The translations under genes and the position numbers were made by a program. A DNA stretch of 35,034 nt from the NCBI GenBank assembly GCA_016207035.1, contig JACQQJ010000079.1:1-35034 (forward strand), given 5' to 3'. This document shows, in pieces, positions 1-35,034 of this stretch (within the stretch, counting starts at the first letter, position 1; every line of letters starts with the position of its first letter). The notes beneath the pieces were generated by a model, which was not told the DNA's origin, ran no database searches, and worked only from the letters and a program-made list of their open reading frames with translations. The stretch comes from Nitrospinota bacterium (GTDB taxonomy: Bacteria > Nitrospinota > Nitrospinia > UBA9942).

Positions 1-3000
1 CTTGAATTAAAGAGCACAATCATTACAATGTTTGTCCAGTTATATTGTTTTGCATCAGAGGTTACGATGGTTGCGAGGGAGGTTGGAACGGAGGGAAATC
101 TTGGAGGTCAGGCAGTGGTAAAGGGTGTTGCGGGGACTTGGAAAGATTTGACTGACAATGTAAATGCTATGGCAGGAAGTCTTACATCTCAGGTAAGGGA
201 TATAGCAAAGGTAACGACAGCAGTAGCAAACGGCGACCTCTCCAGAAAAATAACAGTTGAGGCAAAGGGAGAGATACTTGAATTAAAGAGCACAATCAAT
301 ACAATGGTTGACCAGTTAAATGGTTTTGCATCAGAGGTTACGAGGGTTGCGAGGGAGGTTGGAACGGATGGTAAACTTGGAGGACAGGCTGTGGTAAAGG
401 ATGTTGCGGGGACATGGAAGGATTTAACAGAAAATGTCAACGCAATGGCGTCTAACCTCACAAATCAGGTGAGAAACATTGCAGATGTAACAACCGCAGT
501 AGCAAACGGAGATTTATCAAGGAAGATTACCGTTGAGGCGAGGGGAGAGATACTCCAGCTGAAGGATACAATGAACAGGATGGTTGACCAGCTGAGCACA
601 TTTGCCGCAGAGGTTACGAGGGTTGTAAGGGAGGTTGGAAGCGAAGGAAAACTTGGGGGTCAGGCAGAGGTTAAGGGTGTTGGCGGGACATGGAAAGACC
701 TCACAGAGAATGTAAATATGCTCGCAGGAAATCTTACAAATCAGGTGAGAAACATAGCACTTGTTACCACAGCAGTTGCAAACGGCGATTTATCAAAGAA
801 GATTACAGTTGAGGCAAAGGGTGAAATCCTTGAATTAAAGAGCACAATCAATACAATGGTTGACCAGTTAAATGGTTTTGCCTCAGAAGTCACGAGAGTT
901 GCCAAAGAGGTTGGAACAGAGGGAAAGCTTGGAGGTCAGGCAGTAGTCAAGGGTGTTGCAGGAACATGGAAGGAACTTACTGATAATGTGAATATGCTTG
1001 CAGGTAATCTGACAGGGCAGGTAAGAAATATTGCCCTTGTAACAACAGCAGTAGCAAACGGAGACCTTTCACAGAAGATTACCGTTGAGGCGAAGGGAGA
1101 GATACTCCAGTTGAAGGATACAATAAACAGGATGGTTGACCAGCTGAATGCATTTGCATCTGAGGTTACGAGGGTTGCCAAAGAGGTTGGAACAGAAGGA
1201 AAGCTTGGAGGACAGGCAGAGGTCAAAGGTGTCGGAGGGACATGGAAAGACCTGACTGACAATGTTAATGCAATGGCATCAAATTTGACAAATCAGGTTA
1301 GAAACATTGCATTGGTAACAACAGCAGTTGCAACAGGTGATTTATCAAAGAAGATTACCGTTGAGGCAAAGGGAGAGATACTTCAGCTTAAGGATACTAT
1401 CAATAAGATGGTTGACCAGTTGAGTGCATTTGCCGCAGAGGTAACGAGGGTTGCAAGGGAGGTCGGAACTGAAGGAAAGCTTGGAGGCCAGGCAAAGGTT
1501 GAAGGTGTGACAGGGACATGGAAGGAACTGACAGAGAATGTTAATGCGATGGCTTCTAACCTCACAAATCAGGTGAGAAACATAGCAGATGTAACAACGG
1601 CAGTTGCGACCGGAGACTTATCAAGAAAAATAACAGTTGAGGCAAAGGGTGAAATCCTTGAATTAAAGAGCACAATCAATACAATGGTTGACCAGTTAAA
1701 TGGTTTTGCATCAGAAGTCACGAGGGTTGCAAGGGAGGTGGGAACTGACGGTAAACTTGGAGGTCAGGCAGAGGTTAAAGGTGTCGGAGGGACATGGAAG
1801 AGCCTGACTGATAATGTCAATGCAATGGCTTCTAACCTTACAAATCAGGTGAGAAACATTGCAAATGTTACGACAGCAGTAGCAAACGGCGACCTCTCCA
1901 GAAAGATTACAGTTGAGGCAAGGGGAGAGATACTTGAGTTAAAGAATACAATTAACATAATGGTTGATCAGTTAAATGCATTTGCATCAGAGGTTACGAG
2001 GGTTGCAAGGGAGGTCGGAAGCGAAGGAAAACTTGGAGGTCAGGCGGAGGTCAAGGGTGTCGGAGGGACATGGAAGGAGCTTACAGAGAATGTTAATATG
2101 CTTGCAGGTAATCTTACAAATCAGGTGAGAAACATAGCACTTGTTACCACAGCGGTTGCAAAGGGTGACCTGTCTCAAAAGATTACAGTTGAGGCGAAGG
2201 GAGAGATACTCCAGTTGAAGGATACAATAAACAGAATGGTTGACCAGCTTAGTGCATTTGCCTCTGAGGTTACGAGGGTGGCGAGGGAGGTCGGAACTGA
2301 AGGAAAGCTTGGAGGTCAGGCAAAGGTTGAAGGTGTAACAGGGACATGGAAAGACCTGACTGACAATGTTAATGCAATGGCATCAAATTTGGTAAATCAG
2401 GTGAGAAACATAGCGGATGTAACAACGGCAGTTGCAAACGGTGATTTATCAAGAATGATAACAGTTGAGGCAAAGGGAGAAATACTCCAGTTGAAAGACA
2501 CTATCAATAAGATGGTTGACCAGCTGAGCACATTTGCCGCAGAGGTTACGAGGGTTGCAAGGGAGGTTGGAAGCGAAGGAAAACTTGGGGGTCAGGCAGA
2601 GGTTAAGGGTGTTGGCGGGACATGGAAGGAGCTAACAGAAAATGTCAATGCAATGGCTTCTAACCTCACAAGTCAGGTGAGAAATATTGCCCTTGTTACG
2701 ACTGCGGTTGCAACAGGTGATTTATCAAAGAAGATTACAGTTGAGGCGAAGGGAGAGATACTCCAGCTTAAGGATACTATCAATAAGATGGTTGACCAGT
2801 TGAGTGCATTTGCCGCAGAGGTTACGAGGGTTGCAAGGGAGGTTGGAACTGAGGGAAAACTTGGAGGTCAGGCAAAGGTTGAAGGTGTAACAGGGACATG
2901 GAAGGAGCTAACAGAAAATGTCAATGCAATGGCATCTAATCTTACAAGTCAGGTGAGAAACATAGCAGATGTAACAACGGCAGTTGCAAACGGCGATTTA

Positions 3001-4560
3001 TCAAGGATGATTACAGTTGAAGCAAGGGGAGAGATACTTCAGCTTAAGGATACCATCAATAAGATGGTTGAACAACTGAGCACATTTGCTGCAGAGGTTA
3101 CGAGGGTTGCAAGGGAGGTCGGAACTGAAGGAAAGCTTGGAGGTCAGGCAGTAGTCAAGGGTGTCGGGGGTACATGGAAGGAGCTTACAGAGAATGTCAA
3201 TGCAATGGCATCCAATCTTACAAGTCAGGTGAGAAATATTGCCCTTGTGAACACAGCTATTGCAAACGGAGACCTCTCTAAGAAGATAACAGTTGAGGCA
3301 AGGGGAGAGATACTTGAACTGAAAAATACAATAAACGGCATGGTTGACAATCTCAATATGATTATTGGAGAAATAAATGATGTGATGTCAATGGTAGGCG
3401 AGGGGAATCTCGCAAAGCTGATAGAGGTAGAGGCACTTGGCGAATTTGCATCAATGGTGAATGGCATAAACGGGACAATTGAAAGTCTTCGTGGAATCGT
3501 TACAGAGCTTAGTGATGCTGGGATAAATATCGGCTCGGTATCTCAGAATATGCTTAGTGCAGGACAGGAGATGAATTCTATGGTTACTCAGCTTTCAGGC
3601 TCTGTTGAGCAGATTGCTGATGGTGCAAATGCACAGGCACAGCAGATTTCAGCCGCATTAAAGGAAAGCGAAGGGGTAGGAAAGACAGCATCCAATACAT
3701 TGACTCAGTCTGAGGGGATGAACAAGTCGGCAGAGATAGCCAATAAGTCGGTAGGAGAGGGCAGTAAGGCGATGGAAGACACAATTAAGAATACTGACCT
3801 CATGCTGCTGGGTTCAAAGGAATCTGTTTCAAGGATAGAGTCCCTGAGTAAGAGCAGTGAGCAGATACAGGAAATAGTAGAGGTCATAAGGGATATAGCA
3901 ACACAGACAAATATCCTTGCCATAAATGCGGCAATAGAGGCTGTGAGGGCAGGAAAGCTTGGGAAGGGCTTTGCTGTTGTTGCTGAGGAGGTCAAGACCC
4001 TCTCCGCAGACAGCAAGTCACAGGCAAAGAAGATATCCACCCTTGTCCAGTCTGTTTTAAAAGAGACGGAAGAGACATCAACGACAATCAAGACAATGGC
4101 ACAAAATGTTGAGACTGGAAGAAGGTCTATTGACATGACATCGCGGGCATTTGGAGACATCAGCCGTTCAATAGAGACTACATCTGAAACTGCAAAGGGC
4201 ATCTCGGTTGCCGCCTCTGACCAGAAGAAGAGCATAGACTCAATCTCAGAGAGCCTTGATAAAATCAGCGGAATAGCGGCAGATACATCAACGAGCAGTG
4301 CCCAGTCGGCTGAAAGCACAAAGAGGCTTCTTGTCAAGACGCAGGAGCTTACAACTACAGCAACGACACTTGCAACAATGTCAGAGAAGCTCCAGCAGAC
4401 AGTCGGCAGGTTCACAATTGAAGAGGCTGGGGGCAGGCAGGCAGGTGCAGTCAGGACTGCACCTGCGGTAAAGAAAGAGTCTCATACTGTATCGGCGGCT
4501 GTAAAGAAGGCGGTGCGTCCCGCCGCATCAAAGACAGCAGAAAAAGGAAGGAGAATATAG
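1..4560 (+). CDS. Methyl-accepting chemotaxis protein with a poly-HAMP array, 5' truncated by the window edge
   Basis: Frame 1 is open from base 1 ([14 protein letters not shown]...), so the listed Met at 28 is internal. 92-aa HAMP units ([35 protein letters not shown]) are followed by an MCP signalling hairpin ([36 protein letters not shown]). No transmembrane segment is visible in this part. Confidence 0.93.
211..3246 (+). repeat. Intragenic tandem array, 11 x 276 bp (92 codons), followed by a 12th divergent unit
   Basis: The VTTAVA codon block recurs at 211, 487, 763 ... 3247 with a constant 276-bp period and no indels. Confidence 0.95.
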
Positions 4561-4578
4561 AAGGAGGTGGGAATTAAA

Positions 4579-5109
4579 ATGGCAAATGAAAATATTCAGG
4601 CAGAGGCAGTTGCCGAGGATATTGAAAAAGACCAATATCTTGTTTTTAGCATCAAGGGACAGGAATTTGCAATACGGGCGATGAAGGTTCAGGAGATATC
4701 AGCCCCCATTTCCATAACAAAGGTTCCGACAGCACCTCCATACATAGAAGGGATACTGAATCTCAGGGGACAGCTTGCAACAGTCTTTGATTTCAGAAGG
4801 AAATTCGGTTTTGAGGAGAAAGCGAGGGATGAGGATACACGGATTGTCATAATTGAGCATGCAGGGTTTCCTATCGGAATGATAGTTGACAGTGTTGAAG
4901 AGGTGTTAAAGATTTCTGATGAAAGGGTTCAGCCTATGCCTGAGGCGGCATCAACACTTGTGTCAAAGGAGTATATTTCAGGGGTCGGCATGCTGGAAAA
5001 GAGACTGATAATAATGCTTGATGTTGAAAAGATATTGTCCCGCACTGAACTGCGTGAGGTAGAGGCGGCAAGGATGTCAGTTAGGTCAGAAAATAAGGAG
5101 TCAAAGTAA
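4579..5109 (+). CDS. cheW: Chemotaxis coupling protein CheW
   Basis: YLVFSIKGQEFAIRAMKVQEI... ITKVPTAPPYIEGILNLRGQLATVFDFRRKFG. aaggaggtg Shine-Dalgarno at 4561 favours ATG 4579 over the upstream GTG at 4567. Confidence 0.93.
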   Translation: MANENIQAEAVAEDIEKDQYLVFSIKGQEFAIRAMKVQEISAPISITKVPTAPPYIEGILNLRGQLATVFDFRRKFGFEEKARDEDTRIVIIEHAGFPIGMIVDSVEEVLKISDERVQPMPEAASTLVSKEYISGVGMLEKRLIIMLDVEKILSRTELREVEAARMSVRSENKESK

Positions 5110-5125
5110 TTTTAAAAGGAGGTGG

Positions 5126-5497
5126 ATGATGGGAAAGGTTCTCATTGTAGATAATGCATCTTTTATGCGGAGTTCTCTGAAATACATTGTAGAAAAGGCA
5201 GGGCATGAGGTTGTCGGCATAGCAGTAAATGGTAATGAGGCTCTAAAATTATACAAGGAGCTTAAGCCGGACGTCGTCACACTTGATATCCTCATGGAGG
5301 GGATGGATGGGCTTACCGCCTTAAATAATCTAAAGAAAGATGACCCGGATGCAAAGGTAATCATGGTGACTGCCCTCGGTCAGACCGAAAAAGAGGATGA
5401 GGCTAAAAAACTTGGTGCGTCAGGTTACATAAGGAAGCCTTTCAAGGTTGAAGATATAGTTGCAGAGATTGGAAGGGTGATGGGGAAAGGTAGTTAG
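5126..5497 (+). CDS. cheY: CheY-like single-domain response regulator
   Basis: VLIVDNASFMRSSLKYIVEKAGHEVVG...PDVVTLDILMEGMDG...MVTALGQ...GYIRKPF. Strong SD aaaggaggtg. Confidence 0.92.
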   Translation: MMGKVLIVDNASFMRSSLKYIVEKAGHEVVGIAVNGNEALKLYKELKPDVVTLDILMEGMDGLTALNNLKKDDPDAKVIMVTALGQTEKEDEAKKLGASGYIRKPFKVEDIVAEIGRVMGKGS

Positions 5498-5588
5498 AAT
5501 CCAGAAGTCAGGAGCCAGAATCCAGCTGGACTACTTGGTTTTATTCTGAATTCTGAATTCTGTATTCTGGGTTCCCATAGGGTATAGG
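5498..5588. repeat. Imperfect inverted-repeat intergenic element (gaatccagaagtcagga... / ...gaattctgtattctggg)
   Basis: Left arm gaatccagaa..cag and right arm attctgaattctgaattctgtattctgg are roughly reverse complementary. Lies exactly between cheY and cheB. Confidence 0.65.
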
Positions 5589-6617
5589 ATGATTCGTGTC
5601 TTAGTCGTTGACGACTCGGGTTTTATGAGGGCGTCTCTAATCCATATTCTGAAATCGGACATAGATATAGAGGTTATAGGCACAGCAGTTGACGGGAGGA
5701 ATGCCGTTGAAAAGGTGAAGTTGCTAAAGCCCGATGTTGTCCTCCTTGATATAGAAATGCCCGTAATGGATGGACTTGCTGCCCTTTCATACATCATGGC
5801 AGAATGTCCGACCGCCGTATTGATTATTAGCGGGCTTGGAGAGAAGGATACAAGGATTGCAATCAAATCGCTTGAGCATGGTGCCATTGACTTCATAGCA
5901 AAGCCGTCAGGGGTCATATCTTATGACATAGAAAAGATTAGAGAGGAAATAATCAGTAAGGTTAAGATTGCGGCAGGCGTAGATGTCCACAGGATGGCAC
6001 TTGAGCTTCCAAAAGAATTTTATGTCCATCACAGAGTAGAAGCTGCTGCAAAGAAAAAGATTGTAGTCATAGGGGCATCAACAGGGGGACCAAAGGCTGT
6101 GAAAGTCGTATTATCAGGGCTGAGGCGGGAGATATCGGCGGCTGTCCTTGTAGTTCAGCACATGAGAAAAGAGTTTATCTCATCTTTTGCAGAGAGGCTT
6201 AAGTGGGAATCTCCCCTTGATATTTCAGTTGCACAGGATAAAGGGGAAATAGTCCCCGGCAAGGTATTGATAGCACCCGGTGATTCCAATATAGGAATTG
6301 TCAGTGAAGGGAGCGGGAATAGGGTATCTATAATCAGTCAGGAGGCATCACATACTGTGTTGCCATCAATAGATTTTACAATGGAGTCTGCGGCTGACAT
6401 TTACAGAGATGAATCACTTGGTGTAATCCTGACCGGAATGGGAAGCGATGGGGCAAAGGGGATGAAGGCGATTAAAGATGCCGGGGGGAGCACAATTGCT
6501 GAGGATGAGTCAACATCCGTCGTATTTGGCATGCCGAAGTCTGCCATTGAGATGGGGGTTGTGGATGAGGTCATGCCACTCAACAAAATAGCAGGGGCGA
6601 TTATGAGGATGACATGA
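5589..6617 (+). CDS. cheB: Protein-glutamate methylesterase CheB
   Basis: Receiver VLVVDDSGFMRASL..LLDIEMPVMDGL plus methylesterase VVIGASTGGPKAVKVVL..VVQHM..VILTGMGSDGAKGM. Confidence 0.95.
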   Translation: MIRVLVVDDSGFMRASLIHILKSDIDIEVIGTAVDGRNAVEKVKLLKPDVVLLDIEMPVMDGLAALSYIMAECPTAVLIISGLGEKDTRIAIKSLEHGAIDFIAKPSGVISYDIEKIREEIISKVKIAAGVDVHRMALELPKEFYVHHRVEAAAKKKIVVIGASTGGPKAVKVVLSGLRREISAAVLVVQHMRKEFISSFAERLKWESPLDISVAQDKGEIVPGKVLIAPGDSNIGIVSEGSGNRVSIISQEASHTVLPSIDFTMESAADIYRDESLGVILTGMGSDGAKGMKAIKDAGGSTIAEDESTSVVFGMPKSAIEMGVVDEVMPLNKIAGAIMRMT

Positions 6618-6662
6618 ATAAAAAACTTATTTTAACCACTGAGATACTGAGGTTACAGAGGT

Positions 6663-6774
6663 CACAAAGAAAAGGTCACCAGTCCGGGGCACCCATCCAG
6701 TGGATGGGTCGCACCAGTCACCAGTTTTTTTACTGGTGCTCTGGTGCACTGGTGTCTGGTGTCCTATCTGTCTT
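6663..6774. repeat. Palindromic intergenic repeat (ACCAGT/ACTGGT-rich), copy 1; inverted copy at 22921-23010
   Basis: Its reverse complement shares an identical 49-nt block with 22921-22969 (aagacagataggacaccagacaccagtgcaccagagcaccagtaaaaaa) plus the ggtcaccagt...accttttctttgtg end. Confidence 0.9.
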
Positions 6775-6813
6775 CCTCTGTGTCTCCGTGCCTCAGTGGT
6801 TTATCTTCTATAT

Positions 6814-8451
6814 ATGGATGATGAGAAATTAGACCTATCAATTTTTCTGATGGAATATGTAAATGATGCCAGGGATGGTTTTCAGAGAGCGAATGAGTCT
6901 ATTCTTGCACTTGAGAAGGACCGTGAGCATCCTGAAATGCTTGATGAGTTTTCAAGGGTCTTCCATACACTCAAGAGCTCATCAACAATGCTCGGTTTTG
7001 CAGACATCTTTGAGCTTGCCCACTCCTCGGAAGACCTCATCAGCAGGCTGAAGGAGAACAGGGAAAACATTACAAAGAGGGCAATAGACCTTCTCTTTGA
7101 GATAATAGATACACTGGAAGCAATGGTAAAGGAGAGGAGTGAAAAAAAGTATTCCGACTGGGGTAAAAAGGTTTCTGAATTGAAGACTAAGATTTCATCA
7201 GTAGAAGCAGAAGGCGAGGCTGTAAATAACAATCAGAAGGCAGTAAAAGGAAGTGAGATGCCTGTAATTGAAAAGGTTGATACTGTCCGCGTTCATATAG
7301 GGCTTCTTGATTCCCTCTTCAACCTCGTTGGAGAACTGATAATAACAAAAAACCGTATAGATACCCTCCTTTCCGGCAGGATGGAAAAGGAGCTGAAGAC
7401 AACGCTCTCCTCAATGGGGAGGTTGCTCTCGTCAATGCAGGAGCATGTCTCAACAGCCCGTCTTGTCCCTGTGGAGGAGATATTCAGGAGGTTTCCAAGA
7501 ATGGTGAGAGACCTTGCAAGGGAGAAGGATAAGAAGGTAGATTTGATCCTTGAAGGAAGTGAGATAGAGCTTGATAAATCAGTTCTTGACGCCATAACAG
7601 AGCCTCTCATACATCTTTTAAGGAATGCAGTTGACCATGGAATAGAGAGAGTAGAGGAGAGGGAAAAAAGCAAAAAGCCGACTGCGGGGACTATAAGAAT
7701 GACTGCAAAGAGGTCTGAAAACCACATATTCATAGATGTTGAGGATGATGGAAAGGGGATTGACTTCATAGATGTTAAAGAAAAGGCTGTTCAGAGTGGT
7801 TTCATAAAATCAGAGGATGCAGTGCTGATGCAGGATAAGGATATTATCAATCTTCTATTCAGCCCGGGGTTTAGCAGTGCCGAAGAGGTAACTAATATAT
7901 CGGGGAGGGGAATCGGGCTTCATGTGGTAAAGACTGCTACGAAGGAGCTTGGAGGCACTGTAGAGATTACGACCGAAAAGGGGAGGGGGACAAAGTTCTC
8001 CCTTTTGCTTCCGATAAGCACAGCAGTCATGCAGACATTGATGGTTGAAGAGGGGGATTTTGTATTTGCAATTCCCTCTGATATAGTCCTTGAGACTCAG
8101 AGGATGAGCAATGCAGACATAAAGGAGATAGCGAATGAAGATGTGCTTGTTTATAAGGAGAAGGTTATTCCATTCACAAGGCTCGGGAGTGTGTTGAATA
8201 TACCGAATAAGCTTGAGAGGAATCAATCTACTGCAGTGATTTTGCAGAGGGGAAATAAGATTTTAAGTATAGGGGTGGATGAAGTTCTTGGCCAGATTGA
8301 TAATATAATCAAACCATTTGACCCGATAGCACAGGGGTTTAAGGGTTTTTCAGGAGGGATTATCATGGGTGACGGGAGGGTTGCCCTGATGCTTGACATA
8401 CTGACACTCTTTAATCTTGAGACACTTCAGGAAAAAGGTTATTCAATTTAG
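6814..8451 (+). CDS. cheA: Chemotaxis histidine kinase CheA, no obvious P2 domain
   Basis: Hpt FHTLKSSSTMLGF, P3 VHIGLLDSLFNLVGELIITKNRI, ATPase LIHLLRNAVDHGIE, CheW-like C-terminus. ATG 6814 (MDDEKLDLSIF) is preferred because the longer ORF start at 6700 lies inside the intergenic repeat. Confidence 0.94.
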   Translation: MDDEKLDLSIFLMEYVNDARDGFQRANESILALEKDREHPEMLDEFSRVFHTLKSSSTMLGFADIFELAHSSEDLISRLKENRENITKRAIDLLFEIIDTLEAMVKERSEKKYSDWGKKVSELKTKISSVEAEGEAVNNNQKAVKGSEMPVIEKVDTVRVHIGLLDSLFNLVGELIITKNRIDTLLSGRMEKELKTTLSSMGRLLSSMQEHVSTARLVPVEEIFRRFPRMVRDLAREKDKKVDLILEGSEIELDKSVLDAITEPLIHLLRNAVDHGIERVEEREKSKKPTAGTIRMTAKRSENHIFIDVEDDGKGIDFIDVKEKAVQSGFIKSEDAVLMQDKDIINLLFSPGFSSAEEVTNISGRGIGLHVVKTATKELGGTVEITTEKGRGTKFSLLLPISTAVMQTLMVEEGDFVFAIPSDIVLETQRMSNADIKEIANEDVLVYKEKVIPFTRLGSVLNIPNKLERNQSTAVILQRGNKILSIGVDEVLGQIDNIIKPFDPIAQGFKGFSGGIIMGDGRVALMLDILTLFNLETLQEKGYSI

Positions 8452-8454
8452 CGG

Positions 8455-8530
8455 TTAGCACTCAGCTATCAGCGTTCAGCTAAACCTGACGGCTGAAACC
8501 TGAAATCTGACAGCTGACAGCTGACAACTT
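8455..8530. repeat. TCAGCT/AGCTGA-rich palindromic element, copy 1
   Basis: ctcagctatcagcgttcagctaaacctgacggctgaaacctg...ctgacagctgacagctgac. Related in inverted orientation to 9205-9272. Confidence 0.75.
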
Positions 8531-8543
8531 ATTTTGGGAGGTG

Positions 8544-9203
8544 ATGATGAAAATAGAAAAATTTTCAGATGAGCATTATGACTTTATTGTAGAGATAGTT
8601 AACGTCGGGGCGGGTAATGCGGCGGGTGCACTCTCTAAATTGCTTGATTCAAGAGTTGAAGTCAAACAGCCAAAGGTGTATTTTGAGCCTCCTCACATAG
8701 TATCAAAAATTATAGGCGAACCCTCATTATCGGTCGCATGTGTAAAGATTGCTGTAATCGGAGACATGTTTGGAGATATGTTCTTCATCCTTCCTGAAAA
8801 AGACAAGGCGGTTGTCATCCATCTGGCTGAAAAGTCCATCATTGGGAAAAAGAAGAAGGGACCATTAGACATCTCGGCATTATCTGAGATAGGAAATATC
8901 CTTGCTGGGACATATCTGACAGCAATCCATGACTTCTGCAGGCTGAGGATTTACCACTCTATCCCTGAACTTATTATTGATATGCTGCAAGCTGTTTTTG
9001 ATGAATATCTGTCAGGTGTCAAAGGTATAAGCGAAAATTTTATAACTGTTGAAAATGAATTTACAATCATATCTGATAAAGGAGAGGTCAAGTCAAAAAC
9101 AATTTGTTTTAAGATGTTTCTGCTCTTTGCCCCCTCTGTCAATTCAATACGGAAATTATTAGATTCCTTTGACGAGGCAAAAAGGACATTGAAAATCGGA
9201 TGA
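8544..9203 (+). CDS. cheC: CheC-like chemotaxis phosphatase
   Basis: VEIVNVGAGNAAGALSKLL and SALSEIGNILAGTYLTAI motifs; position between cheA and cheD. SD gggaggtg. Confidence 0.85.
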   Translation: MMKIEKFSDEHYDFIVEIVNVGAGNAAGALSKLLDSRVEVKQPKVYFEPPHIVSKIIGEPSLSVACVKIAVIGDMFGDMFFILPEKDKAVVIHLAEKSIIGKKKKGPLDISALSEIGNILAGTYLTAIHDFCRLRIYHSIPELIIDMLQAVFDEYLSGVKGISENFITVENEFTIISDKGEVKSKTICFKMFLLFAPSVNSIRKLLDSFDEAKRTLKIG

Positions 9204-9204
9204 G

Positions 9205-9272
9205 CCATCAGCTATCAGTTGTCAGCAGTCAGGTTTAGCTGACAGCTATATTATTGTTTAGCTGATAGCTTC
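9205..9272. repeat. TCAGCT/AGCTGA-rich palindromic element, copy 2 (inverted relative to copy 1)
   Basis: Reverse complement contains gtcagctaaacctgactgctgacaactg; compare ttcagctaaacctgacggctgaaacctg at 8455-8530. Confidence 0.75.
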
Positions 9273-9281
9273 TTACTATAA

Positions 9282-9770
9282 ATGATTATTCAGGTTGAAA
9301 TGGGTGAGGGGGTTGTAATGGAATCTCCACATATAATCAAATCGGTTGGGCTTGGCTCATGCGTGGCTGTGATGCTCTATGATTCAAAGATAAAAATAGG
9401 GGGTCTCGCCCATGTAATGCTCCCTAATTCAAATCACATCAATTATAACAATTCTCATATATCATTCCCATACCAGTCTGCGGATACAGCGATTGAGACC
9501 CTCCTTAAAGAGATGAAAAGGATGGCGCCGCTGACAAAAAATATTGTGGCAAGGATGGCGGGCGGGGCAAGGATGTTTTCCCATTATGAGGGATTAATCG
9601 CAGGTATCGGAGTGCAGAACATTATGAGCATAAGAGAACTGTTAAGAAGGGAAAGGATACCGCTTATCAGTGAGGATACAGGAGGAGACCACGGAAGGAG
9701 TGTGGAGTTTCACCTTGACTCAGGGAGTGTTATTGTAAAGGCAATCGGGAGAGAGGATAGGGATATATGA
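9282..9770 (+). CDS. cheD: Chemoreceptor glutamine deamidase CheD
   Basis: IIKSVGLGSCVAVMLYDSKIKIGGLAHVMLP...RMAGGARMF...GDHGRSVEFHLDSGSVIVKAIG. Confidence 0.92.
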   Translation: MIIQVEMGEGVVMESPHIIKSVGLGSCVAVMLYDSKIKIGGLAHVMLPNSNHINYNNSHISFPYQSADTAIETLLKEMKRMAPLTKNIVARMAGGARMFSHYEGLIAGIGVQNIMSIRELLRRERIPLISEDTGGDHGRSVEFHLDSGSVIVKAIGREDRDI

Positions 9771-9772
9771 AT

Positions 9773-9902
9773 TCAATAAACCTCATCATGTGAGCCGATG
9801 TCAAGGAGATGGACAATGTCATCATATAGCTTGAATACAACTCTTAATTCAAATGTCAGTGAGCAGGCGTATTTACCTTCAAGGCTGAGGTGATGGCAAG
9901 AA
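9773..9902 (-). pseudogene. C-terminal remnant of a RelE/ParE-superfamily toxin
   Basis: Minus-strand translation [40 protein letters not shown] matches the family's C-terminal pattern (GK..S..T.ELR.VF....D.I.LLDIGSHDEVY). N-terminal part absent. Confidence 0.7.
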
Positions 9903-9906
9903 TCAG

Positions 9907-11061
9907 ATGTTCTTTATGGTTAAAAATATGAAAAAAAGCCTTAATCACATATACGATAACTTAATAAATATGACAGCCGTTAGTGAGAATATCCTGAATG
10001 ACTTTAATCCCATGACATTCAGCTTTGAATCAAGTATAGATAGTATCGTGGGGCAGACCCTTTTGAGGGGAGAGAATATGGAAGATAAACCTGAGATGGT
10101 AATGCTCCGCATCATTGACAAGGTTGGAGGATATGATTGGTATCAGTATGAATTTATTTCAGGTATCCTTGAGAAAAACTCCATACCCCTTGATTTTATT
10201 ATTCATATACCAGATAACTTTAGTGCGAGGACTTTCTATTTTAACAATATCCCCAAAGAACCCCTTCTGAATGACTTTAAAGAAAATTTTGATAAATTCG
10301 GCTATCCTGTGAGGAATATGGTTTGTTACCTGAGCAACAGCTTCTGCCTTTTCTCAATGAATTATAGTAGAGATGTAACTGAATATGATTCAGCAGTTAT
10401 AAATAATCTTGTAATGCAAAGCCTTTTTTTAAAATCACTCTCCGCACAAATAAAGGAAGTGGAGTTTGCCTTTAACTACACCATTTATGCCCTCGCAAGG
10501 GCGGCAGAGGCAAATGACGAGGACACAGGAAACCATATCGTCAGGGTCGGTAATTACTGTGAGGTACTGGCAAAGAGGATTGGGATGCCTGATAGTTTTC
10601 AATGGACAATTAAAATTCAGGTACAGATGCACGATGTGGGAAAGATACATACACACCCCGATATCTTAAGAAAACCCGGCAAGCTGACCCCTGAGGAATT
10701 TAACGAGATGAAAAAACATACATCCTGTGGGGCAAGGATATTGGGAGAGCATGACAGGCTTAATATGGCAAAGAACATTGCACTGACACATCATGAAAGG
10801 TGGGATGGGAGCGGCTATCCTAACGGACTTAAGGGGGAGCAGATTCCGATTGAGGGGAGGATTTTAACCATTGCTGACCAGTATGACGCATTGAGGAATA
10901 AGAGGGTTTATAAACCTGCATTTGACCATAACACAACACACAGGATAATTACAGAAGGGGACGGGAGGACGATGCCGTGCCACTTTGACCCTCAGGTATT
11001 AAATGCATATAAAGACATCTCATCACAGTTTGAGGAGATTTATGAAAAGATGAAGGGGTAA
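9907..11061 (+). CDS. HD-GYP domain phosphohydrolase (predicted c-di-GMP phosphodiesterase) with an unassigned N-terminal region
   Basis: [15 protein letters not shown]...[22 protein letters not shown]...[39 protein letters not shown]. Confidence 0.92.
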
Positions 11062-11124
11062 ATGGAAAAAACTAACAACCTTCAACTTACAACACGCAAC
11101 TATTGTTTTGTTGTCAGTTGTTAG

Positions 11125-11262
11125 GGTACGTCTCACTAACTTCTCCCCTTTGTAAGGGGAGGCTGGGAGGGGTAGAATCCTCCTTAATAATGGGGGTAAA
11201 GGGGTTGTTAATCTCTACCTCCCCCAACCCCTCCTTATAAAGGAGGGGAAACACTTAAGATT
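11125..11262. repeat. Large GC-rich palindromic element with nested hairpins
   Basis: acttctcccctttgtaaggggaggctgggaggggtaga ... ctacctcccccaacccctccttataaaggagggg: two inverted halves, each with its own hairpin. Confidence 0.75.
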
Positions 11263-11330
11263 CCTCTCTTTAAGATGGAAGGGATGGGATAGGGAGTGTT
11301 TAATTTTACACATTTTAAAGGGAGGAAAGT

Positions 11331-11803
11331 ATGAAGATACTTATCGTTGATGGCAGTAATTTCAAAAGGACACCGCTTAAATGTATCTTAGAAAAACGAG
11401 GATATGAAGTTTTGGAGGCAGAAAACAGGTATTTAGCCATATGTCAATAAATGCGAAAGAGTCAATGCCAGGGGGTGGGGTTTTGGGAGTTTATGCAAAA
11501 AATATTTATGTCAATGCAGGAGACAATGTCCTGCTGAAAGAGGGGAATTATGTAAGGGTTTCTCTTAGAGATAGTGGGAAAGGAATCCCTGAGGCGAACC
11601 TGCCAAAGATATTTGACCCCTATTTTTCAACAAAGGAGATGAGGAGCCAGAAGGGGATAGGGCTTGGTCTTTCAATTTGTTATTCAATTATTAAAAAACA
11701 TAATGGAATTATATTACTTGAATCTGAGGTAGGGATTGGGACAATCTTTCATGTATACATTCTCCAGCATATGAGAAAATACCCTAAAAAAGAGAAAAGT
11801 TAG
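11331..11803 (+). pseudogene. Decayed hybrid histidine kinase: receiver N-terminus abutting an out-of-frame HATPase C-terminus
   Basis: 11331-11450 encodes MKILIVDGSNFKRTPLKCILEKRGYEVLEAENRYLAICQ*. In another frame MSINAKESMPGGGVL..VRVSLRDSGKGIPEANLPKIFDPYFSTK..GIGLGLSICYSIIKKHNG, i.e. HATPase N and G boxes, ends at 11803. HisKA domain is missing. Confidence 0.8.
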
Positions 11804-12005
11804 CAGGGCACTTAAAATGGGCATATGAATGGTCTTATTAACACCACAAAATTTTATACTTCAGGCTGTCCCAAAATATTTTTGATGTAAATCTGATAGT
11901 CCCTCCTAAAAATCTATTTGCCAGATTCCACTCCTCTTAATCCCTAATTACAACTCTTTTTTTTCCTCCCTGTCAGTCGAAAAACTGGTTTTTCAGAAAT
12001 GAACC

Positions 12006-12049
12006 AGTGCACTTTTCAAGTTTAAATCTTAAAAAATTAGTGCACTTTT
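12006..12049 (+). promoter_or_regulatory. Two direct copies of AGTGCACTTTT, 33 bp apart, upstream of the rpsU operon promoter
   Basis: ccAGTGCACTTTTcaag at 12006-12016 and ttAGTGCACTTTTgga at 12039-12049. Confidence 0.45.
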
Positions 12050-12079
12050 GGAATTTAATTGACCGGAAGGAAAATATTC

Positions 12080-12108
12080 TTGACATTTTATAAAAAAATA
12101 GATATATT
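12080..12108 (+). promoter_or_regulatory. Predicted sigma70 promoter of rpsU-yqeY-dnaG-rpoD
   Basis: TTGACA (12080-12085), 17-bp spacer, TATATT (12103-12108). Confidence 0.75.
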
Positions 12109-12233
12109 TAAAAATTAGTGATTTATACTTAAAAAATTTCTAAAATTAATATAAAAATAATATTTTTTAATCAAAAAGTCAATTAAATAATGTGGGAGGT
12201 TGGTATGAAGATTGGAAGGAGGGATAATTGTTT

Positions 12234-12428
12234 ATGCCAGGGGTTAAAATTAGAGATAATGAGTCTTTCGAGAACGCCCTGAGGAGATTTAAAAAACAGT
12301 GTGAAAAGGCTGGCATCTTATCTGAAATAAAAAAGAGAGAGTATTATGAGAAACCAGGCGTAAGGAGAAAGAAAAAAATGCTGGCCTCAAGGAAGAAGTT
12401 AGGAAGATTTGGTGCTCAATATTATTAA
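12234..12428 (+). CDS. rpsU: 30S ribosomal protein S21
   Basis: [51 protein letters not shown] 12234 with upstream ggaggg. Confidence 0.97.
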
Positions 12429-12437
12429 GAGGTTATC

Positions 12438-12881
12438 ATGTTGCTTAAGGATAGGTTAATGGAAGAGATGAAGGATGCTATGAAGAAGAGGGAGCAGATT
12501 AAACTTTCCGCCATAAGGATGGTCAGGGCTGGTATAAAAAATAGAGAAATAGAGCTTGGAAGGGAACTGAATGATGAGGATGTAATAGGTGTCATTAAAT
12601 CTGCTATTCGACAGAGAAAGGATTCTTATACACAGTTTTTAAATGCCAATCGGTTGGATTTGGCTGATAAAGAGAAAAATGAGATTGATATACTTTCAGT
12701 TTATTTGCCTGGGCAGATGAGCGAAGATGACATAAAAAAGAGGGTTAAAGAGGTTATCTCAGAGGTAGGAGCTTCTACATCTAAAGATATGGGAAAGGTA
12801 ATGAAGCTTCTGATGCCTGAGTTGAAAGGAAAGGCCGATGGAGATTTGATCAATAAAATTGTAAAAGAGTCATTGCCTTAA
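12438..12881 (+). CDS. yqeY: GatB/YqeY domain-containing protein
   Basis: LKDRLMEEMKDAMKKREQIKLSAIRMVRAGIKNREIELGRELNDEDVIGVIKSAIRQRKDS; rpsU-yqeY-dnaG context. Confidence 0.95.
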   Translation: MLLKDRLMEEMKDAMKKREQIKLSAIRMVRAGIKNREIELGRELNDEDVIGVIKSAIRQRKDSYTQFLNANRLDLADKEKNEIDILSVYLPGQMSEDDIKKRVKEVISEVGASTSKDMGKVMKLLMPELKGKADGDLINKIVKESLP

Positions 12882-13208
12882 ATCTGGAGATCAATGAAAA
12901 ATTGGTCAGTATATATTTTTTGTTTTCTGAATAATCTTCATCCTCATAATGAGTGGTAATAAAATATAAAATTTTTAAAACATGAATTCCACTAAATATT
13001 AATATTACAAATAGAGACAATGGACTATGGATTAGTTTTTTTTCCCATCACTAGTCCTTATCCAGAAGTCCCTTTAATCATGCTCTATACAATATGCCAA
13101 TGTGTTTCAATCTTGTTCAAATCTTTTACTCTTATTGAGCCCTTTCTCTTTTTCCACTACTTAAAGAAAATATTGTTGGCAAAAACTTAAGCCTCTCAGG
13201 GAGGTAAA

Positions 13209-14996
13209 GTGGGGCGTTATATTACCGATGAGTTAGTAGAAGAGATAAGAGTCCGCAGCGATATAGTAGATGTAATATCAGAGCGGATACTATTAAAAAA
13301 GAGTGGCGCAAATTATAAAGGGATCTGTCCGTTTCATCATGAAAAGACACCCTCACTTGTTGTGAGCCCTGTGAAGCAAATTTTTCACTGTTTCGGTTGT
13401 AATACAGGGGGAAATGTATATCAATTTATAATGAAAATTGAAAACATTCCTTTTCCCGATGCTGTTTTATACCTTGCAAAGAGGTATGGAATTAATATAC
13501 CTGAACAGAGAATACCGGGGGTAAATAAAAATCAGAAAAGTATACTTCATGATGTAAATAGATTGGCAGTAAATTTCTTTCATGGTCAATTATTAGAATC
13601 ACCGCAGGGAAAGGTTGCAAGGAAATATTTAAAAGGGAGAGGAATAAAAGATGATACCACTGGGTTATTTAATATAGGATATGCTACTCCTTCATGGGAT
13701 GGGATTCAGTTATTTTTTAAGGAAAAGGGGATTTCTGTTGATATTCAAAAACTTGCCGGACTTATAAAAGAGAGGGAAGATGGTGGAGGGTATGTAGATA
13801 AATTCAGGGACAGGGTTATTTTTCCAATATCAGATTCAGAGGGAAATGTTGTAGGTTTTGGAGGGAGGGTATTACATGATGAAGAACAAAGACCAAAATA
13901 TTTAAATTCCCCTGAGACCCCTGTGTATAAGAAAGGGGATATATTGTATGGACTACATCTGGCAAAAGATCTGATAAGAAAGAATAAAGAGGCGTTTTTA
14001 GTTGAAGGTTATTTTGATCTGATAACCATGTATCAGGAGGGTATAAAGAATGTAATCGCTACATCAGGTACAGCACTGACGGAGAATCATATGAGGCTTT
14101 TAAAGAGATATACGGACACTATGAATCTAATCTTTGATGGAGATGATGCAGGGAGAAGTGCCTCTGCGAGAGGGGGTATGATTCTTTTAAATGGAGGGAT
14201 GAAGGTAAGAGTTGTTCTGCTTCCATCGGGGAAAGACCCTGATAGCTTTGTAAAAGAAAAAAAGAGGGAAGGTTTTTTAAATATTGTTAAAGAGGCAAAA
14301 CCTTTTATGGAATATATGATAGATCAGACAATAGCTGAATCAGGCATAAAAGATGTAAATGAAAAGGTGGATTGTATTAAAAAGGTTCTCCCCTTTATAT
14401 CTGGTATAAGCAATTCAGTAGAAAAGGGTATATATATAGCATTACTCGCAGAGAAGACAGGGGTTTCAGAAAGGGCAATACTGGATGAGATAAATAAAAG
14501 ATCCGATAAGAGGGTTCGGGGTTCAGGGTTTGAGATTAAAAATTCTCAACCCGAAGTCTCAAATTCCGATCTTCAGTCTATAACTTTTAATCCTTGTATG
14601 AGGGCAGAGAGGATTCTCATTCAATTAATGCTTTTAGATCATAAAAATATAGAGAAGATTAAAAGGGATATTTCTCCTGATGATTTTATTGACAGAGATA
14701 TGGCAAGTATCTCATCCATATTATTTACCCTTTCTGATAAAGGTGATACTATAACTGTTTCTCGGGTAATGGACATGCTGTCAGAGGATAGATTAAAAAA
14801 GATTGCATTAGAACTGGTCCTTGAAGACATGGAATATCATGAGGTTGATAAGAATATATCAGATTGCATAAAATATATAAAAAAGAATAGGATGGGCGTA
14901 AAAAAGCTTTTCAATCAATTGAAAATGGCTGTATCAGAAGGTAATAACGAGCAGTTTCAAAAACTGCACGAACAGATTCTAAAAATAAAAAATTGA
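13209..14996 (+). CDS. dnaG: DNA primase
   Basis: CHC2 zinc finger (GICPFHHEKTPSLVVSPVKQIFHCFGCNTGGNVYQFI) and TOPRIM (AFLVEGYFDLITMYQEGIKNVIATSGTALT...LIFDGDDAG). GTG start. Confidence 0.97.
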   Translation: MGRYITDELVEEIRVRSDIVDVISERILLKKSGANYKGICPFHHEKTPSLVVSPVKQIFHCFGCNTGGNVYQFIMKIENIPFPDAVLYLAKRYGINIPEQRIPGVNKNQKSILHDVNRLAVNFFHGQLLESPQGKVARKYLKGRGIKDDTTGLFNIGYATPSWDGIQLFFKEKGISVDIQKLAGLIKEREDGGGYVDKFRDRVIFPISDSEGNVVGFGGRVLHDEEQRPKYLNSPETPVYKKGDILYGLHLAKDLIRKNKEAFLVEGYFDLITMYQEGIKNVIATSGTALTENHMRLLKRYTDTMNLIFDGDDAGRSASARGGMILLNGGMKVRVVLLPSGKDPDSFVKEKKREGFLNIVKEAKPFMEYMIDQTIAESGIKDVNEKVDCIKKVLPFISGISNSVEKGIYIALLAEKTGVSERAILDEINKRSDKRVRGSGFEIKNSQPEVSNSDLQSITFNPCMRAERILIQLMLLDHKNIEKIKRDISPDDFIDRDMASISSILFTLSDKGDTITVSRVMDMLSEDRLKKIALELVLEDMEYHEVDKNISDCIKYIKKNRMGVKKLFNQLKMAVSEGNNEQFQKLHEQILKIKN

Positions 14997-15041
14997 ATGA
15001 GGTGCTCTATTTTTAAAATATATTTGGAGGAAAAATAAATT

Positions 15042-16787
15042 ATGGGAAGAAGGCCAAAAATAGCAGAGGTAAATCGGCTTATCTCTATGGGAAAAGAGAA
15101 GGGATATCTGACCTATGAAGAGGTTAATGATATTTTACCTTCAGATATTGTATCTCCTGAGCAGATTGACGATATTATGATGCTGTTTGGTGAGATGGAT
15201 ATAGAACTTGTTGAGACAGGGCAGAAAAGTCAGAGGGTTACACTTGGAATAGAGGAGAGTGAGTTAATAGAGGAACAGTTAAAATATGAAGAGGATGCAT
15301 TCATATCGTATGATGATCCTGTTAAACTCTATCTAAAAGAGATGGGAACGGTACCGCTCCTTACAAGAGAAGGTGAAGTGGAGATTGCCAAAAGAATTGA
15401 AGAGGGTCAGAATGAGGTTATTCATGCAGTTGTAAACTGTCCTATTACAATCAAGGAGATAGTTTCCCTTAGTGAAAAACTCAGGAACAATAAAATATCA
15501 ATTCAGGAATTAGTAAACTGGGGGGATATAGATGAGACTGATATAAGCAGGATTCGGGAAGAGACTAAAAGGGTATTAAAATTAATCAACGAATTAAAGA
15601 CTGTCAGCAAAAAACTGAACAATTTAAAAGTGAAACTTAAAGGTAAATTGAATGATAAAAAGAGGAAAAGGGTAGAAGAAGAAGAGAAGTTAGCAAGGAG
15701 CAATGTTGCGAGGATTATTAAAGATATAAATCTTGATCATGTGCAGATGGATAGGATAATACAAAAGATAGATGGGTTCGTTAAGAGGATCAAGCAGGCT
15801 GAAGAGACAATTGCACAATACTACAAAGAGATGAATATCATTCCTGACGAATTCAAGGTTTATTTAAAAAAAATAAGGGGAAGTAATAATTCCGTTAAAT
15901 TGGAAAATAAAAAGGTCATTTCTAAAAATGTGCTCTTAGAATTAGAGAAAAAGATTAAGAATATATCAAGGAGGATAAAGCGGATAGAAGTAGAGGCTGG
16001 TATGACGAGAAAGGAACTTGTTGAAACCCTCAAGGCAATCGAGAGGGGTAGGACAAAAGATAAATTCGCAAAAAGAGAGTTAGCTGAGGCAAATTTGAGA
16101 TTAGTAGTAAGTATTGCAAAAAAATACACGAACAGAGGTCTCCATTTTCTTGACCTTATTCAGGAAGGTAATATAGGTCTCATGAAGGCAGTTGATAAGT
16201 TTGAATACCGTCGAGGGTATAAATTCAGCACCTATGCTACATGGTGGATAAGGCAGGCTATCACAAGGGCTATTGCAGACCAGGCAAGGACTATCCGTAT
16301 TCCGGTTCATATGATTGAGACTATAAACAAGCTTATACGAACCTCAAGGCACCTTGTCCAGGAGATAGGCAGAGAACCAACTTCGGAAGAAATTGCAGAG
16401 AGAATGAATCTTCCTGTAGAGAAGGTGAGAAAGGTTTTAAAGATTGCAAAAGAACCTATATCTTTAGAAACGCCTATAGGGGAAGAAGAGGATAGTCATC
16501 TTGGTGACTTCATTGAGGATAAAAAGGTTGTTTCTCCTGTGGAATCTGTAATAAAAATGAATCTGAAAGAACAGACATTAAAGGTTCTCCAGACATTAGC
16601 TTCGAGAGAAGAAAAGGTATTGAGAAAGCGATTTGGAATTGGAGTGGACAGCGAACATACACTGGAAGAGGTAGGGCAGGATTTTGATGTTACAAGAGAA
16701 AGAATTAGGCAGATAGAGTCAAAGGCATTAAGGAAACTGAGGCACCCCAGCAGGAGTAAATTACTAAAAAGTTTTATTGAAGGATAA
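15042..16787 (+). CDS. rpoD: RNA polymerase primary sigma factor
   Basis: Sigma1.1, [102 protein letters not shown], and region 4 helix-turn-helix. Confidence 0.98.
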
Positions 16788-16813
16788 TAATCGATTCTTT
16801 TATCATAACATCA

Positions 16814-16886
16814 GGGCCCATAGCTCAGCTGGAAGAGCTACCGGCTCATAACCGGTAGGTCCCTGGTTCGAACCCAGGTGGGCCCA
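16814..16886 (+). tRNA. tRNA with CAT anticodon (elongator Met or Ile2)
   Basis: GGGCCCA..TGGGCCC acceptor stem, CCGGCTCATAACCGG anticodon arm, CCTGGTTCGAACCCAGG T-arm. CCA not encoded. Confidence 0.93.
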
Positions 16887-16936
16887 TTTCATAAAGTTTA
16901 CCATTTATAAAGGTGTTTAATCATTAAGTACCCTTT

Positions 16937-17008
16937 GCCGACGTGGCTCAGTGGTAGAGCAGTTGATTCGTAATCAACAGGTCAGGGGTTCAAATCCCCT
17001 CGTCGGCT
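16937..17008 (+). tRNA. tRNA-Thr(CGT)
   Basis: GCCGACG..CGTCGGC acceptor stem, TTGATTCGTAATCAA anticodon arm, AGGGGTTCAAATCCCCT T-arm. Confidence 0.95.
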
Positions 17009-17165
17009 TCAGTAAAATCTACTGGTTAAACAACATTATCTAACTCATTGAGAGGGATAGGAAAGGCAATCTTTAATCTTATTCTTATTGATGAACACTT
17101 GCATGAGATGAGGTGAAAAAAATTCAAAGGCAGAGACTGAAAATTCATTCCTGAAGCTCAAAAAA

Positions 17166-17209
17166 GTAAACCCCGTTAACCCGCCCTTCAGGGCAGTGTA
17201 ACGGGTTTT
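17166..17209. repeat. AGTAAACCCCGTT-type palindromic element, copy 1; could act as a terminator
   Basis: agtaaaccccgttaacccgcccttcagggcagtgtaacgggtttta forms a long imperfect stem. Related to 21424-21464. Confidence 0.7.
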
Positions 17210-17226
17210 ATTTTATGGACATCTGT

Positions 17227-18348
17227 ATGGAACAGTATGATGTTATTATTGTAGGTGCTGGTCCTGGAGGTTCAACTGCTGCAAAGAAATGCTCAGAGAG
17301 AGGTCTTAAGACCCTCATCATAGATAAGGCTATATTCCCAAGGTATAAGCCATGCGGTGGAGCCCTTTCCCTCCACACAATAAACTTACTCGATTTCGAA
17401 ATTTCCCATGAACTTATTGAAAATGAGTGCACAGGTATAAGGGTTTACTACCGAGAGAAAACATCTACTTATGAAAAATGGGACAGGATAGCGGTGATGG
17501 TATCGAGAGAAAAATTTGATAATATACTCTATGAGAGGGCAAAAAAGGCTGGATGTATTTCCTTAATGGGGGAGAGGGTAATTTCATTAGAGAACTCGGG
17601 GGATTATATAAAGGTAAATACAGAAAGGGGGTCATATTTTGGGAGTTTTATAATAGGGGCTGATGGTGCACATAGTATTGTGTCAAATTTTTTAAATGGA
17701 GGTAATAAAGGCTATCTTTCTGCAATGGCAGTGATAACGGAGATTAAAAATCGTGAAACTGTATATGATAAAAAGATTCTCAATTTTTATTTTGGTGAGG
17801 TATACGGCGGTTATGCATGGATATTCAATCATGGAATTTACCTATCTGTTGGAATGTGGGGGACACAGTGGATTGACTCAACCCCCCTCAATTCCATGAA
17901 AAGGTTTTTAAACCTCCATAATCTTTCAACAGACCATATCAGAGGATATAAGATGCCATTATGGGATCGGAGGAGGAAAATTTATAGTGATAAGGTTCTT
18001 TTGATAGGGGATGCTGCAGGGTTCATTGATTCATTCAATGGAGAGGGTATTTTTCATGCCCTCTTATCAGGGAAAATAGCAGCTGAATCTATAGCAGATG
18101 CACTGAAAAATAGAAAATCTTCAGGTGATAATTATAAAAGAGGCTGTTCTCATATATTGAGTAACCTTAGGTATTCAATGTATTTCAGCCGGCTGATTTA
18201 CAGATTTCCGGAGGTCTTTTTAAAGAAACTGATATCTGACAGAGGTTTTATTCATAGATACATAGATGACCTGATATTAAATAAGACCTCCTACAGAGAT
18301 TATATAGGAAGGCTTATTAAGGATAATGGCGTATTGCACAATAAATAA
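17227..18348 (+). CDS. FAD-dependent geranylgeranyl reductase family oxidoreductase
   Basis: YDVIIVGAGPGGSTAAKKCSERGLKTLIIDKAIFPRYKPCGGALS ... KVLLIGDAAGFIDSFNGEGIFHALLSGKIAAE. ATG 17215 is an alternative start. Confidence 0.88.
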   Translation: MEQYDVIIVGAGPGGSTAAKKCSERGLKTLIIDKAIFPRYKPCGGALSLHTINLLDFEISHELIENECTGIRVYYREKTSTYEKWDRIAVMVSREKFDNILYERAKKAGCISLMGERVISLENSGDYIKVNTERGSYFGSFIIGADGAHSIVSNFLNGGNKGYLSAMAVITEIKNRETVYDKKILNFYFGEVYGGYAWIFNHGIYLSVGMWGTQWIDSTPLNSMKRFLNLHNLSTDHIRGYKMPLWDRRRKIYSDKVLLIGDAAGFIDSFNGEGIFHALLSGKIAAESIADALKNRKSSGDNYKRGCSHILSNLRYSMYFSRLIYRFPEVFLKKLISDRGFIHRYIDDLILNKTSYRDYIGRLIKDNGVLHNK

Positions 18349-18393
18349 ACTTTCTTTTATTTCTAACAGTTTTGGTAACTCAGTCAATTTTTT

Positions 18394-19125
18394 ATGTTCC
18401 TTTCAATTTTTCGATTGATTATAATAATTACGTTTTCCTTCCTTATGGGTTCAATTGCAATTATACTCTCAATACCCTGCAGAAATATAAATATTGTGCA
18501 TTCCGTTGCCAGACTATGGGGCAGGGGGATATGCAGATTAACAGGAGTCACTGTCGAGGTGAGGGGAATTGAAAATATCCTGTGGGATAGATCACAGATA
18601 TTTATTTCAAATCATCAGGGCATGTATGATATATTTGCACTCGAAGGCTATATGCCCTTAAGATTTTTATGGGTAGCAAAAGAAAGCCTCTTTAGAATAC
18701 CGGTGATTGGCTTGGTAATGAAAAGGGCAGGGTATATTGGCATAAATAGATCAAGTCCAAAGAGATTCCTTAAGAGTCTTAATCACGCTGTGGAGGAAAT
18801 AAAAAGCGGTAGATCGGTTATTATATTTCCCGAGGGGACTCGTTCACGAGATGGTAGTATTGGGAGGTTTAAAAAGGGGAGTTTATTTCTCATATCAAAA
18901 ACAGGCGCACCTGTTGTCCCAGTTGCTATCAGCGGGAGTTTCAATGTGATGAGGAGGGGTGAATTCAGGATAAGGCCGGGAAAGGTCAGCATTTTTATTG
19001 ATAAACCGATTGAAGTTAAAGAAATATCCAGAAGTCAAGAGGGGCAGTTCATGGAAACTTTGAGGGATATCATTGTTAAAAATTTTCAAAAGTTAGAATC
19101 AGACAGGATGCAACTGAGAGGATGA
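18394..19125 (+). CDS. 1-acyl-sn-glycerol-3-phosphate acyltransferase (PlsC family)
   Basis: FISNHQGMYDIFAL ... FPEGTRSRDGSIGRFKKGSLFLISKTGAPVVPVAISGS. Confidence 0.94.
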   Translation: MFLSIFRLIIIITFSFLMGSIAIILSIPCRNINIVHSVARLWGRGICRLTGVTVEVRGIENILWDRSQIFISNHQGMYDIFALEGYMPLRFLWVAKESLFRIPVIGLVMKRAGYIGINRSSPKRFLKSLNHAVEEIKSGRSVIIFPEGTRSRDGSIGRFKKGSLFLISKTGAPVVPVAISGSFNVMRRGEFRIRPGKVSIFIDKPIEVKEISRSQEGQFMETLRDIIVKNFQKLESDRMQLRG

Positions 19126-19189
19126 GTTAAATGAACAAATCTTAGGGAATTATTTTAAATTTCAATTCTTAATAGTGTTCAGCTAAGAA

Positions 19190-20743
19190 ATGTCTTTTAT
19201 TTATCATGATTTAGAGAATAAGATAAAGAAACTAAATAAGATTGGGGTTGCACTGTCCAGTCAGACAGACCTCCGCATACTATTAGAGATGATTTTAAAA
19301 GAGGCGAGAGAATTTACAAATTCAGATGCAGGGAGTCTTTATAGAAAGGAGGGGGACAAACTTATATTTGAGGTGGCACAGAATGATACCCTTGACAGGA
19401 GACTCAGTGATAAAAAAAGAGAGGCATTTATACCATTTCCACTTCCCCTTACAAAAACGAGTATTGCCGGTTATGTTGCGCTGACAGGAATAACTTTGAA
19501 CATACCTGATGTGTATAAACTGAAAGGGGAAGAGTATAGCTTCAACTGTGAGTATGATGTAAGGAATAATTATAAAACGACATCCATGTTAGTGATACCC
19601 ATGAAGGACCATGAGGGAGAGATAATAGGTGTACTTCAGCTGATAAATGCCATTGATGAAAATGGAAATATAATTTTATACTCAAAGGAGCTTCAAGAAC
19701 TAATATCGTCATTAGCCTCTCAGGCGGCAGTCGCTATCAGGAATGCAAAGCTTATAGAGGATATAAAAAATCTCTTTGAATCCCTTGTGAAATATTCTGC
19801 TACTGCTATAGATGCCAGAAGTCCCCATACAGCAGGTCACTCCCGCAGGGTATCTGAGCTATCAGTAAGAGTTGCAAAGGCAATAAATGAGGAAGTGGAT
19901 GGACCACTGTCTGATATAAAATTTTCACCTGTTGAAATAGAAGAACTGAGGATTGCAGGGTGGCTGCATGATATTGGAAAAATAGGGGTGAGGGAGTGGG
20001 TATTGGAAAAGGCAAATAAACTAAATGCCGATAGAATGGAGGCGATTGGAAACAGGTTTCAGCTTATCGGGGAGAAGATGAAAAGTGAATCATTAAAAAA
20101 GAAAATGGAGGTTTTAGAAAAATACCACCAGTCATCGGCAATCTGTCATCAGATATCAGTTATTGATGAGGAATTGAACACTGCACAGAAGGAATTGGAT
20201 GATGAAATAGAATTTCTGAAGAGGGTGAATGAACCCGGTTTTTTGAAAGATGAAGAATTAGAGAGATTGAAAAAGATTGCAGGTAAAAAATTTTTAAACT
20301 CAAATGGCAATGAGGAGCCTTGCCTTACAGAATTTGAATTTGTTAATCTTTCTGTGAGAAAGGGAAACCTTACAGATGAGGAGTATAAAATTATTCAGTC
20401 CCATGTAGTTCATACATATAACATATTAAAAAATATCCCTTTTACAAAAAACTTAAAGAATGTTCCTCTTATTGCTGCTACCCATCATGAGATGCTGAAC
20501 GGGGCAGGATATCCTCATGGATTGAAAGATGGCCAGATACCAATCCAGGCAAGGATAATAGGAATGGTTGATGTATTCGATGCCCTCACTGCAGCTGACA
20601 GACCCTATAAAGCAGCTATCCCTCTTGATAAGGCACTTCAGATACTTCAATTTGAGGCACAGGATAACCGATTAGATAAAAGACTTGTAGACCTCTTCAT
20701 TGGAAAGAGGTTATATGAAGAGACTCCAAAACAAAATGATTAG
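19190..20743 (+). CDS. GAF domain plus split HD-GYP phosphohydrolase
   Basis: GAF-like N-terminus (LLEMILKEAREFTNSDAGSLYR), AGWLHDIGKIGVREWVLEKANKL, then a large insert, then LIAATHHEMLNGAGYPHGLKDGQIPIQARIIGMVDVFDALTAADRPY. Confidence 0.92.
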   Translation: MSFIYHDLENKIKKLNKIGVALSSQTDLRILLEMILKEAREFTNSDAGSLYRKEGDKLIFEVAQNDTLDRRLSDKKREAFIPFPLPLTKTSIAGYVALTGITLNIPDVYKLKGEEYSFNCEYDVRNNYKTTSMLVIPMKDHEGEIIGVLQLINAIDENGNIILYSKELQELISSLASQAAVAIRNAKLIEDIKNLFESLVKYSATAIDARSPHTAGHSRRVSELSVRVAKAINEEVDGPLSDIKFSPVEIEELRIAGWLHDIGKIGVREWVLEKANKLNADRMEAIGNRFQLIGEKMKSESLKKKMEVLEKYHQSSAICHQISVIDEELNTAQKELDDEIEFLKRVNEPGFLKDEELERLKKIAGKKFLNSNGNEEPCLTEFEFVNLSVRKGNLTDEEYKIIQSHVVHTYNILKNIPFTKNLKNVPLIAATHHEMLNGAGYPHGLKDGQIPIQARIIGMVDVFDALTAADRPYKAAIPLDKALQILQFEAQDNRLDKRLVDLFIGKRLYEETPKQND

Positions 20744-20920
20744 GTTTAATTCCATCAATAGATTGTATAAACTCCTTCTTACCTTCGTATTATTTTTTTT
20801 CAATCTTTCAGTGAAATAATTCAGCCTTACATAATCTTGTAGATACTCTTTTTATCCTGACAATATCCTTGTGCGCCACCATATATAATTCCAGGATTAT
20901 TAAAAAAGTAAAAATAATAC

Positions 20921-20949
20921 TTGACAGCATTTTACAATTCAAATATCAT
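20921..20949 (+). promoter_or_regulatory. Predicted sigma70 promoter
   Basis: TTGACA (20921-20926), 17-bp spacer, TATCAT (20944-20949). Confidence 0.7.
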
Positions 20950-20950
20950 T

Positions 20951-20969
20951 GATAATGATTTTCAATATC
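20951..20969. promoter_or_regulatory. Putative Fur box abutting the -10 element
   Basis: GATAATGATTTTCAATATC matches the 19-bp consensus GATAATGATAATCATTATC at 16/19 positions. Confidence 0.7.
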
Positions 20970-21152
20970 ATTAACTGCAAGGGAATAAAAGAGGAGAGGG
21001 GGTGATGGGCATGGTTATTTGAATATGTATGACCTTTGTTTTGAGGGTCTCATTTGATATCACAGCTTTTCTTTATAGGTGTATTGTTAGTGGTTATAGA
21101 GACTTTGTTTAAAAACAGGAAATGGTAATTATTAAAGTGAAAAGAGGTGTGT

Positions 21153-21458
21153 ATGTGTATTGCCTTGATAGGTGGTATGGACAGGCTGAAGAGCGATTAC
21201 AGGAGAATGGCTATTGAATATGGTGTTGATCTTCGGCACTTTGAGAGGGACTGCCCTTGTTTTGAAAAAAGACTCAATGGGATGGATGCAATAATTATTT
21301 TTACGAACAGGATATCCCATGGTGCATGGAAAATGGCACTATCGAAAGGGAAAGGTGCAGGTATTCCTATTTTGATGAGTCATTCCTGCGGCATGTCAAG
21401 TCTGAAGAGGTGCCTTGATAAAATAGTAAACCCCGTTCGAAAGACGGAGACTTTCTAA
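21153..21458 (+). CDS. DUF2325 domain protein
   Basis: MCIALIGGMDRLKSDYRRMAIEYGVDLRHFERD...MDAIIIFTNRISHGAWKMAL..GIPILMSHSCGMSSLKRCL. Confidence 0.8.
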   Translation: MCIALIGGMDRLKSDYRRMAIEYGVDLRHFERDCPCFEKRLNGMDAIIIFTNRISHGAWKMALSKGKGAGIPILMSHSCGMSSLKRCLDKIVNPVRKTETF

Positions 21459-21464
21459 CGGGGT
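21424..21464. repeat. AGTAAACCCCGTT-type palindromic element, copy 2, encoding the C-terminus and stop of the DUF2325 protein
   Basis: tagtaaACCCCGTTcGAAAGacggagaCTTTCtAACGGGGT: 8-bp and 5-bp perfect stems. Related to 17166-17209. Confidence 0.8.
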
Positions 21465-21564
21465 AAAGGGTAAATCAAGAAGGAAGTGATGTGAGATCCA
21501 AGATAGAGAGTGAAATGAAGCGAAAGGTTTTAGAATTTCAAATAAGAGAAAAAGAGGAGGGAAT

Positions 21565-22887
21565 ATGAAGGCTTTAAAATGTGTGGTGCTATCTATGATT
21601 GTAACTGTTTCAATCTTTGTACAGGTAATTTCAAATGTCTCCCCTTGTTTTGCACAGGAGGAGGAGATTAAGGAAATGAAGAACCAGATCCAGATAATAA
21701 CAGAGGAGATAGAAAAACTGAAGCTTGGGGCAGTGGCAGAGCCAAAGTATGAAAGTTTTATGGGTTTGGGCCCTGCGGCATCCAAGGTATATGGAGTGGA
21801 GAAGGGATTATCCATAGGGGGGTACGGTGAGGCATTCTACTCCAATTATCAGCATTCATCAAAAAAGGATTTTGCCGATACAGCCAGATTTATATTATAT
21901 GCAGGGTATAAGTTCAATGACTGGATTATCATGAACACAGAGCTTGAGTTTGAGCATGCAGGAATAGGAAATTCAGGTTCCAAGGAGCCTGAGGTCTACA
22001 CTGAATTTTCATACCTCGACTTCCTTTTGAATAAAGGCTTTAATCTGAGGGGAGGTCTGATGTTGATACCTATAGGTCTTATTAATGAATATCATGAGCC
22101 AACTGTTTACCATGGTGTCCTTAGACCCGATGTGGAATTAAATATAATTCCGAGCACATGGAGAGATATTGGTATCATGGCTTTTGGAGATCTGGGTGGT
22201 CTGAAATATAATGTTGCCCTTGTAAACGGACTTCGGGCAAATAGTTTTACCAGCAGCACATGGATACGCAGCGGTAGACAGCAGGGAGCAAAGGTGAATG
22301 CTGATGCATTAGGAACAGTAGTCCGCATTAGCTATGAGCCTCTCACAGACCTTATCATCGGTGGGACATATTATTCGGCGAAGGCTGATCAGGGGAAGGG
22401 AGGGGATCAGGATGCATCCACTGATAAAGAGGGGACAGTAAGTCTCTGGGATGTCCATGCCCAGTATCAATTAAAGGGAATCAGCTTGAGAGGACTTTAC
22501 ACCAGAGGTTATCTGGATGCCAATGACGTTTTTAAGGCGGATGCTACTTTAAAAAAAGTTGGCAAGGAGGTTGAGGGGTGGTATTTGGAGGCAGGATATG
22601 ATATTATGCCCTATATAAAACCAGGTTCAGAGATGTCCTTTACCCCCTTTGTGAGGTATGAAGCCTATGATACAAACAAGGAGGTCTTCAACGGACAAAC
22701 GAGGGATAAGACACTGGAAAGGACAGTAGCAACTTATGGCATTGGATTTAAGCCTCATCCGAATGTGGTTATAAAGGCTGATTATCAGGTGCGGGAGACA
22801 TCATCAAACCTTTTAGAAGGGAAAGGTACCAATCTGGATGAGAACAAGATCGATCAGTTCAATCTTGGCATCGGATTTATATTCTAA
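21565..22887 (+). CDS. Outer-membrane porin-like beta-barrel protein
   Basis: Signal peptide ending ..CFAQ, short N-terminal coiled coil, alternating beta-strand pattern (LSIGGYGEAFYSNYQ...), C-terminal ...FNLGIGFIF with terminal Phe. Confidence 0.82.
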   Translation: MKALKCVVLSMIVTVSIFVQVISNVSPCFAQEEEIKEMKNQIQIITEEIEKLKLGAVAEPKYESFMGLGPAASKVYGVEKGLSIGGYGEAFYSNYQHSSKKDFADTARFILYAGYKFNDWIIMNTELEFEHAGIGNSGSKEPEVYTEFSYLDFLLNKGFNLRGGLMLIPIGLINEYHEPTVYHGVLRPDVELNIIPSTWRDIGIMAFGDLGGLKYNVALVNGLRANSFTSSTWIRSGRQQGAKVNADALGTVVRISYEPLTDLIIGGTYYSAKADQGKGGDQDASTDKEGTVSLWDVHAQYQLKGISLRGLYTRGYLDANDVFKADATLKKVGKEVEGWYLEAGYDIMPYIKPGSEMSFTPFVRYEAYDTNKEVFNGQTRDKTLERTVATYGIGFKPHPNVVIKADYQVRETSSNLLEGKGTNLDENKIDQFNLGIGFIF

Positions 22888-22920
22888 ATGTAAAGATTTT
22901 AGCCACAGAGTACATAGAAA

Positions 22921-23010
22921 AAGACAGATAGGACACCAGACACCAGTGCACCAGAGCACCAGTAAAAAACTGGTGACTGGTGACTAATGACTGGTGACCT
23001 TTTCTTTGTG
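22921..23010. repeat. Palindromic ACCAGT/ACTGGT repeat, copy 2 (inverted relative to 6663-6774)
   Basis: 49-nt identical block plus shared ends with the reverse complement of 6663-6774. Confidence 0.9.
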
Positions 23011-23038
23011 TCCTCTGTGGCAAAAAAGTAGTTTTCCA

Positions 23039-23584
23039 TTGAGAACCTTAACTTTCATACTTATCTTATCCATGTCCGCTCTTTTGATCAGCCCTGCAAT
23101 GGGCAAGGTCTACATTACCAAGGATGATGCATTAAAAAAGGCATTTCCTGAAGCCAGTGAAATAGAAAGGCTCAACCTATTTTTGACCGACAGTGATATG
23201 AACAGGATTCAAGATATCTCAGGGGCAAAGGTTGAATCAAAACTCCTTACCTATTATAAGGCACAGGGAAAAGAGGGAATCCTCGGTTATGCTATTTTGG
23301 GGAGCCACATAGTCAGGACGAAGCCTGAGGTCTATATGGTTGTTATAAACCCTGATGGAAGCATCAGGTATGTTGAAATTCTCGCCTTTTATGAGCCAGA
23401 GGAGTATCTGCCTCCGAAAAGGTGGTATGGGCAGTTTGCCGGTAAGGTGCTTGATGATAACCTCTGGCATAAAAGGGGAATAAGTGCTATGACAGGGGCA
23501 ACATTGAGTGCCAATGGCATAACCCAGGAGGTGAGAAAGGCACTTGCAGTATTTCAGATAATGATACTAAAGAAGGGGGATTAA
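23039..23584 (+). CDS. Exported FMN-binding domain protein
   Basis: Hydrophobic signal (LRTLTFILILSMSALLISPAMG); GKEGILGYAILGSHIVRTKPEVYMVVINPDGSIRYVEILAFYEPEEY...ISAMTGATLSANGITQEVRKAL. Start uncertain: the track start at 22994 lies inside the repeat, so TTG 23039 or ATG 23071 is likelier. Confidence 0.82.
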   Translation: MRTLTFILILSMSALLISPAMGKVYITKDDALKKAFPEASEIERLNLFLTDSDMNRIQDISGAKVESKLLTYYKAQGKEGILGYAILGSHIVRTKPEVYMVVINPDGSIRYVEILAFYEPEEYLPPKRWYGQFAGKVLDDNLWHKRGISAMTGATLSANGITQEVRKALAVFQIMILKKGD

Positions 23585-23588
23585 TAGT

Positions 23589-24218
23589 ATGTTTCTAAAA
23601 ATCTGTCATTTCCTTCACAGGGGGGTCGGGCTGTTCGTGATACCCCTTATACTTATTTCTACAGTGACAGGGTTATTTCTTATTCACCGGGATAGTCTTT
23701 CTCTGTATGAAAGACCTGTCCAGAATTCCATCTTACTCTGGTTATATGGAGAACCAAAGACCTTTGAAATTGATGGTGAGAAGGTTACAGAAGGGTATCC
23801 ACCCTCATGGGGGAAGGCATTGGCAGCCTTTCATGATGGAAGATTTAGGGGAAGATCATTTCTCTTAGCTGTAGATATTCTCGCCATTTCCCTATTCATC
23901 CTGTCTCTGACTGGACCATATCTCTACTTAAAAAAGATTCAGCTGAGGAGGGGTATACCTGTGTTTGAAAAACTGGATGACCTCGATTACCTGCAGATAT
24001 TGGATAGATTTAGTAAAATGAAGGGGAAGTCAATGGAGATAAAGGATAGAATTGATGAACTCCATAAGATGGTGGAACATATATTCAGTCATACCAGGGA
24101 TAGAGAGATAGCCCTCAAGGCCCATGAGCTTCTATTCATAGAGGATCATATAAGGGAATTGGATAGTAAAACCCATGAGATTGTTGAAAAGATGAAAGAT
24201 ACTGCCAACGGGAAATAG
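23589..24218 (+). CDS. PepSY-associated TM-like membrane protein with a charged C-terminal domain
   Basis: FLKICHFLHRGVGLFVIPLILISTVTGLFLIHRDSL and RSFLLAVDILAISLFILSLTGPYLYLKKIQ, a two-helix PepSY-TM pattern, immediately after the FMN-binding protein. Confidence 0.65.
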   Translation: MFLKICHFLHRGVGLFVIPLILISTVTGLFLIHRDSLSLYERPVQNSILLWLYGEPKTFEIDGEKVTEGYPPSWGKALAAFHDGRFRGRSFLLAVDILAISLFILSLTGPYLYLKKIQLRRGIPVFEKLDDLDYLQILDRFSKMKGKSMEIKDRIDELHKMVEHIFSHTRDREIALKAHELLFIEDHIRELDSKTHEIVEKMKDTANGK

Positions 24219-24309
24219 TCCACATCCTGTCTCCGGAGAAGATTGGAAAAAATATTTCAATCAGGATAGAAATGACGGAGAAGGATTGTATCGAAAAAAG
24301 GAGATTTAA

Positions 24310-25266
24310 ATGGGTAATGTGGATTTTAAAAAGGGGAATATAGATATCTCCATTATCATTGTCAGCTACAATGCAAAAGAATATCTGCGGAACTGTCTTT
24401 ATTTCATATACTCAAACCGTCATATAGTAAATTTTGAAACAATTGTTGTGGATAACAACTCAATTGATAAGAGCCCTGAGATGGTAAAAAGAGAATTCCC
24501 ACAGGTGAGATTGATTGAGAACAAAGAAAATATAGGTTTTGCCAGGGCAAATAATATTGCATTAAGGGAGAGTCAGGGCAGATATATCCTCCTCCTCAAT
24601 AATGATACGATACTGCTGCCAGATTCTCTTGATATAATGACTATAGTAATGGATAATTCACCAACTACAGGTGTCTTAGGATGCCAGTTGATGAATACAG
24701 ATGAAAGCCTTCAGGAATCATTTAATCGTATACCTGATATTTTCACAGAATTTATAAGAAAGAGTATCTATAATCAAAACATCGGAACCAGTAAAAATAT
24801 CTTTGGGAAGTACCTTTACAGAAAATATCAAATGGAACAGGATGTGGATTGGGTAACCGGGTCATGTATGATGATAAGAAGAAATGCTTTAGTAGATATA
24901 GGTCTTTTGGATGAGAAGTTCTTCATGTATTTTGAGGATGTTGATTTATGCTGCAGAATAAGAGAGAAAGGGTGGAAGATAAAATATACCCCATCGGCAA
25001 AGGTAATACATGTAGGGGGAAGGAGTGTTCTGTCAAATGCTCCAAAGGCTAATTTAGAATACAGGTTAAGCCAGCTATATTTTTACAAAAAGTATCATGG
25101 AATGGTGAATTTGCAAATTCTTAAAATATATCTCCTGGCTAAACTTGTTTATAATATTAATATATGCATGTGGCATCTGATTTTCAAAAAAGAGAGAAAT
25201 AGAGATAAGGTAGAAGAGATCCATTTTTTAGGCAGACTTTTTGTCGCAGTTTTTAGATATAGCTGA
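24310..25266 (+). CDS. Family 2 glycosyltransferase (rhamnosyltransferase-like)
   Basis: ISIIIVSYNAKEYLRNCL..VVDNNSIDKSPEMV..NIGFARANNIALRESQGRYILLLNNDT..VTGSCMMIRRNALVDIGLLDEKFFMYFEDVDLCCRIREKGW. Confidence 0.94.
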   Translation: MGNVDFKKGNIDISIIIVSYNAKEYLRNCLYFIYSNRHIVNFETIVVDNNSIDKSPEMVKREFPQVRLIENKENIGFARANNIALRESQGRYILLLNNDTILLPDSLDIMTIVMDNSPTTGVLGCQLMNTDESLQESFNRIPDIFTEFIRKSIYNQNIGTSKNIFGKYLYRKYQMEQDVDWVTGSCMMIRRNALVDIGLLDEKFFMYFEDVDLCCRIREKGWKIKYTPSAKVIHVGGRSVLSNAPKANLEYRLSQLYFYKKYHGMVNLQILKIYLLAKLVYNINICMWHLIFKKERNRDKVEEIHFLGRLFVAVFRYS

Positions 25267-26485
25267 TGATTTCTTTGTAAACATTGCAAAGTCTTTCTGC
25301 TATGGAACCCCATGTAAAATTTTGAAGAACCCTTTCCCTCCCCATCATTCCTAATTTTTTCCGCAAATCTGAATCTAATATCAATTTTTCAAGAATCTTT
25401 GATAGGGCAGATATGTTGCCTTTCTCAAAGATAAGCCCGGCATCCCCGATTATTTCAGGGATCTCTCCGGATGAAGAACCGACTACCGTAACCCCGCATG
25501 CCATTGCCTCTATCAATACCCTCCCGAATTGCTCTTTCCAGCCTGTTGTAGTTAAGGATGGTAAGACGAGGATATCTATTTTAGAATACATAAGGGGCAA
25601 ATAATGATTTGGTACAGCATCAAGGAAGATTGTATTATCTGCAACCCCCAGTTCAATTGCGAGGTCTTTAAGTATCCATTTTTCTCCGCTGCCGATTATC
25701 AGGAGTTCACAATCTAAAGGTTTTTTTAACAGATTGGATACTGCTGTTATCAATAGAGATATTCCCTTTTCCATGGTAAGTCTGCCAATATAAGCAATTC
25801 GCACTTTTCCCTTCTTATTCAGAGAATCAAAATTTTGAAAGGAACCTTCGGTTAGATTCCCCTTCTCTTCGCTCAGGGCTTTGGCTTTGCTCACTACATG
25901 CTTTTTAAAAAGATTTTCATCGAGACCTACCGGAATCTGTCTTATAGTCCCTGAATAGCCCTTATTTCTCCAGACGGATTCCCCCTCTTTGGGCACCGTA
26001 ATTAATAAGTCAGTATTATTTAGTATAAATCTCTCAAAGAGGGAAAAGGGAAATCTCTGGTTGATAATCATGTTCTCAAAACTCTGAACAACTATCTTTG
26101 AAGAGAGAGAGGCAATTCTGACAAAACTTACCATTTCAAAACATGCTAAAGAGTAAGGCTCTTCAAAGATATGGACAATATCAGGTTTAAATTTAGAAAA
26201 TACTTTATACAGGTTATAAATTTCAGGATAAAAGAAGCCCTTAATCCTGTCTTGAAAGATGACTGAAAGGGTAATGAGGCGATATCCATTAGATTCCCCC
26301 GCACATAAATTATGTGCGGGGTCACTACAGGCTTTATTTAAACTATCCACCCTCTGCAATCTCCCACCTTCAGTCCATCCCTTTGGACAGATTACTAAAA
26401 GTTCATGCCCTTTATTTGCCATTTCTCTGAAAAGTTTCCGGTATTCAGGCTCAACCGCAGCATGCCATGTGAAAATTATCTTCAT
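25253..26485 (-). CDS. GT4-type glycosyltransferase carrying two palindromic-element insertions
   Basis: VRIAYIGRLTMEKGISLLITAV..LLIIGSGEKW..DILVLPSLTTTGWKEQFGRVLIEAMACGVTVVGSSSGEIPEIIGDAGLIF. Convergent 14-bp overlap with the GT2 gene. Confidence 0.92.
   Translation of the reverse strand: MKIIFTWHAAVEPEYRKLFREMANKGHELLVICPKGWTEGGRLQRVDSLNKACSDPAHNLCAGESNGYRLITLSVIFQDRIKGFFYPEIYNLYKVFSKFKPDIVHIFEEPYSLACFEMVSFVRIASLSSKIVVQSFENMIINQRFPFSLFERFILNNTDLLITVPKEGESVWRNKGYSGTIRQIPVGLDENLFKKHVVSKAKALSEEKGNLTEGSFQNFDSLNKKGKVRIAYIGRLTMEKGISLLITAVSNLLKKPLDCELLIIGSGEKWILKDLAIELGVADNTIFLDAVPNHYLPLMYSKIDILVLPSLTTTGWKEQFGRVLIEAMACGVTVVGSSSGEIPEIIGDAGLIFEKGNISALSKILEKLILDSDLRKKLGMMGRERVLQNFTWGSIAERLCNVYKEIISYI
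25852..25901. repeat. TTAGATTCCCC...TCACTACATGC element inside GT4 CDS, copy B
   Basis: Same ends as the element at 26289-26332 (TTAGATTCCCC / TCACTACA[GT]GC), with a divergent middle. Confidence 0.6.
26289..26332. repeat. TTAGATTCCCCC...TCACTACAGGC element with a perfect 25-nt palindrome inside GT4 CDS, copy A
   Basis: CCCCGCACATAA-A-TTATGTGCGGGG (26297-26321) is a perfect 12-1-12 palindrome. Confidence 0.85.
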
Positions 26486-27594
26486 TTTAGACTTTCAAAA
26501 ACCTTTAAGGTCTCTTTTGCTGTCCTTTCCCAGGAGAACATCTTTATCCTTTCAAAACCTTTACGGCGCATATTATTTCTCAATTCACCATCTTCGATAA
26601 CCTTTCCTATCACATTGGCTATCTCTTCTTCATTATAGGGATTGACCAACATTCCAGCATCCAAGGCAACCTCAGGCATAGCCGAACAGTTTGAGGTAAT
26701 AACTGGGCAGCCACATGCCATTGCCTCAACAATAGGCAAGCCAAATCCTTCATAGAGAGAAGGGAATACTAATAAATCGGCGCCACTAAGGAGTATGGGC
26801 ATATCTTCTGTAGATATATAGCCTGTCAAAATAACATCTTTTTTAAGGTTTAAAGATTTTATCATGGCAATAATTTCACTGTATGCCTCTCCTTTTTTTC
26901 CTGTGATGACCAGTTGATGATTGATTACCCTTTTTGATTTGCAGATATGAAATGCCTTAATGAGTCTTGGTAAATTTTTCCTATACCATAAGAGACTACT
27001 GGTGTTGATGATGTAATTGCCTTTTATTCCATATCTTTCTTTAACACTACGGATTAAATCTTTATTGGAATATGATTTATATAATTCTCCATTATAACCC
27101 AAGGGAGTCACGGTAATCTTGTTGGGGCTTATATTACAGTTTTCAATAATATCCCTTTTCGTTGATTCGGATATAGCAATAACTTTGTCTGCCTTTTTAA
27201 TGGCGTATTTGATGGCAATGAAAAAATGTACCTTTGCAGATAGTGAAATCGGACTTGTAAGATATTCTTTTAAGGGATGCAGGTCATAAACAGTTATCAC
27301 ACTTTTTGTCTTTAAAAAAAACGGCAGTTTCTCATGGGGAATAAAGGCTACCTCGTATTTCCCATCTATAAACTCAAAGGGCCATCTGAGATAGGTCCAT
27401 AATTTTGGAAAACTTAATATTTTCTCTCTAAAATTTTCTGCCTCTATTTTATGAAAGAGGGGGATATTGGAATAGAGGAAATATTCATTTACTCTATCTA
27501 TTTTTGATAAGGTTTTGAGGAGATTGTAGGTATAGTATCCTATACCATTAAGTCTTTTTTCGCTTAATACCTTTGCATGAACGGCTATTTTCAT
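26482..27594 (-). CDS. GT4-type glycosyltransferase
   Basis: [110 protein letters not shown]. Confidence 0.94.
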
Positions 27595-28514
27595 GGCATC
27601 GCTCCGCTCTCTATAGGTTTTAATCTTGCCAGACAATATATCCCTGTTCCCTGAAGTTTTAGAAATTTTAAAAAGGGTATAAAAAGGGTAGCAATACCTT
27701 TAAAGGTATAATCTTTTACCTGCATTAAGACTGCTGCATAATTTATAAGTTTCTCATTATGAGAGGTCATACCTTTTTGAATTGTACTGTAGGCAATTCT
27801 AAATCGAATTTTACCTTTTAAAAACCTTTCAATATCTTCTGTATCGAGAGATTGAATTACCATTTTAACTATTTCAAAGCCGTGTCTCTCAAAAAAGCGG
27901 GATATGGAAGAGCTATTCCATCGGGTCAGGTGGTGGGGTGGATAGTCACCTTCTCCCATCCATTCTAAAAATCTTTCCCTGTTAGGTACGCTTAAAGCGA
28001 TATACCCTTCTGGTTTAAGGCAGCTTTTCAGCAGTCTTATAAAACTATTGGGATCGTCCAGATGCTCTAATACTTCAAAAAAAGTAATAACATCAAATTT
28101 TTTATTCGGATGGGAAGTTATAAAATCTTCTAAACTGACAGGATAAACCTCGTCAAATCTAAATCGCTCTTTTGCTGCTCCAATCATCTCTCTGCTAAAA
28201 TCTATTCCAGTAACTGTGTAACCCATCTTCTGCGCTTCATGAAGAAAGAGTCCGGGGCCACATCCTATATCTAAAAGATAATTACCATTTACCTTCCTGT
28301 CGTGCAGAAACTGTTTGTGACGCCACTCTAATTTCTGACCGAAAATCCTCCAAAAAGTATAATCCTCGGATTCTTCATACCATCCTGAGCCAGGATTTCT
28401 CATCGGGTCAGAGAATACCACATCGCATACAGAGCAGTTATAGAACTTATAGTCCTTCCATACTTCAACAAGATTTAATCCGCTTCTTTCACAGCAGATA
28501 GGACACTGTATCAT
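27591..28514 (-). CDS. SAM-dependent methyltransferase with N-terminal Cys4 zinc-binding motif
   Basis: CPICCERSG...YNCSVCDVVFSDP; LLDIGCGPGLFLHEAQKMGYTVTGIDFSREMIGAAKERF..FDVITFFEVLEHLDDPNSFIRLL. Confidence 0.92.
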   Translation of the reverse strand: MIQCPICCERSGLNLVEVWKDYKFYNCSVCDVVFSDPMRNPGSGWYEESEDYTFWRIFGQKLEWRHKQFLHDRKVNGNYLLDIGCGPGLFLHEAQKMGYTVTGIDFSREMIGAAKERFRFDEVYPVSLEDFITSHPNKKFDVITFFEVLEHLDDPNSFIRLLKSCLKPEGYIALSVPNRERFLEWMGEGDYPPHHLTRWNSSSISRFFERHGFEIVKMVIQSLDTEDIERFLKGKIRFRIAYSTIQKGMTSHNEKLINYAAVLMQVKDYTFKGIATLFIPFLKFLKLQGTGIYCLARLKPIESGAMP

Positions 28515-28530
28515 GCTCTCTTTTTAAATT

Positions 28531-29928
28531 TCAATAATCCTTGTATGTGTAACGGTCTTTTTTAATTCCAATAACACCTTTAAATACTCTACTGATGTAT
28601 TTCGCTATCTTTTTTTCCTTTGACAGGACAAACCATGTAAGAAAGCTGAGAATCTTGAGAGTCCCCTGCACCTTTTTACTGCTGAGTACAATTAAAAATG
28701 CCCACCACTGTAATTTCTCGGCCGAGTGCTCGACCGTGAAAAATGGTGGAGTCCTTTCAGTCAACCAGTAATCATCTGTGATAAAACCTCTTTCATTGGC
28801 TATTTCAAAAAGCTGAGTCCCGGGGTATATTTCTGCAACTGCCACTGAAGGTACATCCAGTTCCAACCTCCTAACCAACTGAATCGTTTCATATACTGAC
28901 TCTCTATCCTCTCCAGGATTGCCCACCATCAGGTATACGCCTCTTGATAGCTTGAATTCCTTGAGGAGATCAAATGCATTGATTATCTGTTCAATCGTAA
29001 TCTTCTTCCCGATTGTTTTGAGAATCCTCGGTGAACCGGATTCAATACCTAATGCAATATGGTCACAGCCGCTTTTTATCATCCATTCAAGCTGCTCCTT
29101 GTCAAAGGTATTCACTCTCGTACTGCAACTCCACTTTATCTTTAGCCCCCTGTTCAGCATTTCTTTGCACAACTCGGTCGTACGCCTCTTTTGCAAGGTA
29201 AACTCATCATCGAGAAAACACACATATTTAATACCGTAATCTCTTAAAAGCATTTCAATCTCATCAACCACATTCTTTGCGCTCCTTGCCCGCCATGACC
29301 TTCCCCAGAATTCTGTTGTAGAACAGAATTGACATCCGAAAGGGCAACCGCGGCTTGCTATCATGTATGCCTTGCCGGTTTGAATCAGATAATCCTTATA
29401 TAAGTCATGGGCTGGAAAGGGAATTGTATCAAGGTTCTTTACGAAAGGTCTTTTTCCCATAATAAATACTTCACCATCCTTTTTGAAAGCGATTCCTTTA
29501 ACATCATCCAGAGGTGCATTAACCTTGAATGCATTGAGTAGCTCTACAATCGTTCTATCCCCCTCACCAATACATACAACATCAACAGGTGTGTTAGACA
29601 ATATCTGCTGGTACATAAAGGAAGGGTGCATTCCACCCATTACAACCTTGATAGACGGGTTAAATTCCTTTACTATTTGAGCAATCTTGAACCCTGCAAT
29701 ACGATTTATTGTAAAACAGCTTAGTAAAACAACATCAGGCTTAAAATCTTTTAAAGCTTCAAAGGTTAAACCTATTGTTTCAGTCCATTGCATATTGAAA
29801 TAGTTACGGAATTGAATATCAAAATACCCGTTAGCCCTTAGCACAGACACGAGGTATGGTATGCCCAGGATATATTCTCGCCTATTTTCAGGCGTGGAAG
29901 AAGATGGATTTATTAATAAGATCTTCAT
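28531..29928 (-). CDS. B12-binding-domain radical SAM protein
   Basis: MKILLINPSSS..GIPYLVSVLRANGY..MGGMHPSFMYQQIL..DVVCIGEGDRTIVELLNAF..IASRGCPFGCQFCSTTEFWGRSWRARS (CxxxCxxC). Confidence 0.93.
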   Translation of the reverse strand: MKILLINPSSSTPENRREYILGIPYLVSVLRANGYFDIQFRNYFNMQWTETIGLTFEALKDFKPDVVLLSCFTINRIAGFKIAQIVKEFNPSIKVVMGGMHPSFMYQQILSNTPVDVVCIGEGDRTIVELLNAFKVNAPLDDVKGIAFKKDGEVFIMGKRPFVKNLDTIPFPAHDLYKDYLIQTGKAYMIASRGCPFGCQFCSTTEFWGRSWRARSAKNVVDEIEMLLRDYGIKYVCFLDDEFTLQKRRTTELCKEMLNRGLKIKWSCSTRVNTFDKEQLEWMIKSGCDHIALGIESGSPRILKTIGKKITIEQIINAFDLLKEFKLSRGVYLMVGNPGEDRESVYETIQLVRRLELDVPSVAVAEIYPGTQLFEIANERGFITDDYWLTERTPPFFTVEHSAEKLQWWAFLIVLSSKKVQGTLKILSFLTWFVLSKEKKIAKYISRVFKGVIGIKKDRYTYKDY

Positions 29929-29995
29929 CTGTACTGCCCTTTACCATATCACTGCAATAGAGACCTTCATATGACGATCTCATATCCACTATGGA

Positions 29996-31525
29996 TTAAA
30001 ATTTTTGATTAAAGGTACCTCGAAGATTTAAGACATACTCTGCTTCTTTGACCTTCAGTGCATAAGAGATGGCAATATAGATTGCAGACCCTATCATTGC
30101 TGCCATTAGTAGATTTAACGTCAAGGCGATGCTTGAAAAATTGCCTGCATATTCCTTTGTGACTGCAATAAAACCTGTACTTACGAGACCCATAATAGTT
30201 GCTGCTAAAAGGTGTTTGAAAAAGACTTTTAACATAGGTGATAGAAGAGGGGTTTTAAGTCTCCTTCCAAGGGAAAAAGCAAGGACAAGCATGTGAGCTG
30301 TGGATGTGATTGAAAAGGTCAGCGGTATTCCTGCAAATCCAAATATCCTGCTTAAGGAAAGTATTAATACGATATTCAGTAATATGATAAGAATACCAAT
30401 AACAGATAATTTCTTGATATCTTTCAATGCGTAAAAGACCCTGCTCATTACCGTAACTGCAACCAGTCCAAGTAGTCCAAACACATAAAAAAGGATCGCC
30501 GTTGAGGTCAGTTCAGTAGACTGAGAAGTAAACTCACCTCTTTCAAATAGAAGCTTCACCAAAGGTGTTCTAAAAATCAATATCCCTACAATAACAGGTG
30601 TTATAAAGAAGGAGACAAATCTCAATCCCTTAAATGCATGTTCCCTTAAGCTATTAAGATCACCAACTGCCGCATATCTGGAGTAAGCTGGTAAAATTAC
30701 AGTCAATCCAGCCAATATAAACAAGTTTAAAGGGATATTTATAAGTCTGAATGCGTAGTTCAGTGCTGCGATACTCCCCTCCGGAAAACCTGCTGCTACA
30801 CTTCTCTCTATAAGTATGTTTGCATAATTTACAACTGTAGCAGCAATAATTGGAAGAAAAAGTATCCCCATTTCTTTCAAAACAGGGTCACTCATATTTA
30901 TATGCAATGAATACCCCAACCCTTCTTTATAAGATAACAAAATCAAAGAAAAAATAAAGAAAACGTTTCCCACTATAAACCCCAGGGGTAAAGAGTAAAT
31001 ATCTAAACTATTTTTTAGAAGTGTTAAAAAAACAATGATAAAAGCAAAATTAAAGAACTTTCCCAATGCAGGCAATGCAAAGCGGTTGTGGGCATTCAGA
31101 CGACATGACATTGTTATCGCTAAAGGCATTGTTATTACTAAGATTAACAGCAATCTGGTTATTATAACAGTTAACTCTCTTGCCTCTGAAGAGAAACGCC
31201 CTGCTATTAATTTAATTAAATAAGGTGATAGCACAAAGGTAACAATTGCAATAAAAGAAAGAATAAGGATAGAGATGTTAATAACGGCACTGAAAATACT
31301 ATCGGCTTTACCATCCCTTTGTTTGACTATATAAGTAGGGATGAAGATCGCATTTATTCCAGCAATAAAAAGGTCGTAGAGTATCGTTGGTATGACTAAG
31401 GCAAGAAAATAAGCATCTGCCTTCCAGTTGGTGCCAAAATTGTTTGCAATAAGAATTTCTACAATAAAGCCCAATAACTGTCCTAGGAAAGTAAAAATTA
31501 CAGTGATACTGATTGCCTTAATCAT
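29996..31525 (-). CDS. murJ: MurJ/MviN-family lipid-linked oligosaccharide flippase
   Basis: Polytopic; FLGQLLGFIVEILIANNFGTNWKADAYFLALVIPTILYDLFIAGINAIFIPTY and LLFERGEFTSQSTELTSTAILFYVFGLLGLVAVTVMSRVFYALKD. Confidence 0.88.
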   Translation of the reverse strand: MIKAISITVIFTFLGQLLGFIVEILIANNFGTNWKADAYFLALVIPTILYDLFIAGINAIFIPTYIVKQRDGKADSIFSAVINISILILSFIAIVTFVLSPYLIKLIAGRFSSEARELTVIITRLLLILVITMPLAITMSCRLNAHNRFALPALGKFFNFAFIIVFLTLLKNSLDIYSLPLGFIVGNVFFIFSLILLSYKEGLGYSLHINMSDPVLKEMGILFLPIIAATVVNYANILIERSVAAGFPEGSIAALNYAFRLINIPLNLFILAGLTVILPAYSRYAAVGDLNSLREHAFKGLRFVSFFITPVIVGILIFRTPLVKLLFERGEFTSQSTELTSTAILFYVFGLLGLVAVTVMSRVFYALKDIKKLSVIGILIILLNIVLILSLSRIFGFAGIPLTFSITSTAHMLVLAFSLGRRLKTPLLSPMLKVFFKHLLAATIMGLVSTGFIAVTKEYAGNFSSIALTLNLLMAAMIGSAIYIAISYALKVKEAEYVLNLRGTFNQKF

Positions 31526-31682
31526 TTTCCCGTTAAAGGCACTTTGAAAATACCTCCCTTGAAGTCCCTTAGAAGCTCAAAGGAAGACTTAATACTCTTT
31601 TTGTTGAAAGCCTAATTTTCCCTTTTTCTTTTGATTTAAGACAGTAAGAATGTTCCTGATTAAATAGGGGTGAAAAACATAA

Positions 31683-32240
31683 TCAGCATGTAAGATGTAA
31701 AGTTGCTACTACCTTCTGTGGATCACAAAGTCTATTGAAAGTCTTACATGCCTCTTCAGTTCTCTCTTCTATAAGCCTGATTCCTCTGGAATTGAAGTAA
31801 TCCCTTACCTCTTTGAGAACCTTCATCATCCCGGACGCGCCTGTGCCAATAATTAACAACCCACCTCCCCTCTCCCCTCCTTCAGAAGGAGGGCGGGGCA
31901 TCCATCCAGTGGATGGGTCGGGGGAGGTCAAAACATCCTTTAAATCATCGAGACGGAGGACATGGCCCTCTTTTCTCCACCAGTTTGATATTACCCTGTT
32001 ATTAAGTATTATGACATCAGAGGTATATCTTTTCCCCCCTATTACAATGTTTCCAAAACTATAAGAATCAATTTTAATTCTCTTTTCAGCGATCTCCTGT
32101 ACTTCAACCTTGTATTTATTATAGCATTCATAGCATATCTTCCCCATTTCAGTCTCCATCTTCATAAATTCTTCTTTAGCCCCAAGATACCTTCTGCATT
32201 TAAAACAATTATATTGTGAGCTTGTCGAGCCGATTGACAT
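31683..32240 (-). CDS. Mth938-like domain protein with N-terminal CxxC...CxxC motif and an in-frame palindromic insertion
   Basis: IDSYSFGNIVIGGKRYTSDVIILNNRVISNWWRKEGHVLRLDDLKDVL..LLIIGTGASGMMKVLKEVRDYFNSRGIRLIEERTEEACKTFNRLCDPQKVVATLHLTC. Start may be Met 32240 or the upstream Met at 32267. Confidence 0.8.
   Translation of the reverse strand: MSIGSTSSQYNCFKCRRYLGAKEEFMKMETEMGKICYECYNKYKVEVQEIAEKRIKIDSYSFGNIVIGGKRYTSDVIILNNRVISNWWRKEGHVLRLDDLKDVLTSPDPSTGWMPRPPSEGGERGGGLLIIGTGASGMMKVLKEVRDYFNSRGIRLIEERTEEACKTFNRLCDPQKVVATLHLTC
31863..31928. repeat. 66-bp palindromic element inserted in frame in the Mth938-like CDS
   Basis: Terminal inverted repeats ACCTCCCC/GGGGAGGT, inner palindromes CCCTCCTTC-A-GAAGGAGGG (31875-31893) and CCATCCA-G-TGGATGG (31902-31916). 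Exactly 22 codons in phase. Confidence 0.88.
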
Positions 32241-32283
32241 GTTAGATATTATAATGCAAAATACCATTTAGGGGTAAATAAAA

Positions 32284-33576
32284 ATGGGGCATATACGATA
32301 TACCTATAAAAAGAGATGGATTGTATTTTGTATCTCTCTGATAGATTCAATAGGCTACTTTGTTGCAAATATCCTTAAAAGGTTTAAAAAGCCACATCCA
32401 GCACCAGATTGTATAAAGAATATATTGATCTTTAAATTAGACCATATAGGTGATGTCCTTATGGTTACCCCTGCACTGAAGTTTTTAAAATCGGGGTATA
32501 GAGGTGCATCTATAACTGTAGTTGTTGGTTCCTGGAGTAAAGATATTTTAAAGGATAATCCTGATGTTGATGAAATACTGGTATACGATGCATACTGGTT
32601 TAACAGAAATAAAGGCAAGAAATTTAATATGAAAAAGACATGGAGATTTATACAGGAGATGAAGAGAAAGAAATTTGATATCTTTTATTCCTTTCGTGGT
32701 GATTTTATGGGAATTCTTATCGGTGCAATTCTACGGATACCGATTAGGATAGGATTCAACAATGGTGGCGGTAGTTTTCTTTTGACTAACTCCCTTACCC
32801 CTTTAGAGAATGCCCATCAGATAGAACAGTTTTTATATGCAGCAAGAGAGAATAGCTTCAATATTCAATTTTGCCCTGGAGATAAAGATTCCCGATCATA
32901 TTCATATGCTGAGAAAAGGGACAATATTGGCGAAGAGAATCTCATGCGGATAGTAATTGCAGGAGAAGAGAGGAGATTTGCTGATACCTTTATAAAGCAA
33001 TACAGCATGCAATCCTCCTGGCATCCTTTTAAACAAGGGGCGGATGGGGGGATTTTTGTTGGATTTCATATGGGAGCCGGTTACTCCTCTAAATTGTGGA
33101 TACCGGAAAAATATGGAATATTAATAAAAAGGCTTCATGAAGATTTCGGGATCCGTGCCATACTGGTTGGGGGAGAGGAGGACGAGGTGATTATCAAGAG
33201 AATTCAAAATATAATCTTGGATACAGGCTCAATGAATTCTGCAGGAAGGACAAATATAAAAGAGACTACAGCTCTTATTGAGAAATGCAGGTTATTTATA
33301 GGGAATGATTCAGCACCAGTCCATATTGCAGCAGCGGTGGGTGTCCCTGTCATAGTTATTTTCAGTGCTGCCAATAATCCTGCTGGATGGAAACCTTTTG
33401 GAAAAGATGTCATTTGTATTACAAAGGATGTCCCCTGCAGATCCTGTGAAAAATCTGAATGTGTAGATACAAAATGTATGCGTATGGTAACAGTGGATGA
33501 GGTATACGATAAGGCAAAGGAGATTTTAAAGCGAACAGGTGAACAAAAATTAAAATTGAAGCAAAGGATTCAATAG
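32284..33576 (+). CDS. GT9 (ADP-heptose:LPS heptosyltransferase-like) glycosyltransferase
   Basis: ILIFKLDHIGDVLMVTPALKFLKSGY..VGFHMGAGYSSKLWIPEKY..LFIGNDSAPVHIAAAVGVPVIVIFSAANNPAGWKPFG. Confidence 0.93.
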   Translation: MGHIRYTYKKRWIVFCISLIDSIGYFVANILKRFKKPHPAPDCIKNILIFKLDHIGDVLMVTPALKFLKSGYRGASITVVVGSWSKDILKDNPDVDEILVYDAYWFNRNKGKKFNMKKTWRFIQEMKRKKFDIFYSFRGDFMGILIGAILRIPIRIGFNNGGGSFLLTNSLTPLENAHQIEQFLYAARENSFNIQFCPGDKDSRSYSYAEKRDNIGEENLMRIVIAGEERRFADTFIKQYSMQSSWHPFKQGADGGIFVGFHMGAGYSSKLWIPEKYGILIKRLHEDFGIRAILVGGEEDEVIIKRIQNIILDTGSMNSAGRTNIKETTALIEKCRLFIGNDSAPVHIAAAVGVPVIVIFSAANNPAGWKPFGKDVICITKDVPCRSCEKSECVDTKCMRMVTVDEVYDKAKEILKRTGEQKLKLKQRIQ

Positions 33577-33617
33577 ATTTTCTCAGATGATAGGTTTCCT
33601 GTCATTCTCTCATAACG

Positions 33618-34715
33618 ATGAATATATTCTTGGATGCCAGATTTTATAAGCGTTCTGGCATAGGGAGATACATAGAAGGTCTTTACAGGGGGGTTATTGA
33701 TTATAAACCAGAGATAAAGATTATTGCAGCAGGGAATGGTCAGCTTCTCTCAGAAGGACTTTTTAGAAGACAGATGGTATTTCCCTTTGATGCCCCTGTA
33801 TATTCTTTGAGCGAGCAGATTGAGGGTAGCTTGTTGGTAAGGAAATTTGGGCGTATGGCTAATGTCTTTCACTTCCCCCATTATAATGCCCCCTGGTTTT
33901 TACCAGAGAATAGTGTTGTGACTGTGCATGATCTTACACAATTCCTCTTTCCAGAGTTTTTTGGCAGGTTGAGAAGGTGCTTAGCTCCTCTTGTATTAAG
34001 AAACACCTTAAAGAAAGCGGGAAGGATTATAACAGTTTCAGAGTCAACTGCAAAAGATATTACCGATTATTATCCTGAAATTGTTGATAAGATCAGGGTA
34101 ATACATAATGGCATTTCTTATGATTTTAAACCGTTACCAGAAGATAAAGTTATTGCATTTAAAAAGGATAAAGGGGTTGAGGGTTATATCATGTATGTAG
34201 GTAATAGAAAGCCACACAAAAATATAAAAAGGTTGATAGAGGCCTTCTCCAAAATCAGAATTCAGCATCACAATCTGAAGCTTATAATAGTTGGAGAAAA
34301 ATTCTCTGATATTGACGAGGTTGATGAATGGATAGACAGGCTTGATTTAAGAGATGATATTATTGAGATAGAAAGGGTATCTCAAGAAGAATTGCGTGGA
34401 TATTATTGTGGTGCCATAGCACTTGTCCATCCATCGTTATATGAAGGTTTTGGGTTTCCACCCCTTGAGGCAATGGCATGTGGTATACCTGTAATTGTTT
34501 CAAATACATCCTCTCTTCCTGAGGTCTGCGGGGATGCTGCCATATATTTTGACCCTTATAATGTTTCCGATATGGTAGAGAAGATTAATCTTGTTTTGGA
34601 AAATGATGGCTTGAGGATAACCCTTGTCGAAAAAGGATTTAACCGTGTTCGCTCATTTTCATGGCAGAGGAGCGCAGAAGAGACTATAAATGTCTTTAAA
34701 GAGATTTCAATCTAA
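33618..34715 (+). CDS. GT4-type glycosyltransferase
   Basis: [115 protein letters not shown]. Confidence 0.95.
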   Translation: MNIFLDARFYKRSGIGRYIEGLYRGVIDYKPEIKIIAAGNGQLLSEGLFRRQMVFPFDAPVYSLSEQIEGSLLVRKFGRMANVFHFPHYNAPWFLPENSVVTVHDLTQFLFPEFFGRLRRCLAPLVLRNTLKKAGRIITVSESTAKDITDYYPEIVDKIRVIHNGISYDFKPLPEDKVIAFKKDKGVEGYIMYVGNRKPHKNIKRLIEAFSKIRIQHHNLKLIIVGEKFSDIDEVDEWIDRLDLRDDIIEIERVSQEELRGYYCGAIALVHPSLYEGFGFPPLEAMACGIPVIVSNTSSLPEVCGDAAIYFDPYNVSDMVEKINLVLENDGLRITLVEKGFNRVRSFSWQRSAEETINVFKEISI

Positions 34716-34736
34716 GGGAAAAGGGGACGGTTGTTC

Positions 34737-35034
34737 ATGCTCAGTAATGAGGAAAAGATATTGAAAGAGCGTGGTAATTTCTGGCTGAGGTTTTTAGACC
34801 GCTATGTGGGTATACCATTTCTCTGTTTTCTTTCGCTATTTAAGGGCATTAAAAAAAGATCAGGGTATAGGATAGAAAATGTCCTTGTTATCAAGATCGG
34901 CGGAATAGGTGATACCCTACTCTTAATACCAATTTTAAAGGCTATAAAAAATACCCATGAAGGGGTTTCATTAACAGTAGTTTGCAGTAAAAATAATTAT
35001 GAAGTTTTAAACCGCCATCAGTTTATAGATAATC
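34737..35034 (+). CDS. GT9 glycosyltransferase, 3' truncated by the window edge
   Basis: MLSNEEKILKERGNFWLRFLDRYVG..YRIENVLVIKIGGIGDTLLLIPILKAIKNTHEGVSLTVVCSKNNYEVLNRH; open to the window end. Confidence 0.8.
   Translation, partial: MLSNEEKILKERGNFWLRFLDRYVGIPFLCFLSLFKGIKKRSGYRIENVLVIKIGGIGDTLLLIPILKAIKNTHEGVSLTVVCSKNNYEVLNRHQFIDN

Follow-up and report, generated by a model that had tools for sequence, protein, structure and literature searches.

The window analyzed here is a 35,034-nucleotide stretch of a Nitrospinota genome. On its minus strand, positions 31683-32267 encode a DUF498/Mth938-like protein of 194 aa with a Cys-rich N-terminal segment, and a profile search placed the PF04430/DUF498 match at residues 66-191 (E 8e-21). 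The gene carries an in-frame block of 66 bp at 31863-31928 (minus strand), which supplies residues ~113-134. An earlier note, made from the letters of this DNA alone, had described the block as bearing perfect 8-bp terminal inverted repeats and two internal palindromes, and we found these features as described: the ends read ACCTCCCC and GGGGAGGT, and the perfect internal palindromes are CCCTCCTTC-A-GAAGGAGGG and CCATCCA-G-TGGATGG. Folding prediction, suggested in the note as a check, showed that the single-stranded block folds better than shuffled sequences (z -2.3 and -3.1). In an AlphaFold model, residues 115-134 lie in a loop with pLDDT below 50 between a helix and a strand. Mth938-like orthologues in four relatives (G002, G003, G008 and G011) do not have the inserted peptide, so that conservation of the segment at the protein level, which the note had named as evidence against an insertion, was not found; the distance between DLKD and IGTG is 10 residues in these proteins versus 28 here. 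The net gain over the relatives is 54 bp, not 66, which means that the host gene has lost ~12 bp. Because both halves of the gene form one gene in the relatives, an assembly chimera is argued against. The N-terminal segment of the same ORF (32100-32230, minus strand) has a CxxC...CxxC arrangement; its counterpart in G003 lies in an ORF of its own, at a distance of more than 1 kb.

A search of the source genome with a 91-bp query gave 45 matches, most of them partial, in agreement with the note's expectation of other copies. The contexts of these matches resolve the block into two separable modules, a GC-rich palindrome of ~45 bp and a 27-mer with the consensus CGACCCATCCACTGGATGGGTGCCCCG. In the palindrome, the first outer arm (ACCTCCCC or AATCCCC) is followed, in most cases after a spacer of 6 nt, by an inner hairpin (CCCTCCTT..AAGGAGGG or CCCCCTTT..AAAGGGGG), and a further spacer leads to the second outer arm. 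In the Mth938-like gene, read in gene orientation on the minus strand, the 5' outer arm ACCTCCCC lies at 31921-31928, and the 3' part at 31863-31893 comprises the inner hairpin CCCTCCTTCTGAAGGAGGGG, AGA and the outer arm GGGGAGGT. Between them, at 31894-31920 (minus strand), the 27-nt hairpin element CGACCCATCCACTGGATGGATGCCCCG, with one mismatch to the consensus, occupies the exact place of the 6-nt spacer (45 - 6 + 27 = 66). Palindromes without the 27-mer occur, as do 27-mers without the palindrome, in tandem heptamers, at unique sites and within the 27-mer itself. The 66-bp block is therefore a composite of a palindrome and a nested 27-bp hairpin, not one element. The note had read it as one dispersed 66-bp palindromic element; its dispersal, palindromic structure, reading frame and absence from orthologues stand, whereas the single mobile unit does not, the recurring part being the nested 27-mer.

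Both modules recur elsewhere in the window. A second 27-mer, identical to the consensus, lies at 6685-6711 (minus strand) in an array of ACTGGTG heptamers (6660-6775), at or beside the boundary of two ORFs. The combination of 27-mer and ACTGGTG array occurs about 15 times in the source genome, mostly between genes. A further copy of the CCTCCCC palindrome, without the 27-mer, is present at 11217-11250 (ACCTCCCCCAACCCCTCCTTATAAAGGAGGGG), where no ORF of at least 100 aa overlaps it. A glycosyltransferase gene of the source genome also contains a composite, and at the same place G003 has another repeat-like peptide, IARSVSDEAISKSGIASPLARND.

The distribution of the element was established by pattern searches among genomes that are all incomplete MAGs. 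When up to three mismatches are allowed, 40 copies of the 27-mer are present in the source genome, versus none for a reversed-pattern control, and five further genomes of its Nitrospinota family hold 3-5 copies apiece. At this threshold the six sampled genomes of the family all carry it, and 72 other genomes of the phylum gave no copy. The five contigs with exact matches come from Nitrospinota MAGs of groundwater and RIFCSP samples. The GlnE gene of one relative contains CGACCCACTTTCGTGGGTGCCCCG, which led us to the broader pattern CGACCC-N(3-22)-GGGTGCCCCG. This pattern has 76 exact matches in the six family genomes and one elsewhere (38 nt), and its reversed control has two over 78 genomes. 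The resulting superfamily combines constant ends, CGACCC...GGGTGCCCCG, with a variable, compensating apex; its members span 23-38 nt, mainly 23, 24, 25 and 27 nt with a few of 35-38 nt. The apices differ yet pair (ATCC-ACT-GGAT, AC-TTTC-GT, AAAC-TTC-GTTT, AAGC-TTT-GCTT, ATTGC..GCAAT). Since the ends are fixed by the search pattern, only apex pairs count as evidence of covariation; across 19 distinct 27-mers, 98% of these cells are paired with 14 two-sided changes, a level reached in 0 of 500 shuffles, and controls slid along the sequence are at most 48% paired. Copies lie in tandem heptamers, palindromes, other copies, unique sequence and dozens of conserved genes.

Two further identities were considered for the element. 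Carriage by phages was rejected: the loose superfamily pattern gave at least 120 matches in IMG/VR, nearly all explained by chance, and the exact 27-mer gave none there. One IMG/VR contig classed as viral (3300009549_000219) holds a 23-nt member, CGACCCGCGTAGCGGGTGCCCCG, between AACTCAA-like heptamers. A known RNA gene was likewise rejected, as six element-bearing loci contain no Rfam match to the element, the only hit being a tRNA elsewhere.

Comparison with orthologous empty sites of about 30 genes revealed what insertion does to its target. At unique, non-repeat sites, the 27-mer adds 21 bp in UvrD (against three relatives), in PFL and in a DHH protein (against three). Within repeats, it also adds 21 bp relative to close relatives in NrdJ, MurE, RecG, Lnt, UvrC, FtsK and a spermidine-synthase/MFS protein; for the 24-mer, the gain is 18 bp, both in Lnt (against four of four relatives) and in a radical SAM protein. 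Where copies are nested, the order is A-[ABC]-C and 6 nt (GATGGG) of the outer copy are missing. The stretch that measures 27 nt in filled palindromes is a 6-nt spacer in most empty ones. In tandem arrays, the period-7 register fits replacement of 6 nt in 32 of 33 distinct heptamers, where chance would give 1 in 7. This applies to elements of 23, 24 and 27 nt and to coding and non-coding copies alike; one 23-mer reads phase 3. The corresponding p of 3e-26 is only indicative, because copies within repeat families are not independent. Since 23-6, 24-6 and 27-6 leave different remainders modulo 7, the register can be accounted for only if 6 nt (modulo 7) are lost. Several coding sites (LigA, AroE, MutL, LipB, KdsB and DnaE) depart from the exact length minus six, and in most of them the number of heptamers also varies or the orthologue is diverged. 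These comparisons show that insertion exchanges exactly 6 nt of the target for the whole element, whatever the length of that element. An 8-bp target-site duplication would mimic the heptamer register, and it is excluded by the lengths at unique sites and in orthologues: the sites in UvrD, PFL and DHH have lost 6 nt and show no duplication. We also considered that the replaced hexamer resembles the element ends (CGACCG in PFL, CGTCCG in UvrD), an idea dropped after the DHH site (AATTAA).

Several observations concern the sites themselves. The two bases that flank the element are identical in 48 of 49 heptamer copies, as expected from the register, in 9 of 11 palindrome copies and in 18 of 32 others; equal flanking bases may reflect an N-6-N target. 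In UvrD/PcrA, the position that the 27-mer occupies in G002 is taken in G005 by another repeat, which lies in frame and encodes NVILSDSEES, and these loops are landing sites common to unrelated repeats. Tandem heptamer arrays with locus-specific units also lie in frame, without the hairpin element, in the conserved genes AroE, PMT and Lnt. An NHL-repeat protein has the same length in orthologues of three genera at a 24-mer site, with one copy decayed (ACACGAAAGTGGGTCA); this is probably an old, shared insertion.

The 6-nt exchange bears directly on the presence of copies inside genes. Because 6 nt are replaced, 24- and 27-mers add six or seven codons and keep the frame. A copy was taken as coding if its ORF had 180 aa or more and extended for at least 40 aa to either side of it, thresholds that were set after the data had been seen. 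On this basis, 47 of the 85 copies that measure 24 or 27 nt lie inside ORFs, versus none of 13 copies of 23, 25, 35, 37 or 38 nt (p 1.1e-4; p 2.1e-5 when the ACTGGTG family is left out). The 27-mer is in frame in 30 independent genes and uses all six reading frames (8, 6, 3, 5, 2 and 6 genes). All frames of its consensus are free of stop codons, a property shared by 35% of its shuffles and by 3.5% of random 27-mers from the window. According to Pfam and NCBIfam, the host proteins are full-length enzymes, including AspS, UvrC, FtsK, RecG, LipA, Lnt, LigA, AroE, PcrA/UvrD, MutL, NrdJ, MurE, RNase R, GlnE, KdsB, DnaE and TsaB-like proteins. Non-coding copies lie between ORFs or at ORF edges, and we saw no case of an ORF interrupted out of frame by one. 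The 24- and 27-nt forms thus often sit, presumably without harm, in essential genes, and the simplest reading of this habit is selection against frameshifts, with an insertion arithmetic that happens to keep the frame.

Taken together, we consider it probable, at roughly 0.8, that the block in the Mth938-like gene combines a palindromic repeat of ~45 bp with a 27-nt hairpin nested in it, and that this hairpin belongs to a family of very small mobile elements, which insert by a 6-nt exchange and are retained in genes at frame-keeping lengths. Within one Nitrospinota family, the 27-mer seems to multiply by copying itself to new genomic sites, a mobility read from comparison, since no insertion polymorphism was seen within one population. 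The hairpin, as DNA or RNA, would be the substrate of a putative enzyme that works in trans and whose cutting or copying has a fixed offset of 6 nt. Palindrome and 27-mer would have entered the Mth938-like gene together or in two steps, removing ~12 bp of it, and composites of the element with palindromes or heptamers may have spread as units. The peptide encoded by the insert (DPSTGWMPRPPSEGGER) is presumably translated and tolerated, as others would be, in surface loops. Purifying selection would then maintain the frame, aided by the 27-6 and 24-6 arithmetic and by cores that mostly have no stop codons.

How the hairpin might move is addressed by several alternatives. One is an RNA-mediated route, in which reverse transcription at a nick and a fixed offset of the second strand remove 6 nt. 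Hairpin covariation and a fixed target deletion fit such target-primed copying, and an RNA route was reportedly proposed for the SDRs of cyanobacteria by Elhai in 2008. However, RVT_1 is represented by one broken fragment in the source genome and was not found in G002, G004 or G005, and the six element-bearing loci gave no Rfam match. We regard this route as possible but doubtful; a reverse transcriptase as the enzyme was set aside because it is not consistently present, being missing from three of six genomes, all of which are incomplete MAGs.

Alternatively, the 27-mer could itself be immobile and spread as a passenger when heptamer arrays, or palindromes, exchange sequence with each other by homologous recombination or gene conversion. 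Repeats do hold most of the copies, the ACTGGTG and CCTCCCC composites vary little from one occurrence to the next, and the register is kept. Yet the insertions in UvrD, PFL and DHH entered unique sequence without flanking homology, the same element occurs in more than 20 different heptamers and in nested copies, and 23-, 24- and 27-mers share the 6-nt register, so that we consider recombination unlikely.

Movement of a REP/REPIN-type element by a RAYT (a Y1 transposase) seems distinctly unlikely to us. The element does resemble this class as a short, dispersed, family-specific hairpin, Y1_Tnp genes occur in five of the six family genomes, and a contig of G001 has a broken Y1_Tnp relic ~1 kb from a copy. 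However, the source genome has four Y1_Tnp matches and no copy within 1.5 kb of them, nor any RAYT beside its copies, and G005 bears copies but has no Y1_Tnp match. To our knowledge, a fixed 6-nt target loss is not a feature of REP/REPIN elements. Furthermore, the copies are not confined to extragenic positions and were not seen as doublets. GTAG/CGTC REPs carry a head motif (PMC3733652), whereas the consensus CGACCC...GGGTGCCCCG has neither GTAG nor CGTC on either strand.

The resemblance to RPEs suggested in the earlier note is partial. RPEs are palindromic repeats of ~150 bp that lie in frame in unrelated genes and encode a conserved peptide (PMC10969869). As with these, coding copies of our element keep the frame in unrelated genes, 30 independent ones for the 27-mer alone, but its unit is 23-27 nt (up to 38) with a 66-bp composite, all six frames are used, the host belongs to another phylum, and the exact 6-nt replacement and the placement in heptamers, palindromes and itself set it apart. 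A single 66-bp palindromic selfish element that inserts in frame and encodes a preferred peptide would agree with the position in a conserved gene, the palindromic ends and the several similar composites in the genome. We reject it as a single unit, and consider it very unlikely, on account of the six frames and of the occurrence of palindrome and 27-mer each without the other. That the segment is instead skipped by ribosome bypassing or removed from the RNA, leaving a normal host protein, is hardly credible: hairpins in coding sequence recall the byps generally known from yeast mitochondria, but genes hold only frame-preserving lengths (47 versus 0), which bypassing would not require.

Among other known systems, MITEs resemble the ~45-bp host palindrome, which is GC-rich, dispersed and built of terminal inverted repeats with an inner hairpin, and differ in that the 27-mer has a fixed place in it, replacing the 6-nt spacer. 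The 27-mer itself does not behave as a MITE with target-site duplication, given the loss of 6 nt at its unique sites. The cyanobacterial SDRs, compared here by their description, appear to be the closest published analogue of the Nitrospinota element, which adds to them an RPE-like coding habit. As reported by Elhai in 2008, SDRs of Nostoc and relatives are said to measure 21-27 nt, to lie in tandem heptamers, in minitransposons and in themselves, to share a hairpin with compensatory changes, and to have been proposed as the smallest mobile elements. The Nitrospinota element agrees with this in unit size (23, 24, 25 and 27 nt dominate a dispersed family), in its contexts of tandem heptamers, minitransposon-like palindromes and its own copies, and in a common hairpin with compensatory changes (14 two-sided, 0/500 shuffles). 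The differences are its host, which is not a cyanobacterium, its fixed ends with a free apex, and the position of about half of its copies in genes, in all six frames. Nostoc SDRs are treated in PMC3116915 and PMC4390886; the latter reports that SDR5 enters HIP1 between its nucleotides 3 and 4, that is, between adjacent bases and without the loss of 6 nt seen here. In 200 kb of the Nostoc punctiforme plasmid pNPUN01, we found heptamer arrays, none of them interrupted by a clear small element. The units of these arrays are locus-specific (GACTCCT, GGAAGTC, AGGGTGT), like those of the Nitrospinota arrays. A literature search in a limited library found no paper on such elements in Nitrospinota.

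We tentatively suggest, at somewhat below even odds, that the hairpins represent a distinct class of mobile element, with fixed ends and a free apex, in which a putative enzyme performs an invariant 6-nt exchange and thereby seeds frame-preserving inserts of six or seven codons in essential proteins. The same machinery may underlie SDRs and heptamer arrays in other phyla. Elements of ~25 nt mark the lower limit of what counts as mobile, and their mode of movement has been a question ever since SDRs were described. The length-independent replacement of 6 nt provides a concrete mechanistic signature that any proposed enzyme has to explain. The element also bears on the misreading of such repeats in annotation. 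Moreover, it naturally supplies core enzymes with short peptide inserts and so bears on how proteins gain loops.
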